From Brevibacillus brevis (lineage in GTDB: Bacteria > Bacillota > Bacilli > Brevibacillales > Brevibacillaceae), in assembly GCF_031583145.1 (NCBI RefSeq), contig NZ_CP134050.1, positions 4,267,501 through 4,331,500 on the forward strand: a DNA stretch of 64,000 nt. The letters are read 5' to 3'. The notes beneath the pieces are model-generated. The model saw only the letters and a list, made by a program, of their open reading frames with translations. It ran no database searches and was not told the DNA's origin. Position 1 is the stretch's first letter. The number at the start of each line of letters is the position of its first letter. The translations under genes and the position numbers were made by a program. Below are positions 1 through 64,000 of this stretch, in pieces.

Positions 1-288
1 GGGTCCGACTACGGCTGTGGAGGGCTTGAGAAACATCAACGGCTCCTTGGGCAGATCCATCGCCATTTCCGAAACATGGTCCCGGTAATTCGCACCGATG
101 CAGACGATTTTGCTGGGCGCAGCCGGGGCGACCAATGTGACTTCGTCCATCGACAGCTCCAAACCCGTCATGATGGGCTTCGCTGTTTGGATCTTGTAGA
201 TATCTCCTTCGATCACGCGTACTTTGTGATCCTCTTCCACCATCCAGCCGTGCTTGATCTTGCCGTTGCGTTCATAACGAATAATCAT
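1..288 (-). CDS. Fumarylacetoacetate hydrolase (FAH) family protein, N-terminal part only
   Basis: The gene runs off the left edge; 96 codons from its ATG are visible. The start is supported by a GGGAGGAG ribosome-binding site just upstream. The visible part holds the small N-terminal domain of FAH-family hydrolases/isomerases and enters the catalytic fold with the family motif KIVCIGANYRDH, followed by PKEPLMFLKP. Members cleave or decarboxylate beta-keto acids, for example fumarylpyruvate, oxaloacetate or homoprotocatechuate intermediates. The metal-binding Glu/Glu/Asp residues lie outside the window, so the substrate cannot be guessed. It lies downstream of thiI on the same strand with a 33-base gap, so it may be read through from iscS-thiI. 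Confidence 0.85.
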   Translation of the reverse strand, partial: MIIRYERNGKIKHGWMVEEDHKVRVIEGDIYKIQTAKPIMTGLELSMDEVTLVAPAAPSKIVCIGANYRDHVSEMAMDLPKEPLMFLKPSTAVVGP

Positions 289-321
289 GGTACTCCTCCC
301 CCGTCACCACTATTTCTCCTG

Positions 322-1521
322 TCAGAACAAATCCGAGGCAACCTCTCGCGGCTTCGTCGTAATTTCTTCAACCACGGTACGGTTGACGGCATCGTCCACC
401 AAAGCCTCGACATCCAATGCTCCCTCGAATTTCTCCGCCAGATATGGCTTGGGACGCGTCACCGGATTTTTCGGCGTGAAGACCGTGCAGCAGTCTTCAT
501 AAGGCAGGATAGAGAGCTCGTACGTATCGATCCTGCGGGAAATCTCCGTAATCTCCGTCTTGTCCATCCCGATCAGGGGACGCAGCATCGGAATCGAGAT
601 CACCTTATTGATGGTATCCATGCTTTCCAGCGTTTGCGAGGCAACCTGCCCCAGGCTCTCCCCAGTAGCCAACGCCAATGCCTTGGTATTGGCTGCGACC
701 CGCTCCGAGATACGCATCATGAAGCGGCGCATGATGGTGATCAAGTAATCCTCCGGGCATTTCTCGCGGATCGCCGTCTGGATCTCGGTAAACGGCACCA
801 CGTGCAGGCGGACCGTTCCTCCCCATCTTGCGAGCTTTTGCGCCAGGTCGCGCACTTTCTCCAAGGAGCGCTCGCTCGTGTACGGATAGCTGTGGAAGTG
901 GATCGCTTCGAGCGTCACTCCCCGCTTCAGCATCATCCAACCGGCGACAGGACTGTCGATTCCGCCGGAAAGCAGCAGCAGAACCTTCCCGCTGACACCT
1001 ACCGGCAAACCACCCGGGCCCGGAACGGTTTCGCAGCTGATATACGTGCCTTCCGTGCGGATTTCGATATTCACAATGGCTTCCGGTTCATGCACGTCTA
1101 CTTTGATTTGAGGAAGCGCGCGCAAAATATGGGTACCGACCATGCGATTGACTTCCATGGAAGGAATCGGGTAGCGCTTGTCTGCCCGACGCGTCACGAC
1201 GCGGAACGTGCGTGGCTGCGGATTCATTTGCCGGATCAGCTCCAAAGACCGCTGCTTGATCGTCTCAATATCCGGATCCACCTGGATCGTCGGGCTGAAG
1301 GAAGAAATCCCGAAGACGCGCTTCAGTCGCTCCATGACCTCATGCGCATCTTCGCCGTGCAGCTCCACATACATCCGGCCGTAGTTGCGGCGGACCTTCA
1401 CCTTGTAAAAGGAACGAAGAACGCTTTTGACGCTGCGCACCAGCGTTTCTTCGAACGTATCGCGATTCTTGCCCTTGAGGGCCAATTCTCCGTAACGGAT
1501 CAAAATAACATCGTAGTTCAT
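322..1521 (-). CDS. thiI: tRNA uracil 4-sulfurtransferase ThiI
   Basis: 399 aa cytosolic enzyme that adenylates U8 of tRNA and inserts sulfur to make 4-thiouridine. An N-terminal ferredoxin-like/THUMP region is followed by the PP-loop ATPase motif SGGIDSPVAGW at about residue 185. There is no C-terminal rhodanese domain, as in Bacillus ThiI, which takes sulfur directly from a dedicated cysteine desulfurase; that partner lies 20 bases upstream. A longer in-frame start exists at 1584 inside iscS, but the ATG at 1521 has an AAGGAG site and begins the family N-terminus MNYDVILIRYGE. Probably co-transcribed with iscS. Confidence 0.96.
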   Translation of the reverse strand: MNYDVILIRYGELALKGKNRDTFEETLVRSVKSVLRSFYKVKVRRNYGRMYVELHGEDAHEVMERLKRVFGISSFSPTIQVDPDIETIKQRSLELIRQMNPQPRTFRVVTRRADKRYPIPSMEVNRMVGTHILRALPQIKVDVHEPEAIVNIEIRTEGTYISCETVPGPGGLPVGVSGKVLLLLSGGIDSPVAGWMMLKRGVTLEAIHFHSYPYTSERSLEKVRDLAQKLARWGGTVRLHVVPFTEIQTAIREKCPEDYLITIMRRFMMRISERVAANTKALALATGESLGQVASQTLESMDTINKVISIPMLRPLIGMDKTEITEISRRIDTYELSILPYEDCCTVFTPKNPVTRPKPYLAEKFEGALDVEALVDDAVNRTVVEEITTKPREVASDLF

Positions 1522-1541
1522 GTCTGTCTCCTTTATATGGG

Positions 1542-2693
1542 TTACGCTTTGACTTTCATCTGTGTACGCAGGCTGCTGACGCACTCTCCTAACGCGCTCA
1601 AAAAGCTCTTGATGTCTTCCTCCGTATTTTCCCGGCCCAAACTGATGCGCAGCGACGACAGCGCACAGTCGCGGTCGATGCCTGCAGAAACGAGAACGCG
1701 GCTCGGTTCATTCGCTTTGGACGAGCAAGCCGACTTGGTGGAAACCAGAAAACCGCGCTCTTCCAAGGCGTGCAGCAGTACCTCCGCTTTTACGCCGGGC
1801 ACGGAAATATTCATGATATGCGGCGCCGTGCCGCTCGCCGGGGTGTTGATCCGGCAGCCTTCGATCGCGGAAATGCCTTGGCGCAATTGCTGCAACAGCT
1901 TCTCCAAACGAGCGGTTTCGCCTGTTCCCAGTTCGCTCAGGATTCGGATCGCCTTTGCCATGCCGGCGATTGCAGGCAGGTTTTCGGTCCCCGACCGGAC
2001 GCCGCCTTCTTGCCCTCCGCCCATCAGGAGCGGGTGAATGATCAGGCCTTCCCGCTTGTAAAGAATCCCTACACCGCGAGGGCCGTAAAATTTGTGAGCC
2101 GACACGCTCAGAAGGTCAATCCCGGAATCCTTGAGACGCAAAGGGATCTTGCCAACAGCTTGCACCGCGTCCACGTGAAACAGCACTTTCGGAAATTGCT
2201 TGAGCCATTGACCGATCTCCGCAACGGGCTGGATGGTACCCAATTCGTTGTTCACATACATAACCGAAACGAGAATCGTATCCGGACGCATCGCCTTTTT
2301 GACATCTTCCAGCGATACCCGGCCATCCCGGTCCACCGGCAAATACGTCGTCGTAAAGCCCAGGCCTTCCAGCTGCTTGCAGACATCGTAAACAGCCGGA
2401 TGCTCGACCTGTGTCGTGATGATGTGCTTCCCTCGGTTTTGATATTGAAAGGCAACGCCTTTGATCGCCGTATTGTTGCTCTCGGTTCCGCCGGAAGTGA
2501 AAATGACTTCTCCCGGTTTGCAGCCGAGATACGATGCAGCCACCTCACGCGCCTGCTTGAGCACCGTCTCTGCCTCTACTCCCATCTGATGCAGGGAGGA
2601 GGGGTTTCCGTAATAGCTTTCCATGGCCCGTTTCATCGTCTCCACCACTTGGGGATGAGGGCGTGTCGTAGCACTATTGTCCAAGTAAATCAC
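1542..2693 (-). CDS. iscS: Cysteine desulfurase (NifS/IscS family, NifZ-like partner of ThiI)
   Basis: 383 aa PLP enzyme that converts cysteine to alanine and carries a persulfide. The N-terminus IYLDNSATTRPHP, PLP lysine motif SAHKFYGP (about K201) and mobile-loop active cysteine in STKSACSSKANEPSRVL (about C323) are all present. The GTG start at 2693 is chosen because it begins the family N-terminus and has AAGGA upstream; the open frame extends to 2780 without family similarity. In Bacillus the homologue NifZ is the dedicated sulfur donor to ThiI, and the immediate thiI neighbour supports that role here rather than general Fe-S assembly. Confidence 0.94.
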   Translation of the reverse strand: MIYLDNSATTRPHPQVVETMKRAMESYYGNPSSLHQMGVEAETVLKQAREVAASYLGCKPGEVIFTSGGTESNNTAIKGVAFQYQNRGKHIITTQVEHPAVYDVCKQLEGLGFTTTYLPVDRDGRVSLEDVKKAMRPDTILVSVMYVNNELGTIQPVAEIGQWLKQFPKVLFHVDAVQAVGKIPLRLKDSGIDLLSVSAHKFYGPRGVGILYKREGLIIHPLLMGGGQEGGVRSGTENLPAIAGMAKAIRILSELGTGETARLEKLLQQLRQGISAIEGCRINTPASGTAPHIMNISVPGVKAEVLLHALEERGFLVSTKSACSSKANEPSRVLVSAGIDRDCALSSLRISLGRENTEEDIKSFLSALGECVSSLRTQMKVKA

Positions 2694-2982
2694 CAGTACA
2701 CACCATCCTTGGGGGCGAGGTGCCCGATATCTACGCTTCATCATAACACGACTGTTCCCCGAACATACAGCGTAAAGCATGTTTCCCGCTTATTTTCCCC
2801 CAGATTTGGGGGATGGACAGCCAATTCTCGCCAATTCCGAGCGATCGTTCACACACTATTCACAGATGAAGCGCTTACATCCAGGAATAGGCTCTTTACA
2901 CCGCGAACCCTTTTCGTTAGAATTGTCAGTAAATTAAGAAAACCTTTTTACAAAAAGAAAAATCAACGAGGAGAGAGCAACC

Positions 2983-3129
2983 ATGACGACACAAGCCATG
3001 CAAGAAAAAATCACCAAGATGGAGGCAGAACTGAAGCGCCTCCAAGCCGAGCTCGCAAAAATGAGCAAGAGCACCCCTCCGATCAACCGGTCTGATGTCG
3101 CATACCTAAATGAGGTGTACAACGGGTGA
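2983..3129 (+). CDS. Small coiled-coil protein, function unknown
   Basis: 48 aa. An ATG preceded by GAGGAGAG at good spacing opens a short frame whose residues 5-28 form a regular charged heptad pattern (KITKMEAELKRLQAELAKM), followed by a polar tail ending in YLNEVYNG. The composition and ribosome-binding site make it a credible gene. It stands alone between iscS (divergent) and dapF (convergent). A short helical coiled coil could act as an oligomerising tag or adaptor, but nothing assigns a function. An overlapping antisense frame (2934-3215) lacks a comparable start site. Confidence 0.6.
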   Translation: MTTQAMQEKITKMEAELKRLQAELAKMSKSTPPINRSDVAYLNEVYNG

Positions 3130-3216
3130 CCATTCCCTTCCTTTGTGATCAACAGCGTGGTGACGGCATGAAACGTATTGCCCGAAACCACGCTACTTTT
3201 GTGTTTGCGATCCAAT

Positions 3217-3253
3217 AAAAACCGCTTCGGTCAAGGTGACGGAAGCGGTTTTT
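3217..3253 (-). terminator. Bidirectional intrinsic terminator (dapF / small gene)
   Basis: Perfect 12-base inverted repeat AAAAACCGCTTC / GAAGCGGTTTTT with a 13-base loop and T runs on both strands, just beyond the 3' end of dapF. Confidence 0.85.
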
Positions 3254-3262
3254 GTTTGCCTT

Positions 3263-4123
3263 CTATTTATAGGGGATCGGGCCGTGATAAACGCCCGTGA
3301 ACACTTCTTGCGCAGGTCCAGTCATGAACACCCGGTTATCCTCTTCCCGCCACTCAATGAACAGGTCGCCTCCCGCCAAGTGAACGGTCACCGTTCGATC
3401 CGTCTTGCCGCTCAAAATGGCGGCGACAGCAGCCGCACAAGCTCCCGTGCCACAGGCCAGCGTGACCCCGGAGCCCCTTTCCCACACGCGGAAAAGAATC
3501 TCCTGCCGGTCGATGATTTGAATGAACTCGACGTTCGTCCGCTCAGGGAACCACTCGTGAAACTCGATTTTCGGACCGTACTTGAGCACGTCTTCGTCGC
3601 GGACTTCGTCCATAAACAGGATGGCGTGCGGATTGCCCATCGACACCGCCGTCATGGTAAACGCTTCACCGTCGACCTCGATCGTCTCTTCCAACGCTTT
3701 CTCTTCGGGAATGCCGGTCATGGGGATGGCTGCCCGCTCAAATCGAGGTTCTCCCATGTCGATCGTGACCTGCTCCACCTTTTCATCCTCGCCAAGAGAG
3801 ACGATCGGAGTGACAATTCCCCCCAGCGTTTCTACCGTAAACGTCCGTTCCTTCGTCAAACCGTGGTCATACACGTACTTGCTGACACAGCGCAGCCCGT
3901 TCCCGCAATTCTTCGCTTCACTGCCGTCGTTGTTGAATACGCGCATGCGAAAATCCGCGCGTTCCGATGGCAAAATCAAGATCAACCCGTCTCCGCCGAT
4001 GCCGAAATGGCGGTCGCTTACCCGCCGCGCCAGCTCGGGGAGATCTACCCCTGACAGATCTTCCGCGAAGCAGTTGACATACACGTAATCGTTTCCCAGT
4101 CCATGCAATTTGGTAAATTTCAT
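3263..4123 (-). CDS. dapF: Diaminopimelate epimerase
   Basis: 286 aa cytosolic, cofactor-independent racemase converting LL- to meso-diaminopimelate for lysine and peptidoglycan. Both catalytic cysteines are in their motifs: NCGNGLRC (C73) and LACGTGACA (C224), one in each half of the pseudo-symmetric fold. The N-terminus MKFTKLHGLGNDY is typical and follows a GAGGAGAG site, fixing the start at 4123. Length matches the family. It is a single-gene unit with its own terminator; the divergent neighbour is a DUF84 gene. Confidence 0.97.
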   Translation of the reverse strand: MKFTKLHGLGNDYVYVNCFAEDLSGVDLPELARRVSDRHFGIGGDGLILILPSERADFRMRVFNNDGSEAKNCGNGLRCVSKYVYDHGLTKERTFTVETLGGIVTPIVSLGEDEKVEQVTIDMGEPRFERAAIPMTGIPEEKALEETIEVDGEAFTMTAVSMGNPHAILFMDEVRDEDVLKYGPKIEFHEWFPERTNVEFIQIIDRQEILFRVWERGSGVTLACGTGACAAAVAAILSGKTDRTVTVHLAGGDLFIEWREEDNRVFMTGPAQEVFTGVYHGPIPYK

Positions 4124-4201
4124 GGTTCTCTCCTCTTTTTCTCGAAAATTTCTGTCTCTAGTATTAGCCCTATCTTAACACAACACACCCGTCCGTAGGG
4201 A

Positions 4202-4218
4202 AGTGGTATACTACCACT
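4202..4218. promoter_or_regulatory. 17-bp palindrome, possible operator upstream of the DUF84 gene
   Basis: AGTGGTA and TACCACT are exact 7-base inverted arms around a 3-base centre, 31 bases before the ATG at 4249. The centre contains TATACT, a possible -10 box, but no good -35 box is at proper spacing. No cognate regulator is known. Confidence 0.3.
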
Positions 4219-4248
4219 AGTTTATCGCGAGAGCAGGAGGAATGTCCC

Positions 4249-4779
4249 ATGGATTTTTCTGTTTGCCGCTATGCACTGGGCACAACCAATGAAGCGAAAA
4301 AATCTGCTGTCCGCATGGCGACCGGGGTGGAGCCCGTCTGCATAAAGGTGCCTTCCGGCGTATCTGCCCAGCCCATGTCGGAAGTGGAGACGATCGAGGG
4401 CGCGATCAACCGGGCGAAAGCTGCATATTCCGGGGTGCCGGACGCCCGGATCGGACTGGGTCTGGAGGGGGGCTTGACGTACGACGAACGCGTCACGCAG
4501 CAATGGTACCTTATTTCGGTATGCGCCGCCTGGAACGGCTCCAAGCTTTCAGTGGGTAAAGGCGTTGCCTTCCCCATCCCGAATCAGGCAGTGGAGCGAA
4601 TCCGAAAGGAAGGCATTGAACTGAGTGCAGTCATCGACGAATGGAGCGGCGCGACCGGAACCAACCACGGCGGCGGCGCTTACGGCCTATTGACGGAAGG
4701 GCGGATTCACAGAGCCGATGTGTTTCGCGATGCGGTTACCGCTGCGATCACGCCCTATTTTTCGCGATTTTATTCGTGA
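4249..4779 (+). CDS. DUF84 family inosine/xanthosine triphosphatase-like protein (YjjX type)
   Basis: 176 aa. The N-terminal ALGTTNEAKKSAV matches the nucleotide-binding start of DUF84/YjjX NTPases, which remove non-canonical ITP and XTP from the pool. Later motifs GLGLEGGLTYD (about residues 65-75) and GATGTNHGGGAYGLLT (about 135-150) fit the same fold. Start ATG follows GCAGGAGG. It is a single gene with a strong downstream terminator. Phosphatase activity is inferred from the family; DUF84 members differ in substrate. Confidence 0.85.
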   Translation: MDFSVCRYALGTTNEAKKSAVRMATGVEPVCIKVPSGVSAQPMSEVETIEGAINRAKAAYSGVPDARIGLGLEGGLTYDERVTQQWYLISVCAAWNGSKLSVGKGVAFPIPNQAVERIRKEGIELSAVIDEWSGATGTNHGGGAYGLLTEGRIHRADVFRDAVTAAITPYFSRFYS

Positions 4780-4790
4780 ACAGACCATGC

Positions 4791-4827
4791 AAAACACCTC
4801 CCCAGACATTTCTGGGGAGGTGTTTTT
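4791..4827 (+). terminator. Intrinsic terminator after the DUF84 gene
   Basis: 16-base inverted repeat AAAACACCTCCCCAGA / TCTGGGGAGGTGTTTT with a 4-base loop, ending in T5. It also serves the convergent membrane-protein gene. Confidence 0.9.
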
Positions 4828-4839
4828 GGAATGGCACTT

Positions 4840-5421
4840 TTACCGGGCCGTGTAGAAGGGGTAGATCACAAGCGCACCCAAAATGGCGATCGCCCCTACA
4901 ATCATCGCCCAGGCACCCAGCGAACGGGAATTGCGTCGATACGCCAGATAACCAAGAACCATCCCGATGGGTGCGATCAAGTACGGCATCAAGAACAGGG
5001 ACAGGATCGAAAGCCCCAGCCCCGTCATGCCGATACCGCTCGCCCCATTTTCCCGGCCATCCTCGTCCCGATTTTCACGAACCGTGCGGTGTGCCCGAAC
5101 GGGTTCCGCGATCTCGGCAGCAGTCTCCGCGTCGTTATCCCGTACACCCGCGACTCTGTAATGCTCTTCGCGTGTGCGGTCTACGCCGTCCAGACGGTCC
5201 GAAAAATCGTTTTCTACCCGAGCCGACTCCCCTGTGTAACGCTCCGTGTGCGTATACGGGTCGTACTGAATTCTGCGCATTCGGGCCTGTTTCTCGTCTT
5301 CGTCAAACGCAGCCTCGGTCCACGCATCAGCAGCAAACTCCGTATCGTGCAGATCGACTGTCTCGGAAAAACCGGTATCTTCCTTCCGCTTCGCATTCAT
5401 ACGTTCGTTTCGGTCCGACAT
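4840..5421 (-). CDS. Predicted membrane protein with charged N-terminus and DUF4190-like C-terminus
   Basis: 193 aa. Residues 1 to about 125 are hydrophilic and rich in Asp, Glu and Arg; two hydrophobic segments follow (GLGLSILSLFLMPYLIAPIG, then AWAMIVGAIAILGALVIYP) and the protein ends YPFYTAR. The helical pair with a GYLAYRRNSRSLG connector resembles DUF4190-type membrane domains. The frame opens at TTG 5445, but ATG 5421 has AAGGGG at 11 bases and is preferred. The long acidic head would lie on one face of the membrane. Function unknown; monocistronic, convergent with the DUF84 gene. Confidence 0.75.
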   Translation of the reverse strand: MSDRNERMNAKRKEDTGFSETVDLHDTEFAADAWTEAAFDEDEKQARMRRIQYDPYTHTERYTGESARVENDFSDRLDGVDRTREEHYRVAGVRDNDAETAAEIAEPVRAHRTVRENRDEDGRENGASGIGMTGLGLSILSLFLMPYLIAPIGMVLGYLAYRRNSRSLGAWAMIVGAIAILGALVIYPFYTAR

Positions 5422-5515
5422 AGCATGCTCAGCCCCTTTTGGCAAAGGATTTGTTGGTGAAGGAAGTAGCCTTATTCTCTGCCTTGGGTGTACAATTTAA
5501 ACTGGAGGCGAGAGG

Positions 5516-6106
5516 ATGAGACCTGACAAAGTCCTAACCATTGGCATTGACATCGACGGAACTGTAACGTCACCCAGCAGTATTGTCCCTATGATGAACG
5601 AAAGCTTTGGAAAAGATTTGCGATATGAAGACTGCTACGAATACAACCTGGCGAACGTGTACAACATCACGGACGAGGAATTTGACCAGTGGCTGGAGGA
5701 TAATGGGGAGCGCCTGTACGACGAGGCCCCCGTACACGGCAGTGCTGATCGCATCCTGCAGTCGTGGCACCCTCACTACAAGCTGGTTTATATCAGCGCA
5801 CGCGAAGCGCGTCACCGCGATGTCACGATAAACTGGTTTTCAAGGTACAGCATTCCGTATCACGAGGTCGACTTGATCGGCTCGCACGACAAGTTGGCAG
5901 CTGCAAAAAGATGGGGCGTCGATCTGTTCCTGGAAGACCGGCTGGAAAACGCCTTGCAGCTGTCACAAGCCCTGCAAATCCCTGTCTTTCTGTTCGACAC
6001 CCCTTACAACCAGGGCGAATTGCCTTCGCTGATTCACCGCGTCTCGACGTGGGAGGAAGTACATGACTATGTTGAGAGGCTGTCCCTTCGCAAAAGCAGC
6101 GTGTAA
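5516..6106 (+). CDS. HAD-superfamily 5'(3')-nucleotidase-like protein (YqfW / NT5C type)
   Basis: 196 aa. HAD motif I is IGIDIDGTVT (nucleophile and acid/base Asp pair, residues 11-13); motif II region LVYISAREARHRD; motif III lysine in GSHDKLAAAKRWG; motif IV VDLFLEDRLENA. This set fits the NT5C/YqfW group acting on nucleoside monophosphates or other small phosphoesters. GGAGG lies 7 bases before the ATG. A terminator follows directly, so it is monocistronic. Substrate not determinable from sequence. Confidence 0.85.
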   Translation: MRPDKVLTIGIDIDGTVTSPSSIVPMMNESFGKDLRYEDCYEYNLANVYNITDEEFDQWLEDNGERLYDEAPVHGSADRILQSWHPHYKLVYISAREARHRDVTINWFSRYSIPYHEVDLIGSHDKLAAAKRWGVDLFLEDRLENALQLSQALQIPVFLFDTPYNQGELPSLIHRVSTWEEVHDYVERLSLRKSSV

Positions 6107-6111
6107 GAAGC

Positions 6112-6146
6112 AAAAAGACGTATCGCCGTGAGGGATACGTCTTTTT
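6112..6146 (+). terminator. Intrinsic terminator between the HAD gene and the DUF1540 gene
   Basis: 13-base stem AAAAAGACGTATC / GATACGTCTTTTT with a 9-base loop; T runs on both strands, so probably bidirectional. Confidence 0.85.
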
Positions 6147-6158
6147 CGCCAAAAGCAG

Positions 6159-6383
6159 TTACTTGCCGGATTTCGATTTCGGCTTGAACGTCAGACAACA
6201 GGTTTCGGACGATGTGCTCGCTTTGTCTTGATGTTCCGTATCATGGCCGTGCTCATCAGCAAACTCTTCATTGTAGTTTGCGTTCGCATGGGCGTCGATT
6301 TCCACCATGATTTCGTCAGCGCTGCACAAGTTTCCTTGTGCCCAGTATACGCAATTGGCTACGCTGCATTTTACTTGTGGCAT
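6159..6383 (-). CDS. DUF1540 domain protein, small Cys-rich
   Basis: 74 aa. The N-terminal PQVKCSVANCVYWAQGNLCSADEIMVEI carries the Cys-x4-Cys-x8-Cys spacing of DUF1540, with a further CC pair near residue 61 (SSETCCLTFKP). The cysteines probably bind a metal such as zinc. The middle is acidic and His-rich (ADEHGHDTEHQDK). Found widely in spore formers and clostridia, with no firm function. GGGGGTGATAAGG precedes the ATG. Confidence 0.88.
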   Translation of the reverse strand: MPQVKCSVANCVYWAQGNLCSADEIMVEIDAHANANYNEEFADEHGHDTEHQDKASTSSETCCLTFKPKSKSGK

Positions 6384-6493
6384 CCCTTATCACCCCCTAG
6401 GGGCTATCCTTCACATCACCGCAGCAGGTTATACTTTTCAGACGCGGGAAAAAACTTACGGCGCCTGTTCTTCTGCCAGAAGGGGAATCGCAC

Positions 6494-7273
6494 ATGACAA
6501 GCATTCGAATCGTAGTTATCACAGGAGCGACAAGCGGACTCGGCCACGCACTCGTGCGCCTGCATCTGGAAAAAGGAGACGTCGTCGTCGCTACCGGCAG
6601 AAAAATGCCGGGACTGCAAGCATTGGCCAAGGAGCATTCGTCTAGCGAGCGACTCCACACGCATTTGTTTGACGTATCGGACAAGCAGGCGGCGACGCAG
6701 TTGGCCGATTGGGTCTTTGCGCGCTTTGGGCGCTGCGACCTTTTGTACAACAATGCGGGAACGGCCGTGTTCGCTCCCTTCGCACAGATGAGCGGCAGCG
6801 AGGTCGAAGAAATGGTGCAGACGAACATTGTCGGCGTCATGTACACCACCCGCGCCTTTTTGCCGATGATGCAACAGGCGTGCTCCGGACATATCGTCAA
6901 CATCGCCTCGCTTGCGGGCCAGGTGGCCACAGCCAAAGCAGCTGTGTATGCTGCGAGCAAAGCGGCGGTCATCCGTTTTAGCGAAGGGCTCCGCCATGAG
7001 CTGGAGCCCTATGGCATCCGGGTCACCTGCGCGATGCCGGGACCGATCGACACCCCGTTTCTCGACCGCGCAGATCGGACAGGCTCATACCGTACAAAGG
7101 TCAGCCGCTATCTGCTGACGCCGGAGCAGACGGCTGGGCGGATTCTCAACGCGGTAGAAAAAGGCAAGGCGGAAGTGGCCATGCCTTTGCGCCTTCACTA
7201 TCTGTCCCTACTCTACGCCCTCTTTCCCCATAGCGTGAAGCGGCTCGTCGCCCCGCTGCTCAACCGCAAGTGA
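6494..7273 (+). CDS. Short-chain dehydrogenase/reductase (SDR)
   Basis: 259 aa NAD(P)-dependent oxidoreductase. The Rossmann motif TGATSGLG is at residues 10-17, NNAG at about 91, the catalytic serine in NIASLAG at about 138 and the YxxxK motif YAASK at about 154. The C-terminal part is hydrophobic (ending near LPLRLHYLSLLYALFPH), as in classical SDRs of the retinol-dehydrogenase-like/YqjQ group that may touch membranes. Its last 66 bases overlap the end of the convergent MFS gene. Substrate unknown. Confidence 0.92.
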   Translation: MTSIRIVVITGATSGLGHALVRLHLEKGDVVVATGRKMPGLQALAKEHSSSERLHTHLFDVSDKQAATQLADWVFARFGRCDLLYNNAGTAVFAPFAQMSGSEVEEMVQTNIVGVMYTTRAFLPMMQQACSGHIVNIASLAGQVATAKAAVYAASKAAVIRFSEGLRHELEPYGIRVTCAMPGPIDTPFLDRADRTGSYRTKVSRYLLTPEQTAGRILNAVEKGKAEVAMPLRLHYLSLLYALFPHSVKRLVAPLLNRK

Positions 7274-8509
7274 CGGTTTGTCCAGCTGCCGCAGCGCCAC
7301 AAACGCGGCTCCCGCTGCGAGCAGGCACACGAGAGCTCCTGCTCCAAACAGTCCCTGTACTCCCAGGAAGGGAATCAAAAGACCCGAGACAGCGGCTCCT
7401 GCCGGCATTCCCGTCCCCGTGATCGTGCGAATGCTGGTCATGACCCTCCCGAGCAGATCGTTCGGCACCTGCTTTTGCAGATAGCTCCGGTACAAAATGT
7501 TGTAAGGCGAATAACTGAACCCGGCAAGCGCCATCGCCACCATCGCGACCTCCAGACGGGAGAACAGGGCAAGCGGCAGCGTCGTAATCCCCCATGCCGC
7601 AATAATTCCCGCCAACGTCGCCCCCAGCGGCACTTTCCACGTCACCGTAGAGAAGAACAACGAGCCCAGCAAAGCCCCGATCGCCAGCGAAGACCAGAGC
7701 ATCCCCAAGGCGACCGATCCCCCGCCCAAATCTTGATTGGCATAGAGCGGAAGCGCCACCTCGATCGGCCCGTACGCCATATTGAACAAAAAGGTAAAAA
7801 AGACGAGAGCGAGCATCTGTCTTTTGGTAAACAAATAGCGGTAGCCCGTCCGCATGTCGCGAAGCAGCGAGCGCACATACCCTCCCGCATTCTCCTTCAC
7901 AGCCGAAGCTGCAGCTGGAACTTGGGAGCTTTTTGCCTGCCTTGGCAATCGCGAAAAGCAAAACGCACAGATGAAGAAGCTGGCGGCGTCGATCAGAAGC
8001 ACGTAGGCTTCGCCGATCAGTCCGATCAACACCCCTGCCAATGCCGGACCGAACATGTAGACGATCTGCCATTGGCTTTCCATGACCCCGTTGGCTCTGA
8101 CCAGATGCTTCGGATCAGTCACGAGGCTCGGAAGCATGGTCTGTGCCCCCGCAGTGCTGAGCGGAGATAAAATTCCTGCGATCACAATGAGCACGTAAAT
8201 GACAGCAAGAGGTACCTGCTCGGCCAGCAGCAAGGCGACGAGCAGGATAAAAATCAGCCCCCGCACAACATTGTCGACCATGATCAGCTTTCTCCGTTCA
8301 TAGCGATCCAGCAGCACCCCCGCCACCAGACCGGAAAAAACAGCCGGGAGCATGTACGCCAGAATGACTCCGCCCATCGCTGCAGATGATCCTGTCTTCT
8401 TCATGACGAACCACGTCAGACCCATCCAGCCAAACTGATCTCCCAGTGCAGACAGAAGCATTCCCAGCCAGTACCAGCGAAAAGAAGGCTGTCGCCACAA
8501 TTCTTTCAT
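7208..8509 (-). CDS. MFS transporter, DHA3-type efflux permease
   Basis: 433 aa inner-membrane protein with about 12 hydrophobic helices. Features are the first-helix motif WLGMLLSALGDQFGWMGLTW, the A-motif-like loop DRYERRKLIMVDN between helices 2 and 3, and LLGRVMTSIRTITG late in the chain. This family (MefA/EntS-like) exports drugs or siderophores by proton antiport. The frame opens at 8575, but a TTGAAA-17-TACAAT promoter at 8544-8572 puts transcription start near 8537 and AAAAGGAAG precedes ATG 8509, so 8509 is used. Its 3' end overlaps the SDR gene antisense by 66 bases. Confidence 0.88.
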   Translation of the reverse strand: MKELWRQPSFRWYWLGMLLSALGDQFGWMGLTWFVMKKTGSSAAMGGVILAYMLPAVFSGLVAGVLLDRYERRKLIMVDNVVRGLIFILLVALLLAEQVPLAVIYVLIVIAGILSPLSTAGAQTMLPSLVTDPKHLVRANGVMESQWQIVYMFGPALAGVLIGLIGEAYVLLIDAASFFICAFCFSRLPRQAKSSQVPAAASAVKENAGGYVRSLLRDMRTGYRYLFTKRQMLALVFFTFLFNMAYGPIEVALPLYANQDLGGGSVALGMLWSSLAIGALLGSLFFSTVTWKVPLGATLAGIIAAWGITTLPLALFSRLEVAMVAMALAGFSYSPYNILYRSYLQKQVPNDLLGRVMTSIRTITGTGMPAGAAVSGLLIPFLGVQGLFGAGALVCLLAAGAAFVALRQLDKPSLAVEQRGDEPLHAMGKEGVE

Positions 8510-8543
8510 GTTCATCTTCCTTTTCTTACCGGATGTTTCCTCC

Positions 8544-8572
8544 ATTGTACGGATTATTGCATACTTTTTCAA
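8544..8572 (-). promoter_or_regulatory. Sigma-A promoter for the MFS gene at 7208-8509
   Basis: On the minus strand, -35 TTGAAA (8572-8567), a 17-base spacer and -10 TACAAT (8549-8544). It decides in favour of the shorter MFS start. Confidence 0.7.
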
Positions 8573-8609
8573 CAATTATATTTATTAATAAAAGAAGTTT
8601 CTTTTTCAT

Positions 8610-8650
8610 ATACAAAGAACCCTCTGCCAACGATCAGTGGCAAAGGGTTT
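8610..8650 (-). terminator. Terminator after the second MFS gene
   Basis: Imperfect inverted repeat AACCCTCTGCCA / TGGCAAAGGGTT with an 8-base loop, lying 17 bases past the stop at 8667 and followed on the minus strand by TTCTTTG. It separates the two minus-strand MFS genes. Confidence 0.6.
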
Positions 8651-8666
8651 CCTTTGAGACAATTCG

Positions 8667-9878
8667 TTATTCGCTGGTTGCTTCCACCTTCTCCCGTGCC
8701 CGCCAGCTCCACAGCCAAATCAGGCCGGCCAATACGCCAAAGACGGCCAGCCAAGTGGAGACAGCCGCACTGCCGACCTGCTCTGCCCCGTACCCAAGGA
8801 CGATACAGCTCACCGAAAAACTGCCCATCGTCGCCATCTCCCGAATGGAAAAAACCCGTGCCAGGTAATCGGGATCCGCGAGTCGCTGGAGTTTGGTGAC
8901 GGACAGAATGGACGAGCTGTACGAAGCGAACGAACAGCACAGGATCGCCGCTGCCAGACCGAGGAGCGGCTCGATGTGAAAGACAGCGTAAATGGAGAGG
9001 CCCATAGCAACGAGCCCCCATCCTTGCACGGTCGAAACCCCTCGATCCCCCAACCGGTCGGCCAGCTTGCTCACCGCGATTCCCGCGAAGACGCCGCCCA
9101 ATCCGAGTGGAATGTCCAGCAGACCAAATACGTACAGACCTTCCCCGCGCTCCTGCAAAATGTAAAACATGAGCATGATGTAGAAAGCGCCGAGAACACG
9201 CTCTGCCATTTGGTACAACAGAATTTGACCAATGCCTTTTTTGGTTGCGATGTAGCGAAAGCCCTCCTGCAAGCGAGCCGCAAAGCTTGCAGCCGCTTTC
9301 GAATCCCCGACAATCGCGATCTTGGGCAGCTTCAGCAAAAAGGCAAGCGAGACCAGATAGCATGCCGAATCCAGCAAAAAATTGTAACGGTACGAGAACC
9401 AATAGACGAGGACCGCAGCCGCCCCCTGACAGACGATGATCAAAAAGGAAGTCGTTCCCTGGAGCAAGGAATTGGCTGCAAGCCGGTCCTTTTCCTCGAC
9501 AGCGCTGACGATCGTCACTTGCATCGCCGGCTGGAAAAAGGCGCTGCAAATATTCACCAGGATCAAAAGCAAAAAGGCGACCCACAGATATGCGGGAGAG
9601 GTAATGAAGAAAAACAGGCTGACGAGCACAGCTCGCAGCAGATTGACCGTGACCATGACCCGCTGTTTGTCCCAGTTTTCCACGAGCGCACCGGAGAAGA
9701 AGCTGGTCAGGACGTAAGGAACCATGCGAAAAACCGTTCCGCCCGCGAAGGATAGACCGGAACCGCTCAGATCGTGCAAAAGCCCGACAACCGCGATAAA
9801 GGTGAATTCGTTTCCGATAATGTGAATGATGTGAGCCGCATATAAACGGCGAAATACCGGGTGTTTCAGCAGCCCCAT
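8667..9878 (-). CDS. MFS transporter, DHA3-type efflux permease
   Basis: 403 aa with about 12 transmembrane helices. The N-terminus LKHPVFRRLYAAHIIHIIGNEF, the loop SGALVENWDKQRVMVTVN and the late motif YLARVFSIREMATMG place it in the same exporter group as its two neighbours. It is transcribed divergently from the ArsR-type regulator, and the 165-base intergenic region carries the candidate operator, so it may belong to that regulon. Substrate unknown. Confidence 0.87.
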   Translation of the reverse strand: MGLLKHPVFRRLYAAHIIHIIGNEFTFIAVVGLLHDLSGSGLSFAGGTVFRMVPYVLTSFFSGALVENWDKQRVMVTVNLLRAVLVSLFFFITSPAYLWVAFLLLILVNICSAFFQPAMQVTIVSAVEEKDRLAANSLLQGTTSFLIIVCQGAAAVLVYWFSYRYNFLLDSACYLVSLAFLLKLPKIAIVGDSKAAASFAARLQEGFRYIATKKGIGQILLYQMAERVLGAFYIMLMFYILQERGEGLYVFGLLDIPLGLGGVFAGIAVSKLADRLGDRGVSTVQGWGLVAMGLSIYAVFHIEPLLGLAAAILCCSFASYSSSILSVTKLQRLADPDYLARVFSIREMATMGSFSVSCIVLGYGAEQVGSAAVSTWLAVFGVLAGLIWLWSWRAREKVEATSE

Positions 9879-9944
9879 AGCCTAGCATCCTCTCACCGTT
9901 TTTCCGTATTGTAACACTTGCTTGAAAAGAATGGCAGAATGATC

Positions 9945-9974
9945 TTGAAATTCAACTCGTTTTATTGATACAAT
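9945..9974 (+). promoter_or_regulatory. Sigma-A promoter of the ArsR-type regulator gene
   Basis: -35 TTGAAA (9945-9950), 18-base spacer, -10 TACAAT (9969-9974). The start codon is 70 bases downstream and the operator candidate begins immediately after the -10 box. Confidence 0.7.
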
Positions 9975-10016
9975 ACGTTCAAATAAAACTGAACGTTTAA
10001 AAAATAGAGCACGTTC
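9975..10016. promoter_or_regulatory. Candidate operator: palindromic ACGTTC/GAACGT sites
   Basis: ACGTTC (9975-9980) and GAACGT (9991-9996) form an exact inverted repeat across a 10-base AT-rich spacer, placed over the expected transcription start. A third ACGTTC copy is at 10011-10016. Position and symmetry suit autorepression by the dimeric winged-helix regulator encoded directly downstream. Confidence 0.55.
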
Positions 10017-10043
10017 ACTTTCATCGAAAAGAGGTTTGTACTA

Positions 10044-10778
10044 TTGAAACGTTATCTGGTCATCGAAACCATCGAGCAGTTAAAGGCCGTCAGCGACGCC
10101 CTGCGCATGGAAATCATCACCCTGCTCACCAGGGACGAGTATACGGGAAAGCAACTGGCCACCATGCTAGGTCTCTCCGCCTCCAAAGTCCACTATCACC
10201 TCAAGGAGCTGGAAAACCACCACTTTGTCGAGGTCGTTCGCACGGAAGAAAAGAACGGGATCGTACAAAAATTTTACCGGGCGGTTGCCTTCGACTTCAA
10301 AGTCAGCGATGCGCTGCTCCCCTCTTTGCGCGAAGACACCATCCTCCTGCAGGAAACCATGCTCAACCATCTGCGTTCCAGCATCACGCGTTTGTACAAC
10401 GCTCCTGATGAGTCGTTCCTGTATTTTGCCGATGAGGACAAACGCCCTCCGGCAGTCGCTCTCAACTCGGAAGTCAAGGCTCCCCGCCACGAAATTCGGG
10501 AATGGATCGGGAAGTACCACGCGCTCTTGAACGAACTAGCCCAAATCGGAGAGCGGTATCAGGAGCGAGTCGCAGCCGGAGAAGCCGAAGATACGGAGGA
10601 GTATTTTTACTTGGTGACGGTCGGCTTCATGACCCATGAGCGTTACTACATGGCAGATGACGAGTCTTTGCCGGAGGACTACGAGCACCTCCCGTCTGAA
10701 TACAAGCACATCACCGGCAAGATGGTTGTGAAAAAAAGAAAGGAGGGTGAAACGGATGCCGGTAAAAACCGGGGATAG
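10044..10778 (+). CDS. ArsR-type winged-helix transcriptional regulator
   Basis: 244 aa. Residues 10-85 form a winged helix-turn-helix: LKAVSDALRMEIITLLTRDEYTG, then the recognition helix in LATMLGLSASKVHYHLKEL and a wing rich in charged residues. The remaining ~155 residues are a ligand or dimer domain without metal-binding cysteines, so it is not a classical metal sensor. Start is TTG with GAGG upstream. It overlaps the next MFS gene by 23 bases, so the two are translationally coupled; it probably controls that exporter and perhaps the divergent one through the operator at 9975. Confidence 0.88.
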   Translation: MKRYLVIETIEQLKAVSDALRMEIITLLTRDEYTGKQLATMLGLSASKVHYHLKELENHHFVEVVRTEEKNGIVQKFYRAVAFDFKVSDALLPSLREDTILLQETMLNHLRSSITRLYNAPDESFLYFADEDKRPPAVALNSEVKAPRHEIREWIGKYHALLNELAQIGERYQERVAAGEAEDTEEYFYLVTVGFMTHERYYMADDESLPEDYEHLPSEYKHITGKMVVKKRKEGETDAGKNRG

Positions 10779-12060
10779 CAGCCTCTGGCGCCATTCGGCT
10801 TTTGTTCGCCTGTGGTGCGGGACGATCCTGTCCGCTTTGGCCGACAGCGCCTTTTTCCTTCTGCTTTCGTGGTTTATCGTGGATGTGACCGGTTCCGAGG
10901 CAGTTCTCGGGACGACGCTGATCTGCATGTCCATTCCTCGTCTGCTGTTCATGCTTTTAGGTGGAGTGGCTGCAGACAGGTGGAGCCGCAAATGGATCAT
11001 GTTTGGCTCCATTTTTGCCCGCGGACTGATCTTGCTCTTGTTCAGTCTGCTTCTGGCAATCGATGGCGGGGGCTGGCTTCCCTACTCCGCTTATGCCGTC
11101 GCTGTTCTTTTCGGCATGGTCGATGCGTTCTTCTGGCCGGCTCGCAGCTCCATCCTGCCTTTTCTCGTACCGCGCGAGCAGCTCGCGAAAGCCAACAGCA
11201 TGATGGAAATTTCGCAGCAAATCAGCACAGTGGGAGGGCCCCTCGTCTCCGCCTTGCTAATCCGCAGCGCCCACTATCCACTCATGTTTCTCATCCTGGG
11301 AGTGTGCTTTCTCGCAGGGACGTGCTTTATCTTCGCTCTTCGCTTGCCGCCTGCCGCGGCTGAGGGAGCGCCTGGACCGGCTTCCACCGAATCCTCCTCT
11401 TACTTCAAAGACCTCTTTAGCGGCATTCGCTATACGTTTTCCGTACCGATCCTGAGCATCATTTTCGTCACTTCGCTGTTCACGAACATGACGTTTTCCG
11501 GCCCGATCAACATGGGGCTTCCGTTGCTCGTGAAAAGCCTGGGCTGGAACGGCAGCGCCTACAGCTCGCTGTCCATCACTCTCGGAATCGGGATGATCGC
11601 GGGCGGTATCCTGACAGGCCTGTGCAACGGCTTTCGCGGGAAATTCATGCTGCTGCCGCTCATTCTCGCAGTTATGGGCCTTTCCATCAGCTCCCTGTTT
11701 TTCATGCAGCATCTCGCTCTGGGGTATGCCGCGATGCTGATCATCGGACTTGCGCTCAGCATGACAAACATCCCCTACATCACATACATTCAAAGCATCG
11801 TGCCCGCACACATACTGGGGCGGGTCATGTCGCTGCTCTCCCTGATGTCGATCGGACTTGGTCCGGTGAGCTACGCCATCTGCTCTTTCGTTCTGGAACA
11901 CAAGGTGGCGACTCCCGCCGTCATCATGCTGGCGGGCGGCCTGGGCTTGGCTGTGATCGCCATGGGCCTGTTGATGTTCCGCGAAGTGCGCCAAATGGAG
12001 CGGCATCCGGCTTGGAGCCGCTCCAACCACTCCGAGCAATCGCATCCTCTCAGTTCCTAA
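10756..12060 (+). CDS. MFS transporter, DHA3-type efflux permease, coupled to ArsR-type regulator
   Basis: 434 aa, about 12 transmembrane helices. N-terminal WRHSAFVRLWCGTILSALADSAF, loop GGVAADRWSRKWIMFGS between helices 2 and 3, and late ILGRVMSLLSLMSIGLGPV are family motifs of Mef/EntS-like exporters. AAAGGAGG sits nine bases before ATG 10756; the in-frame GTG at 10747 is too close to that site. The overlap with the regulator gene implies one mRNA. The C-terminus is a short polar tail. Substrate unknown, probably a toxic compound or secondary metabolite. Confidence 0.9.
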   Translation: MPVKTGDSSLWRHSAFVRLWCGTILSALADSAFFLLLSWFIVDVTGSEAVLGTTLICMSIPRLLFMLLGGVAADRWSRKWIMFGSIFARGLILLLFSLLLAIDGGGWLPYSAYAVAVLFGMVDAFFWPARSSILPFLVPREQLAKANSMMEISQQISTVGGPLVSALLIRSAHYPLMFLILGVCFLAGTCFIFALRLPPAAAEGAPGPASTESSSYFKDLFSGIRYTFSVPILSIIFVTSLFTNMTFSGPINMGLPLLVKSLGWNGSAYSSLSITLGIGMIAGGILTGLCNGFRGKFMLLPLILAVMGLSISSLFFMQHLALGYAAMLIIGLALSMTNIPYITYIQSIVPAHILGRVMSLLSLMSIGLGPVSYAICSFVLEHKVATPAVIMLAGGLGLAVIAMGLLMFREVRQMERHPAWSRSNHSEQSHPLSS

Positions 12061-12220
12061 CAAGGCGTCGACAATGGCGCAAAAGGGTTTGCAGATGTAC
12101 GGCATGATCCGGTGAACAGCGACGGCTGGACGGCGAATGCAGCGTCATTCCTCCATCCGCCTGGTCTACCGCATTTTGCAAGCAAGGGGTGCCCGTTCGG
12201 ATATCCATTCATTCCCATTG

Positions 12221-12256
12221 AAAAAAGCGCCCCTCTTCCGATTGGAAAAGGGGCGC
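12221..12256 (-). terminator. Intrinsic terminator of codY
   Basis: On the minus strand, a 13-base near-perfect stem GCGCCCCTTTTCC / GGAAGAGGGGCGC followed by TTTTTT. It lies 20 bases past the codY stop. Confidence 0.85.
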
Positions 12257-12275
12257 CGCCCGTTCGTCTGCAGTA

Positions 12276-13052
12276 TTAGGATGTTTTCCATTTCGCCAGT
12301 TCAGACGGGAATTTGTCGTTCAACACCTTGATGTAGGTCCCTTTCATCCCCAGAGAACGGGATTCCAGTACGCCGGCGCTCGCCAGCTTGCGCAGAGCGT
12401 TGACGATAACGGAGCGCGTGAGGCCGGCCTGATCGGCCAATTGGCTGGCTACCAGCAAGCCTTCTTTGGCGTCGAGCTGCTCCATGATCTTTTCGATCGC
12501 GATTTGCTCGCTGTACGAGAGAGACGAAAGCGCGATTTTCGCAAACGTTTTGTCACGAACTTCATTCTCGATCTGCTCTGTCCGCTGACGCACGATTTTC
12601 ATACCGATGACAGTCGCCCCGATTTCACCCAGAATCAAATCCTCCGTCTCGAACTGGCCGTACGCCCGCAGCAAAACCAACGTCCCGAGACGGCTTCCGC
12701 CCGCATTGATCGGCACGATCGTCGTCATCATTTGCGGGAACAGGGAGCGCATTTCTGCCGGAACCATGCTGTACGGGCTGCTGATCGGCTCATTAGCGAG
12801 AGTCTGATTGACTTCCAGCAGTTTTTGGTGGATGCCTTCCTGTACGTGGGTCGAAGGTCTTCCCTCTTCATTCAGTGCAATTTCCTGGTTCAGTCCGCTT
12901 CCGAGGATGGAACCGTCAGCCGTAATGATGTACACATTCGCCGCAATTACTTCCGACAAGAGTCGGGCAAGGTCTTGATAGCCGACTCCGCTTCCACCCA
13001 TGGTCTTTTGCAGCATCACATTGATCTTTCTCGTTTTTTCCAGCAAATTCAT
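12276..13052 (-). CDS. codY: GTP- and branched-chain-amino-acid-sensing global repressor CodY
   Basis: 258 aa, the usual CodY length. An N-terminal GAF-like ligand domain (MNLLEKTRKINVMLQK, then IITADGSILG and SRLGTLVLLRAYGQF) is followed by a winged helix with the conserved recognition helix ASQLADQAGLTRSVIVNALR near residue 215. It represses nitrogen, amino acid and stationary-phase genes when GTP and isoleucine are plentiful. ATG 13052 has a full AAGGAGGAAA site; the frame extends upstream to 13085 without similarity. The common clpQY/hslVU neighbours of Bacillus codY are not adjacent here. Confidence 0.98.
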   Translation of the reverse strand: MNLLEKTRKINVMLQKTMGGSGVGYQDLARLLSEVIAANVYIITADGSILGSGLNQEIALNEEGRPSTHVQEGIHQKLLEVNQTLANEPISSPYSMVPAEMRSLFPQMMTTIVPINAGGSRLGTLVLLRAYGQFETEDLILGEIGATVIGMKIVRQRTEQIENEVRDKTFAKIALSSLSYSEQIAIEKIMEQLDAKEGLLVASQLADQAGLTRSVIVNALRKLASAGVLESRSLGMKGTYIKVLNDKFPSELAKWKTS

Positions 13053-13266
13053 CAATAATTTCCTCCTTGGATTCTTCTTGATCACAGTGTTGTCAGAAAA
13101 ATCCAGGGCTATACATGCAAATCAAAAAATTAGAAAGACACTTCATGGACACCCTTGTTGCTGTAGAAACCGCGGGGAAATAGGTGTGAGCCCGGACACG
13201 CATACGTCTATCCACTCGTATCATGAATGGAATGCACAAAGCCAAAGATGCGGGAGGGATTGGTTG

Positions 13267-13353
13267 ATGAGTCTTTTTCAAGGGGGGAACGGGATCGCAT
13301 TGATCCTCGTCTTGTTTATTCTTCTGACAATTGTGGGTGACTTTGAAAATTGA
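13267..13353 (+). CDS. YjcZ-like small hydrophobic sporulation peptide
   Basis: 28 aa: a glycine-containing head (MSLFQGGNG), a single hydrophobic segment IALILVLFILLTIVG and a short acidic tail. The core matches the pattern of the YjcZ family of tiny spore-associated membrane peptides of Bacillales. GGGAGG lies nine bases before the ATG and a strong terminator follows within 11 bases. Family assignment is by pattern only. Confidence 0.7.
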   Translation: MSLFQGGNGIALILVLFILLTIVGDFEN

Positions 13354-13363
13354 CAGCGAGAGG

Positions 13364-13399
13364 AAAAGAGCTGCCCGTAAATGTTCGGGCAGCTCTTTT
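13364..13399. terminator. Bidirectional terminator between the YjcZ-like gene and spo0M
   Basis: Perfect 14-base inverted repeat AAAAGAGCTGCCCG / CGGGCAGCTCTTTT with an 8-base loop. Confidence 0.85.
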
Positions 13400-13406
13400 G
13401 CGAAAT

Positions 13407-14186
13407 TCAGGCGCGGATCTGCTTGCGAATCAGTTGTTCGATTGCAGTCGCGATGTCGCCGGTGGGGCGATGGAGCTCTGCAGCATGCAGGCGGAATCGG
13501 ACGTAGCGTTCGTCCAGATTGAACGCTTCCTCGAAGGCGCCTAAAAATCCCCGTGCGCGTTTGTCCAGCTCCAGCAGCACCTCCACGCTATCCTCTCTCA
13601 GGTAAAAGATTACCTCCAGCTCTTCCAGACGGCTGCGGAGCACGCCTGTCGGGCGAAACTCGAATTCTTGCACAAATGGATACGTCCTGCCCAGATGGCG
13701 GTTGTATTCACAATCCACCTTGTACAATTGAAAACCGATCAGTTGGACAGCATCCAGCACCTTTGCCATCAGCGGATGCGGACGTACTTCGATGAAGTCG
13801 GAATCCCCCGGGTCCATGGCATTTTTAATGTCGAGTCCAGTCCGCAAATAAACAGGCTGGCGCCCCATCGTCAGCGGCGTATCGTACGGAAGCTGGAAGG
13901 AAAACGGCAGCACTTTGTGTTCCTTGGGCGAAAGCACCACCGGTTCCGTTAGACGATGCTTGATCAGGGTGCACTCTTCCTTGGCTTTTCCGTTATTCGT
14001 TTCCCGCTCGTAGTGGGTGATGACATACATATAAATCTCGTCGATTTCCTGGGCCACGTCCCCCCCTGTAAGGTGGACTTCGCCTCTCAGCATCTCTCCG
14101 GGGACGAGGGACTCTTGCTCCAGACGGGTGTCCACTTGCGCAGAACCGATCCCTACGCTGGCCAACAGTTTTTTAAACATCGACAT
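13407..14186 (-). CDS. spo0M: Sporulation-control protein Spo0M
   Basis: 259 aa cytosolic protein of the arrestin-like Spo0M family. The N-terminus MFKKLLASVGIGSAQVDTRLE and the following GEVHLTGGDVAQEIDEIYMYV are characteristic, and length matches Bacillus Spo0M (about 258). In Bacillus it affects sporulation onset and cytokinesis. AGGAGA precedes ATG 14186; ATG 14180 is an alternative. It sits beside ytrI and ytrH on the same strand but with a 59-base gap, forming a sporulation neighbourhood. Confidence 0.93.
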   Translation of the reverse strand: MSMFKKLLASVGIGSAQVDTRLEQESLVPGEMLRGEVHLTGGDVAQEIDEIYMYVITHYERETNNGKAKEECTLIKHRLTEPVVLSPKEHKVLPFSFQLPYDTPLTMGRQPVYLRTGLDIKNAMDPGDSDFIEVRPHPLMAKVLDAVQLIGFQLYKVDCEYNRHLGRTYPFVQEFEFRPTGVLRSRLEELEVIFYLREDSVEVLLELDKRARGFLGAFEEAFNLDERYVRFRLHAAELHRPTGDIATAIEQLIRKQIRA

Positions 14187-14245
14187 TCACGTTCTCTCCT
14201 TTTACTGGTGCCCCTGCTGATCCTGCATCCGGGCAGCACGGATGA

Positions 14246-14779
14246 TTATGTAGGAGTATACGGATTCAGGAAGAGAAAGTTTCGGGCGACCTTTTTGAGC
14301 ACGTCATCCTTTTTGACTTCGGCTGTAACAAACACATGCAGCGTCCGGCTGATGACGACCGTCTTGACCCTGACCTCCACCATCGTCCGGTCAGGCAGGA
14401 CGTATTCGCGGCGCCGCAGCATTTCGTGCAAGACCTGGTGCACCTCAGCTACTTGCTCGACCTTTTTCCCTTTCAACGAAGCCAAATCCGCTTCCACCAG
14501 CTCGACCACCTGCACCTGGATCGTCGGGTGAAGATTGGAATCCAAAACGGTCACGCGAACCGTATCAATCCCGACCTCCTGTTTTCTCCGCGATTCTTTT
14601 TGCTTGTTTTTGAGCTCCTGATTTTCCTCAAACAGCTTTTTGTTTTGGAACTCGAGGCTTTTCTTCACGAGCATCATTTCTTCCATCTCCTTGCCGTACA
14701 AAAAAAGCACCGTGGCGCCCCCTAGCAAAATTCCGATCATCCAGATGGCGATGTAGCGCTTCCAATGCTTTCGGCTCAT
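14246..14779 (-). CDS. ytrI: Sporulation membrane protein YtrI
   Basis: 177 aa. One N-terminal membrane helix (YIAIWMIGILLGGATVLFLYG) is followed by a coiled coil about residues 30-70 (EMEEMMLVKKSLEFQNKKLF onward) and an alpha/beta domain. This topology and the pairing with ytrH match Bacillus YtrI, a mother-cell sporulation protein needed for a normal cortex. The ATG at 14779 overlaps the ytrH stop codon by four bases (ATGA), so it is translationally coupled. The upstream frame to 14809 lies inside ytrH. Confidence 0.88.
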   Translation of the reverse strand: MSRKHWKRYIAIWMIGILLGGATVLFLYGKEMEEMMLVKKSLEFQNKKLFEENQELKNKQKESRRKQEVGIDTVRVTVLDSNLHPTIQVQVVELVEADLASLKGKKVEQVAEVHQVLHEMLRRREYVLPDRTMVEVRVKTVVISRTLHVFVTAEVKKDDVLKKVARNFLFLNPYTPT

Positions 14780-15087
14780 GACCTCACCTGCACAAGCCAC
14801 TGCATGCAAATCGTTCCGATGTGTGCGCCCAAAAAGGCGACGACAATCATCACAAGCTGCTTGACGACAGGGGAGAAATTGCCCATCAATATTTTCTCGA
14901 TTTGCAGGAACGAATCAAATGTCCCTCCGAGAGCGCCGACGATCCCAAAAATTTTCAGCTGATCCGCCAGCTGGGCCATGGAGAAAAGGGGCGGCTTTTC
15001 GGTCAGAAACGCACCCAGTCCGCCTGAGATCGCACCTCCGACGACGATGCCGTAGGCTACGAAAAACGTCAAAATGACTTGAGCCAT
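14776..15087 (-). CDS. ytrH: Sporulation membrane protein YtrH
   Basis: 103 aa polytopic membrane protein with three hydrophobic segments: ILTFFVAYGIVVGGAISGGL, then the region around FGIVGALGGTFDS, and VVKQLVMIVVAFLGAHIGTI. Sequence, length and coupling to ytrI identify it as YtrH, made in the mother cell and required for efficient spore formation in Bacillus. GGAAGG lies upstream of the ATG. Confidence 0.9.
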   Translation of the reverse strand: MAQVILTFFVAYGIVVGGAISGGLGAFLTEKPPLFSMAQLADQLKIFGIVGALGGTFDSFLQIEKILMGNFSPVVKQLVMIVVAFLGAHIGTICMQWLVQVRS

Positions 15088-15177
15088 GCCGTATCCATCC
15101 TTCCGACACCAGAGCTTATGTTTATCCCTACGCGGCTCGTCTCCTTTTTATGATGGATGCTCCAGGGTAGCATGGGA

Positions 15178-15211
15178 CAAAAAAACGACGGCATGCTTTG
15201 ATCGCATGCCG
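15178..15211 (-). terminator. Intrinsic terminator after the 74-aa gene
   Basis: On the minus strand GGCATGC, a 7-base loop and GCATGCC, followed by GTCG and T7. It lies just past the stop at 15217 and upstream of ytrH. Confidence 0.8.
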
Positions 15212-15216
15212 CCCCT

Positions 15217-15441
15217 CTACCTCTTCCTTCTTCCTGCTCTGCGCAGTCTTTTCTCGATTCGCGCCGAATTCATCACCATGAGATCCATAAACAAGTTCAC
15301 CATATTGGGATTGCGCAGCAGCTGCTTGAATTCGTCCGGATTCTCTTTGAACCAACGCTCATTGGCGTCAATCCAGGACCGGAACCCGGCATTGGACTTG
15401 TAGTGCTGGTGTAGCCGTCGAATCGGTCTATATGAGCTCAC
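15217..15441 (-). CDS. Small basic protein, function unknown
   Basis: 74 aa, strongly basic, helical: begins SSYRPIRRLHQHYKSNAGF, continues WIDANERWFKENPDEFKQLL and ends IEKRLRRAGRRKR. Start taken as GTG 15441, which has AAGGGA upstream and lies directly after the stop of the 32-aa peptide gene (TAA 15443-15445), suggesting a two-gene unit. The Arg-rich tail suggests binding to nucleic acid or to the membrane surface. No family recognised; its position beside ytrHI suggests a link to sporulation, by inference. Confidence 0.65.
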   Translation of the reverse strand: MSSYRPIRRLHQHYKSNAGFRSWIDANERWFKENPDEFKQLLRNPNMVNLFMDLMVMNSARIEKRLRRAGRRKR

Positions 15442-15442
15442 A

Positions 15443-15541
15443 TTAATCAATCCCTTCGTCAAAGAATATCGAGAGGAGGAAGATGATGATCACGATCCAG
15501 ATCACCACTTCGAAGCCATCCTGGTTAAAAAAACCTTTCAT
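15443..15541 (-). CDS. Small single-span membrane peptide
   Basis: 32 aa. MKGFFNQDGFE, then the hydrophobic run VVIWIVIIIFLLSIFF and an acidic end DEGID. AAAGGGGGG lies six bases before the ATG. Its build (polar head, one helix, charged end) is like the YjcZ group of spore peptides, but the helix lacks the usual LVLFILL pattern, so it is left unassigned. It is immediately followed by the 74-aa basic protein gene. Confidence 0.6.
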   Translation of the reverse strand: MKGFFNQDGFEVVIWIVIIIFLLSIFFDEGID

Positions 15542-15746
15542 GTCTGTCCCCCCTTTAACCAGTCGCGATCCTTGCAACCAGGCCGCCCATGGATCCCTTC
15601 TCTGATAGGAATATGTCGTGTGGAAGCCGTCGGATTGGACCATGGCCTGCCTCGCTCCCATTTTCCGCTCCCGCCCAATTGCCGTGCATAGAGACGTTGT
15701 TGTTCCACTCATACTAATGGGAAAGAAAGCTCGAGAGGAGACGATC

Positions 15747-17000
15747 ATGGAAGCAGTGACCGATTCCCTGTGGCGCAACAAGCCTTACTTGTTGCTTTTG
15801 CTGATTGTCTTTTTCATGCACGCAGCCTCTTATTTGGTCATCCCTGTCTTTCCTGTATACCTCGAAAAAATCCGCTCCCTCTCCCTCGCGCAGGTCGGAC
15901 TTGTCTTGGGGGCGGGCAATATTACGTACCAAGTCGGCAGTCTGCTCGGCGGCCCTCTGTCCGACCGCTTCGGACGGCGTGGCCTTATCATGCTCGGCGC
16001 CCTGCTTCAAGGCTCTGCTATGCTCGGGTATCACTACATGTTTTCGTTTTGGCTGTTTCTGCTGTTTTCCGCGGTCAACGGAATGGGGCTCGGTCTTCTC
16101 GCTCCCACCATCAAAGCCATGATCGCAGACGAAGTGCCCGCACAAATGCGCACCTCCGCTTTTTCGTGGCGCGGGATCCTTGCACATTCCGGGATTATCG
16201 TCGCGGGAGTCGTCATCGCGTGGATGACTTCACTGGGCAGGCAGCCCTTTTTGCTTGCTGCGCTTGTTTTTGGCCTTCTGGCGGCACTGACCCGGCTCAG
16301 CTTGCCCGACGATCGATGTATCGGCCCACAGTGCAAGCGAACGCCGCTTTCGGAGTACAAGCACATCCTGACCCATCGGAGCTTTCTGTTGTTTTCTCTG
16401 ATCACCCTCTTGATTTGGGCGCTTTACGCGCAGTTCGCCCTGGTCATGCCGCTGAGAGGTGAGCATGTCCTGCATTCCGCCACGCTGATCGGGCTGATCT
16501 GGACGATCAATTCCACCAGTGTCGTCCTGCTTCAAGGCATCGTCTCCCGATTCGTGCTCCAAAGAGTCAACCCGTATCTGTGCCTCGCCTTCGGGACCAC
16601 ACTATTGGGAACGGGACTTACGCTGATGGGCTGGGCGGGCCAGTTCGCTACGCTGAGCGGAGCCGCCATCCTGTTCATTCTCGGTGAAATGCTGTTCATG
16701 CCGGTCCAGGACAGCCTCGTTACCCACTTCGCCAAAGAAGAGTGGCTGGGCGCGTATTTCGGCTTTTCCAACTTTGTCTCCGGAATCGGCACCGCGATCG
16801 GCACGAGTCTCGGCGGGGTCATGGTGGAGAGGCTGGGAGGTGTGGGCAGCCGCTACCCTTGGCTCGCATACGGAGTGATTACCTTGTTTGTCGCGGCTGT
16901 CCTCGGCCTGTTCGCCATCTATGCCATGGCCAGGCATAAGCAACCGGAAGGAGCAAAGAAGCATCCGACCGGCTCAAGGAGAAAGGAGGAGGCCACATGA
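15747..17000 (+). CDS. MFS transporter (DHA1-like)
   Basis: 417 aa with about 12 helices. Motif A appears as GGPLSDRFGRRGLIMLGA after helix 2, and the second half has FVSGIGTAIGTSLGGVMVERLG, typical of drug-efflux MFS proteins. ATG 15747 follows GAGAGGAG; the open frame reaches back to 15618 but without a better site. It is unrelated in detail to the three exporters at 7-12 kb. A 49-codon frame overlaps its stop codon (ATGA). Confidence 0.9.
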   Translation: MEAVTDSLWRNKPYLLLLLIVFFMHAASYLVIPVFPVYLEKIRSLSLAQVGLVLGAGNITYQVGSLLGGPLSDRFGRRGLIMLGALLQGSAMLGYHYMFSFWLFLLFSAVNGMGLGLLAPTIKAMIADEVPAQMRTSAFSWRGILAHSGIIVAGVVIAWMTSLGRQPFLLAALVFGLLAALTRLSLPDDRCIGPQCKRTPLSEYKHILTHRSFLLFSLITLLIWALYAQFALVMPLRGEHVLHSATLIGLIWTINSTSVVLLQGIVSRFVLQRVNPYLCLAFGTTLLGTGLTLMGWAGQFATLSGAAILFILGEMLFMPVQDSLVTHFAKEEWLGAYFGFSNFVSGIGTAIGTSLGGVMVERLGGVGSRYPWLAYGVITLFVAAVLGLFAIYAMARHKQPEGAKKHPTGSRRKEEAT

Positions 17001-17146
17001 AGCGAAACGTCGCATCAGCACAGCCGGGTTCTACGGGCAACCGAAACTGGCTGCCGCTGTCTTCGCTGTTGATCCATCTGGAGGACAGCGCCCTTGCAAG
17101 AAACCGCCAGGGTCACAGGAAGTCAAGCGGCGAGCCTTGGCTGTGA
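16997..17146 (+). CDS. Possible small basic protein coupled to the MFS gene
   Basis: 49 aa. Its ATG overlaps the TGA of the MFS gene (ATGA) and is preceded by AAAGGAGGAGG, an unusually strong site placed inside the MFS coding end. The product (MKRNVASAQPGSTGNRNWLP onward) is basic, without a recognised family or hydrophobic segment. The ribosome-binding site argues for translation; the lack of similarity argues caution. Confidence 0.4.
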   Translation: MKRNVASAQPGSTGNRNWLPLSSLLIHLEDSALARNRQGHRKSSGEPWL

Positions 17147-17204
17147 ACGAGCCTGGCTGTAAACGAGCCTGACCTATAACCTGCCATACCGAAAGGAGAT
17201 CACA

Positions 17205-17339
17205 ATGACCAAGCAAAAGCCGCAATCCCCGCACTCCAGCGAAGCCAACGAACGGAATCGACAGCCGGACTCCGTCAAGAACAACGCGCCCGGCTTCGGC
17301 GATAAAAAACTGGAAGGACCAAATCGTCCCTCCACCTGA
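17205..17339 (+). CDS. Small hydrophilic spore-protein-like peptide
   Basis: 44 aa, rich in Asn, Gln, Ser, Pro and Lys (MTKQKPQSPHSSEANERNRQ, ending DKKLEGPNRPST), with no hydrophobic residues to form a core. AAAGGAG lies five bases before the ATG and a terminator follows within 13 bases. This composition is common in minor small acid-soluble spore proteins of Bacillales, but no named family was matched, so the spore link is inference. Confidence 0.6.
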   Translation: MTKQKPQSPHSSEANERNRQPDSVKNNAPGFGDKKLEGPNRPST

Positions 17340-17351
17340 GATGGTTAAGTC

Positions 17352-17383
17352 GGAGCATTCCCTTGTGCGGATGCTCCTTTTTG
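17352..17383 (+). terminator. Intrinsic terminator after the 44-aa gene
   Basis: GGAGCAT / ATGCTCC stem with a 12-base loop followed by TTTTT. Confidence 0.7.
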
Positions 17384-17496
17384 TTTGGCTTTCTTCACTT
17401 AATTTTCGACAATATTCGGATATTTTCTTGAACGTGATGTTTAGATATCCTATTATGAAAAGACAGAATACCAATAACCGGAAAGGACGTAGAGCC

Positions 17497-18877
17497 TTGC
17501 CACACCATTCGACGACCAGATCTCATCTTTATCCTTATTTCCTCGTGCTTCTACCCATCATCTTTACGGTGGTCGTTGTCATCGGATATTCTCAGGCGAA
17601 GCTCCTCTATTTTCAATCTGGTGTCCAGACGATGGACAGGCAGCTGAACACCGTAACGCAAATCCTCACTCTGTTTAACAAGCAGGTCAAGTCCGAAATT
17701 CTCACCTTCACGGAAGCGGAAAACCAGATCCGGGACATGATGGTCGGTCCGATGCCGGAAGAACGCGACCGTTCGCAAATCAGGCTGGCGCTCGCCGAAG
17801 GGGACGAGCTGTTCGCCTTCAATTCCCAGGGCACCTTGATCGTACATCCGTCTTACGAAGGCCAAAATTTGTACAACATGAAGAATCCTACCGACCGCTA
17901 TTTCGTCCGGCAAGTTCTGAATGAGGGAAAAAACGTGGTGACGTACCAGAAGACAGACCCATCCACTGGCAAAGCCGAGGAAAAAGTCACCGTTGTCCGC
18001 TATTTTCCCCAGTGGGAACTGGTACGTTTGCCTATCCTCCCCGGAAAGCGAGTTTTACGAGCAATTCAGCAAAGTGAAGGGATTTCTTATCGCTCTCGTC
18101 GTAGCAAGCTACGTCATCACCGCTATCTTGTTCATTTTGACCTACCGAAAGGAAAAAGCGCTGGTCTCCTCTACCCTGCGCGGAGAGCAGCTCGCAGAAG
18201 TCAACAAAAGCATACTCAAATCACTTGCCGTCGCCCTGGAAGAACGCGACGCGTATACCTCTTTGCATTCCCAGCGCGTGGCTTATTACATGCGGGTCAT
18301 CGGGCAGCAGATGGGCCTGGATGAGCATACACTTGATCTGATGTACACCGGCGGTCTGCTGCACGACATCGGCAAAATCGGGATTGAAGACAGCATTCTG
18401 CTCAAGCCGGGGAAGCTGACGGACGACGAATTCCACAGCATCAAGTCCCATCCGGTACGCGGCGAAGCCCTTTTGCGAAAGCTGTATGCGCAAGTGGACA
18501 AAAAGGATGCGGCGAGCATCCAGTCGATCCTTGCCATCACCCGGCACCATCACGAGCGCTTCGACGGCAAGGGCTATCCCGATCAGCTGCGGCAGGAAGA
18601 AATCCCCATCATCGCTCGCGTGACGGCTGTAGCGGATTCGTTCGATGCCATGACATCGTCCCGGGCTTACAGGAGGGGCTTGTCTTTTTCCAAAGCGTGC
18701 GACGAAATCATGCGCAACTCGGGGACACAGTTCTGCCCGAAGGTCGTGGAAGCTTTCTTTCAAAGCGTGACCGAAGAGACGTTTCGTCACGCCCATCAAA
18801 TTTCCCGGACGAACGAGCTGCTCGAGCCGCTTGTAACCGAGCCAAAACCCCAGCTCTTCCGTCCGTTGAGCGGGTAG
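17497..18877 (+). pseudogene. Cache-domain HD-GYP protein broken by a single-base frameshift
   Basis: A membrane-bound signalling protein in two frames. Frame 1 (TTG 17497, with AAAGGA nine bases upstream) gives a membrane helix and an extracellular Cache-like sensor ending at VVRYFPQW. The sensor continues one frame over as NWYVCLSSPESEF, followed by a second helix (FLIALVVASYVITAILFIL) and a complete HD-GYP domain: HD motif GLLHDIGKIGI and HHHERFDGKGYPDQ. HD-GYP proteins hydrolyse cyclic di-GMP. The break coincides with GGG at 18014-18016; removing one G restores a single frame. Either a real mutation, phase variation or a sequencing error. If functional, start and domain order match a full-length gene of about 460 codons. 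Confidence 0.85.
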
Positions 18878-18899
18878 CGCAGATGCCTGCCAGGAAGCA

Positions 18900-18949
18900 G
18901 CAAAAAAAGCCATGTGCTCATGAAACAAGGAGCAGCATGGCTTTTTTGC
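18900..18949. terminator. Bidirectional terminator between HD-GYP gene and the convergent 169-aa gene
   Basis: 12-base arms AAAAAAGCCATG / CATGGCTTTTTT around a 21-base loop. Confidence 0.8.
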
Positions 18950-18954
18950 AATTC

Positions 18955-19464
18955 TCAGGAGATCGGCACCAGTCGATACGGAAGCGAATACGATTCGAGT
19001 CCAGCCAAAAACTTGTCACGTGACGGTTCATCCGGCGCGATCAGCTGCAAATAACGGGTGAAATAAAAGACGATCCGATCCTCATCCCCTTCTTTCAGCC
19101 GATAATGCGCAAGTGTGGCGATATCCTTGAGTTGATAGAAGTAATCGTAGCGCTCCCGGGTCAGCTCTGCCCTGAAGGTACGGCTGACAACCACGTCGTG
19201 GCTGCGATTTTCCCTCGTGTTTTCCTTGGTCGCCCCGAGAAACCGCAGCAGCTCTCCCGCGCGCGCCGCCCCCATTTTCTCGGCGAGCATCCCGTCGTTG
19301 TATTCAATCTCTACATCACTGAGACGTTCACGGACAGACTCCAGCATCGCCATCAACACTTTGCGCACCGCCAAATTTTCCGTGGCAAACTGGTTGTCGA
19401 ACACATTGAACTCAAACGATGTAGCTGCACCTTGGCGACGAGTGTACAAGATGATCGCATTCAT
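18955..19464 (-). CDS. Conserved-looking protein of unknown function, 169 aa
   Basis: 169 aa soluble protein beginning MNAIILYTRRQGAATSFEFN and ending ESYSLPYRLVPIS, with a mixed alpha/beta pattern and no membrane segment or recognisable motif. AAGGAG precedes ATG 19464; the frame is open to 19509 but that part overlaps the M42 peptidase gene. It starts 20 bases after the peptidase stop and is very probably in the same operon, ending at the shared terminator. Confidence 0.7.
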   Translation of the reverse strand: MNAIILYTRRQGAATSFEFNVFDNQFATENLAVRKVLMAMLESVRERLSDVEIEYNDGMLAEKMGAARAGELLRFLGATKENTRENRSHDVVVSRTFRAELTRERYDYFYQLKDIATLAHYRLKEGDEDRIVFYFTRYLQLIAPDEPSRDKFLAGLESYSLPYRLVPIS

Positions 19465-19484
19465 AAGTCTGCCTCTCCTTCGGG

Positions 19485-20564
19485 TTAGCGCGGCAGGATC
19501 GACTCCCATGTCTTCCGATCCAGCTTGCGGATGATGGAGAACAAGAGACGTTTTGCCGCTTCGTAATCAGCCGTGTCGATGATGGACGCATGGCTGTGAA
19601 TGTAACGGGACGGAATCCCGATCACGGCCGACGGAACCCCTTTGCCGTGGTATTGAACCACTCCGGCATCCGTATAGCCTTTCGCCACGTAAATTTGGTA
19701 CGGGATCTTCTCTTCCTCGCAGGTCGCGATCAACAGCTCCCGCAATCCCACCGGCATGACTTGCATCGGGTCGAAAATGCGCATCAGCAGACCGCCGCCG
19801 AGCCTTCCGCCTTCTTCCCGTACACCCGGTATGTCACCGGCCGGGCTGGCATCAAGGGCCAGGAACAGGTCGGGATCGATCAGCTCTGCCGCCGTTTTTG
19901 CTCCGCGTCCCCCAGACAGCTCTTCCTGTACGGTCGCTCCCACATAGACTACATTCGGATGCTCAGGCTGCTCGTGCAGCTCCTTCGCCAACTCGACGGC
20001 CAAGCTGCAGCCGTAGCGGTTGTCCCAGGCTTTTGCCATGATGCGCCGCGGGTTGGCCATCACCTGGAACGGACAGATCGGCACAATCGGTTGACCCGGA
20101 CGGACGCCCAGCCGCACCGCATCTTCTCGTGTGTCTACGCCGATGTCCACATACATGTTGCGAATATCCATCGGGCGATTACGCTGGTCGTCGCTGAGCA
20201 CGTGCGGAGGAATGGAGCTGATGACCCCTTCGATCACACCCTGATCCGTCACAATTTGTACACGCTGGGCCAGGAGCACTTGCCCCCACCATCCTCCGAG
20301 CGTCTGGAAGGAAATAAACCCTTTGTCCGAGATGCGCGTGACCATGAAGCCCACTTCGTCCATATGGCCAGCCACCATGATTTTGGGACCGCGCTCGTCC
20401 CCTCGCATCACGCCGAAAATGCTTCCCAGATTGTCGTAAACCACTTCGTTTGTATACTGGCTTATGTATTCCCGCATGATATCCCGTACCGGGCCTTCAA
20501 ATCCCGGTGCGCCGGGCGCTTCGGTCAGACGTTTCCACAGTTCAAGTTGAAACTCGTTTCCCAT
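19485..20564 (-). CDS. M42 family metallopeptidase (glutamyl aminopeptidase / YtoP-like)
   Basis: 359 aa. Metal ligands of M42 di-zinc aminopeptidases are in place: AGHMDEVG (H67, D69), AWDNRYG (bridging Asp near 180), the catalytic pair in VQEELSGGRGA, LALDAS (Asp near 238) and RYIHSHAS (His near 325). These tetrahedral cytosolic complexes trim N-terminal residues from peptides. Length matches the family. Downstream on the same mRNA is the 169-aa unknown gene. Confidence 0.94.
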   Translation of the reverse strand: MGNEFQLELWKRLTEAPGAPGFEGPVRDIMREYISQYTNEVVYDNLGSIFGVMRGDERGPKIMVAGHMDEVGFMVTRISDKGFISFQTLGGWWGQVLLAQRVQIVTDQGVIEGVISSIPPHVLSDDQRNRPMDIRNMYVDIGVDTREDAVRLGVRPGQPIVPICPFQVMANPRRIMAKAWDNRYGCSLAVELAKELHEQPEHPNVVYVGATVQEELSGGRGAKTAAELIDPDLFLALDASPAGDIPGVREEGGRLGGGLLMRIFDPMQVMPVGLRELLIATCEEEKIPYQIYVAKGYTDAGVVQYHGKGVPSAVIGIPSRYIHSHASIIDTADYEAAKRLLFSIIRKLDRKTWESILPR

Positions 20565-20717
20565 CTCGTCGTGCCTCCTCTATGATCCACCCATGATCAG
20601 TCTTTCGTACTCTATTATCGGCCAGTGCGGATAGGGATGCAACCAATCCGTTTGCAGGAATGGGCATCCGTTTCCCGAATGCTAATAAGGATAGAACCGT
20701 GTTGGGAGGAAATGCAC

Positions 20718-21557
20718 ATGCCGATTACATTTCGCAAACTGACTGAGCCTGCTGACCTGCAGCTGGTGGAAGCCTTGGAGCGGGCCGTCTGGAACACAGA
20801 CGAGGTCGTTCCGTACCATATGACGATCACGGTCGCCAAGTTTGGCGGACTTTTTATAGGAGCCTTTGACGACGACGAGATGATCGGCTTTCTATACAGT
20901 TTTCCCGGCTTCACGGAGGGAGAACCCCATCTTTGCTCGCACATGCTCGGCTTTTTGCCAGCCTACCGCAAACAGGGGTTGGGCGTGCAGTTGAAGTGGC
21001 TGCAGAGGGACGAAGCCCTGGCGATGGGCCACACGAAAATCACATGGACGTACGATCCGCTGGAAACCGTAAACGGGATACTCAATATCGTCAAGCTCGG
21101 CGGCATTGTTCGCACTTACCTGCCAGACTGCTACGGTGTGCTCGACGATGAGTTCAATCGCGGCTTGCCGACCGATCGCTTCCTCGTAGAGTGGTTCCTG
21201 GACAGCGGCCGCGTCCAGCGCCACAAGGAAGGCTCTGTCCCACCGCCCGCTCTGGCGGCAAATGCACCCGAAATTCTCGCCTATGAAACAGTCGATGATG
21301 TCCCCCGTCCGCTTGATGTACGGTTTGATCTGGATGAGTCTCTCCTGCTTTTGCCGGTACCAGCCCACTTCCAGGAAGTCAAGCGTACCGACATGAAAAT
21401 CGCAGCCGACTGGAGAGCGAAGACCAGTCAGCTGTTCCAGCATTACTTCGCGAGAGGATACACCGTCACGCACATTTTGCGGGATCTGGAAATCGTTCGG
21501 TACGTCCTCGAGAAGCGCTCTTTTTCCTCGATCCTACAAGAAGCCGATCGCGGGTAA
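20718..21557 (+). CDS. GNAT-family acetyltransferase-like protein (COG3375 type)
   Basis: 279 aa. The first half has a GNAT fold: IGAFDDDEMIGFLYSFPGF, then the acetyl-CoA loop region HMLGFLPAYRKQGLGVQLKW (A-motif RKQGLG at about residues 87-92), and TWTYDPLETVNGILNIVKLG. The second half is an extra domain of about 120 residues common to the COG3375 group, whose acceptor is unknown. GGGAGGA lies seven bases before ATG 20718, so that start is preferred over upstream codons. Monocistronic. Confidence 0.82.
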   Translation: MPITFRKLTEPADLQLVEALERAVWNTDEVVPYHMTITVAKFGGLFIGAFDDDEMIGFLYSFPGFTEGEPHLCSHMLGFLPAYRKQGLGVQLKWLQRDEALAMGHTKITWTYDPLETVNGILNIVKLGGIVRTYLPDCYGVLDDEFNRGLPTDRFLVEWFLDSGRVQRHKEGSVPPPALAANAPEILAYETVDDVPRPLDVRFDLDESLLLLPVPAHFQEVKRTDMKIAADWRAKTSQLFQHYFARGYTVTHILRDLEIVRYVLEKRSFSSILQEADRG

Positions 21558-21628
21558 CGGCAAGCGAGAGCCGCTTGTGGTACAATATGGGCTGACCTAC
21601 CCTACACGAAAAAGGACGAGTTACGTAC

Positions 21629-22915
21629 ATGAATAGAGACCTACGAGATTACGATGTCATCGTCATCGGCGGCGGACCATCCGGATTGATGGCCGCTGCG
21701 GCAGCTTCCGGACAGGGCGCCCGCGTCTGCCTGGTGGAAAAGGGCGGAAAGCTGGGGCGCAAGCTCATCATTTCAGGCGGCGGACGCTGCAATGTGACCA
21801 ACGCCAAGGAAGAGGATGAGCTGATCAAGCAAATGCCCGGGAATGGACGCTTTATGTACAGCGCTTTCGCCCAGTTTAACAACCGCGACATTGTGCGTTT
21901 CTTCGAAGAGCTCGGCGTAGCGCTGAAAGAAGAGGATCGCGGCCGGATGTTTCCGGTGACAGACAAAGCCGTCACAGTAGCGCAGGCCTTGATTGACAAG
22001 ATCAAACGGCAGGGCGTGACGATCCGGCTGAACAGCCCGGTTAAAAAAGTGCTGTACGAAAATGGACGCACCGTTGGCATCGAACTGCTCAACGGCGAGC
22101 AGCTGAGTGCGTGCAGCGTCGTGATTGCGGTTGGCGGCTGCTCTGTCCCGCAAACCGGATCTACCGGGGATGGCTACGCGTGGGCTCGGGAAGCCGGGCA
22201 TACCATCACCGACCTGTACCCTACGGAGGTCCCGCTGCTTGCCAGCGATTCGTTCATCCGCGACAAGTCGCTGCAAGGCCTTTCCCTGCGCGATGTAGAA
22301 ATGACGCTGTACGCGCCCAACGGGAAGAAAGTGAATACGCAGGAAGGCGACATGATCTTTACCCATCAAGGGATTTCCGGCCCCGCTTCTCTGCGCATGG
22401 GCCATTATGTATCCATCACCATGCGCAAATACGGTGCCGGACCATTGAAGCTTACCCTGGACTTGATGCCGGCCAAGTCAGCTGAAGTCGTATCCGCAGA
22501 GAGTTGGGAGCTGTTGGAGGAGCAGCCGAAAAAGGCCGTGAAAAACGTCCTCAGAGGCTACCTGCCCGAGCGGATGATTCCTATTCTGCTCTCGCTCGCT
22601 TCGATCCCGGAGGAAACGACGCTCAGCCACATGCGCAAGCAGGAGTGGACGGACCTGGCCAAGCTGATCAAGGCCTTCCCTCTGACCATCACCGGTACCC
22701 TGTCCCTCCAGGAAGCCTTCATCACCGGCGGCGGGGTAAGTGTAAAGGAAATCGACCCGCGCACTATGCAGTCCAAATGCGTCGATGGCCTTTATTTTGC
22801 CGGAGAAGTGATGGATGTCCACGCCCACACAGGCGGATACAACATCACGATCGCCTTTTCCTCCGGCCACGTCGCAGGAACGCACAGTGCCATACAAGCG
22901 TTGGAAAAAGTTTGA
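21629..22915 (+). CDS. NAD(P)/FAD-dependent oxidoreductase, HI0933/BaiN family (YtfP-like)
   Basis: 428 aa. The Rossmann motif VIVIGGGPSGLMAAAAAS begins at residue 10; the family signature LGRKLIISGGGRCNVTNAKE follows near 48; the C-terminal FAD motif GLYFAGEVMDVHAHTGGYN is near residue 390. The HI0933 family includes BaiN and B. subtilis YtfP; the reaction of the aerobic Bacillales members is unknown. A weak ribosome-binding site (AAAGGACGAG) precedes the ATG. The 3' flank contains a structured region that may be its untranslated end or a separate RNA. Confidence 0.93.
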   Translation: MNRDLRDYDVIVIGGGPSGLMAAAAASGQGARVCLVEKGGKLGRKLIISGGGRCNVTNAKEEDELIKQMPGNGRFMYSAFAQFNNRDIVRFFEELGVALKEEDRGRMFPVTDKAVTVAQALIDKIKRQGVTIRLNSPVKKVLYENGRTVGIELLNGEQLSACSVVIAVGGCSVPQTGSTGDGYAWAREAGHTITDLYPTEVPLLASDSFIRDKSLQGLSLRDVEMTLYAPNGKKVNTQEGDMIFTHQGISGPASLRMGHYVSITMRKYGAGPLKLTLDLMPAKSAEVVSAESWELLEEQPKKAVKNVLRGYLPERMIPILLSLASIPEETTLSHMRKQEWTDLAKLIKAFPLTITGTLSLQEAFITGGGVSVKEIDPRTMQSKCVDGLYFAGEVMDVHAHTGGYNITIAFSSGHVAGTHSAIQALEKV

Positions 22916-23090
22916 GATAAAGAGGTTTAAGAAAGAACAAAGCGGGGAACGAATAAAGTAGGTACTCTTTTTGGAAAAGAGTGATCAGCACCTTACTCCC
23001 CCCTAGTTGTAAGATGCTGGTTATCACACCTTTACTCCCTTTATCTTCCCTAGCTGAAGCGTCGCCGCGGTGAGCGACGCTTCTTTTTTT
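22914..23090 (+). ncRNA. Candidate structured RNA ending in an intrinsic terminator
   Basis: Directly after the YtfP-like stop: GATAAAG (22916-22922) pairs exactly with CTTTATC (23039-23045). Inside are hairpin ACTCTTTT-TGG-AAAAGAGT (22964-22982) and a second hairpin (22983-23025) whose loop holds CCCCCC. A perfect terminator stem GAAGCGTCGC / GCGACGCTTC with T7 (23056-23090) closes it. C-rich loops able to pair with Shine-Dalgarno sequences are typical of Firmicute regulatory RNAs. No promoter could be fixed, so a structured 3' untranslated region is equally possible. No known family recognised. Confidence 0.4.
23056..23090 (+). terminator. Intrinsic terminator of the YtfP-like gene / candidate RNA
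   Basis: 10-base perfect stem GAAGCGTCGC / GCGACGCTTC, 8-base loop, followed by T7. Confidence 0.92.
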
Positions 23091-23155
23091 GCTGTGCGCT
23101 TGTCGCGGAGCCAATCTTTGGCGGGGCCGCGGATGCCCTTATACTGGATAGAAAT

Positions 23156-23191
23156 ACAAAAAAACACCCGTGCGGTTTTGTTTGCACGGGT
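23156..23191 (-). terminator. Intrinsic terminator after the 66-aa membrane protein gene
   Basis: On the minus strand ACCCGTGC, a 10-base loop and GCACGGGT, followed by G and a run of T residues. It lies 15 bases past the stop at 23206. Confidence 0.85.
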
Positions 23192-23205
23192 TCTCTTTCC
23201 TCTAT

Positions 23206-23406
23206 TCAAGCTACGGCTGCCTGGTACAAATAGGCCAGTCCCGCCATGACAAAAGCAAAGCCAAGCAGGTAAAACGTGTTTGCCCTTTGCTTGACCCGCT
23301 TCTCATCTCCATGGAAATGTGCCTCCATTCGGGCTTGCCACCGTTTCGTGCGGGGCTGAACCATCACCAGTACTCCCATCAAAAGGAGAAACAGGGGAAA
23401 AAACAA
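23206..23406 (-). CDS. Small two-helix membrane protein downstream of the TPM-EzrA-like gene
   Basis: 66 aa. Two hydrophobic segments, FFPLFLLLMGVLVMV and FYLLGFAFVMAGLAYLYQAA, flank a charged central loop (QPRTKRWQARMEAHFHGDEK). The chosen TTG at 23406 lies ten bases after AAGGGG, which is inside the end of the preceding gene (stop 23414); internal ATG codons at about 23379 are alternatives. The seven-base gap means joint transcription with the TPM-EzrA-like gene, and a partner role at the same membrane site is possible. No family recognised. Confidence 0.6.
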   Translation of the reverse strand: MFFPLFLLLMGVLVMVQPRTKRWQARMEAHFHGDEKRVKQRANTFYLLGFAFVMAGLAYLYQAAVA

Positions 23407-23413
23407 GGATGCC

Positions 23414-25873
23414 TCACCCCTTTTTCTTCCGTCGCAAAAGCCAGCGCGTTTCCATCTCTTCCGGGGCCCCTTCGACCACCAGGCGCGCTTCCTCCGCCAA
23501 CTGGTAGGCTTCCGCAAAAGCCAGCTGCCTAAACGACTGCTCCGCTTTCGTCAACAGCTCGTTTACTTGCCGATTTTGTCTGCGGTACCGGTTCGTGTAC
23601 TGGATCGCCCCTTCGGCCAATTGACACGTCGAAATGATCCGCTCTGCCATCCGCTCGGTCTCTCCTACCAGTTCGTTCGCATCGTTGATGAGAATCGCGA
23701 CTTCTTCCAGGTCGTAGCGATACTGTTCCATGATCGCCTTGATTTGCGAGAGCGTCTGTACTACCTCTTCAAACATATACTTCAGGTGATCCGGGATGCC
23801 GGGCAAATAGCTGCGCTTGATTTGCTGGCGAACGCGGATCAGTGTCCCGGAAATGCGCTCCAGCTCGTCGAGCGCATCGTCTTCCGTCTCGATGACCAGT
23901 CGGAGTGGTTCCGGCTCCGGCTCCGCCTCTTCCCACTCGGCGGCCCGCTTGGGAATGACCAGCTCGTACTCGTCTCCCGCTTCTTCCATCGGCTCGGCCG
24001 CCTTTTGCTGCGGCGCCACAGTCTGCCGCCCGGAAGTCGGAAACGGGATCGCTTTGGCGTTTAGCAGCACATCGCGCTCTGCCTTGCTCAGCTCGGCCTG
24101 GTTCAGTTCAGCCGGCAGCTCATCGGCATGCCAGGCCAGCGTCTCCCTACTTCCCGTACCTACCTGCTCCACACGATCCGACCGCGATGGGGAGAATGCT
24201 TCTTGCTCTTCCTCTCGCTCTGCTTTGGAAGCAAGGGCGGTTTCCTCCGGCATCTCTGTCTCCCAATGAAGCTCCGCTGCTTGTCCGGATCCGTCTGATT
24301 CCCTCGTGCGGAAAGACTCGCCCGTCTCTTCCACTTCTTCCGCAGCCTCGGACGGAGCGTGCTTCGGCCAGACAGCCGCTTGTCCCCCCGCTGCAGCTTC
24401 CCGATGGGCCAGGACTGCCTCCTCCAGATTTTGATAGGTGGTGTCCACCAACACCTCGAACGCCTTTTGATGGGTTCGCACCATCTCGAGATTGCCTTCC
24501 TCCAGAGCGCTTTTAGCTGCCGTCAGCAGTTGCTTTGCCTGAAGCAGCGCTTTATCCAACGCATCCTGCTCCAGTTGAAACCCGTCGCGGTGGGCTTGAT
24601 CGATACCTTCCTCCAGCTGTTTGAACTCCTCCGGCATTTCCTTTTGTACCCTCTGGACCAGCGACGGGATCTGCTCCATGGATTGGGTCACGCCCTCCAG
24701 CAGCTGCTGTGCTTTGAGCGTGGTATTGTACGCCTGAAGATCGTCTCCGGCCGCCCGTGCCGTCTTGATCAGGTTTCGCATCGTCTCGACCTCGTCGAGC
24801 GTGGACTTCAGCTCGTGAAACGAAAGCCCGTACTCCAGACGCAAATCGGACAGGCGCCGCTCCACTTGCTCGACCAGCTTGCCGATTTCCGGGATGACGA
24901 CCTTCGTCTCCGACTCCTTCTTGGTCGCCTCGACTTTGGGAGCGTCCGTTTTGAGCTCCGCAAGCTCCGTCTCGATCTCGGTCAGCAGCTCTCTCACTTC
25001 GCCCAGCATGCCGAGTGCCAGTGAGAAGCGGAAGCGGTCGCAAGCCTCTTCCGCGTCGAGAATCATCATTTCCACGTCTGGGACGCGGATGCGCAGCAGA
25101 TTTTCTTTCTTGTCGGCGAGGTGGTGGTAGCGGACCTCCGTCGTGGCGCTGGAGCGGCGCTTTTCTACTTCAATCTGGTTGATTTTGTCTACGACCTCGT
25201 CCTTCCAGTCTTCCACTTCGTCCACCTGTGCAAAAATGGAACGGCGCCGTATCATGGCGTAGATGAGTCCAATCGAGAGTGCGGCAAAGATGGCGCCGAT
25301 CAGGTAGATCCACCACGGTACGCCTCCTAGATCGGACGCTTTCTTGTCATCTGATTCGGTGCTCGCTTTGGCGTCAGCTGGAGCGTTCGTCGCCGGCTTG
25401 TTGCTGATCCGGTTCAACTCGGCGTTGACCTCTGTAATCATCGTCTGGATGCCTGTCAAATACTGCTTTTGATTGCGGAAAGGCTCGTAAAAGGAAGTGA
25501 TTTTGTCATGCAGCATTTCCATCGTGGCGCCTTTTGCCTGAAGGCCGGGCCCGGCGTATACGCCCAGCTGCTCCGCATCCGTATCCAGGACGACCATCAA
25601 GGAATCGTCGGCCAGATTGTAGTTGTCAAACAGCTTTTGGGCATAATCGTCCGGAGACTCCGCTTCCGGGGACGTGCTTTCCACGACCACGACCTTGTAA
25701 GTGCCCGGATTTTCTTTGAGGGCATCGGCGAACTTTGCCTTCTCTTCTTTTTTCAAAAAGTTGTCCGCGTCTTGAACGACCTCGTCGGTTTTGTCCGGGA
25801 ACGGCGTGGCAAAAGCCGGACTCGCGTATAGCAACATGCCTGCCAGACAGAGCATGAATAATTTTCGTTTCAC
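23414..25873 (-). CDS. TPM-domain / EzrA-like septation regulator fusion
   Basis: 819 aa. Signal peptide (residues 1-22, cut after AFA), an extracellular TPM (YgcG-like) domain at about 27-160 with TYKVVVVESTSPEAESPDDY and SLMVVLDTDAEQLGVYAGPGL, one membrane helix (about 187-207), then a long cytoplasmic helical region. The latter is coiled coil to about 480, an acidic Glu/Ala-rich linker to about 660, and a C-terminal domain whose GAIQYTNRYRRQNRQVNELL resembles the end of EzrA, the inhibitor of FtsZ ring assembly. EzrA is about 560 aa and has no TPM domain. The neighbouring yttP-like regulator also fits the ezrA region of Bacillus. Division role is inferred. Confidence 0.82.
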   Translation of the reverse strand: MKRKLFMLCLAGMLLYASPAFATPFPDKTDEVVQDADNFLKKEEKAKFADALKENPGTYKVVVVESTSPEAESPDDYAQKLFDNYNLADDSLMVVLDTDAEQLGVYAGPGLQAKGATMEMLHDKITSFYEPFRNQKQYLTGIQTMITEVNAELNRISNKPATNAPADAKASTESDDKKASDLGGVPWWIYLIGAIFAALSIGLIYAMIRRRSIFAQVDEVEDWKDEVVDKINQIEVEKRRSSATTEVRYHHLADKKENLLRIRVPDVEMMILDAEEACDRFRFSLALGMLGEVRELLTEIETELAELKTDAPKVEATKKESETKVVIPEIGKLVEQVERRLSDLRLEYGLSFHELKSTLDEVETMRNLIKTARAAGDDLQAYNTTLKAQQLLEGVTQSMEQIPSLVQRVQKEMPEEFKQLEEGIDQAHRDGFQLEQDALDKALLQAKQLLTAAKSALEEGNLEMVRTHQKAFEVLVDTTYQNLEEAVLAHREAAAGGQAAVWPKHAPSEAAEEVEETGESFRTRESDGSGQAAELHWETEMPEETALASKAEREEEQEAFSPSRSDRVEQVGTGSRETLAWHADELPAELNQAELSKAERDVLLNAKAIPFPTSGRQTVAPQQKAAEPMEEAGDEYELVIPKRAAEWEEAEPEPEPLRLVIETEDDALDELERISGTLIRVRQQIKRSYLPGIPDHLKYMFEEVVQTLSQIKAIMEQYRYDLEEVAILINDANELVGETERMAERIISTCQLAEGAIQYTNRYRRQNRQVNELLTKAEQSFRQLAFAEAYQLAEEARLVVEGAPEEMETRWLLRRKKKG

Positions 25874-25920
25874 GTTTCATACAACCCCTTAACGTATGTA
25901 TTCATGGGTGAGGGTACTCA

Positions 25921-26523
25921 TTATGTGGGAAGCAAGCATCCGCGAAGATAGCTCATGATAGAGGCTTGCAGCCATAAGGCGAACTCCTCGGAGTACGGTT
26001 CGAGGTCAAAAACCTGGCGAACCATTTGCGCTTGCAAAAAAGGATACGTCATTTGGCTGATCACAGCCAGAACAGTCCGATCAATCGAAACAGGCAAAAA
26101 GTCACCCGTCGCTACGCCATTTTCAATGACGCGGGTGAGCCCGTGCTTCCAGCGGCTGATATACAACGTCAACACTTCGCGAGCCAGCATCGATTCCACG
26201 CTCAATTCCCGCTGGATCAGCCGGGTGATCGGCGCGTGCTCGCATTGAAAGCCTACGTACAGCTCGACGGCCTTTTCCAGCCGCTCAAAGGGCGTGGCGT
26301 CCCCATCGCGGGCTTCCTGCTCTTCCACAAGCCTGAACAACGTCTCAAAATAGGAAGCGATCAAGGTTTCCAAAACTCCTTGCTTCCCTTGGAAGTGATA
26401 AGAGATCAAGGCGGAATTCACCTGAGCTTCCTCAGCAATCAGTCGAACCGATGTTCCTTTGTAGCCATATATGTCAAACAGCTTGGCCGCTGCAGACAAG
26501 ATGCGCATTTTCGTCTGATCCAT
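25921..26523 (-). CDS. TetR/AcrR-family regulator (YttP-like)
   Basis: 200 aa. An N-terminal TetR helix-turn-helix (KMRILSAAAKLFDIYGYKGT, then LIAEEAQVNSALISYHFQGK, residues 5-50) is followed by an all-helical ligand domain. AGGAGGG precedes ATG 26523; the frame is open to 26556 but without a site. In Bacillus, yttP lies beside ezrA, and the adjacent TPM-EzrA-like gene (47 bases downstream on the same strand) repeats that arrangement. Ligand and targets unknown. Confidence 0.9.
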   Translation of the reverse strand: MDQTKMRILSAAAKLFDIYGYKGTSVRLIAEEAQVNSALISYHFQGKQGVLETLIASYFETLFRLVEEQEARDGDATPFERLEKAVELYVGFQCEHAPITRLIQRELSVESMLAREVLTLYISRWKHGLTRVIENGVATGDFLPVSIDRTVLAVISQMTYPFLQAQMVRQVFDLEPYSEEFALWLQASIMSYLRGCLLPT

Positions 26524-26710
26524 TGCCCGGTCCCTCCTGTTATGGCTCGTCACCAAGGCAGTGAGGCATCTTTCCTATTTTAACGATGTTTCGACGCAAA
26601 AAGATAGTCTCGTTTGTTAGTTCGACAATGTTTTCCAGTATTCCTCCCCGATGCGGGCAAGCTATGATAAAAAAACAACGTCACCTTCGCTCCGTGCGAA
26701 AGGAGGTCCC

Positions 26711-27556
26711 ATGCGCAAAAAATGGCTTCCGCTCACCCTGTTTCTCGCGCTGTTCAGCTTTCCGCCAGGAGGCCCGGTGGTTAGCAGCTCCGCTCCTTTC
26801 GACCTGGTTTCCCCCAGTCATTACGATCAACCCTTGTCTGTCGTTACGTACAACATCCGCGGTTGCCGTACGGATACCGGTGCCGCTGACCCCGAGCGGA
26901 TCGCATCTGCGCTGCGTACGCTCGATGCCGATGTGATCGCCTTGCAGGAGGTCGACGTTCGGTTGCCGCGCTCCGGATTTGTCGATCAGGTCGCGGCCAT
27001 CGCCGCCCAGCTCCGAATGAACTTCGCATACGGGCCATCGATCGATTTCGCCATCGGCTCCTACGGCAACGCCGTGCTCAGCAAGTTTCCGATCCGGCAT
27101 GCCGGGATTCTCAGGCTGCCTGCCGAATGGGAGCCGCGCAGCTTGCTGGATGTGTCGATAGACTGGAACGGCTACCCGCTCCATGTGCTGGTCACCCATT
27201 TGGGCATCGAAAAGTCAGAACATCGCGAACAGGTCGAATCATTGTACGACTATTTGCAAGAAAAATCGTACGATTCCACCGTTTTGCTCGGCGATCTCAA
27301 CATGCTCCCGTCTGATCCGCTCTTGCGCCAATTGCGCGGACCGCTCCTTGACCCGCAGCACGAGAGAAATCTGGCCTTGCGCACGCTCAAGCATGACGGG
27401 CCCCCAAAGGAGATCGACCGCATTTTGTACTCCCGTGATTTCGGCTTCCTCGCCGCCTCTGCTCCCGCTATCGGTCCTTCCGATCACTTTCCAGTGAAAA
27501 TGGAACTGAAGAAGTCCGGACTCTCAACCGAGAAAAAGGCGATCCCTCCCGGCTGA
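26711..27556 (+). CDS. Secreted endonuclease/exonuclease/phosphatase-fold protein
   Basis: 281 aa. Signal peptide MRKKWLPLTLFLALFSFPPG, then an EEP domain: LSVVTYNIRGC, VIALQEVDVR (metal-binding Glu), VTHLG, LLGDLNMLPSD (D-x-N) and GPSDHFPV (SDH) in the order of Mg-dependent DNase I/sphingomyelinase-like enzymes. It could cleave DNA, phospholipid or another phosphodiester outside the cell; sequence does not decide. AAAGGAGG precedes ATG 26711, fixing the start. Monocistronic. Confidence 0.9.
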   Translation: MRKKWLPLTLFLALFSFPPGGPVVSSSAPFDLVSPSHYDQPLSVVTYNIRGCRTDTGAADPERIASALRTLDADVIALQEVDVRLPRSGFVDQVAAIAAQLRMNFAYGPSIDFAIGSYGNAVLSKFPIRHAGILRLPAEWEPRSLLDVSIDWNGYPLHVLVTHLGIEKSEHREQVESLYDYLQEKSYDSTVLLGDLNMLPSDPLLRQLRGPLLDPQHERNLALRTLKHDGPPKEIDRILYSRDFGFLAASAPAIGPSDHFPVKMELKKSGLSTEKKAIPPG

Positions 27557-27587
27557 GCCGAAGAGGAATCGCCTTGCAAGCAAAACG

Positions 27588-28493
27588 TCATGGAGAAGCT
27601 GGAGCAGCCTCCGGATCCGGAATCGGTTTTACTTGGCCATAATTCTGTAGATACGTTTCGACCTGGGAATGCTCACGAACTCGTCGGCCATTCAAATCAT
27701 ATTGCGACTGAATCGACATGGTGATCGTGGTGGGGAGCATGGTTTTCCTGTTGTAGTGGACAGTGTACTCGGCATTCAGGTCCATCTGCTCCACGATTTC
27801 GTTCAAGTTCGGAGTGTTCGCGGATTGGATCCTGGGTCCCTTCTGTCCGGTTGCGCTCTTTTTCCACGCCCCGTCCGACAAGGCCATCGCCAGTTTGACC
27901 CTCGGCCGGTGGGTTGAAGTAGCCGCTGACGTGGATTGGACGTGAGAGCCTGTCTGTTCGTTCATCTGGGTTACCAGCCAGTTTTTCAGCTTCGCGGGAT
28001 CGAGCGTGACCCGCACCGCTTCGATATCGTCATTCGGATTCTCGTCCGGAACGGGGCGGACATTCCTTTTCATTTCTGCCATTTGCTGAAAGGAGTAGTC
28101 CGGACTCCAGTTGTCCAGCTCCTGCCGGAAAGCCGCCTGGGCGTGTGCGACGTCCTTCCATTCGGGATCGCTGCCCTGTTTGGCGTACAGCTTGTCGCCA
28201 CGGTGCAGCAGGCTGAGGGTCTCCACCCGGTTCTCTTCGGGCACGGACAGCTTTACATTCATATACACGGCATCTCTATCTTTTCGTCCGGAAAAGTTCA
28301 CGGCATTGCCATTGGCGCTGTTTTCCGTAAGCAGCTTGGTGCTGCCGTAAAAGGCGTACGAATCTTGCGCGGAAAATTGATCGTGTACCTGATCAAAAGC
28401 TGATCCCGCATTTTGCTTGACGCCCATCTGATTGCAGCCGGCCATGGCCGTACAAAAAAGGGTCACCAGACCAATCGTCCAACCTTTGCGCAT
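27588..28493 (-). CDS. Predicted lipoprotein, function unknown
   Basis: 301 aa. The leader MRKGWTIGLVTLFCTAMAGC ends in a lipobox (AMAGC, lipidated C20), so the mature protein is tethered outside the membrane. The mature part is soluble with many beta-prone stretches and a Pro-rich end (IPDPEAAPASP); the pattern of repeated VRVTLDPAKLKNWL and TVHYNRKTMLPTTITMSI recalls LppX/LprAFG-like or DUF6612-like beta folds, without firm match. GAAGGAGG precedes the ATG. It follows araB by 138 bases on the same strand but need not be part of the arabinose operon. Confidence 0.8.
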   Translation of the reverse strand: MRKGWTIGLVTLFCTAMAGCNQMGVKQNAGSAFDQVHDQFSAQDSYAFYGSTKLLTENSANGNAVNFSGRKDRDAVYMNVKLSVPEENRVETLSLLHRGDKLYAKQGSDPEWKDVAHAQAAFRQELDNWSPDYSFQQMAEMKRNVRPVPDENPNDDIEAVRVTLDPAKLKNWLVTQMNEQTGSHVQSTSAATSTHRPRVKLAMALSDGAWKKSATGQKGPRIQSANTPNLNEIVEQMDLNAEYTVHYNRKTMLPTTITMSIQSQYDLNGRRVREHSQVETYLQNYGQVKPIPDPEAAPASP

Positions 28494-28631
28494 AATAGCC
28501 CTCCTTCACGCGACATCGGCAAGCCGCCCCCGGTCGCTCGTCTCCCTTAGCGTTTCCTGGGAAGAAAAAGGTTATTCTGCGCACAGCCCTCCATCGGTCA
28601 TCAGCCCCCACATTCAGGCCCCATCATCCGC

Positions 28632-30317
28632 CTATCGCATGCTGCTTTGAGACCGCCTGATTTCCTTCAATGCCTTCATCACATGATTTTCTCCCCTGCC
28701 GAAATAGTCGTGCAGCCGCCTGTATTCCCGATACAGCTTATCATAGACCGCCACGTTTTCCGGAACCGGCACGATCTTCTCCGGGTTCACTCGGGCGATC
28801 TTGCGCGCCGCTTCTTCGATATCGTCAAACCCTCCGGCCGCCTTTCCCGCCGCTACTGCTCCGAACATCGCTGCTCCTACCGCCGGCGTTTGCAGGTGGG
28901 AGGCAATGGAGATCTCCATCCCTGTCACATCCGCATAGATCTGCATCAGCATCCGGTTTCTGTGCGGCAATCCTCCGCACGCTATCAGCTCCCTCACCGG
29001 CACCCCGCTATCGGCAAACGTCTCGATGATCACCCGCTTGCCGAAGGCCGTCGCTTCAATCCACGCCCGATAGATTTCCTCAGGCTTTGTATCGAGCGTG
29101 AGGCCGAGGATCATTCCGCTCAAATGGGCATCCACCAGGACAGAGCGGTTTCCGTTCAACCAATCCAGGGCGAGCAGGCCGCTTTGCCCCGGCTTCAACC
29201 TCGCTGCTTTTTCTTCGAGCAGTTGATGCAGGGAAAGCTGCTTCTCCCTCGCTTCGAGGTGATAAGCCTCAGGGATGCCGTTTTCCAGGAACCAGGCGAA
29301 AATATCGCCCACCGCGGACTGCCCGGCTTCATAGCCGTAAAAGCCCGGGATGACGCCATCCTCTACAACCCCGCACATGCCGGGTACAATCTTTTCCTCA
29401 TCCCCGAGCAAAATGTCACAGGCGGAAGTTCCCATGATCATCAGCATGGAGCCTGGTTGGGTGATCCCCGCCGCCGGAGCAGACACGTGGGCATCCACAT
29501 TCCCGACTGCCACCGCAATCCCTGGGCAAAGGCCCGTTTTCCGGGCGAATTCCTCCCGTAGTCCCCCCGCCCTGCTGCCCAGTGGCAGCAAGGTCCGGGA
29601 CAGCTTTTGGTCGACGACATGCTCCAGGCGCGGATCGAGCGCCTGAAAAAAGTCCGGACCCGGATATCCCTGCTGTTTATGCCAAATGGCTTTGTAGCCG
29701 GCCGTGCAGGAGCTTCTCGCTTCGTTCCCGGTAAGCTGCCAGACGATCCAGTCCGCCGCCTCTATGAATCGGTCCATTTCATCGTAAATCTCCGGCGCTT
29801 CGTTTACGATCTGCCATAGTTTCGGGAACAGCCATTCGGAGGAGATTTTCCCGCCATATCGCGACAGGAACGAGAAGCCGGGCTGCATCGCGATGGCATT
29901 CAACCGGTCGGCCTCCTCTTGCGCTGCATGATGCTTCCACAGCTTCACCCAGCTGTGCGGGTTTGCCCGATAGGCAGGGAGATTGCACAGCGGCGTGCCG
30001 TCTGCTTTTACCGGCAAAACGGTGCACGCTGTAAAGTCTGTCCCGATCCCGATAATTTGCCGAGGCGACAACCGGTGCGACGTATCGCGAACGACCGCCG
30101 CGACCGTCTCCACCCATGCCTCGACGTAGTCATTGGGATCCTGCAATGCCCACTCCTTTTCCAGCTCCGCGTCCGTGCCGGGCAACCTCTCGTCGATCAC
30201 GCCGTGCGTGTAGTCTTTTACCGCGGATGCCAATACATCTCCGTTTGCCAGATCGACCAGCACCGCCCTGGCGGATTCCGTACCAAAGTCCACCCCAATT
30301 GCATAGGTCTTTTCCAA
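28632..30317 (-). CDS. araB: Ribulokinase
   Basis: 561 aa FGGY-family sugar kinase phosphorylating L-ribulose with ATP. N-terminal [18 protein letters not shown] (phosphate-1 loop), [40 protein letters not shown] and the FGGY-C region [21 protein letters not shown] identify araB. The open frame reaches 30410 into araA, but TTG 30317 has GAGGGG about 11 bases upstream and gives the family N-terminus and length. Last ara gene of the operon, 52 bases after araA. Confidence 0.95.
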
Positions 30318-30369
30318 AACGATCGTTGCCCCCTCGCTTGTACGTACAAGTGCGAACGAAAATGATCGG

Positions 30370-31860
30370 CTACCGGAGCCTCCAGACAAGGTCGTTCCAG
30401 CGCAGCTCATTGCGGAAAGCTGCCAGCGAGGTCCCTTTGCCGATCACGAGACACTCGATGTTGGCCATCTCGGTCCAATCCACGAGCTGTTCCGTCGTTA
30501 CCCGAAACGAGAAGCAGGTGTGGTGCGCCCCGCCCGCCAGGATCCACGCTTCCGCCGACTCCTGCAAAGACGGCTGCGCTTTCCAGAGTACGCGGGCAAC
30601 CGGAAGTTTTGGCATCTGCTTGGATGCGGCTACGGCTTCCACCTCGTTGATCAGCAGACGAAAGCGGTCTCCCATGTCGATCAGCGAAGCATTTACCGCA
30701 GAACCAGCCCTCCCGTCGAAGATCAGCCTCGCCGGGTTTTCCTTACCCCCGATGGACAAGGGATGCACTTCCACCCTCGGACGATTGCCCGCGAGCGTCG
30801 GACATATTTCCAGCATGTGTGCTCCCAAAACGAGCTCATTGCCTTCTTCCAGATGGTACGTGTAGTCTTCCATGAAGGAGGTCCCTTCGTTTGCCCCCAT
30901 GATTTTCATCAGGCGGACGAGGGCCGCCGTCTTCCAATCTCCCTCTCCTCCAAAGCCGTAGCCCTGTTCCATCAGCCGCTGTACGGCCAGCCCGGGAAGC
31001 TGCTTCATTCCGTGGAGATCCTCGAATGTCGTGGTAAAAGCGCTGAACCCGCCTTCTCGCAAAAAGGACAGCAAGCCCAGCTCGATTCGCGCCTGTTCGC
31101 GGACTGCTTCTCGAACCGGCCCATCTGAGCGTGCTTCGGGTTGAAAGTCATACCGATCCTCGTACTCCTCCATGAGCGAGTCGACCGCTGATTCTGGAAC
31201 GGCGCGCATCCTTTCTACCAGATCCCCAACGCCAAAGCCGTTGATCGACCAGCCGAATTTGATCTGCGCCTCCACTTTATCCCCTTCCGTGACGGCTACC
31301 TCGCGCATGTTGTCGCCGAAGCGGGCTACTTTCAGCTGCCTTCCCTCCACGTGTGCGGCTGCCGTTCGCATCCAGGCCCCGAGCCTGCCTATTACCTGCG
31401 GATCTTCCCAATAGCCGACGACCACTTTGCGGGGAATTCTCATGCGGCTGCCGATAAACCCGTACTCGCGGTCGCCGTGGGCAGACTGGTTCAGGTTCAT
31501 GAAATCCATGTCGATGGTCTCCCATGGAATCTCCCGGTTAAACTGCGTATGCAGATGGAGGAGGGGCTTTCGCAATTCGGAAAGGCCCGAAATCCACATT
31601 TTGGAAGGAGAAAAAGTGTGCATCCAGGTGATGACCCCGCCGCAATGGGCGGCTGCATTCGCTTCCAGACAAACCTGGCGAATGCCGTCCGGCGTGGTTA
31701 CTACCGGCTTGAAGATCACCTGGTGCGGGGCAAACGCCTCGCTTGCGAGTCCGAGCACCAACCGCTTGGCGTTTTCCTCCACCTGACGTATCGTATCCTC
31801 GCCGTACAAAGGCTGACTACCTGTGACAAACCAAAATTCATACGCTTTCTGTTCGAGCAT
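30370..31860 (-). CDS. araA: L-arabinose isomerase
   Basis: 496 aa, Mn-dependent interconversion of L-arabinose and L-ribulose. N-terminal [14 protein letters not shown] and [12 protein letters not shown] are family hallmarks; [15 protein letters not shown] and [10 protein letters not shown] contain catalytic glutamates (near 306 and 331), and GAHHTCFS supplies a C-terminal His pair. Length matches AraA. Between araD and araB in order D-A-B. Confidence 0.97.
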
Positions 31861-31929
31861 GGCGTTCCTCCTTGGATAGTCCGACCGGGTGCGCCGGAGG
31901 ACATGATTGAATTATTTCTGAATTTTCAG

Positions 31930-32628
31930 TTATTGTTTGGCAGCCTGACCGTAGTAGGCATCCGCCCCGTGCTTCCTTCGGAAATGCCGATCCAATAGCG
32001 CCTGATCCATCCCGCCTGCATCCGGCTGAAGCGCGTAGGTACGGGATGCGATCTTCGCTACTTCCTCCAATACAACCGCATGGTGGAAGGCTTCATCCGC
32101 ATTCCTCCCCCAGGTGAACGGTGCGTGCGAATGGACTAGCACTCCCGGGATATTTAGCGGGTCCAGTCCCCTGAGCGCCTCCACGATCACTTGGCCGGTG
32201 TTCTGCTCGTACTCGCCGTGGATTTCCTCCGCCGTCATCCTTCTGGTGCAAGGCACTTCTCCGTAAAAATAATCCGCATGCGTCGTCCCCAGCGCGGGAA
32301 TCCCTCTGCCCGCCTGCGCCCACGCAGTCGCCCAAGGCGAGTGGGTGTGAACGATGCCGCCAATTTCCGGAAAGGCCTGGTACAGCAGCAGATGCGTCGG
32401 GGTATCGGAGGACGGCTTCCACTTCCCTTCTATCCTTTTTCCCTCGAAATCCACCACGACGAGATCGTCGATTGTCAGCTCTTCGTAGGGTACGCCGCTC
32501 GGTTTGATCACCATGAGACCTTTTTCCCGATCGATCCCGCTGACATTTCCCCACGTAAACGTCACCATCCGATATTTGGGCAAATTCAGGTTTGCTTCCA
32601 GCACCTCTTGCTTCAATCGCTCCAGCAA
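31930..32628 (-). CDS. araD: L-ribulose-5-phosphate 4-epimerase
   Basis: 232 aa zinc class II aldolase-fold enzyme that makes D-xylulose 5-phosphate. [19 protein letters not shown], the zinc site [19 protein letters not shown] and [20 protein letters not shown] are conserved. TTG 32628 follows GGGGAGGG at seven bases and gives the normal length; the frame is open upstream to 32766 inside the binding-protein gene. The gap after the binding-protein gene is 70 bases. Confidence 0.95.
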
Positions 32629-32698
32629 CCATATCCCTCCCCGATCAAAGGAATTCTTTATTTTCTGAATCAGTCCACTCCCATAAACTGCCGCTCTC

Positions 32699-33760
32699 TC
32701 AATATTTTCGGTTTGCCACTTCTTTTGCGGCCAAGACCTCGGTATACACGCTTTCCGGGGACACAATCCTCTTGGGCAAGGTTCTGCCTTCCATGACTTC
32801 CATGACGGCAGTCGTGATCAGGGGCCCGAGCAATGGATTGCACTCCACTACACAGTTGATTTTGCCCTCGACCATCTTTTCGAAAGCCTTTCGCGTCCCG
32901 TCGACCGAGATGATGATGATATCCTTCCCCGGTGCGACGCCTGCCTCTTCCATCGCCTCGATGGCGCCGAGAGCCATGTCGTCGTTGTGGGCGAACAGCA
33001 CCTTGGGTACCTTCTTCGGATCCTTCAGAAATGAGCTCATGACCTTCTTGCCTTGCTCCACCGTAAAATCAGCGGGGGCCTCGTAGCCTATGACCAAATC
33101 CGCCCGCGCTTTGATCGTATCCCGAAAGCCTTTTCCTCGCTCGATGGAGGGCGTGGATCCAACCGTGCCCTGCAATTCGGCAATCACGATCGGTCCGGGG
33201 GTGTCGCGCAGCTTGTCGAGCAAATACTTTCCGGCCTTTCTCCCTTCTTCATAAAAGTCGGAGCCGATGAAGCTGACGTACAGCGACGGATCTTTCACGT
33301 CGACGGCGCGGTCGGTGATGATGACGGGGATCCCGGCCTGCTTGGCTTCCTTGAGAATTGGCTCCCACCCCGACTGGACTACGGGAGCGATCGCAATCAC
33401 GTCGACCTTATGCCGGATAAAGGAGCGGATCGCTTCGAACTGCTTTTCCTGGGACTGCTCGGCATTGGAAAACAGCAGGGTAATGCCAGCCTCACGGGCT
33501 GCCTCCTGTATGGAACGGGTATTGGCGATCCTCCAGTCGCTTTCCGAGCCGAGCTGGGAGAAGCCCACCACGATCCGTTTGTCCGTTAGCGGTTCTGCCG
33601 CGTCCGAAGCACGCCCCTGACCCGAAATCGCTCCCTCCATGTGCGGGGCAGCAGACGGGGAGGACTCAAGCGTACTGGCTTCATTGCAGCCGAGCAGGCC
33701 ACACGCCATCAGCAATATCCAGATGTACGGAAAAAACCATCGGCGAGATTGTCTTCCCAT
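32699..33760 (-). CDS. Sugar ABC transporter substrate-binding lipoprotein 2 (YtfQ-like)
   Basis: 353 aa. Leader ends in the lipobox LLGC. The mature part is a periplasmic-binding-protein-I fold close in sequence to the first gene of this operon: [54 protein letters not shown]. YtfQ proteins bind galactofuranose or arabinofuranose-like sugars. Duplication within one operon, placed between the yjfF-like permease and araD, suggests a second specificity or affinity for the same permease. GGAGG lies before ATG 33760. Confidence 0.93.
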
Positions 33761-33822
33761 CTTTTCCTCCGCCCAGCAGGATTGGTATATCGGCGAAACT
33801 GTCAGCGCTTTCACAATCTTTC

Positions 33823-34791
33823 TTATCCTTGCTGCTGCATCGCTCTCCTTGCGCCCAGCAATCGCTGGAGAAGGATGAACACAAGCAGAAGCAGCCCGAT
33901 CACAATTTTGGTCCACCAAGAGCTGAGTGTACCTTCGAAGCTAATTATAGTTTGGATAACCCCCTGGATCAACACGCCGAAGAAGGTCCCCACGACATAC
34001 CCCACCCCTCCCGTCAGAAGCGTGCCTCCGATGACGACAGCGGCAATCGTATCCAGCTCCATACCGACCGCGTGCAAGCCATACCCGGACAGCATGTAGA
34101 AAGTGAACACGACGCCGGCAAGCGCAGAGCAAAATCCGCTCAACGTATACACCTGCATTTTGGTCCGGGCGACCGGAAGCCCCATCAGCAGGGCGGATTG
34201 CTCGCTTCCCCCGATGGCGTAGATGTTGCGGCCAAACCTTGTGTAATGGGCGAGGTACACGGCTAGCGCTACCACGATCAGGGCAATGATGGCGCTGACG
34301 GATAGGAAGTTGCCGCCCCCGACCGCTACTTTGGTTTGGGCTGCACTGGTATAGAATGGATGGTCGATCGTAATCGTATCGATGCTGATGACGTAACAAA
34401 GCCCGCGCGCCAGAAACATGCCTGCCAGCGTCACGATGAACGGCTGGATCTGAAAGTAATGGATGACGGCCCCCATCCCCCAGCCAAACAGGGCACCCAA
34501 GGTCAAGACAAGAGGAATGACGACCCCGGGCGGCCACCCATGCTGCTGAACGAGGCTCGCCGAAATCATCGTCGTGAGCGCAATCATCGATCCCACCGAC
34601 AGGTCGATCCCGCCGGACACAATGACAAAGGTCATGCCCACCGCCGTGATCAGCAGAAAAGCGTTGTCGATCAGCAGGTTCAGGAGCACCTGCAAGGAGA
34701 AAAAGCCCGTATAGAGGAACGAACCCGACGCAAACATCAGGACGAAGAGGCCAAACGTCACAAGAATGGAGGTGTATTTTCGGTTACGCAT
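33823..34791 (-). CDS. Sugar ABC transporter permease (YjfF-like)
   Basis: 322 aa integral membrane protein of the ribose/galactofuranose branch of ABC importers. Motif VGMTFVIVSGGIDLSVGSMIAL and the later TRFGRNIYAIGGSEQSALLMGL (contact loop for the ATPase) are diagnostic; about eight to ten helices. Its ATG overlaps the end of the ytfT-like gene by eight bases, so translation is coupled. GGGAGG precedes it. With the ytfT-like protein it forms the membrane channel. Confidence 0.94.
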   Translation of the reverse strand: MRNRKYTSILVTFGLFVLMFASGSFLYTGFFSLQVLLNLLIDNAFLLITAVGMTFVIVSGGIDLSVGSMIALTTMISASLVQQHGWPPGVVIPLVLTLGALFGWGMGAVIHYFQIQPFIVTLAGMFLARGLCYVISIDTITIDHPFYTSAAQTKVAVGGGNFLSVSAIIALIVVALAVYLAHYTRFGRNIYAIGGSEQSALLMGLPVARTKMQVYTLSGFCSALAGVVFTFYMLSGYGLHAVGMELDTIAAVVIGGTLLTGGVGYVVGTFFGVLIQGVIQTIISFEGTLSSWWTKIVIGLLLLVFILLQRLLGARRAMQQQG

Positions 34792-35821
34792 GGGGTGATA
34801 CCTCCCTTTCCGCCGGGTATTTCCGCGTTTTCCAGCGCTGCACGATCGCATTGCGGAACGCTTCCGACTGGATCAGGCAGACCGCCAGCACGACGAACGC
34901 TTTCACGACCAGTGTGATTTCAGGGGGGACCCCGACCATGTAGATCGTGGTGGTCAGCGTCTGAATGATGAGCGCACCAACAAGTGTGCCTGCCAGGTAA
35001 AACCTTCCTCCGTTCAGCGACGTCCCTCCGATGACGACGGCGAGAATGGCATCGAGCTCATACCAGAGACCGGCGTTATTCCCGTCTGCGCTGGAGACGT
35101 TGGCACTAAGAATCAGCCCAGCGAGACCGGCACATAGGCCCCCGAAGATGTACACCGTCGCGATGACCCACCCCGCGTGCACGCCCGCAAGTCGGCTGGC
35201 TTTTGGATTGCACCCCACGGATTCGATGAACAGTCCGAGCGCTGTCTTGCGTGTCACGATCGACGCAAGGGCAAATACGACAGCCACGATAAAAATGGAA
35301 AACGGAAGGGTGAAGAGCGATCCTGCCCCGATGTACTCGTAGCTCTCGCTGGTTACCGTAATGATTTGCCCGTCCGTTATCAGCTGTGCAATCCCTCGCC
35401 CGGCCACCATCAGAATCAACGTGGCGATGATCGGTTGTATCCCTACCCCGGCTACCAGGAAGCCGTTCCAAAGACCGAGCAGCAAAGACAGGAGAAGGGA
35501 GATGGCGACCGCTGACAGCACCAGTCCCATGGCGTTCTGGTCGGCACCTTTGCTGATGGTCATGCAGCCGACAGCTCCGGCGATGGCCACGATCGAACCG
35601 ACGGACAGGTCAATGCCTTTGGTCGCGATCACCAGCGTCATCCCAATCGCCACGAGAATGAGCGGCGAGCCAAAATTCAAGATATCGATGAGACTCCCGT
35701 ACAAATGCCCTTCTTTCACCTCGATTTTGAAGAAGTCAGGCTCCACCAGGAGGTTGCATACGAGCAGCGCCGCCAGAACGGTTAACGGCCAAAACAAGTG
35801 ATGCTTGGCGATCCGATTCAT
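34784..35821 (-). CDS. Sugar ABC transporter permease (YtfT-like)
   Basis: 345 aa. Same permease family: ILVAIGMTLVIATKGIDLSV near residue 60 and the ATPase contact loop KTALGLFIESVGCNPKASRL. ATG 35821 lies five bases after the ATPase stop and begins the family N-terminus; the frame extends upstream only within the ATPase gene. Together with the YjfF-like protein it makes a heterodimeric channel. Confidence 0.94.
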   Translation of the reverse strand: MNRIAKHHLFWPLTVLAALLVCNLLVEPDFFKIEVKEGHLYGSLIDILNFGSPLILVAIGMTLVIATKGIDLSVGSIVAIAGAVGCMTISKGADQNAMGLVLSAVAISLLLSLLLGLWNGFLVAGVGIQPIIATLILMVAGRGIAQLITDGQIITVTSESYEYIGAGSLFTLPFSIFIVAVVFALASIVTRKTALGLFIESVGCNPKASRLAGVHAGWVIATVYIFGGLCAGLAGLILSANVSSADGNNAGLWYELDAILAVVIGGTSLNGGRFYLAGTLVGALIIQTLTTTIYMVGVPPEITLVVKAFVVLAVCLIQSEAFRNAIVQRWKTRKYPAEREVSPHA

Positions 35822-35826
35822 CTCTC

Positions 35827-37338
35827 TCACGCTCCCGCAATCGTCTGCATGACGGTTTGCTGATTGATTTCTGCGCCGACGATCTCTCTCACCTTGCGTC
35901 GATCGCGCAGCACCGCAATGCGGCTGCTTACCCGCACCACTTCCTCCAGCTCCGAAGAAATGAACAGGACGGACATGCCCCTCTGAGATAACGAAAGCAC
36001 GAGCTTCTGGATTTCTGCCTTGGCCCCGACATCGATCCCGCGCGTCGGTTCGTCCAGGATGAGCAGCTTCGGCTCCGTCAAGAGCCAACGGGCCAACAGC
36101 ACCTTCTGCTGGTTGCCGCCGCTGAGGTTTTTGATCAGGTGTTCCGGGTTCGGCGGATTGATGTTGAGCATGCGAATGTATTCATCCGCAATCTCTTCCT
36201 GCCGCTTGCGGGAGATCGTCCGGAACCAGCCACGCGTGGCCTGAATGGCCAGAATCATGTTTTCTCTGACAGACAGGTCCTCGATGATCCCCTCGGCTTT
36301 TCGATTTTCCGAACAAAAGGCGATCCCCCGCTCGATCGCTTGCTTCGGTGATCCGACTCCCTCGCCGGCATCCCCGATCGTAAGCTTGCCCTGATCTGCG
36401 CGGTCCGCCCCGAACAGGAGGCGCGCAACCTCTGTCCGCCCTGAACCGAGCAGCCCTGCAAGTCCGACTACCTCTCCCTTGTGAATGCGCAGGTCGAAAG
36501 GCTCGATCGCCCCTTTTCTTCCCAGACCGGATGCTTCGATCATCAGCTCATCCTTCGTCCTCCTCTGTTCAGCCGCAGATTTCGGGAGCTCCTCCAGCAG
36601 GTGAAGGTCCTTGCCGATCATTTTGGAGACGAGCTCGATTTGGGGGAGCTCTCGTGCAGGATACTCGCCGACAAATTCGCCGTTGCGAAGAATCGTGATC
36701 CGATCCGCTACAGCGTATACCTGGTCCAAAAAATGCGTCACGAACAGAATGGCCAAGCCCTCGCCCTTCAGCTTGTGCATGATGCGAAACAGCTGCTGCA
36801 CTTCGTTATGGTCCAGGCTGGAAGTCGGCTCGTCGAGGATCAGCACTTTCGCGGAAATATCGAGCGCCCTGGCGATCGCGACCAGCTGCTGGACGGCGAC
36901 AGAATACGCGGAAAGCGGCTGTGTCACATCAATTCGCAGCTGCAGGCGTTCTTGCAGGAGCCTCTCCGCTCCCTGATTCATTTCCTTCCACCGAATGCAG
37001 CCGAACTTGCGAGGCTCCCGTCCGATATAGATGTTTTCGGCGACCGATAGATTGGGGCAGAGGTTTACCTCCTGATAAACCGTACTGATCCCGACCTCCT
37101 GGGCCTCCTGCGGACTATGCACCTCGATGGGACGTCCTGCCAGCTCCACGCTGCCCTCCTCAATCGAATAGACTCCGGTCAGAACCTTGATCAGCGTCGA
37201 TTTCCCTGCACCATTCTCCCCCATCAACGCATGCACTTCTCCGGGAAACAACCGGAAGTCAACACCCGAGAGCGCTTTTACCCCTGGGAACTGTTTATGG
37301 ATTGCCTTCATTTGAAGAATGGGCTGTCGTTCATTCAC
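35827..37338 (-). CDS. Sugar ABC transporter ATP-binding protein (YtfR-like, two NBDs)
   Basis: 503 aa with two nucleotide-binding domains, as usual for the ribose/galactofuranose branch. Domain 1: Walker A GENGAGKSTLIK, signature near LSAYSVAVQQLVAIARAL, Walker B VLILDEPTSSLD. Domain 2: GLLGSGRTEVARLLFG (a divergent Walker A, normal for this family), LSGGNQQKVLLARWL and LLILDEPTRGID. GTG 37338 with AAAGGAG is the start; an in-frame GTG at 37395 lacks a site. Powers import of the sugar bound by the two lipoproteins. Confidence 0.95.
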   Translation of the reverse strand: MNERQPILQMKAIHKQFPGVKALSGVDFRLFPGEVHALMGENGAGKSTLIKVLTGVYSIEEGSVELAGRPIEVHSPQEAQEVGISTVYQEVNLCPNLSVAENIYIGREPRKFGCIRWKEMNQGAERLLQERLQLRIDVTQPLSAYSVAVQQLVAIARALDISAKVLILDEPTSSLDHNEVQQLFRIMHKLKGEGLAILFVTHFLDQVYAVADRITILRNGEFVGEYPARELPQIELVSKMIGKDLHLLEELPKSAAEQRRTKDELMIEASGLGRKGAIEPFDLRIHKGEVVGLAGLLGSGRTEVARLLFGADRADQGKLTIGDAGEGVGSPKQAIERGIAFCSENRKAEGIIEDLSVRENMILAIQATRGWFRTISRKRQEEIADEYIRMLNINPPNPEHLIKNLSGGNQQKVLLARWLLTEPKLLILDEPTRGIDVGAKAEIQKLVLSLSQRGMSVLFISSELEEVVRVSSRIAVLRDRRKVREIVGAEINQQTVMQTIAGA

Positions 37339-37379
37339 CGTATCCGCTCCTTTCTGGGATATAGATAGTGCGCCGCGTT

Positions 37380-37440
37380 CCGGGAGACAAGCCACTTGGT
37401 TCTTGCGCAGAACCGATAGCGAAGCGACTGCGTCTCCCGG
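37380..37440 (-). promoter_or_regulatory. Large intergenic hairpin between binding protein 1 and the ATPase gene
   Basis: Outer arms CCGGGAGAC (37380-37388) and GTCTCCCGG (37432-37440) and inner arms GGTTC / GAACC with a 7-base loop. No T run follows on the minus strand. Such hairpins commonly protect the upstream binding-protein message from 3' decay, giving more binding protein than transporter. Confidence 0.6.
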
Positions 37441-37452
37441 CTCGCGACCGCC

Positions 37453-38511
37453 TCAATACTGGCGTGTCGGAAGTGCTTCTTTGGCTTGCTCCGACGTAAA
37501 GGTGCCTTCCTTGGTCACAATCCGCTTGGGAATGTCTTTCTTGTCGAGGATGTTTTGAACGGCTTCCATCAATTGAGGTCCGAGCAGCGGATTGCATTCC
37601 ACGATGAAATTGATCTTGCCTTCGCTGGCTGCCTGCATCCCGTCGCGAACAGCGTCAACGGAAATAATTTTGATGTCGACCCCGGGCTTCAGACCGGCCG
37701 ACTCGATCGCCTGGATTGCGCCGAGCGCCATGTCGTCGTTGTGGGCGTAAAGGACGTCGATGTCTTTATGCGCTTTCAAAAACGCCTGCATGACCTCTTT
37801 GCCTTTCGCCCGTGTGAAATCGCCGGTTTGCGATGCGATGATCTTGAGGTTCGGATTGGAGGCAATCACTTCCTCGAAGCCCGCTTTCCGGTCAATCGCC
37901 GGTGCGGATCCCGTCGTGCCCTGGAGCTCCACGATGTTTACCGGATCTTTTGCGTCCTTGTACTGTTCAACCAGCCACTGCCCGGCTTTGCGTCCCTCCT
38001 CTACGAAATCGGAGCCCAGGAACGTCACGTAGAGAGAAGGATCCTTGGAATCCACGGCGCGGTCTGTGAGCACTACCGGAATCCCCGCATCTTTCGCTTC
38101 CTTGAGAACAGTGTCCCAGCCCGACTCGACGACCGGCGAGAATGCGATCACATCCACTTTTTGCTGAATGAACGAACGGATGGCTTTGATCTGGTTCTCC
38201 TGCTTCTGCTGCGCGTCGGAAAATTTCAAGTCGATGCTCGCCGCTGCTGCAGACTCCTGGATGGATTTGGTGTTCGCTGTCCGCCATCCGCTCTCCGCCC
38301 CCACCTGGGAGAAGCCCAGCGTGATTTTCTTTTCTGCGGAGGCCGGCTGGCTCGGTGCCTGGGCCTGACTTTGCCCGGATGCCGCAGCAGGGGGCTGGCT
38401 TCCTCCAGCCTGCGTCGTTCCGCTCCCCGCATTTGAGCCACACGCCGCGGTAACCGTCATAGCGGCCGTCATCGCGAGCAGGACTCCCCATTTCCGAAGT
38501 CGTTTCACCAT
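37453..38511 (-). CDS. Sugar ABC transporter substrate-binding lipoprotein 1 (YtfQ-like)
   Basis: 352 aa, first gene of the operon. Leader with lipobox TAAC, then a low-complexity Gly/Gln/Ala/Ser/Pro spacer (to about residue 60) and a type I periplasmic-binding-protein fold: [64 protein letters not shown] precedes ATG 38511; ATG 38538 is an upstream alternative. Ligand inferred to be arabinose or an arabinofuranose-type sugar from araDAB in the same operon. Confidence 0.94.
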   Translation of the reverse strand: MVKRLRKWGVLLAMTAAMTVTAACGSNAGSGTTQAGGSQPPAAASGQSQAQAPSQPASAEKKITLGFSQVGAESGWRTANTKSIQESAAAASIDLKFSDAQQKQENQIKAIRSFIQQKVDVIAFSPVVESGWDTVLKEAKDAGIPVVLTDRAVDSKDPSLYVTFLGSDFVEEGRKAGQWLVEQYKDAKDPVNIVELQGTTGSAPAIDRKAGFEEVIASNPNLKIIASQTGDFTRAKGKEVMQAFLKAHKDIDVLYAHNDDMALGAIQAIESAGLKPGVDIKIISVDAVRDGMQAASEGKINFIVECNPLLGPQLMEAVQNILDKKDIPKRIVTKEGTFTSEQAKEALPTRQY

Positions 38512-38560
38512 CAGTTTGACTCCCCTTCCTTTTTTCATGGATTGATTGGCTTTCGCTCAT

Positions 38561-38575
38561 TATAAAGCGCTTACA
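38561..38575 (-). promoter_or_regulatory. Catabolite-responsive element (cre) for CcpA
   Basis: Minus-strand TGTAAGCGCTTTATA closely matches the cre consensus TGWAANCGNTNWCA, with the central AAGCGCTT intact. It overlaps TATAAT (38564-38559), the likely -10 box of the arabinose operon, 50 bases before the first gene. CcpA bound here would block transcription in the presence of preferred sugars. Confidence 0.7.
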
Positions 38576-38788
38576 TTCCACGGGGATATGGAGCCTCCGG
38601 GTGAGTTGGTTGAATTTTTTGTCTATTTGTCGTGACCCTCTTTCAATTCGTGGATTTTTTTGTGCAAGTGGTGGGTTATTTTGCGATGGCTCTCTTTTTT
38701 GGCCTTACATTCAAATTTTTTGCTACAATTTTGTTATAGTGGAAGAAAAGTCCTAATTTCTCATCCGGCGAGGGAAAGGTAGCTCACA

Positions 38789-40627
38789 ATGAAGATGATC
38801 CATTGGGTATCCTCCAGCTTGCGGGCCAGACTGCTGACCATGTTTATCATCCTGACCTCGGTTCCCCTGATAACCGTCGGGCTCGTTTCCTATCAAAAGT
38901 CGTTCAACACGATTTCCGGCCACAGCAAGGCAGCTACGATCCTTGTCGCAGACCAGCTTGCCCACAGCATTGACGTTCTTTTTGAGGACACCGGGAAGCT
39001 CCTGGAGGTAGGAAAGAGCCCGGAAGCGATGCGCTTTCTTTTCTCTCAGAGCGAGCCTTACGAGGATGCCAAAGAGATTGTCCGAACATTCGATCTTTAT
39101 CGCCAAACCTACAAAAACGACAGCGTGCTGAACATATCGATGATCAATCTGTACGGGAAAGGCATCAGCGAACGCAAAGGCGTCTTCCACGTCGCCTACA
39201 ATCCTCTGCGGAATCGCCATTTCCTCTATCTGATGAACCACCCGGACGAGATCGTCATCGTTCCCCCGGCAAACGCGACCGAATGGGACCGCCTGGATGG
39301 GTTCACGTATCCCGGACAGGGGATCATCTCCATCATCGCTCCCGTGAAGCAACCGATCACCCATGAGGTAGTAGGCTTTACCATGATTGACCTGGAGGAT
39401 TCCATCGTCGAGCAGTTTTGCAACAATGTGACCATCGGCAAGACGGGATTTTTTTACGTGGTGGACAAAGACGGCTCCCCGATCTTTGCCCCTTCTGCGC
39501 AAAAGGAAACAGCCCGGACCATCACGGCACTCGGCCTGTCCGCCTCTCTGAGCGAAGCGCGCGGCAGCTTTGTGCACTCCCCTTCCGGCAAACCGAGCTT
39601 TGTCGTCTTCACCACTTCAAAGGAGACCGGCTGGAAAATCGTCGGCACGGCTCCTCTGCAGGAAATCGTCGAGGACGCCCACGAGATCCGCCAGTTGATC
39701 ATCATCAGCGTCGCGCTCAGCATCGTGTTTGCCATCGGGCTTCATTTCGTCATCACGACCAGGCTGATCCGTCCCGTTCAGCTCTTAAAAACCAAGATGA
39801 GGCAAGCCGCTGCGGGCCACCTCGATGCCAAGGTCACCCCCACCGGCACCGATGAGATCGCTGACCTCGGCGACAGCTTCAACATCATGCTGGAAAAAAT
39901 CAAGGCGCTTTTGGAGCAAAGCATACGGGAACAAGAGCAAGTCCAGAAAGCGGAGCTGCGGACCCTTCAGGCCCAAATCAATCCGCACTTTCTCTACAAC
40001 ACGCTCGACTCGATCATCTGGATGGCGGAAGCCGGCAAGAACGACCAGGTCATTCAACTGGTCAAGGCGCTCTCCCAGTTTTTCCGCATCAGCCTGAACA
40101 AGGGAAGAGACTGGATCACATTGAAAACGGAGCTGGAGCACGTCCAAAGCTATCTGGTCATCCAGCAAATGCGCTATCGCGATATCCTCGAGTACCAAAT
40201 CGACGTGGATCCTCTGCTGGGCGCTTATCCAATCCTCAAGATGACTCTCCAGCCTTTGGTCGAAAACGCGCTCTACCACGGAATCAAAAACAAGCGCGGC
40301 AAAGGGGTGATCCGGATCACAGGCGATGCGGAAAACGGTCGGGACATTACGCTCTTCGTCGAGGACAACGGGATTGGCATGAGCGAGGAGCGCTTGGCCG
40401 ACGTGCGAAAGCAGCTGGAAAAACCGCTGCATGCAAACGAAGCTGAAAATGAGCCGGCCTCGGGATTTGGCTTGTTGAACGTTCACCGGCGCTTGCGGCT
40501 GTATTTCGGAAACGGATACGGCCTGGAGGTGGACAGCGTGAGACTGGAAGGCACCCGCATCACGGTGCGAATTCCGATGAGAGAAAGGGGGCATGGCAGG
40601 GATGAAGAAAGTGATGCTGGTCGATGA
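38789..40627 (+). CDS. Sensor histidine kinase, YesM family
   Basis: 612 aa. Membrane helices at about 15-35 and 303-323 enclose a ~270-residue extracellular Cache-type sensor; then HAMP (to about 375), the His_kinase box LQAQINPHFLYNTLDSI (phospho-His H400) and HATPase with LVENALYHGI and DNGIGMSEERL. Divergent from the sugar importer and followed at once by its response regulator and a sugar-binding lipoprotein, so it probably senses arabinose or an arabinan fragment, perhaps through that lipoprotein. This resembles AraS of Geobacillus stearothermophilus. GCGAGGG lies upstream of the ATG. Confidence 0.92.
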   Translation: MKMIHWVSSSLRARLLTMFIILTSVPLITVGLVSYQKSFNTISGHSKAATILVADQLAHSIDVLFEDTGKLLEVGKSPEAMRFLFSQSEPYEDAKEIVRTFDLYRQTYKNDSVLNISMINLYGKGISERKGVFHVAYNPLRNRHFLYLMNHPDEIVIVPPANATEWDRLDGFTYPGQGIISIIAPVKQPITHEVVGFTMIDLEDSIVEQFCNNVTIGKTGFFYVVDKDGSPIFAPSAQKETARTITALGLSASLSEARGSFVHSPSGKPSFVVFTTSKETGWKIVGTAPLQEIVEDAHEIRQLIIISVALSIVFAIGLHFVITTRLIRPVQLLKTKMRQAAAGHLDAKVTPTGTDEIADLGDSFNIMLEKIKALLEQSIREQEQVQKAELRTLQAQINPHFLYNTLDSIIWMAEAGKNDQVIQLVKALSQFFRISLNKGRDWITLKTELEHVQSYLVIQQMRYRDILEYQIDVDPLLGAYPILKMTLQPLVENALYHGIKNKRGKGVIRITGDAENGRDITLFVEDNGIGMSEERLADVRKQLEKPLHANEAENEPASGFGLLNVHRRLRLYFGNGYGLEVDSVRLEGTRITVRIPMRERGHGRDEESDAGR

Positions 40628-42182
40628 TGAGATTCTCATCCGGGAAAACATTCGGGATTGCGTGAATTGGGAACAGGAAGGATTCCTTTATTGCGGAGAC
40701 GCTCCAGACGGCGAAGTCGCCTTGCCATTGATCGAGGAATGGATGCCGGATATTTTGATTACGGACATCAAGATGCCCTTCATGGATGGTCTGGAGCTCT
40801 CCAGCATCGTCCGCAAGCGCATGCCGGACGTAAAAATCATCATACTGAGCGGCCATGACGAATTCAGCTTTGCCCGCAGCGCGCTCCGCATCGGAGTCGA
40901 GGAATATTGCCTGAAGCCTGTCAGTGCAGCGGATTTGATCGAGATTTTGCGCGCGACGAGCCTAAAAATCGATCGGGAGCGGCGGGAAAAACAAAGGCAC
41001 GCCTACACTCGCGAAAAGCTGCTCAGCGATCTATGCGGCGGCTTGATCTCCACCGCCGATGCCATTACCTATGCTTCCGGCTTTTCCATGCAGCTCATCG
41101 CCCGCTTTTACGCCGTGGTGATCCGGGATTTGCGGTACCCTGACACAGCATCAGACCCTGCCCGTACCGCAATGGCGGAAGCGATGCTCGATGAAATCAT
41201 GGGGGAGCATTTTTCGTTTCAGAGAAGCCGAATGGAGAAAGTGTATCTGTTGAAGGGGGAGACCGTGGAGTCCCTGCGCACTCGGCTCGCCGCCTTGCAA
41301 ACAGAAGGCTTCGCTGCGTTGGAAGCGGCGTTTTCCAGTCCCCCTGGCATCGGTGTCGGCAGCATCCAGGATCGGCTGCAAAACATTCACACGTCTTTTC
41401 TGGAAGCGGAACAAGACAAAAACCTCCGCAGGATTTCTTTCCGGGATGTAGAGGCCGTCGGGAAGTCGGCAAATGGAAACGTGGTCTTGGAACGAGCCAA
41501 GTTTTTACAGTTTCTGAAAATCGGAAGCCCCCAGAAGACGGCAGACTTCCTCACCCAATTTTCAGCGGGCCTGCGGTGCCTGGATTGGCAATCTTCCTTG
41601 TACGGGTATTACCTCCTGAACGATTTGACCCTCGAAACGGTCTATCTGGCGAAGCAAACCTTCAAGCTGCCAGACAGGACGGAGGGAATTCTGGAGCCGT
41701 TGCGGGAGAAAATCAAGCAGGTTCGTAGCGAAGAGCAATGTCACCGGTATTTGCTTGAGCTGATGGAGCGTTTTTGGCAGTGGCGATCAGAGGCAACGGG
41801 GAAATACGGGGATTTGATCCGCAAAGTAAAAGGGTACATAGAGGAGCACTACGCGAACGACCAGCTTTCGCTGCAGGATGCAGCCGAGCATGCGGCCGTG
41901 AGCCCGAGCCATCTCAGCAAGATATTCAGTCAAGAGACCGGACAGACCTTTATCGAATTTCTGACTCGGACCCGTATCGAGAAGGCGATGGAACTCCTGC
42001 AGAATACACGTGCGAAGACTTATGAAATCGCTTTCTCGGTCGGTTACCACGACCCTCATTACTTTTCCGGCCTGTTCAAAAAAACGACGGGGATGACCCC
42101 GAAAGAGTTCAGACGGCTGGGCGTATCGTACTTCAGGCAGACAGGAGGGACTTCCCGTGAGAGCCAAGGCCCCTTTGCCTAA
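40602..42182 (+). CDS. Response regulator with AraC-type DNA-binding domain (YesN family)
   Basis: 526 aa. Receiver domain residues 1-120: VMLVDDEILIRENI (acidic pair), DILITDIKMPFMDG (phospho-Asp near 54), IILSGHDEF and the Lys in CLKPV. A ~300-residue middle region follows, then an AraC HTH from about 430 (LSLQDAAEHAAVSPSHLSKI and YEIAFSVGYHDPHYFSGLFK). It overlaps the kinase gene; ATG 40602 is preferred over 40593, whose spacing to GGGGG is too short. Expected to activate the divergent arabinose operon when phosphorylated. Confidence 0.92.
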   Translation: MKKVMLVDDEILIRENIRDCVNWEQEGFLYCGDAPDGEVALPLIEEWMPDILITDIKMPFMDGLELSSIVRKRMPDVKIIILSGHDEFSFARSALRIGVEEYCLKPVSAADLIEILRATSLKIDRERREKQRHAYTREKLLSDLCGGLISTADAITYASGFSMQLIARFYAVVIRDLRYPDTASDPARTAMAEAMLDEIMGEHFSFQRSRMEKVYLLKGETVESLRTRLAALQTEGFAALEAAFSSPPGIGVGSIQDRLQNIHTSFLEAEQDKNLRRISFRDVEAVGKSANGNVVLERAKFLQFLKIGSPQKTADFLTQFSAGLRCLDWQSSLYGYYLLNDLTLETVYLAKQTFKLPDRTEGILEPLREKIKQVRSEEQCHRYLLELMERFWQWRSEATGKYGDLIRKVKGYIEEHYANDQLSLQDAAEHAAVSPSHLSKIFSQETGQTFIEFLTRTRIEKAMELLQNTRAKTYEIAFSVGYHDPHYFSGLFKKTTGMTPKEFRRLGVSYFRQTGGTSRESQGPFA

Positions 42183-43206
42183 AATCGTCCTTGCCCTCCT
42201 CCTGTTGCTTGCACTGGGGAGCGGATGCCTCCCGCAGTCGGATGTTTCCCCTTCCCTTCCTCCTACTCCCGCCATCTCCGCGCCGGCCGTTCCATCCGAT
42301 GGCAAGCCGCTGACTCTGGGGATCATTTATCCGATCTCCCATCCCTTCTATGAAAGGATTACGGAGGACGCGGAAAAAGCTGCCCTCGCCAGGCAGGTCC
42401 GACTGCTTGTCAAAGCCCCGGACGAAGCCAGCCTGGAACAACAAATCCGGATGATGGAGACGATGATCCGGCAAAAGGTGGACGGAATCGCCATCGATCC
42501 GATCGATGAACATGTACTCGCACCGATCATCAACAAAGCAGTCCAAAACGGCATTCCCGTGATCTGCTTCGAGGCGGATTCTCCGGAGAGCATGCGAACG
42601 GCGTTTATCGGCACCGACAACGAGAAAGCAGGGGCAATCATGGGCCAATCCATCGACCGGCTGCTTGGGGGAAGGGGAATGGTTCTCGTCGAATCAGGAA
42701 TGAGCGGCAGCCGCAGCTTGAACCAGCGTTTGGAAGGAATGCTCCGCTATTTGCACGATCATACGGAGGTGCAAGTGCTGGATGTCCGCTACCATGAAGG
42801 CCATACAGGACGAGCGCTTACGGAGCTCGAGGAGATGATCGAGCAGCATCCCCATTTCGATGCGTTTGTCGCGCTGGACTTTGTATCCAGCTCTACTTCC
42901 ATCCTGGTCTGGAAGGCGAAGGGGTTGACCCGGTACTCGATTGCGTTCGGGATGACGCCCGAGATCAAGGAGGCCATGATCAACGGGCAAATCACGGCTG
43001 TCATCTCCCAAAAGGAGGAGGAATGGGGAAAGAAAATCGTCGAAAGCCTGATCCAGGCAACATCGGGAAAAAGCTTACCTCCTTTTATCGATACCGGCGT
43101 CGTCGAAGTCGCCAACGATCACGCGGACAGCCTTGCGAAAGGAACCGGGAAACATTCCCGCCAGGAGCAGAGCCCGCTCCCCGATGCAATCCCGTTTTTT
43201 CATTAA
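42157..43206 (+). CDS. Sugar-binding lipoprotein of the three-component sensor (AraP/RbsB-like)
   Basis: 349 aa. GTG start with GGAGGG, overlapping the regulator gene by 26 bases. Leader with lipobox GSGC, Pro-rich spacer, then a type I binding fold (LGIIYPISHPFYERITEDAE, VDGIAIDPIDEHV, FIGTDNEKAG). It is more distant from the two importer proteins than they are from each other. With kinase and regulator it forms a unit like AraPST of Geobacillus, in which the lipoprotein presents the sugar to the kinase. No permease is encoded beside it on this strand. Confidence 0.88.
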   Translation: MRAKAPLPKIVLALLLLLALGSGCLPQSDVSPSLPPTPAISAPAVPSDGKPLTLGIIYPISHPFYERITEDAEKAALARQVRLLVKAPDEASLEQQIRMMETMIRQKVDGIAIDPIDEHVLAPIINKAVQNGIPVICFEADSPESMRTAFIGTDNEKAGAIMGQSIDRLLGGRGMVLVESGMSGSRSLNQRLEGMLRYLHDHTEVQVLDVRYHEGHTGRALTELEEMIEQHPHFDAFVALDFVSSSTSILVWKAKGLTRYSIAFGMTPEIKEAMINGQITAVISQKEEEWGKKIVESLIQATSGKSLPPFIDTGVVEVANDHADSLAKGTGKHSRQEQSPLPDAIPFFH

Positions 43207-43244
43207 AACAAGCAGCCACTCTCAATATTTTCGCTGTTTTTGCC

Positions 43245-43274
43245 GAAAAAAGAAAAAGAGCCACTTCTGGCTCT
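43245..43274 (-). terminator. Intrinsic terminator of the GGDEF gene
   Basis: Minus strand AGAGCCA-GAAG-TGGCTCT followed by T5CT6. The first arm overlaps the stop codon of the gene (43273-43275). Confidence 0.8.
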
Positions 43275-45528
43275 ACGCTAACACAACCTGATTTCTACCC
43301 GAATTCTTGGCTTCATACAACGCGATGTCCGCTTGATGGAACAGGGACTCGACACTCAAATCTGCACCCGATTCCTTGCTCCACTTCGCGAGACCGCACG
43401 AGATCGTCACTTGCGGAGACGTCTCCTGCTCGACGCAGTTGCGAATTCTCTCGGCCACACTGTGCGCAGTGGCCTTGTCCACACGCGGCAAGTACACCGC
43501 CAGTTCTTCGCCCCCCCAGCGCGCCGCGATGTCGCTGTCGCGGATGCTGTGGCGAATCAGATTGGAGACCTGGATCAGCACTTCATCCCCTACCTGGTGG
43601 CCAAACGTATCATTCACGGTTTTAAAGTAATCGATGTCGATCAAAATCAGGGAGCCGTATCCATCCTGCTCAAGCGAGGCGCGGACCCTTTCGTTCAAAT
43701 GCCTGCGGGTGTAAAGCCCTGTCAGGTTGTCCGTGATGACCATGCGCTCCATTTCGTTGTGCAGGACCGCGTTTGTCATCGCCAGGCTGGCGTGTTGGCC
43801 GAATATTTCGAGCAGCTTGTAGTCGTCAAAACTAAAAAAATGATAGCGAGAATCAGCGACTAGCAGCACTCCACTTATTTCGCCCTCCACAATCAGCGGG
43901 ACGCCCATGAGCGAGCAGCAAGGCAGCAGCGAGAAAGGCAGCGGACCGGCTCCCGGCTGAGCCAGCAGCAGCGCCTGCTTGTTCTGCAGGATTTCCTGAA
44001 ACGGCTTTTCGTTCGTCGGCACCATCATTCCGTTGAACTCCGGGATCGATGCGGAAAGGACGTCAAAACGGTCTTCTCCAGGCGCTTTGCTTAAAATGGC
44101 GCAAAACTCGGCGTCAAAGGTAGCGCCCATCATCGTGGTCACAAAGTCCAAAATTTCCTTCAGATCGAGGCTGCGGTTGAGCTGTCTCGCCATTTCGTTG
44201 ATCAGACGCAGCTCGCGGATCAGGTTGCGGGATTGCTGGTACAGCTGTGCGTTTTCAAAAGCGGTCCCCGCGGTGTCTGCCAAAATCGCGATGTAATCCG
44301 TTTCGTGCTGGCTAAGCGACACCCGCTCGTCCGACGTGACTTGCAGCACTCCGTAGATTCCCTGCTTCCCGAGCAGCGGAGCCGCGATGACCGTCGTCGC
44401 GTGCTCGCCCTCGCCTGTCGTCTCCACGATCAGCCTGCCTTCCAGATAGGCTCTCGTGCTGGTCGAAGGCTCCGCTTCCTGAAAGGACAGCTGCTTCACG
44501 GGAGTCGTCGCATTCGGTTCGACCGTCAGAAACAGCTCGACCGACAAATGCGGGTACAGGCTGGGAATGCTGGTGACAATTTCGTGCAAGACGTCGTTCA
44601 CATCGATGGAGGCCTGAATTTTGGACATCAGCTGGTACAATAGGTCCTTTTTGCTGGCTTCCCTGCGCAGCTCGTCCAGCCGAATTGCCCTCCACAGCGC
44701 ACTGCTTGCTTTTTCGCCCACCTCCTGCAGAAAAGCGACATCCCGCTCGTCATACGTGCAATCCATCTCGTCCGGGGGCAAGTGAAGGATAAGCGCGTAC
44801 AACGGGTGGGACTGGCAGTTGACGGGGACGATGACAATCCGGTTGCCGTCGAGAACCGATGGCTCTACGGGCTCCTGTCCGATCCGGGCGACTACCCGGG
44901 CGATATCGCCTGGCCCACCGCCCGTGTGCTGGGTCGTCACGGACTCCTGCGGGATGCAGAGCCTGTTTGCGGACAGCTTTACGGCCGAGCAGTAGCCTTT
45001 CTGGATGATATCGCTGATCTGCGTAGTCAGACAACCCAAGAGATCGCGAGCCGTGTCGTGAAAGTTGAGATCCATGATAATCTGGCTGGTCGCGTGCTGG
45101 ATGTAGGCGTCGTAGCCCATCCGTATCATCGGCTCCAGTCCCCGCATGTAGGAAAAGAGTTCGAAGTCGATTTGCGACTGGGGAGCGATCATTCCGACGA
45201 CAGCGCGGACACGTCCGTCGTTTTCGCGCAGGGGAATGGCCCCGTACACGCAATCATCCCCCTCCCATGCTCTCACGACAATTTCCCTGCCACCGGTCGC
45301 CTCCGTGATCACCTCGTATACTTTCCCGGAAGGAACAGAGTGCAGCATCAGGTCAAGTCCTTGAGGGTGCCAGGATTGGCCTGCCATTAGCTCCAGGAAG
45401 TTGATTACGCGGCCCCCGGAATCTGTCAAGAAAAGGATGCCTGGGCGCTTTTCCGGCCACGATTGCAAGATAAAGTGGGCTGTGTAGGAAAAGACCGTCT
45501 CTAACTTCCCCAACATTTTACTTGACAC
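43273..45528 (-). CDS. GAF-GGDEF diguanylate cyclase (YtrP-like)
   Basis: 751 aa cytosolic protein. Several GAF-like modules cover about 1-580, with a short coiled linker before the GGDEF domain. The latter has MVITDNLTGLYTRRHLNERV, IDIDYFKTVNDTFGHQVGDE and the active-site motif RWGGEEL; RDSD five residues before it is an intact RxxD inhibitory site. It should therefore make cyclic di-GMP. B. subtilis YtrP, encoded near rpsD, is considered degenerate; this one looks active. GTG start with GGGAG. It follows the phosphatase gene by 32 bases. Confidence 0.92.
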   Translation of the reverse strand: MSSKMLGKLETVFSYTAHFILQSWPEKRPGILFLTDSGGRVINFLELMAGQSWHPQGLDLMLHSVPSGKVYEVITEATGGREIVVRAWEGDDCVYGAIPLRENDGRVRAVVGMIAPQSQIDFELFSYMRGLEPMIRMGYDAYIQHATSQIIMDLNFHDTARDLLGCLTTQISDIIQKGYCSAVKLSANRLCIPQESVTTQHTGGGPGDIARVVARIGQEPVEPSVLDGNRIVIVPVNCQSHPLYALILHLPPDEMDCTYDERDVAFLQEVGEKASSALWRAIRLDELRREASKKDLLYQLMSKIQASIDVNDVLHEIVTSIPSLYPHLSVELFLTVEPNATTPVKQLSFQEAEPSTSTRAYLEGRLIVETTGEGEHATTVIAAPLLGKQGIYGVLQVTSDERVSLSQHETDYIAILADTAGTAFENAQLYQQSRNLIRELRLINEMARQLNRSLDLKEILDFVTTMMGATFDAEFCAILSKAPGEDRFDVLSASIPEFNGMMVPTNEKPFQEILQNKQALLLAQPGAGPLPFSLLPCCSLMGVPLIVEGEISGVLLVADSRYHFFSFDDYKLLEIFGQHASLAMTNAVLHNEMERMVITDNLTGLYTRRHLNERVRASLEQDGYGSLILIDIDYFKTVNDTFGHQVGDEVLIQVSNLIRHSIRDSDIAARWGGEELAVYLPRVDKATAHSVAERIRNCVEQETSPQVTISCGLAKWSKESGADLSVESLFHQADIALYEAKNSGRNQVVLA

Positions 45529-45560
45529 GAGATACTCCCTCTCTCAACATTTTCTCAAAT

Positions 45561-46136
45561 TTACAAATGGTCTGTACAGTTTACCTGCAAGACATCCCAT
45601 CGATCGAAAGCGTACCGGAACACCGTGATTCCCGTATTGTCGATCCGCGTGATCCCCGTTCCCTGCTCGCCCGCTGTCACATAATGCAAAAAGCTGTTGA
45701 TGAGGCCACCGTGCGAAACGACGACGATCGCTTCACCCGGGTGGTTCTTCGCCAGCTCTGTGAGGGCTGTCACCGCGCGCTGCTGCATATCCTCGAAAGT
45801 CTCGATGCCACAGGCAGCTTCGTCCTGCGCCTCAAAGCGGGCGCGGATTTCCTCGTAGGTCAGCCCTTCCCATTCCCCGTAGCAACGCTCCCGCAGGGTC
45901 GTCCGGGTGGATACGGCCGATCCGGACGCTTCGGCAATCTTCGTCGCAGTCACGTAAGCTCGGCTCAAATCACTGGAGTAAATGGCGTGGATCGTTTCGT
46001 CCCGGAACCGCCGGGCTACCTTCTCTGCCTGTTGCAATCCTTGATCGTTCAAAGCAATGTCACTGTGACCTTGTATCCGCCGGACTTGATTCCACTGTGT
46101 CTCTCCGTGGCGAACGAGGTACATGATAGTCTCCAA
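45561..46136 (-). CDS. Histidine phosphatase family protein (phosphoglycerate mutase-like)
   Basis: 191 aa. The catalytic RHG motif is in MYLVRHGETQWN (phospho-His near residue 10), second-site residues in IYSSDLSRAYVTA and ERCYGEWEGLTYEE, and the second histidine in VVVSHGGLINSF. This is the branch-1 histidine phosphatase fold; substrates include phosphoglycerate, alpha-ribazole-P and others. It is upstream of, and probably co-transcribed with, the GGDEF gene. A 230-base divergent promoter region separates it from the SLH gene. Confidence 0.92.
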   Translation of the reverse strand: METIMYLVRHGETQWNQVRRIQGHSDIALNDQGLQQAEKVARRFRDETIHAIYSSDLSRAYVTATKIAEASGSAVSTRTTLRERCYGEWEGLTYEEIRARFEAQDEAACGIETFEDMQQRAVTALTELAKNHPGEAIVVVSHGGLINSFLHYVTAGEQGTGITRIDNTGITVFRYAFDRWDVLQVNCTDHL

Positions 46137-46366
46137 GGCGGCAAATCTCCTTTAACCAAACTTTCGATAATACTTCTTATTATATAAGATGCTATTACGC
46201 AATTCTAGATTGATAAAAAAACATTTGGGACAAAATTCCCATTATTCTTCCTTTCCGCGGGGTCCGAGCCTCTTTGTACCTTTTTTCTCCATCACAGTGA
46301 AACGGTACCTCTCTTCGGCTCGTCAGAGTGTTAGGTAAGCATTTTGACACCGTTGGAGGGATTCTC

Positions 46367-48664
46367 ATGAAGCCATGGCTCGTACGCTCGAGCTCATTTC
46401 TGTTGACGGCCAGCCTGGTGCTGCCAGCCGTCTCGGCGCACGCCCAAACGCCAGTCGCTGCCGTTGACCTCGCGGCTGCCGACAGCGTCAAGGTCGGAGG
46501 CGCCGCGCTTGCTGCCGCCAGCAAAGCCAAGCTGTCCAAGGAGGATGCGGTGAACCTCGCCAAAAAGATCGTGCCCACGCAAGGGCTGGAGCTGACCCAA
46601 GTCTCGTTTCGTTCCGCCGATTATTGGCGGCCGTTTCCCGAGTGGACTTTCAACTGGGTAAAGAAAGCAGCAAAAAGCAATGATGTCGAGCTTTCTTACA
46701 GCATCGGCATCCACGCGGACACCGGAGAGGTCACTTCCTATTCCCGCTTCGACCGCGGCGCTTCCAACCTGCCGTATGCCAAACGCGTTTCGTACGAGGA
46801 TGCGCGCAAGCAGGCGGAAAACTTCCTGGCCAAGTACAATCCCGGCAAAGCCGCCGAGACCCGCCTGTATTTGCGCGACATGCCCGCTCCCAAAACGCCA
46901 CTGAACTCCGAAACTGCCTATTCGTTCCGGTTCGTTCGGGTCGTAGACGGGGTTCTCTTTCCCGAAAACAGCGCAGACATTACGGTGGACGGCGCGGGAA
47001 TCGTGACAGGCTACTCGCTTATGTGGAACGACGTCACGTTTGAAAAACCGTCCAAGATCATCTCCCAGGAGGAAGCGGAGGAACGGATGACCGCCGAAGC
47101 GACTGCTCCCCTCTCTTATTTGCTGCCGTGGGAAAAAACCGGGGAGGAACGCAACAAGCCCGTCCTGGCCTATCAAAATCCGTTTATCTTTTACATCGAT
47201 GCCAAGGACGGAACTGCCTTGACGTCACCGTATCTGGTTCCCCGCAGCCAGGTAAAAGCTCCGACACCGGTGAGCGAGAAAAAGCTGCCGGCACGACACA
47301 GCGGCGCTCCTCTCTCGCAGGACGAAGCGGTCAAGTGGGCCTCGCAAACGTTTGACCTCGGCAAATACGAGCTGCGTTCGGCCAATTACAGCGAAACCGA
47401 TTATCGTGGCAACCGTCCCGTCTGGAATCTGGAATACGGAGGAACGGACAAGGGCGACGGCGGTTATCTGTACGTATCCATTGATGCCAAAACGGGCGAC
47501 ATCCTCGCCTACAACAAAGACGTCCGCCCTCTCGCGACAGAAAAGGCCACTGCCAAGAAGGCGGATCCTGACAGTCTGAAGGAAAAGGCGCTGGAAACTA
47601 TCCGCAAATGGTCCCCTACCATCGCCAATCAGCTGTACTGGATCGACCGCTCCCTGGATGAAGCAAGCCGGGGTGACTCGGATCGCTACAGCGTGACATT
47701 CCAGCGCTATCTGGACGGGATCGCTGCCGCAACCGGCTCCGCATCGCTGACGTATGACGCCAAGAGCGGAGAACTCCTCTCGTACTACGCCGAGTTCGGC
47801 AGCGAGACGTACCCGGCGAAGCCAGGCAAAATTTTGTCGGCTGAGGATGCGATTTCCGCCTGGAAGGATGAGACCGAAGTAGAAGCTGTCTACGTGCTGA
47901 CGCCACAGAGCGAGCAAGACCGCAAAAAAATGGAGGCGACTCCGTCTTATTTGCCGAAGCGTACGGCCAAACTGGTGTACCGTACCATATCCACTCCCTT
48001 TGAGCAGTCTTACTACCTCGATGCCGTGACCGGTGAATGGCGCTCACAGGCTTCCGGAAAAGTCGTCAACCTTCACCGGGCCGAGCCTGCCGATCTGAAG
48101 GGGCATCCGGCCGAAAAAGAGCTTTCGCTCATGTACGAGTATGACGCTCTCTCCCTGATCGACGGCAAGATTCTGCCGGATCGGCAAATCACGCGCGGCG
48201 AGATGGTCGAGATGCTGATGATCAGCCTCAACAATGGACGCTACTATCCGGTCTACGGTGCCGAGCGCAAGGCGACATACAGCGACGTGGCCAACGGCTC
48301 CCGCTTCTTCTCTGCGGTCGAAGCCGCCGTAGACCGCGGCCTGCTTGACAAAAACGCTTCCAAGCTCAATCCCGATGAGCCAATCAATCGGGAAGAGCTG
48401 GCTGACATGATCGTCCGCGCCCTGGGTTACAGCAATCTGGCGAACTATTCTGGCATGTTCCAGTCCAACCTGACAGACATTTCCGGATCGAAGCATCGCG
48501 GGGCGATCGTCATCGCCACTACCTTGGGCATCATCCCGACCGACAAGACGGCTTTTCATCCGCAAGCCGCCGTATCCCGTGCCGATGCCGCCATCGCCTT
48601 CACCCGCTTCCTGGAAAAGCGGGGGGATCAGAATTCCCAGCCAGTCGCCTACACGGCCGAGTAA
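46367..48664 (+). CDS. Exported SLH-domain protein with YcdB/PepSY-like repeats
   Basis: 765 aa. Signal peptide (about residues 1-27, SAHAQ), then two repeats of a YcdB/YcdC-like (DUF4901/PepSY-related) unit: each has an alpha-helical SxEDAxxxAxxF segment followed by W-F-Y rich strands and 'xAxTGEVxSY'-type ends (for example GIHADTGEVTSYSRF and SIDAKTGDILAYNKD). The C-terminal part (from about 615) has SLH modules (QITRGEMVEMLMISLN, ADMIVRALGYSN, VSRADAAIAFTRFLE) that anchor proteins to pyruvylated cell-wall polymer. It is a cell-surface protein of unknown enzymatic role. GGAGGG precedes ATG 46367. Confidence 0.88.
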   Translation: MKPWLVRSSSFLLTASLVLPAVSAHAQTPVAAVDLAAADSVKVGGAALAAASKAKLSKEDAVNLAKKIVPTQGLELTQVSFRSADYWRPFPEWTFNWVKKAAKSNDVELSYSIGIHADTGEVTSYSRFDRGASNLPYAKRVSYEDARKQAENFLAKYNPGKAAETRLYLRDMPAPKTPLNSETAYSFRFVRVVDGVLFPENSADITVDGAGIVTGYSLMWNDVTFEKPSKIISQEEAEERMTAEATAPLSYLLPWEKTGEERNKPVLAYQNPFIFYIDAKDGTALTSPYLVPRSQVKAPTPVSEKKLPARHSGAPLSQDEAVKWASQTFDLGKYELRSANYSETDYRGNRPVWNLEYGGTDKGDGGYLYVSIDAKTGDILAYNKDVRPLATEKATAKKADPDSLKEKALETIRKWSPTIANQLYWIDRSLDEASRGDSDRYSVTFQRYLDGIAAATGSASLTYDAKSGELLSYYAEFGSETYPAKPGKILSAEDAISAWKDETEVEAVYVLTPQSEQDRKKMEATPSYLPKRTAKLVYRTISTPFEQSYYLDAVTGEWRSQASGKVVNLHRAEPADLKGHPAEKELSLMYEYDALSLIDGKILPDRQITRGEMVEMLMISLNNGRYYPVYGAERKATYSDVANGSRFFSAVEAAVDRGLLDKNASKLNPDEPINREELADMIVRALGYSNLANYSGMFQSNLTDISGSKHRGAIVIATTLGIIPTDKTAFHPQAAVSRADAAIAFTRFLEKRGDQNSQPVAYTAE

Positions 48665-48672
48665 TGAACACG

Positions 48673-48720
48673 AAAGGCGCCGTCCCCGCTGCTTTTGCGC
48701 GGCCGGCGCCCTTTCTTTTC
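48673..48720 (+). terminator. Terminator after the SLH gene
   Basis: AAAGGCGCCG / CGGCGCCCTTT stem around a 21-base loop, ending CTTTCTTTT. Confidence 0.65.
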
Positions 48721-48722
48721 CC

Positions 48723-48752
48723 TTGACTATCCGCTGCCTATCCTTGTATTAT
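48723..48752 (+). promoter_or_regulatory. Sigma-A promoter of rpsD
   Basis: -35 TTGACT (48723-48728), 18-base spacer, -10 TATTAT (48747-48752). Confidence 0.75.
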
Positions 48753-48758
48753 TGAATG

Positions 48759-48957
48759 TATGTGTACAGGGTAGCATTGATTGCAGGTAAAAACGGAAGG
48801 ATCAACCCTCTTAGTTGCTTCCCTTACAGGCAGCGGCTGAACTACCTGTGAGGAGCACGATGCGGAAACGCTACCGTCCGAAGTTCGTGTAGATAAAGAA
48901 GAAACTAACCTGCCGGAAGTAAACACCTGCGAATCCAAATTAAAGGAGAATGAAAAC
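48759..48957 (+). promoter_or_regulatory. rpsD (S4) autoregulatory leader
   Basis: About 200 bases of untranslated leader between promoter and ATG with strong secondary structure, e.g. ACAGGGTAG (48766-48774) against CTACCTGT (48842-48849). Bacillales rpsD mRNAs carry a leader pseudoknot bound by S4 to repress its own translation. The assignment rests on position, length and gene identity. Confidence 0.6.
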
Positions 48958-49557
48958 ATGTCACGTTACACAGGACCTCGTCACAAACTGGCCCGTCGTC
49001 TGGGTATCTCCCTCGATGGTACAGGAAAAGACATCAAGCGCAACTTCCCTCCAGGTCAACACGGTCACAACAACCGTCGTAAACTGAGCGAGTACGGAAT
49101 TCAGTTGCAAGAAAAACAAAAACTGCGCCACATGTTTGGCCTTAACGAAAAACAATTCCGCCGCACTTTCGATAACGCAAGCAAAATGGCTGGCGTAGTG
49201 GGCGAAAACTTCATGAAATTGCTGGAATCCCGCCTGGATAACGTGGTATACCGCATGGGCTTCGCTCCTACCCGCCCAGCTGCTCGCCAGTTGGTAAACC
49301 ATGGTCACTTCCTGGTAAACGGCAAGAAAGTGAACATCCCATCTTATCGCGTACAACCAGGCGATGTGATCTCCATCCGCGAGAAATCCCGCGGTCTGGA
49401 AATCATCAAAAACTCCCTGGAAAGCCGCAACTTCCTGCCAAACTACATCACTTTCAACGATGCTGCTGCTGAAGGTACCTTCACTCGTCTGCCTGACCGT
49501 GAAGAAATGCCAGCTGAAATCAACGAAGTTCTCATCGTTGAGTTCTACAGCCGTTAA
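48958..49557 (+). CDS. rpsD: 30S ribosomal protein S4
   Basis: 199 aa primary 16S-rRNA binder that starts small-subunit assembly. [20 protein letters not shown], then [15 protein letters not shown] and an S4 RNA-binding domain ([31 protein letters not shown]). Length is normal; codon use is highly biased, as expected for a ribosomal protein. AAAGGAGAA precedes the ATG. Single-gene unit with strong terminator, as in Bacillus. Confidence 0.99.
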
Positions 49558-49570
49558 TCGCTTGAAGAGC

Positions 49571-49611
49571 AAAAAAAGAGTAGCGCCGCCAGCCGGCCTA
49601 CTCTTTTTTTC
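49571..49611. terminator. Bidirectional terminator of rpsD
   Basis: 13-base arms AAAAAAAGAGTAG / CTACTCTTTTTTT with a 14-base loop. Confidence 0.9.
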
Positions 49612-49620
49612 TTTCTCACC

Positions 49621-50100
49621 CTACTGCTGCGCCTGCTTCTCCCGATAGGCTGCAAGTACTCTGTCAATCTGCGCCAAATGGCCGCGAACATGGTTTACAT
49701 ACCGCTCCAACAGCTGTGCGAGTGTCAAAGGCCCCGCCTCTTCATGAATGCCGCAGCGCTGCCAGTCCGCTTCCTCGGCCCGCAAAAGTGCCGGGAGCAT
49801 CGTCTGGCGCAAAAGTCCGAACAGTTCCAGAGATCGCGCCGCATCCTCCAGTGAATACTGCAAGGCATCAGCCCAGGCATCCTGATTGTACGCGGTCAAC
49901 GTCGGGTTTTCTTCTGCAAGGACCCTTTTCATCCGGTGAACGCCAACGATCTCCGCATCCGCCAGATGAATGATGATCTCATGGATGCTCCACTTGTCCG
50001 GAGCAGGCTTGAACTGCAGCTCCTCCTTTGTCAAACCGCCAATCGCATTCTTCACCTGGTCATATCCGCTTCCATACTCTGCAACGAGCTGTTGGACCAT
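49621..50100 (-). CDS. DinB family protein
   Basis: 159 aa four-helix bundle. DinB/YfiT metal ligands appear as WSIHEIIIHLADAEIVGVHR (first His near 49) and YVNHVRGHLAQIDRVL (two His near the C-terminus). DinB proteins include thiol transferases (bacillithiol-dependent BstA) and uncharacterised members. Monocistronic, convergent with rpsD. Confidence 0.88.
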   Translation of the reverse strand: MVQQLVAEYGSGYDQVKNAIGGLTKEELQFKPAPDKWSIHEIIIHLADAEIVGVHRMKRVLAEENPTLTAYNQDAWADALQYSLEDAARSLELFGLLRQTMLPALLRAEEADWQRCGIHEEAGPLTLAQLLERYVNHVRGHLAQIDRVLAAYREKQAQQ

Positions 50101-50280
50101 ACGCTAAATCACTCCTTCACCCTATCTGCTTGTTTCCTTTGCCTTCCATTTTACACGCCCTGAGAAAAAATGAGGAGCCGCTGCTCAGTGGTTTGTCCGC
50201 ATTTTTTGGTGGTAAGTATCCATTTTTATAATAGGAAGACATCGGCGCCCACGTGGCTTTATCCTGAACGCGTCCCCTGC

Positions 50281-50330
50281 ATGCGAGCCCCGGGAGCAAT
50301 TGGGGCAAGATGTAGAGGGGCAGCTCGCAT
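50281..50330 (+). promoter_or_regulatory. Hairpin in the leader of the Old Yellow Enzyme gene
   Basis: ATGCGAGCCCC (50281-50291) faces GGGGCAGCTCGCAT (50317-50330): eight perfect pairs, a 2-base bulge and four GC pairs. It lies 39 bases before the ATG and downstream of a likely -10 TATAAT at about 50227. Could be an operator or attenuator; no known riboswitch recognised. Confidence 0.4.
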
Positions 50331-50369
50331 ACTGATCCGCAATTTCAAACAGAAGAAAAGAGGGAGACC

Positions 50370-51503
50370 ATGAATCCAAAATACCAGCCTTTCTTTGAGA
50401 CCTTCCGCTTTCGCAGCGGAGTACAGGTGAACAACCGGATCGTCATGGCACCGATGACCACCTATTCGGCCGACCCGGACGATACCGTTTCCAAAGCGGA
50501 AGTGGCCTACTACGTCCGCCGCTCCAAAGGTGTCGGCATGGTCATCACCGCCTGCACATACGTAACCGCAAATGGCAAAGGATTTCACGGGGAGTTTGCC
50601 GGAGATCGCGACGAAATGATCCCGAGCCTGCGTGAGCTTGCCTCGGCGATCAAGGGCCAGGGGGCAAAAGCCATCCTGCAAATTTTCCACGGCGGGCGCA
50701 TGTGTCCACCGGAGCTCGTTCCCCAAGGCGATGTGGTCAGCGCCAGCAGCGTCGCCGCGGAACAGCAAGGAGCGAAAGTCCCTCGCGCACTGACTGAGGA
50801 GGAAATTCAGGAGATCATCACGTCGTTCGGGGAAACGACCCGCCGCGCGATTGAAGCCGGCTATGACGGCGTCGAGATTCACGGTGCCAATGGCTACCTG
50901 GTGCAGCAATTCTTCTCCCCCCACTCCAATCGCCGCGAGGATCGCTGGGGAGGAAGCCTGGAAAATCGCCTGCGCTTCCCGCTTGCTGTCGTGGACGAAG
51001 TGAAACGAGTCGTATCCCAGCATGCGAAGGAGCCGTTTCTGGTCGGATACCGCTTCTCGCCTGAGGAGCCGGAGACCCCCGGGATCACGATGGCGGATAC
51101 CTTGGTGCTGACCGATGCCCTGGCAAGCAAAGAGCTGGACTACTTGCACGTGTCCCTGATGGATTTCTGGTCCACTCCTCGCCGTGGAGCAGACGGTTCC
51201 GACGCGACTCGGATTGAGCTGATCCAAAAGCAGGTCGCGGGACGCGTACCTCTGATTGGAGTCGGTTCCATCCATACACCGGACGAGGCGTTGAAAGCCC
51301 TGGAATCCGGCGTGCCGTTCGTCGCGCTTGGCCGCGAGCTGATCATCGAGCCGGATTGGGTGGAAAAAGTCCGGCAAGGCCGTGAAGCCGAGATCCGGGT
51401 CGAGCTCTCCCGCCACGATCAGGCTCGCTTGGAGATCCCTGACCCACTCTGGCAAGCCGTCGTCAATACGCCAGGCTGGTTCCCGATCGCAGAAAAGGGA
51501 TAA
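50370..51503 (+). CDS. NADH:flavin oxidoreductase, Old Yellow Enzyme family
   Basis: 377 aa FMN-dependent TIM-barrel ene-reductase. KRIVMAPM-like N-terminus (NNRIVMAPMTTY), substrate-site region ILQIFHGGRMC (FMN contacts), GYDGVEIHGANGYLVQQFFS and NRREDRWGGSLENRLRF are diagnostic, with the C-terminal phosphate loop VGSIHTPDEAL and ALGRELI. Active-site acid is in the H-G-A-N motif region rather than the YqjM type. Reduces activated C=C bonds with NAD(P)H; true substrate unknown. AGAGGGAG precedes the ATG. Monocistronic. Confidence 0.94.
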   Translation: MNPKYQPFFETFRFRSGVQVNNRIVMAPMTTYSADPDDTVSKAEVAYYVRRSKGVGMVITACTYVTANGKGFHGEFAGDRDEMIPSLRELASAIKGQGAKAILQIFHGGRMCPPELVPQGDVVSASSVAAEQQGAKVPRALTEEEIQEIITSFGETTRRAIEAGYDGVEIHGANGYLVQQFFSPHSNRREDRWGGSLENRLRFPLAVVDEVKRVVSQHAKEPFLVGYRFSPEEPETPGITMADTLVLTDALASKELDYLHVSLMDFWSTPRRGADGSDATRIELIQKQVAGRVPLIGVGSIHTPDEALKALESGVPFVALGRELIIEPDWVEKVRQGREAEIRVELSRHDQARLEIPDPLWQAVVNTPGWFPIAEKG

Positions 51504-51527
51504 TCGGAAGACCAGAACGGATCATCG

Positions 51528-51567
51528 GGAGTCTGTGCAGCATTTATCTGCTCGCAGGCTCCTTTTT
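51528..51567 (+). terminator. Terminator after the Old Yellow Enzyme gene
   Basis: Imperfect stem starting GGAGTCTG and ending CAGGCTCC, followed by TTTTT. Confidence 0.65.
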
Positions 51568-51727
51568 CCTATTCCGCCTGCCCTACAACCGCCCGCCATT
51601 TTCCCCTCTCTTTCCCCACCATTTTCTGCGCCATTCGACAGACGTCCCCCCTTGCCAACTTCCGCACTTCTATCCTCCAGGTTCCTCGTATGGTATAATC
51701 AGGGTGTATGCTAGGGGGTCATAAACT

Positions 51728-54700
51728 ATGTCGAATAGCCACACTTCTTCCTCTGAACCGACGAAGAAAAAACGACGAAGAAGCCGCGGCAGGACCATCT
51801 GGATCGTCGTTCAGATGCTGTTTTTGCTAGGGTTGATGGGGGGAGCTGTCGCAGGAGGAATTGTGACGGGTTATGTAGCCGCGCTGGTAAAGGACGAGCC
51901 TGTACGCAGCAAGGCTGAACTAGAAAAAAAGATTTTTACGAACTATCTGACCGGCTTCGCCTACTACAACGACGGCTCTCTGATCGGGCAGCTCCGAGCG
52001 GAAGAGGGAGACAGGCGGCTGGTGAAAAAAGCAGACGTCTCACCGTACTTGATCAACGCAATCATCGCAACCGAGGACAAAAACTTCTACCACCACAATG
52101 GGATCGCTCTGCAATCGACCTTGCGCGGAGCCATCCAGGATTTCACCAATCAGCCCGTCGTGACGGGCGGCAGCACCATCACCCAGCAGCTCGTCAAAAA
52201 TACGATTCTCTCTGCTGAGGTGAGCCACACGCGCAAAGCCAGGGAAATTTTCAGCGCCCTGCGGATCGAGCGCATGTTTTCCAAGGATCAGATTTTGGAA
52301 GCCTACATGAACGAAATCTATTTCGGGAAAAATGCGAACGGCTCCAACGTCTACGGGGTGCAGGCCGCAGCAAAGGGCATCTTTGGCAAAGACGTCAAAG
52401 AACTCAACCTCAGCGAAAGCTCGTACCTCGCAGGGATGATCCAAAATCCTGGCGCCTACTCACCGTTTGGCGCCGAGAGCTACGCTCGCGGGAAAGAACG
52501 CCAGAAGATGGTCCTGGACCGGATGCTGGAGAACGGGTATATCACCCAGGCGCAGTACGATACAGCCAGCAGCGCGGACCTCAAAGCCACGCTGGCCAAG
52601 CCGACCCAGCAGGCGTACCGCGAAGTGCCGTTCCTGATGATGGAAATCGAAGAGCGCGCGGCCCGCGAGCTGGTCGATGCGGACCTCAAGGAAAAAGGCC
52701 GGGACAAGGAAACGGTCGGCCGAAACGAGTACCGCCAGCTTATCGAAGAAAAGCGGCGGGACATTCTCCGCAACGGCTACAAGATCCACACAACCATTGA
52801 CAAAAACGTGTACAGCATCATGCAGGCCGTCGCCAACGACCCGAAAAACTTCGGGAAGAACCGATCCTATACGATCCGCCGTTCGAACGGCACGACCGAA
52901 AAGATCGAAAACGCCTTGGAAGAAGTCGGCGCGATGCTGATCCACAACAAGACCGGAGCCATCCTCGGGATGATCGGCGGACGCGACTTTAAAGTGGAAC
53001 AGACGAACCACGCCACAGCACCAAGGCAGCCCGGATCGGCCATGAAGCCGCTCGCAGCCTATGCGCCAGCCTTTGAGCTCGGCATCCTGCAGCCGGCCAC
53101 ACCAATCGACGACTCGCCGGTCTTGCTGGCGGACGGTCAGAACGGCTCTCACTTGCCGATGAACTGGAACAACAAATGGCAGGGGATCATGAGTGCCCGC
53201 GAGGCCTTGCGGCAGTCGTGGAACATTCCGGCCATCAAGACGTATCTCAAAGTGGGTATTCCGACTGCGCTCGAATACGTGAAAAAGATGGGGATTACCA
53301 CCCTCGTGGACGCGGACAACTACGCAGCGACCGGGGTGATCGGCGGGCTTACATACGGCACGACCGTCGAGGAAATGACCAACGCGTACGCCACCTTCGC
53401 CAACCACGGCTCGTTTGTGGACGCCTACCTCATCGACCGGATCGAAGACAGTCAGGGCAAGGTCATCTTCAAGCACGAGGCGCAGCCTGTGCAGGTGTAC
53501 AGCGAGCAAACCGCCTACCTGATCACCGATATGATGCGTACGGTGGTCAATTCGGGGACCGGTACCCATATCCGCAAGTACGTGCCGCGAAAAGTGGACG
53601 TCGCGGGCAAGACCGGTACGACCAACAGCAGCAACGACTTGTGGTTCGTCGGCTACACGCCTGAGCTGTCCATGGGCGTCTGGGTCGGCTTCGACGAGCC
53701 TTACCCGATGCCGGACGCCGACAAGTACGTACCGATGGTCGTATGGGGCAAGGTCATGAAAGACATCCTGGAGAAGCAGCCGAATTTGTCGTCTCCGAGC
53801 GACACGTTCAAAAAGCCGGAAGGAATCGTCAGCGCGACGGTAGACTCCAAATCCGGTCTTTTGCCGAGCGAGCTCTCCAAGGAAGCCGGGCACCTGATCA
53901 CGGATATCTTCAACCGCCGCTTCGTGCCGACAAAAGTGGACGACTCCCATCAAAAGGCGCGAATCGTCACGTACAACGAAGAAAGGTATCTGGCGAAGGA
54001 CGGCACGCCGGATGACTTTGTCACCGAAGGCGTCTTCTACCGTTCGCCTGATCCGCTCCCCACCAAGGAACAGATCCAGGCCAAGAACAAGAGAGTCGCG
54101 ATCCGACCGCCAGACTGGGAACAGCGTCTCCCGGACGCGGAGGATCCTCGCACCGAAGTGCCGGGCGCCCCGCAATCGCCAACCGGGCTGGCTGCGAGCG
54201 CCAAAGACAAACAGACCGTGCTCACGTGGCAATCCGCAAAAGAAGCCGACCTGCTCGGCTACCGGATCTATCGGGCAGATACCCAGAACGGCTTTACCCG
54301 CATCGCAACCGTCAAAGATCCGTCGGTGCTGACGTTTACCGACACGGGAGCGACGCTGGGAGACGCGGGCTACTACGTGACCGCCGTCGATATTACCGGA
54401 CAGGAGTCTCCGCCTTCCGCCATTGCGACCGCCAGCGGCACCTCGCACACGTGGGAACTTCCTGATCCGAATCCGGTGACAGACATCCCCGATCTGTCCG
54501 GTCTCCCCGGGGAAAACACAGATCCTGCAGGAACGCCGTCTGGGGAAGGCAACGTTGGAAACAACGGAAACAACGGGAACTCCGGCGATGTCTCGACCTC
54601 TCCTCCATCCACGCCGAAATCGCTGACGATCAAAACGGCGGGCGGCGGTTGGAAGCTGCAGTGGAAAGCAAACGCTGTATCCGAGCAGGTCATCGCCTAC

Positions 54701-54871
54701 AACATTTACTTCAAACCCGATGCGACGAGCGGCTATCTGCTCCTCGACACGGTTTCCGGCACCAGCTACACACACGCTGCAGATGTGCCAAACGGCAGCT
54801 ACTACATCACAGCCGTGAACAGTTACGGAGAATCGTCACAATCGAACAGCGTAACGGCAAGCGGCAACTAA
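51728..54871 (+). CDS. Class A penicillin-binding protein (PBP1A type) with fibronectin III repeats
   Basis: 1047 aa. Basic cytoplasmic head, one membrane helix (about 23-53), glycosyltransferase domain (catalytic E116 in IIATEDKNFYHHNG, and QQLVKN), transpeptidase domain with S437-x-x-K440 in PGSAMKPL, SxN in RQSWNIP and KTGT in VAGKTGTTNSS. After the catalytic part come two fibronectin III-like domains (about 815-905 and 955-1045) linked by a Gly/Asn-rich stretch. It polymerises and cross-links peptidoglycan outside the membrane; the C-terminal repeats may bind wall polymers or proteins. GGGGG precedes the ATG; TATAAT at 51695-51700 is a likely -10. Confidence 0.95.
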   Translation: MSNSHTSSSEPTKKKRRRSRGRTIWIVVQMLFLLGLMGGAVAGGIVTGYVAALVKDEPVRSKAELEKKIFTNYLTGFAYYNDGSLIGQLRAEEGDRRLVKKADVSPYLINAIIATEDKNFYHHNGIALQSTLRGAIQDFTNQPVVTGGSTITQQLVKNTILSAEVSHTRKAREIFSALRIERMFSKDQILEAYMNEIYFGKNANGSNVYGVQAAAKGIFGKDVKELNLSESSYLAGMIQNPGAYSPFGAESYARGKERQKMVLDRMLENGYITQAQYDTASSADLKATLAKPTQQAYREVPFLMMEIEERAARELVDADLKEKGRDKETVGRNEYRQLIEEKRRDILRNGYKIHTTIDKNVYSIMQAVANDPKNFGKNRSYTIRRSNGTTEKIENALEEVGAMLIHNKTGAILGMIGGRDFKVEQTNHATAPRQPGSAMKPLAAYAPAFELGILQPATPIDDSPVLLADGQNGSHLPMNWNNKWQGIMSAREALRQSWNIPAIKTYLKVGIPTALEYVKKMGITTLVDADNYAATGVIGGLTYGTTVEEMTNAYATFANHGSFVDAYLIDRIEDSQGKVIFKHEAQPVQVYSEQTAYLITDMMRTVVNSGTGTHIRKYVPRKVDVAGKTGTTNSSNDLWFVGYTPELSMGVWVGFDEPYPMPDADKYVPMVVWGKVMKDILEKQPNLSSPSDTFKKPEGIVSATVDSKSGLLPSELSKEAGHLITDIFNRRFVPTKVDDSHQKARIVTYNEERYLAKDGTPDDFVTEGVFYRSPDPLPTKEQIQAKNKRVAIRPPDWEQRLPDAEDPRTEVPGAPQSPTGLAASAKDKQTVLTWQSAKEADLLGYRIYRADTQNGFTRIATVKDPSVLTFTDTGATLGDAGYYVTAVDITGQESPPSAIATASGTSHTWELPDPNPVTDIPDLSGLPGENTDPAGTPSGEGNVGNNGNNGNSGDVSTSPPSTPKSLTIKTAGGGWKLQWKANAVSEQVIAYNIYFKPDATSGYLLLDTVSGTSYTHAADVPNGSYYITAVNSYGESSQSNSVTASGN

Positions 54872-54888
54872 TACAATGAAAGAAACAG

Positions 54889-54919
54889 CAGAGATGGTTT
54901 CATGGCCATCTCTGTTTTT
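54889..54919 (+). terminator. Intrinsic terminator of the PBP gene
   Basis: CAGAGATGG / CCATCTCTG with an 8-base loop, then TTTTT. Confidence 0.85.
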
Positions 54920-54943
54920 CTACAAGCACAAGGGAGGAACCCT

Positions 54944-55576
54944 ATGGATCACGTCAAGCGTTATCACGCGCAAAAGATGACCGCGAACGGTAGGGAGCTT
55001 TTGATTGAGGGGCCGATCACAGGGAGCGAGCTCGCCTCCTTCCGCTTCGATGAAGGGCTGAAGGCGTTTCGCATTCCCGAGCAGCAGCACAAGGCACTCA
55101 TCGAAATCGCCGATCTTCCGGAAGGGCGAATCATTGTGGCCCGTGAAGATGATCTGGTGCTCGGCTACGCCACGATCCTGTACCCGGACCCGATGGAGCG
55201 CTGGTCGGAAGCCAAGCTTCCGGATCTTCTGGAGCTGGGTGCCATCGAAATCAGCCATCTCATCCGGGCAAGCGGCGTTGCCAAGAAGATATTGGAGGTT
55301 GCCTTTGCCGACGATGCACTGGAAGACTTCATCGTCATCACCACCGAATATTATTGGCACTGGGACTTGAAGGGCACCGGGCTCGATGTCTGGCAGTACC
55401 GCAAAGTGATGGAAAAAGTCATGGGAAGCGTCGGCATGATTTGGATGGCGACGGACGATCCGGAAATTTGCTCGCATCCTGCCAATTGCCTGATGGCCAA
55501 AATTGGCAGCCGCGTTCCCCCCGAGACCATTGAAGCCTTCGACAGCATGCGTTTACAAAATCGCTTCTTCTATTAG
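54944..55576 (+). CDS. acuA: Acetoin utilization protein AcuA, protein acetyltransferase
   Basis: 210 aa GNAT-fold enzyme. Opens MDHVKRYHAQKMTANGRELL; the acetyl-CoA core spans GRIIVAREDDLVLGYATILY and the loop LGAIEISHLIRASGVAKKIL. In Bacillus AcuA acetylates and switches off acetyl-CoA synthetase AcsA, and AcuC reverses this. The order acuA-acuB-acuC is kept, but acsA is not adjacent on either side. AGGGAGG precedes ATG 54944. Confidence 0.93.
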   Translation: MDHVKRYHAQKMTANGRELLIEGPITGSELASFRFDEGLKAFRIPEQQHKALIEIADLPEGRIIVAREDDLVLGYATILYPDPMERWSEAKLPDLLELGAIEISHLIRASGVAKKILEVAFADDALEDFIVITTEYYWHWDLKGTGLDVWQYRKVMEKVMGSVGMIWMATDDPEICSHPANCLMAKIGSRVPPETIEAFDSMRLQNRFFY

Positions 55577-55664
55577 GAGGACGCTTTTGCTATTTGACGC
55601 TCGCTACGGATATGCGGGCGCTTCGCCTGTGCATTCCGCCAAGTTGAAAAAGGAGGCCTCTCTC

Positions 55665-56309
55665 ATGCGTATTGAGGATATCATGCGAAAAGATGTCGTT
55701 ACGGTAAGCCCTTCCACTTCCATCGGGGAGGCGCTCCTCTTGCTCCGCGCCAATCGAATCAGGCATCTGCCGGTCCTGCAGGACGACCGTTTGGTAGGGA
55801 TCGTCTCGGACCGCGACTTGCGGGATGCCCTTCCCTCCCGCCTGCTCACGCACGAGGATGACGACACCATTTTGCACAAACCGGTCATTGCCATCATGCA
55901 AAAGCAAGTCGTCACCGCCCATCCGCTCGACTTCATCGAGGATGCGTCCGCCCACATGTACGAGCACAAAGTCGGCTCTCTTCCCGTCGTCGAAGGCGAG
56001 AAGCTGGTGGGGATGATCACGGAATCCGACCTGTTTTCCAGCCTCATCGAGCTCTTCGGAGTCAACAAGCCGAGCTCGCACATCGAGGTGGAAGTAGACG
56101 ACCGGGTGGGAGTGCTCGCCGAGGTCAGCCAAGTATTTCGGGAAGCCCATGTGAACGTGACCAGTGTGGTTGTCTTCCCGGGAAAAAAGCCCGCCAAGAA
56201 AAACCTGGTCTTTCGCGTACAGACGATCGACCCTCGCACCGTTCTCCATCTGCTCTCGGAAAGAGGGTTTCACGTCGTCGGCCCGACCGAAGGAGGGATC
56301 CCTCAGTGA
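55665..56309 (+). CDS. acuB: Acetoin utilization protein AcuB (CBS-CBS-ACT)
   Basis: 214 aa. Two CBS motifs (MRIEDIMRKDVVTVSPSTSI with HLPVLQDDRLVGIVSDRDLR, then IMQKQVVTAHPLDFIEDASA with SLPVVEGEKLVGMITESDLF) followed by an ACT domain (IEVEVDDRVGVLAEVSQVFR). Probably an adenine-nucleotide-sensing regulator of the AcuA/AcuC pair; its exact action is not known. AAGGAGG lies before ATG 55665. Its stop overlaps the acuC start (GTGA). Confidence 0.94.
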   Translation: MRIEDIMRKDVVTVSPSTSIGEALLLLRANRIRHLPVLQDDRLVGIVSDRDLRDALPSRLLTHEDDDTILHKPVIAIMQKQVVTAHPLDFIEDASAHMYEHKVGSLPVVEGEKLVGMITESDLFSSLIELFGVNKPSSHIEVEVDDRVGVLAEVSQVFREAHVNVTSVVVFPGKKPAKKNLVFRVQTIDPRTVLHLLSERGFHVVGPTEGGIPQ

Positions 56310-57484
56310 GCCGCAATTCTCGCCTGATCTACTCACCTGACTATACGAACTACTACTTTCACGACGAACATCCATTCAATCAGCGGCGCCTGCTGCTGGC
56401 GCACGATCTGATGAAGGCGTACGGCATTCTCGACGACGCGGACATTTTGCCCCCGCGAGAGGCCACGGACGAAGAACTGGCCATGGTGCACGACCAGCGC
56501 TACATCGAATTCGTACGCGAGCAGGGCCACAGCGAAGCGGAGCTCCCACTCGCTGCCAGCTACGGTCTCGGAACCGAGGATGTCCCCTGCTTCGCCCATA
56601 TGCACGAATCCGCTGCATTGATCGCGGGAGGAACGCTTCGAGCTGTCGAGGCTGTGATGAACGGCGAAGCCGAGCACGCTTTCAACCCGGCAGGTGGGCT
56701 GCACCACGCCTTTCGCGGACGAGCTTCGGGCTTTTGCATTTACAACGATTGCTCAGTGGCCATCGCCTACTTACGCAAAAAGTGGAACGCCCGCGTCTTG
56801 TACATCGATACGGACGCCCATCACGGAGACGGCGTCCAGTGGGCCTTTTACGACGATCCCAACGTCCTGACGGTCTCGATGCACGAAACGGGAAAATACC
56901 TGTTTCCCGGCACGGGGAATCTGACCGAACGAGGCGATGGAAGCGGTTACGGATACTGCGTGAACGTCCCCCTCGACGCCTTTACCGAAGACGACTCGTT
57001 CCTTGCCATCTACCAGGAGTTGGTGACGAAGCTGGCACGAGGCTTCAGGCCAGACGTCATTTTGACGCAAAACGGCTGCGATGCCCATGCGTTTGATCCG
57101 CTTACCCACCTGTCCTGTTCCATGAACATTTACGGAGCCATCCCGCGATTGGCGCACCAATTGGCACACGAACTGTGCGACGGGCGCTGGATCGCCGTAG
57201 GAGGTGGCGGCTACGATATTTGGAGAGTCGTTCCCCGCGCCTGGACCTTGTTGTGGAGTGAAATGACGGATCAGCCCCTGACTGACGGACCGCTTCCCGA
57301 ATCGTGGAGCGAAAAATGGCAGCCGCACTCCAGCCTCGTCCTGCCCAAGAGGCTGTACGATGAACCGTTCCCCGCCATCCCCCGCCGGGCTGAAATTACG
57401 CAAAAGAACCAAGTAACGCTGGAGCGGGCCCTGATGTACGCCCCGATCGGACCGGAGTCGTCTTCGAGCGGCTTGTCAGAATAG
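56306..57484 (+). CDS. acuC: Acetoin utilization protein AcuC, histone-deacetylase-like
   Basis: 392 aa zinc deacetylase of the classical HDAC fold. Catalytic and zinc residues are in VLYIDTDAHHGDGVQWAF, GGLHHAFRGRASGFCIYND and VILTQNGCDAHAFDPLTHL. It removes the acetyl group from AcsA in Bacillus. GTG start, overlapping the acuB stop by four bases, so coupled. Ends with its own terminator. Confidence 0.96.
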   Translation: MSRNSRLIYSPDYTNYYFHDEHPFNQRRLLLAHDLMKAYGILDDADILPPREATDEELAMVHDQRYIEFVREQGHSEAELPLAASYGLGTEDVPCFAHMHESAALIAGGTLRAVEAVMNGEAEHAFNPAGGLHHAFRGRASGFCIYNDCSVAIAYLRKKWNARVLYIDTDAHHGDGVQWAFYDDPNVLTVSMHETGKYLFPGTGNLTERGDGSGYGYCVNVPLDAFTEDDSFLAIYQELVTKLARGFRPDVILTQNGCDAHAFDPLTHLSCSMNIYGAIPRLAHQLAHELCDGRWIAVGGGGYDIWRVVPRAWTLLWSEMTDQPLTDGPLPESWSEKWQPHSSLVLPKRLYDEPFPAIPRRAEITQKNQVTLERALMYAPIGPESSSSGLSE

Positions 57485-57509
57485 CTCGACTGAACGCTTC
57501 CGAACATGC

Positions 57510-57563
57510 AAAAAAGCGCGCAGACCTCGTATCCGTTTGATACGTAGCCTGCACGCTTTTTTT
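57510..57563. terminator. Bidirectional terminator between acuC and mtnN-grx
   Basis: Long imperfect stem: AAAAAAGCG / CGCTTTTTTT outside and CGTATC / GATACG inside. Confidence 0.8.
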
Positions 57564-57614
57564 CCATCAAGTTTGTGGTGCAGCTTCTTCGGGGCTCAGC
57601 TTATCAGCACCCTC

Positions 57615-58553
57615 TCAGGAGGAAAGGCTGCTCACCAGCTGTTCGAGCTCCGCCGGCTGGTAGCCCTTCACTGCTTTGTCGCCGACGACCGTCACCGGCA
57701 CGCCCATGAAGCCGAAGCGCTCCACTTCTTCTTGGTAAGTACGGCTCGTCATGACATCCCGCACCTCAAAAGGGATGCCTTTCGCGGTCAGCCACCCTTT
57801 CACCAAATTGCAATCGACGCAGTTTTGGGTGGAATAGACGATGACACCGGCTGCTTCGGTCGTCTGGCTCAGCATGTTGCGAACGATCGCAAAGGATCTT
57901 TCGGAGGCGAGCTTGGTGAATTCCACAAAGTTGACATGAGCGGATCCGTCCGCCTTATCCGACATGGAGCGAACGACTACAAACGGCACGTCATTCATCG
58001 CGCACACCTGTCCAACGGAAGCTCCCTCCATCTCGGTGCAATGGGCATCGAACTGCTTATGGAGCCACTGCACTTTTTCCCTGCTGGCGACGAACTGGTC
58101 GCCGGACAGAATGCGGCCGCTTACGACCTGCACATCCGCTTCCAGTTCCTTTCCCGCCTCGACCGCCTGGCGTATCAGTTCTTCGTCCGCTTTCCATACC
58201 CATTGGTCTGTAAACGGAATTTGCCCGGGAGCAAAACCGAGCGGCGATACATCGATGTCGTGCTGGATGCAGTCCGTCGAGACGACGATATCCCCGATGT
58301 TCAAATCCGGGTGGACAGCCCCCGCCACTCCCGTAAAAATGACCCGATCCACCTGGAACTGGTCGATCAAAATTTGCGTGGTAACCGCGGCGTTGACCTT
58401 TCCTACGCCTGATTTGCAGAGGACGACGGATTTTCCTTCCATCTCCCCTTCGTAATAGGTAATCCCCGCTTTGACGGTCTCTTTCGTCTGACCCATCGCT
58501 GCCAAGTAAAGCGCGATTTCCTCATCCATCGCGCCGATGATGCCGATGCGCAT
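57615..58553 (-). CDS. mtnN: MTA/SAH nucleosidase fused to a C-terminal glutaredoxin domain
   Basis: 312 aa. Residues 1-231 are a complete 5'-methylthioadenosine/S-adenosylhomocysteine nucleosidase: GIIGAMDEE (E11/E12), TEMEGASVG (M175, E176) and SMSDKAD (catalytic D199). After a short linker, residues 236-310 form a thioredoxin-fold glutaredoxin/NrdH-like domain with VIVYSTQNCVDC (CxxC, C245 and C248), the cis-proline motif FMGVPVTV and GYQPAELEQL. MtnN alone is about 231 aa, so the second domain is a true addition with no stop between. GGAGGGG precedes ATG 58553. Follows ccpA by 38 bases on the same strand. Confidence 0.94.
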   Translation of the reverse strand: MRIGIIGAMDEEIALYLAAMGQTKETVKAGITYYEGEMEGKSVVLCKSGVGKVNAAVTTQILIDQFQVDRVIFTGVAGAVHPDLNIGDIVVSTDCIQHDIDVSPLGFAPGQIPFTDQWVWKADEELIRQAVEAGKELEADVQVVSGRILSGDQFVASREKVQWLHKQFDAHCTEMEGASVGQVCAMNDVPFVVVRSMSDKADGSAHVNFVEFTKLASERSFAIVRNMLSQTTEAAGVIVYSTQNCVDCNLVKGWLTAKGIPFEVRDVMTSRTYQEEVERFGFMGVPVTVVGDKAVKGYQPAELEQLVSSLSS

Positions 58554-58591
58554 ACTACCCCTCCTCATGCTGGTCGATCTGTGTCCCGTTC

Positions 58592-59602
58592 TTACGCTTC
58601 TTCGGGCCTGGTGCTCTCTCGGTATTCAATTCGGTGCGGCAGCAGGACGACGTGTTCTTCCACGTGCTCGTTGTTCATGTATTTGGTCAACAGACGCATG
58701 GCCACCGCACCGATGTCGTACATCGGCTGTACGACGGACGTCAGGCGCGGGCGCACCATTTCGACCAGTCGGATATTGTCATGGCCGATCACTTCAATGT
58801 CTCCAGGCACGTTCAGGCCGGAATCCTGGATGGCGTGGATCGCTCCGATCGCCATCTCGTCATTGGCCGCAAAAATCGCCGTCGGCGGCTCCGGCAGCTG
58901 CAGAAACTGTTTCGTAAGCGAAAGGCCGGATTCATAGAAGAGGTTGCCGGTGGCCACAAGCTCGTCCACCAGCCCGATACCTGCGTCGATCAACGCTTTT
59001 TTATACCCTTCGAAGCGCATCAGTCCGCTCAGCGGATCGTTCAGCGGTCCGGTAATCATCGCGATCCGCTTGTGCCCGCGCTGGACCAGAGCTTCCGTCG
59101 CATCGTAGCCGGACTGGTAATGGTCGATGCTGACGGACGGCAACACATTGTCGGCGTCCCGCGTAGCCGCCAGTACAGTCGGAACCGATGTGCTCGTAAG
59201 CGCCTGCAGGTGGTCTTCCTTGATTTCCGCGCCCATGAAGAGCAGCCCGTCCACTTGTTTTTCCAAAAGCGTATTGATCAATTGCAATTCCTTTTCCATC
59301 CGTTGATCGGAGTTGCACAAAATAATGTTATACTTGTACATCGTCGCGATGTCCTCAATACCGCGAGCCAACTCAGAAAAAAACAAGCTGGAGATATCCG
59401 GAATGATGACACCGACCGTCGTTGTTTTTTTGCTGGCGAGTCCGCGCGCTACAGCGTTTGGCCGATACCCCAGCCGCTCGATGGCAGCCAATACTTTTTT
59501 CCGGGTCAAAGGTTTCACATTGGGATTTCCGTTCACTACCCGCGAAACCGTCGCCATCGAAACCCCCGCTTCTCTTGCCACGTCATAGATTGTTACCGGC
59601 AT
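58592..59602 (-). CDS. ccpA: Catabolite control protein A (LacI family)
   Basis: 336 aa. LacI HTH at residues 2-25 ([20 protein letters not shown]) with hinge helix around [16 protein letters not shown], then a periplasmic-binding-like core with HPr-Ser-P contact region near [18 protein letters not shown]. Neighbours acuC, aroG and ytxJ match the ccpA locus of Bacillus, which makes CcpA more likely than another LacI regulator. Start ATG 59602 follows GAGG; a GTG lies one codon upstream. Works with HPr phosphorylated on Ser46 at cre sites such as 38561. Confidence 0.93.
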
Positions 59603-59633
59603 CACACACCCTCACTTTCCCCATTTAATGGTT

Positions 59634-59662
59634 TTCATAATCATTTTCAAAAATGTATGCAA
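59634..59662 (-). promoter_or_regulatory. Likely ccpA promoter
   Basis: On the minus strand -35 TTGCAT (59662-59657), 17-base spacer, -10 TATGAA (59639-59634), 32 bases before the ATG. Confidence 0.5.
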
Positions 59663-59669
59663 CTATGAT

Positions 59670-59711
59670 ACGACAAGCCGTACGCGGTTGCAATCGTTTT
59701 TGGCTTGTCGT
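59670..59711 (-). terminator. Hairpin after csoR
   Basis: Perfect 10-base inverted repeat ACGACAAGCC / GGCTTGTCGT with a 22-base loop, eight bases past the csoR stop. No clear T run, so it may instead be a regulatory or mRNA-stabilising hairpin. Confidence 0.5.
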
Positions 59712-59718
59712 CTTCTTC

Positions 59719-60027
59719 CTATTTCATCAGTTTGTTCATCGTTTTCAAAAGCTCGTCGATCACGTCGCTATCGCCTTGCTGAATGCGGTCGATGACGCAG
59801 CTTTTCATATGGCCTTCCAGAAGTATTTTGCCCACAGAGTTCAATGCTGACTGTACGGCAGCGATCTGGTTCAAGATGTCATCGCAGTACACGTCTTTCT
59901 CGACCATTCCCCGAATCCCCCGGATTTGTCCCTCTACACGGTTGAGACGGGATATGAGGTTGGACTTGATTTTGTCCGGTCGCATCGTCGCGCGTTCCGA
60001 CGAGCAGCATTGGTCGTGTTCATTCAT
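59719..60027 (-). CDS. csoR: CsoR-family copper-sensing repressor
   Basis: 102 aa all-helical DUF156 protein. The Cu(I) ligand set Cys-His-Cys is present: C48 in KDVYCDD, H73 and C77 in EGHMKSCVID. Family signature LNRVEGQIRGIRGMV is at residues 28-42. An extra CC pair at residues 7-8 is not part of the usual set. CsoR normally controls copZ-copA, but neither is adjacent, so its targets lie elsewhere or differ. GGGG precedes ATG 60027. The symbol is by family. Confidence 0.88.
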   Translation of the reverse strand: MNEHDQCCSSERATMRPDKIKSNLISRLNRVEGQIRGIRGMVEKDVYCDDILNQIAAVQSALNSVGKILLEGHMKSCVIDRIQQGDSDVIDELLKTMNKLMK

Positions 60028-60100
60028 CTGGCACATCCCCCTTCTGCCGTTACCAGCACGTACTCTTAGCTTACTTCGTCGATTCTCTTTCGTCAAATAA

Positions 60101-60137
60101 GGAAGGAGGCCTCCCCCGCATGCAGGAAAGCCTCCTT
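60101..60137 (-). terminator. Terminator of aroG
   Basis: Minus-strand GGAGGC / GCCTCC stem (60135-60130 and 60110-60105) extended by neighbouring bases, followed by TTCCTTATTT. Confidence 0.6.
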
Positions 60138-60154
60138 TGCCATCGCTTATCGAA

Positions 60155-61252
60155 TTAACCGCGAGCGGTAACCACTTCGCCTTTGTACAAGCCGGAAGCG
60201 AGCAGAGCATCCACGAAGCTGTTGAAATCCGGGATGTTCAGCTGCTGCTTCGCGTCGGACAACGCCACGTCCGGATCCGGGTGAACTTCGACCATAATTC
60301 CGTCCGAACCGACTGCGATCCCAGCTTTTGCCGTCGGCAGCAGCAGATCGCGGCGTCCGGTCGAGTGAGTGACGTCCACGAATACCGGCAGGTGAGTCTC
60401 TTGCTTGAGGAGCGGCACTGCCGAGATGTCGAGGGTGTTGCGGGTCGCTTTCTCGTACGTGCGGATACCGCGCTCACACAGCATGACCTGCGTGTTGCCT
60501 TCCGACAAGATGTATTCCGCTGCGTAAATGAACTCCTCGATCGTAGCCGAGAGGCCGCGTTTCAGCAAAATCGGCTTGTTGATGCGTCCGGCCGCTTTCA
60601 GCAGCTCGAAGTTCTGCATGTTGCGCGCGCCGATCTGGATGACGTCGATGTAGTTGCTGGCCATTTCCAGGTCAGCCGGCGTCACGATCTCGCTGATTGT
60701 CACGAGGTTGTACTCGTCACCGATGCGCTTCAGGATCTGCAAGCCTTCTTCGCCCAGACCCTGGAAGTCGTATGGAGAGGTGCGTGGCTTGTACGCTCCG
60801 CCGCGCAGGGTACGCAGACCGCGCTTCACGTGGTTTTCTGCCACTGCTTTTACTTGCTCGTAGCTCTCGACCGAGCAAGGGCCCGCGATCAGAATCGGAT
60901 TGCCGGCACCGAATTCCACGCCTTTTACGGAAATCACTGTATCTTCCGCCTGCTTTTTGCGGCTGACGAGCAGGACTTTCTTCTTGTCGTCGTTTTGCAG
61001 GTCGAGAGATACTTGGAAGATTTGCTTGAACAAATGGCGAACGGTATTGTCATTGAACGGACCTTTGTTGTTTTCTACCAAAAGGTTGAGCATTTGACGC
61101 TCGCGCTCCGGATCAAAGCGATTGCTGCCCTGCTTTTCCTTCTCCTTGCCCAGCTCCTGCACCAGCGTCGCACGCTTGTTAATCAACTCGAGAATCTGCA
61201 GATTGATTTCGTCGATCTGTTTGCGCATGGTATCGATCACATCGTGTGCCAT
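60155..61252 (-). CDS. aroG: Chorismate mutase / 3-deoxy-7-phosphoheptulonate synthase
   Basis: 365 aa bifunctional enzyme of the Bacillus type (called aroA in B. subtilis). Residues 1-90 are an AroQ chorismate mutase ([20 protein letters not shown], then [17 protein letters not shown]); residues 110-365 are a type I DAHP synthase with [32 protein letters not shown] and [14 protein letters not shown]. It condenses PEP and erythrose 4-phosphate; the mutase domain acts as a sensor for prephenate/chorismate feedback. GAGAGGAGAG precedes the ATG. Upstream is a strong promoter. Confidence 0.97.
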
Positions 61253-61315
61253 GTCTCTCCACTCTCCTCTTCACTTTTGTTTCTCATTTCGGGTCTTTAT
61301 CGATAAATTAGGGTT

Positions 61316-61344
61316 ATTATAATCGATTCAAACTCCCTTGTCAG
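61316..61344 (-). promoter_or_regulatory. Sigma-A promoter of aroG
   Basis: On the minus strand -35 CTGACA (61344-61339), 17-base spacer, -10 TATAAT (61321-61316). Confidence 0.7.
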
Positions 61345-61514
61345 CAGTTTAGCGCCAAAAAGCGCGAAAGTAAATTGCAAATGTTTTGCAAATCTTCAAA
61401 TCAACCCGGAAGATTCGCTGATTCGACAGGATTCTCCTTTGCGAAAGTCGAATAATTGGATAAAAGTACATATCTTTGCACGATATTCATCCAGAACGAG
61501 GAGTGACCTGACCT

Positions 61515-63698
61515 TTGTCTGAGCATACGGAAACAGCTACCAAAGAGCTGATCTTTTCATTAGATATCGGAACGCGCAGCGTGGTCGGCCTGATCGTAGA
61601 GGCTGACCACGAACAATACCGGGTCCTGGACCTGGCCATTCGGGAGCATGACGAGCGTTCCATGCTGGACGGGCAGATCCACGACATTGTCGCGGTCGCC
61701 AAAGTGATTCGGCAAATCAAGGAAGAGCTGGAGCAAAAATTCGGGCCGCTCCACCAGGTAGCGGTCGCAGCTGCAGGCCGTTCCCTGCGCACCCGGAGAG
61801 TCCGGACGGACATGCCCCTCTCCCGCCATGCCTTTATCAACCGGGAAGACGTGCTTGCGCTGGAATTCGCCGCCGTCCAGGAAGCCCAGGCCCAGCTGGC
61901 GCAAGAGCTGAAAGACCAGGATGTCACCCGTTATTACTGCGTCGGATACAGCGTCGTGAACTACTATCTGGACGGCGAAGTCATCGGCAGCCTGATCGAT
62001 CAGCGGGGGGATACCGCGAGTGCGGATGTCATCGCCACCTTCCTTCCACGGGTGGTCGTCGACTCTCTGATCGCCGCTCTCAAGAGGTGCGACCTGGAAA
62101 TGAAGGCGCTGACGCTGGAGCCGATCGCCGCCATCAACGTACTGATTCCGGTCACGATGCGCCGTTTGAACATCGCCCTCGTCGATATCGGGGCCGGCAC
62201 GTCGGACGTCGCCTTGACGGAAGAAGGGGCGATTACCGCTTACGGAATGGTCCCGGTGGCCGGAGACGAGATTACGGATGCACTCATGAACGCCTTCCTG
62301 CTGGACTTCCCGATGGCGGAGGAAGTGAAGCGGGTGCTTTCCACCCAGGAGTCCGTCTCGTTTACCGACATTTTGGGCATGGAGCACACCATGACCGCGG
62401 CAGAAGTGACAGCGGCAATCGATGCCGACATTCACCTGCTGGCGGAGAAAATCGCGTTTAAGATCCTGGAATTGAATGGAAAGGCACCGCAAGCCGTCAT
62501 GCTGATCGGCGGAGGCAGTCTCACCCCCGGCCTGACCGCGAAAGTGGCGCAGGTGCTGAACATCCCAGCCGCGCGGGTGGCTGTCCGCGGCGGTGATGCG
62601 ATCAAGCAATACGTCGGGGACCACCCGCAGCTTAGCGGACCCGAGTTCGTCACACCGGTCGGGATCGCGGTCGCTGCCCGCAGGCATCCGCTCCGCTACG
62701 TCACGGTCACGGTCAATGACGCGCCTCTGCGGATCTTTGACCTGCGCAAAATGACGCTGGGCGATGCCTTGGTCGGCGCGGGCCTGGACATTCGCCGCCT
62801 CTACGGGCGACCCGGACTGGCTATGACGGTCACGGTCAACGGCAGAATGAAGATGATCCCGGGCAAGCACGGCACTCCTCCCGTGATCGAGAAAAACGGG
62901 GAAGCGGCCGGGTTGGACGCCCCGCTCGTGGACGGCGATCAAATCGTCATCGTGCCCGGGCAGGACGGAGAAGACGCGCGTATACAAGCCAAGGATTTGC
63001 TGGACCAGTTGGACACGCTGGAAATACACTGCAACGGCCGGCCTCTTTCTCTCGGTCCGGTCATCCTGGTCAACGGCAAGCCGCAATCGCTAGAGGCGGC
63101 GGTGCCGGACCGCAGCGAGGTAGAGATCCGCTTGCCGCGTACGGTGGGAGAAGTGCTGCAAATCGCCGGCGTGCTATCTGAATCCGGGCAGGACGAGACT
63201 CCATCCCAGCCCTACCAGTTCACGGTAAACGGCCATTCGTATTCAATCCCGTCCCGCTCCACCACGATCGAGCTAAACGGCAAGACTGCCTCGGCTTCCG
63301 ATTACATCCGTCAGGGCGACGAGCTGCTGTATCGGGTGGAAGATGTGCCGTTGCCGACGATTCGGGACGTGATCCCGCTGGAAGAGTGGGTGCAGGAGAC
63401 GATCACGGTCCATTTCAACGGGGAGCCTGTCGTCTTGCCGGTGGCCCAGGTGACGATCACAATGGACGGCAAGACTGCCCAGGCCGAGGACCTCATCTTG
63501 GACGGAGCGGTGATCACTGTCAAGTCGGCGCCTGCCGCCACACCTGTATTCAGCGATGTATTCCGCTACGTCGACGTCTCTTTGGAAAAACCGGATCGAG
63601 AAAGCATCACTGGCTTCGTGATGCTGGTAAATGGGGAGGTCGCCTCCTTTCAGACAGAGCTGAAAAGCGGAGACAAGCTGGAGCTGTATTGGGACTAA
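61515..63698 (+). CDS. FtsA/PilM-like actin-fold ATPase with C-terminal beta repeats
   Basis: 727 aa. Residues 10-395 are an actin/FtsA-type ATPase: phosphate-1 FSLDIGTRSVVGLIVE, phosphate-2 LVDIGAGTSDVALTEEG (D224), adenosine motif MLIGGGSLTPGL. Residues about 395-727 hold five related beta-rich units, each with a VNG turn, a proline, a second NGK-type turn and GD-x-hydrophobic end (centred near 437-480, 503-540, 568-608, 630-671, 699-727), resembling beta-grasp/ThiS-like or SLBB modules. The amphipathic C-terminal helix that anchors FtsA is absent. TTG start with GAGGAG. Role unknown; divergent from aroG. Confidence 0.85.
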   Translation: MSEHTETATKELIFSLDIGTRSVVGLIVEADHEQYRVLDLAIREHDERSMLDGQIHDIVAVAKVIRQIKEELEQKFGPLHQVAVAAAGRSLRTRRVRTDMPLSRHAFINREDVLALEFAAVQEAQAQLAQELKDQDVTRYYCVGYSVVNYYLDGEVIGSLIDQRGDTASADVIATFLPRVVVDSLIAALKRCDLEMKALTLEPIAAINVLIPVTMRRLNIALVDIGAGTSDVALTEEGAITAYGMVPVAGDEITDALMNAFLLDFPMAEEVKRVLSTQESVSFTDILGMEHTMTAAEVTAAIDADIHLLAEKIAFKILELNGKAPQAVMLIGGGSLTPGLTAKVAQVLNIPAARVAVRGGDAIKQYVGDHPQLSGPEFVTPVGIAVAARRHPLRYVTVTVNDAPLRIFDLRKMTLGDALVGAGLDIRRLYGRPGLAMTVTVNGRMKMIPGKHGTPPVIEKNGEAAGLDAPLVDGDQIVIVPGQDGEDARIQAKDLLDQLDTLEIHCNGRPLSLGPVILVNGKPQSLEAAVPDRSEVEIRLPRTVGEVLQIAGVLSESGQDETPSQPYQFTVNGHSYSIPSRSTTIELNGKTASASDYIRQGDELLYRVEDVPLPTIRDVIPLEEWVQETITVHFNGEPVVLPVAQVTITMDGKTAQAEDLILDGAVITVKSAPAATPVFSDVFRYVDVSLEKPDRESITGFVMLVNGEVASFQTELKSGDKLELYWD

Positions 63699-63699
63699 T

Positions 63700-63739
63700 G
63701 AAAAAGAGCTGCCGACTCCCTGGGGTCGCAGCTCTTTTG
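63700..63739. terminator. Bidirectional terminator between the FtsA-like gene and ytxJ
   Basis: AAAAGAGCTGC / GCAGCTCTTTT arms with GAC / GTC continuing the stem; T runs on both strands. Confidence 0.85.
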
Positions 63740-63744
63740 ACTTA

Positions 63745-64000
63745 TTAGGCTTTCATGGCATCCGCAATGGCATCCTTGGTGATTTTCCAGTGGGAGGTGT
63801 GCCATTTGACTTGTCCTTCTTCCAGCAGGAAGATTTGCGGGGACTCATGCTTGATGGCGAACCGCTCTGCCACCGCATTGGATACCGGACGGTCTTCGAT
63901 TACGAAAATGACGGCCGAGGGCACTTCCTGCTCCTGCAAAAACGCTTGAAACTCCCCGTACGCCGCCGCGCTGATCGGGCAGGTGGTGCTGTGCTTGAAC
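63745..64000 (-). CDS. ytxJ: Bacillithiol-system redox protein YtxJ, C-terminal part
   Basis: The gene continues past the right edge; its last 84 codons and stop are visible. FKHSTTCPISAAAYGEFQAF carries the single active cysteine of the YtxJ (DUF2847) monothiol bacilliredoxins, and VIEDRPVSNAVAERFAIKHE with the cis-proline region ESPQIFLLEEGQ completes the thioredoxin fold. It is thought to remove bacillithiol from proteins. Its place beside aroG and ccpA matches Bacillus. Confidence 0.9.
   Translation of the reverse strand, partial: FKHSTTCPISAAAYGEFQAFLQEQEVPSAVIFVIEDRPVSNAVAERFAIKHESPQIFLLEEGQVKWHTSHWKITKDAIADAMKA

Follow-up and report, generated by a model that had tools for sequence, protein, structure and literature searches.

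MtnN, the MTA/SAH nucleosidase also known as Pfs, is a studied drug target that usually consists of a single domain of about 231 amino acids. Client enzymes that carry their own reductant are known from the peroxiredoxin-glutaredoxin hybrids, and NrdH proteins, which are relatives of glutaredoxins (Grx), usually receive their electrons from thioredoxin reductase. In the open-access literature, as judged by title or the start of the abstract, we found no paper on a fusion of MtnN with a glutaredoxin; one article that we considered as a possible link between SAH and bacillithiol mentions Paenibacillaceae and Thermoactinomycetaceae but, in its accessible portion, never Brevibacillus (PMC12719100).

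Such a fusion is encoded in Brevibacillus brevis, within a stretch of 64,000 nucleotides (contig NZ_CP134050.1, positions 4,267,501 to 4,331,500; hereafter, the window), to which the coordinates below refer unless a genome or locus is named. The gene lies on the minus strand at 57615..58553 and encodes 312 amino acids followed by a TGA stop; in the translation of the window, the frame is open from the ATG at 58553 to the TGA at 57617-57615, and the plus strand of the same interval contains a stop. A sequence-only reading had described one uninterrupted frame joining MtnN to a CxxC glutaredoxin at these positions and had given no strand; the positions are right, the strand is minus, and the translation together with two Pfam domains confirms the single frame, in which neither a stop nor a frameshift separates the two parts, as is likewise the case at 34 of 40 family loci. 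The AGGAGG six bases ahead of the ATG at 58553 speaks for this start rather than for the ATG at 58568, which is in the same frame. Before the glutaredoxin domain, by contrast, inspection of the DNA revealed nothing resembling a ribosome-binding site followed by a start codon in frame, so a separate Grx product is not expected.

The nucleosidase domain (residues 1-228, 57870..58553, minus strand) includes E12, M175, E176 and D199 along with four cysteines, C46, C95, C172 and C184, and is followed by a linker (residues 229-236, 57846..57869, minus strand) that varies in length and sequence among relatives and by the glutaredoxin domain (residues 237-312, 57618..57845, minus strand) with the active site C245-V-D-C248 and P286, the cis-proline by analogy. 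In Pfam terms, PNP_UDP_1 covers residues 2-228 (196.9 bits against a cut-off of 25.1), and Glutaredoxin, PF00462, covers residues 237-294 (45.2 against a gathering cut-off of 22.9), with the CxxC pair, C245 and C248, and the conserved proline, P286, all in place. The fusion protein also exceeds the cut-offs of both MtnN models, NF004079 of NCBIfam (287.9 bits against 169) and TIGR01704 (192.4 against 73.8); with the glutaredoxin included, its 312 residues depart from the usual single-domain length, so that membership in NF004079 rests on the score. The residues named in the sequence-only reading (E11/E12, M175/E176, D199, C245 and C248) all occur at the numbers given there and are invariant, as is the loop around P286, in the 20 of the 34 fused proteins that entered the residue alignment. 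The catalytic E12, E176 and D199, which we take to be the equivalents of E12, E174 and D197 of Escherichia coli MtnN, are invariant also in 20 other MtnN compared. The N-terminal part of the fusion protein is, by score and catalytic residues, a predicted MTA/SAH nucleosidase.

The fusion is typical of Brevibacillaceae. We compared 40 loci, comprising 26 same-genus genomes, 10 same-family genomes, three further genomes, all with the split form, and one named, fused locus. The fused gene is present in all 26 same-genus genomes, that of B. brevis included, and in seven of the 10 same-family genomes, which brings the count to 34 of 40 loci; in the remaining six, mtnN and grx are neighboring genes separated by 0-18 nucleotides. 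With fused loci coming from separate genomes (34/40), a sequencing artefact is ruled out, and so is chance read-through, given an omega near 0.05 in both parts. The record NZ_CP064048.1, titled Anoxybacillus sediminis, also carries the fusion; this title may be misassigned.

Both parts of the fused gene are under similar purifying selection. The 34 fused genes have a median omega of 0.050 in the MtnN part and 0.055 in the Grx part, values that were obtained from only those pairs with dS between 0.1 and 2 (148 and 191 of 561 pairs, respectively) and that are rough because dS, with medians of 1.50 and 1.34, comes close to saturation. Mean identities are 0.81 and 0.82, respectively, MtnN identities reach down to 64%, and both cysteines of the CxxC site are retained in all 34 proteins. 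The linker, measured from M227 to the residue before the IVYS motif, ranges from 9 to 19 residues, with alanine the most common; this variation does not suggest a fixed interface between MtnN and Grx. The pattern of selection and the linker are consistent with two functional domains connected by a flexible stretch.

The search of MtnN homologues for a C-terminal thioredoxin fold, which the sequence-only reading had called for, shows the fusion to be spread across Brevibacillaceae; two broad samples of genomes, at the thresholds applied, contained no example from any other family. A whole-protein search of 398 phylum-wide genomes matched 54 of them at E 1e-50, a threshold that would miss a fusion involving a more distant MtnN or another kind of Grx; among these, both domains were found in an open frame only in the window's own gene, and three alignments reached well into the Grx part but had to cross stops to do so (to residue 266 in G093, 273 in G464 and 245 in G768). 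A Grx profile search of 398 class-wide genomes matched at least 116 at E 1e-14, and no MtnN was detected at E 0.01 in the unusually long frames at 11 loci, namely, ten around matches outside the family, among the matches listed (nine from this search and one from another), and one frame of 190 residues. In eight of these 11 long-frame loci, we observed frames of about 420-450 residues that have a glutaredoxin domain at their start, with a CPYC, CNYC or CEYC site, and encode another protein, not MtnN; long frames of this kind occur at L183 (715-2001), L186 (2060-3343), L188 and L226-L231.

Directly upstream of the fusion gene, on the same minus strand, is a ccpA-like gene of the LacI family (58592..59605), and a consensus scan, which is weak evidence, detected nothing like a promoter or a terminator on that strand between the two. 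Farther upstream, also on the minus strand, are a small CsoR/RcnR-like regulator (59719-60210), located between aroA and ccpA and with homologues in 17 of 77 named Grx loci, and an aroA-like gene for DAHP synthase/chorismate mutase (60155..61252); the acuC-like gene on the plus strand (56306..57484) is convergent with the fusion gene. The names ccpA, aroA, acuC and CsoR/RcnR are those that we presume from recognition of the sequences. At the window edge, about 5 kb upstream of the fusion gene, lies the C-terminal part of ytxJ, the gene for the bacilliredoxin BrxC (63766..64000, minus strand), whose PF11009 match (G000:C1:4331266-4331562) continues past the end of the window, to 64062.

Outside the family, in a hand-picked outgroup of seven unfused loci, mtnN without Grx directly follows a ccpA-like gene in five cases, and in the other two, two genes lie between them. 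The ccpA-mtnN neighborhood is, therefore, probably older than the arrival of the Grx. In the tree of the MtnN part, the 40 family rows require two changes between the fused and the split states, and the fused rows are not united; a single fused clade, however, is not rejected by the AU test (p-AU 0.48; 34 rows against 13). This tree agrees with an operon pair having become fused, whether or not some of the fusions split again later, and the order of events may go either way. Altogether, the domain architecture is genuine, family-wide and new, although the enzyme itself is known.

The relatives of the glutaredoxin part present another facet of the story. The nearest profiles are the models for NrdH (TIGR02194, 59.5 bits against a cut-off of 85.75) and the YruB family (TIGR02196, 61.9 against 88.55), both of which the domain falls short of, and its solved relatives are of the NrdH type (4fiw, 4f2i and 1h75), along with glutaredoxin 7c10. 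The BrxC family, PF11009, has no match in the fusion protein, the site of which is CVDC rather than TCPIS. Of the 77 named Grx loci, 52 are outside Brevibacillaceae, including two weak ones (L165 and L166) and one with little upstream DNA (L154), and at 25 of the latter the Grx orthologue comes immediately after ytxJ, overlapping it by the four bases ATGA in all 25. For the neighbor at L031, the identity as ytxJ is supported by a TIGR04019 score of 116.6 against a cut-off of 77.25, and the other ytxJ neighbors are 67-98% identical to the L031 protein. Sixteen of the 25 records are from Paenibacillus and nine from Bacillus, Oceanobacillus, Halalkalibacter, Ectobacillus and Neobacillus. The remaining 27 of the 52 loci show no ytxJ beside the Grx and have either other neighbors or too little upstream DNA. 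Outside the fused set, 52 of 55 Grx sequences, four split Brevibacillus genes included, have the site C-x-[DE]-C, a count biased toward that site because the loci were found with patterns containing C[VIS][DE]C or the conserved-proline stretch.

The presence of YtxJ in the organism, to which the sequence-only reading had drawn attention, turns out to be more relevant than claimed there, given the 25 of 52 outside loci in which Grx comes directly after ytxJ. Because the domain is closest to the NrdH and YruB models in profile scores and to NrdH among solved structures, with thioredoxin reductase the usual donor of NrdH, the link to bacillithiol rests on gene order. A role as a bacillithiol-dependent oxidoreductase is, accordingly, putative, and it is the ytxJ linkage and the presence of bshC in all eight genomes tested that point to it. 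The C-x-[DE]-C glutaredoxins with a four-base overlap with ytxJ, for example, at L031 (5805-6376), L111 and L123, among others, are candidates for a further part or partner of the bacillithiol system in their own right; no description of a glutaredoxin of this kind was found in the accessible parts of the literature on the topic.

Some related glutaredoxins have other company. In loci of the Thermoactinomycetaceae type, the Grx gene has a UbiD-type gene as its divergently oriented neighbor, in four of the seven named loci L157-L163 (L157, L158, L160 and L161) as well as at L043 (4359-6476) and L192 (1274-3481); at L192, this neighbor encodes a menaquinone decarboxylase (TIGR03701, 516.5 against 495.9). 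In B. brevis itself, a second Grx match (G000:C1:1523641-1524492, L184) directly precedes a gene that is presumably peroxiredoxin-like.

On the nucleosidase side, the fusion protein is the only MtnN above the NCBIfam cut-off in 12 of the 13 family genomes tested, with a second one in G007; outside this test, G009 and G023 have a second MtnN-like match. LuxS is absent from seven of eight genomes, B. brevis included and G007 being the exception, and AhcY is present in all eight, so the conversion of SAH to homocysteine need not involve MtnN and LuxS and can proceed through AhcY; known pathways make it more likely that MtnN is needed for MTA and 5'-deoxyadenosine instead. A futalosine hydrolase in the B. 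brevis genome (324.1 against a cut-off of 213) and proteins of the MqnA/MqnD family in all eight genomes indicate the futalosine route to menaquinone, which includes radical-SAM steps. In G046 (G046:C4:207290-210184) and G038 (G038:C1:5179306-5182268), at most about 1 kb separates the ahcY match from that of bshC, and in the other genomes tested the two are within 3-7 kb.

Two of the nucleosidase cysteines stand out. In the MtnN lineage of 47 proteins (34 fused, six split and seven from the unfused outgroup), C172, two residues before the E174-M175-E176 stretch, is a cysteine in all 47, and C46, four residues before position 50, in 45, compared with six and none, respectively, of 20 hand-picked other MtnN, among which C184 recurs in 15 and C95 in three. 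Position 50 and the EME stretch we take to be the substrate site by comparison with E. coli MtnN. The two cysteines are, however, as common in the unfused outgroup (C46 in six of seven, C172 in seven of seven) as in the fused proteins, so they probably predate the fusion, the pair by itself is no argument for it, and the nucleosidase can work without an attached Grx.

There is a suggestive parallel in Deinococcus radiodurans, where AbxC, a homologue of BrxC, captured the SAH nucleosidase DR_1451; according to the accessible part of that report, DTT elution of the AbxC column released 25 proteins, AbxC itself included, and of three other AbxC-bound proteins examined further, DrOxyR was the sole one to be confirmed (PMC8301015). 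A review of S-bacillithiolated proteins lists AroA of Bacillus among them, and its accessible part contains none of the terms nucleosidase, MtnN and LuxS (PMC4360819); a homologue of AroA is encoded upstream of the fusion gene. Thiol-switch control of the nucleosidase, as proposed in the sequence-only reading, is possible in view of C46 and C172 near the active-site motifs and of the AbxC capture of DR_1451.

The fusion and its conservation, the relatives of both parts and the linkage to ytxJ in other lineages are established, and the scenario that we tentatively place first builds on them. The gene would yield one bifunctional protein, with the N-terminal part serving as the cell's nucleosidase for MTA and SAH, and presumably also for 5'-deoxyadenosine, and the C-terminal part acting, we infer, as a functional dithiol glutaredoxin; the Bacillales family to which it belongs appears to be produced together with BrxC in many lineages elsewhere. 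In Brevibacillaceae, a grx gene would have come to lie behind ccpA-mtnN, leading to the present coexistence of fused and separate forms. On its short, variable linker, the Grx could function as a tethered repair domain, with C46 and C172 beside the active-site motifs as the nearest clients, to be freed from disulfides or bacillithiol adducts with electrons drawn, presumably, from the bacillithiol or the thioredoxin system. In this capacity, a tethered, bacillithiol-linked Grx might keep the nucleosidase, as the nearest client, and perhaps other proteins, reduced. In favor of tethered repair are the scores of both domains over their cut-offs, the fusion at 34 of 40 loci, the similar omega values, the CxxC retained in 34 of 34, the ytxJ linkage in 25 of 52 loci, bshC in eight of eight genomes, C46 and C172, and the AbxC capture; against it are the occurrence of C46 and C172 in unfused proteins, the variable linker, the association of the Grx elsewhere with ytxJ and not with mtnN, the 27 of 52 loci without ytxJ, the NrdH/YruB-like scores and a follow-up of the AbxC capture that concerned proteins other than the nucleosidase, along with a review of S-bacillithiolation whose accessible part does not name the nucleosidase (PMC4360819).

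Almost as likely is an arrangement in which two independent enzymes, formerly operon neighbors, now share one chain, the Grx retaining a general duty related to bacillithiol and BrxC, the nucleosidase being its carrier, and the gain amounting to equal dosage or to nothing. The coexistence of split and fused forms in one family, with junctions of 0-18 nucleotides, the variability of the linker and the linkage of the Grx to ytxJ in other lineages all agree with such a loose union. Moreover, because in those fused genomes that have a second Grx match among the matches listed it is far weaker (64-76 compared to 134-151 bits; in B. brevis, 69.9 compared to 146.7), a general Grx duty would fall to the fused copy. 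What a loose union explains less readily is that the fused state has persisted at 34 of 40 loci although MtnN identity drops to as little as 64%, and that the partner has cysteines near its active site.

A further reading, which we regard as rather unlikely, is a self-resetting redox switch, whereby oxidation or bacillithiolation of C172 or C46 would stop the nucleosidase under oxidative stress, its accumulating substrates would restrain methyltransferases and radical-SAM enzymes, and the Grx, together with BrxC and bacillithiol, would restart it.

Still less probable is a metabolic channel, in which the Grx would feed electrons to an enzyme near MtnN, in sulfur salvage, the methyl cycle or among the radical-SAM enzymes that MtnN relieves of 5'-deoxyadenosine. 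A channel would be in line with the fact that 12 of 13 genomes have no second MtnN above the cut-off, with the presence of the futalosine pathway and with the related Grx by a UbiD-type gene in some Thermoactinomycetaceae-type loci, a menaquinone decarboxylase in the case of L192. Against it, that neighbor is divergent and absent from other loci, and we know of no reductive step directly after MtnN. In particular, the delivery of reducing power to sulfur salvage, another suggestion of the sequence-only reading, fares poorly in the light of the absence of LuxS from seven of eight genomes and the presence of AhcY in all eight. That the Grx domain is a relic being lost, or a regulatory tail free of redox chemistry, is highly improbable with both cysteines kept in 34 of 34 proteins, the P286 loop invariant in the 20 aligned and an omega of 0.055, about as low as that of the enzyme part; the one point in its favor is that Grx activity is a prediction from the sequence.

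The broader interest of the fusion lies in the position of MtnN as a node of methyl metabolism, which, with a thiol oxidoreductase attached in most members of the family, might come under redox control; if the redox switch were to operate, methylation and radical-SAM capacity would be coupled to the redox state of bacillithiol. The same data reveal a glutaredoxin gene overlapping that of BrxC in Paenibacillus and Bacillaceae records.

Compared with the known systems, the fusion protein shares with MtnN/Pfs (NF004079, TIGR01704) the whole domain, the catalytic residues and scores over both cut-offs but differs in the approximately 80 additional residues of the Grx and in C46 and C172, characteristic of the ccpA-linked lineage. 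The bifunctional MTA/SAH nucleosidase/phosphatase NF005213/PRK06698, to judge from what it is called and from the 459 positions of its model, likewise combines MtnN with a second, C-terminal domain; there, however, the second activity is a phosphatase, and with a cut-off of 768, the fusion protein reaches 187.2. Closest to the Grx part, among profiles and solved structures, are NrdH-redoxin, the YruB-family Grx and 7c10; the Grx part, unlike these, is below the NrdH and YruB cut-offs, has an acidic residue before the second cysteine and is joined to a nucleosidase. BrxC/YtxJ (PF11009, TIGR04019) is connected to the Grx part through gene order, being next to the Grx where this stands alone (25 of 52 loci) and about 5 kb upstream in B. 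brevis, but, with its monothiol TCPIS site, belongs to a different family. Finally, in the peroxiredoxin-glutaredoxin hybrids, the client is a thiol peroxidase, whereas in the fusion protein it would be a hydrolase without a redox step.
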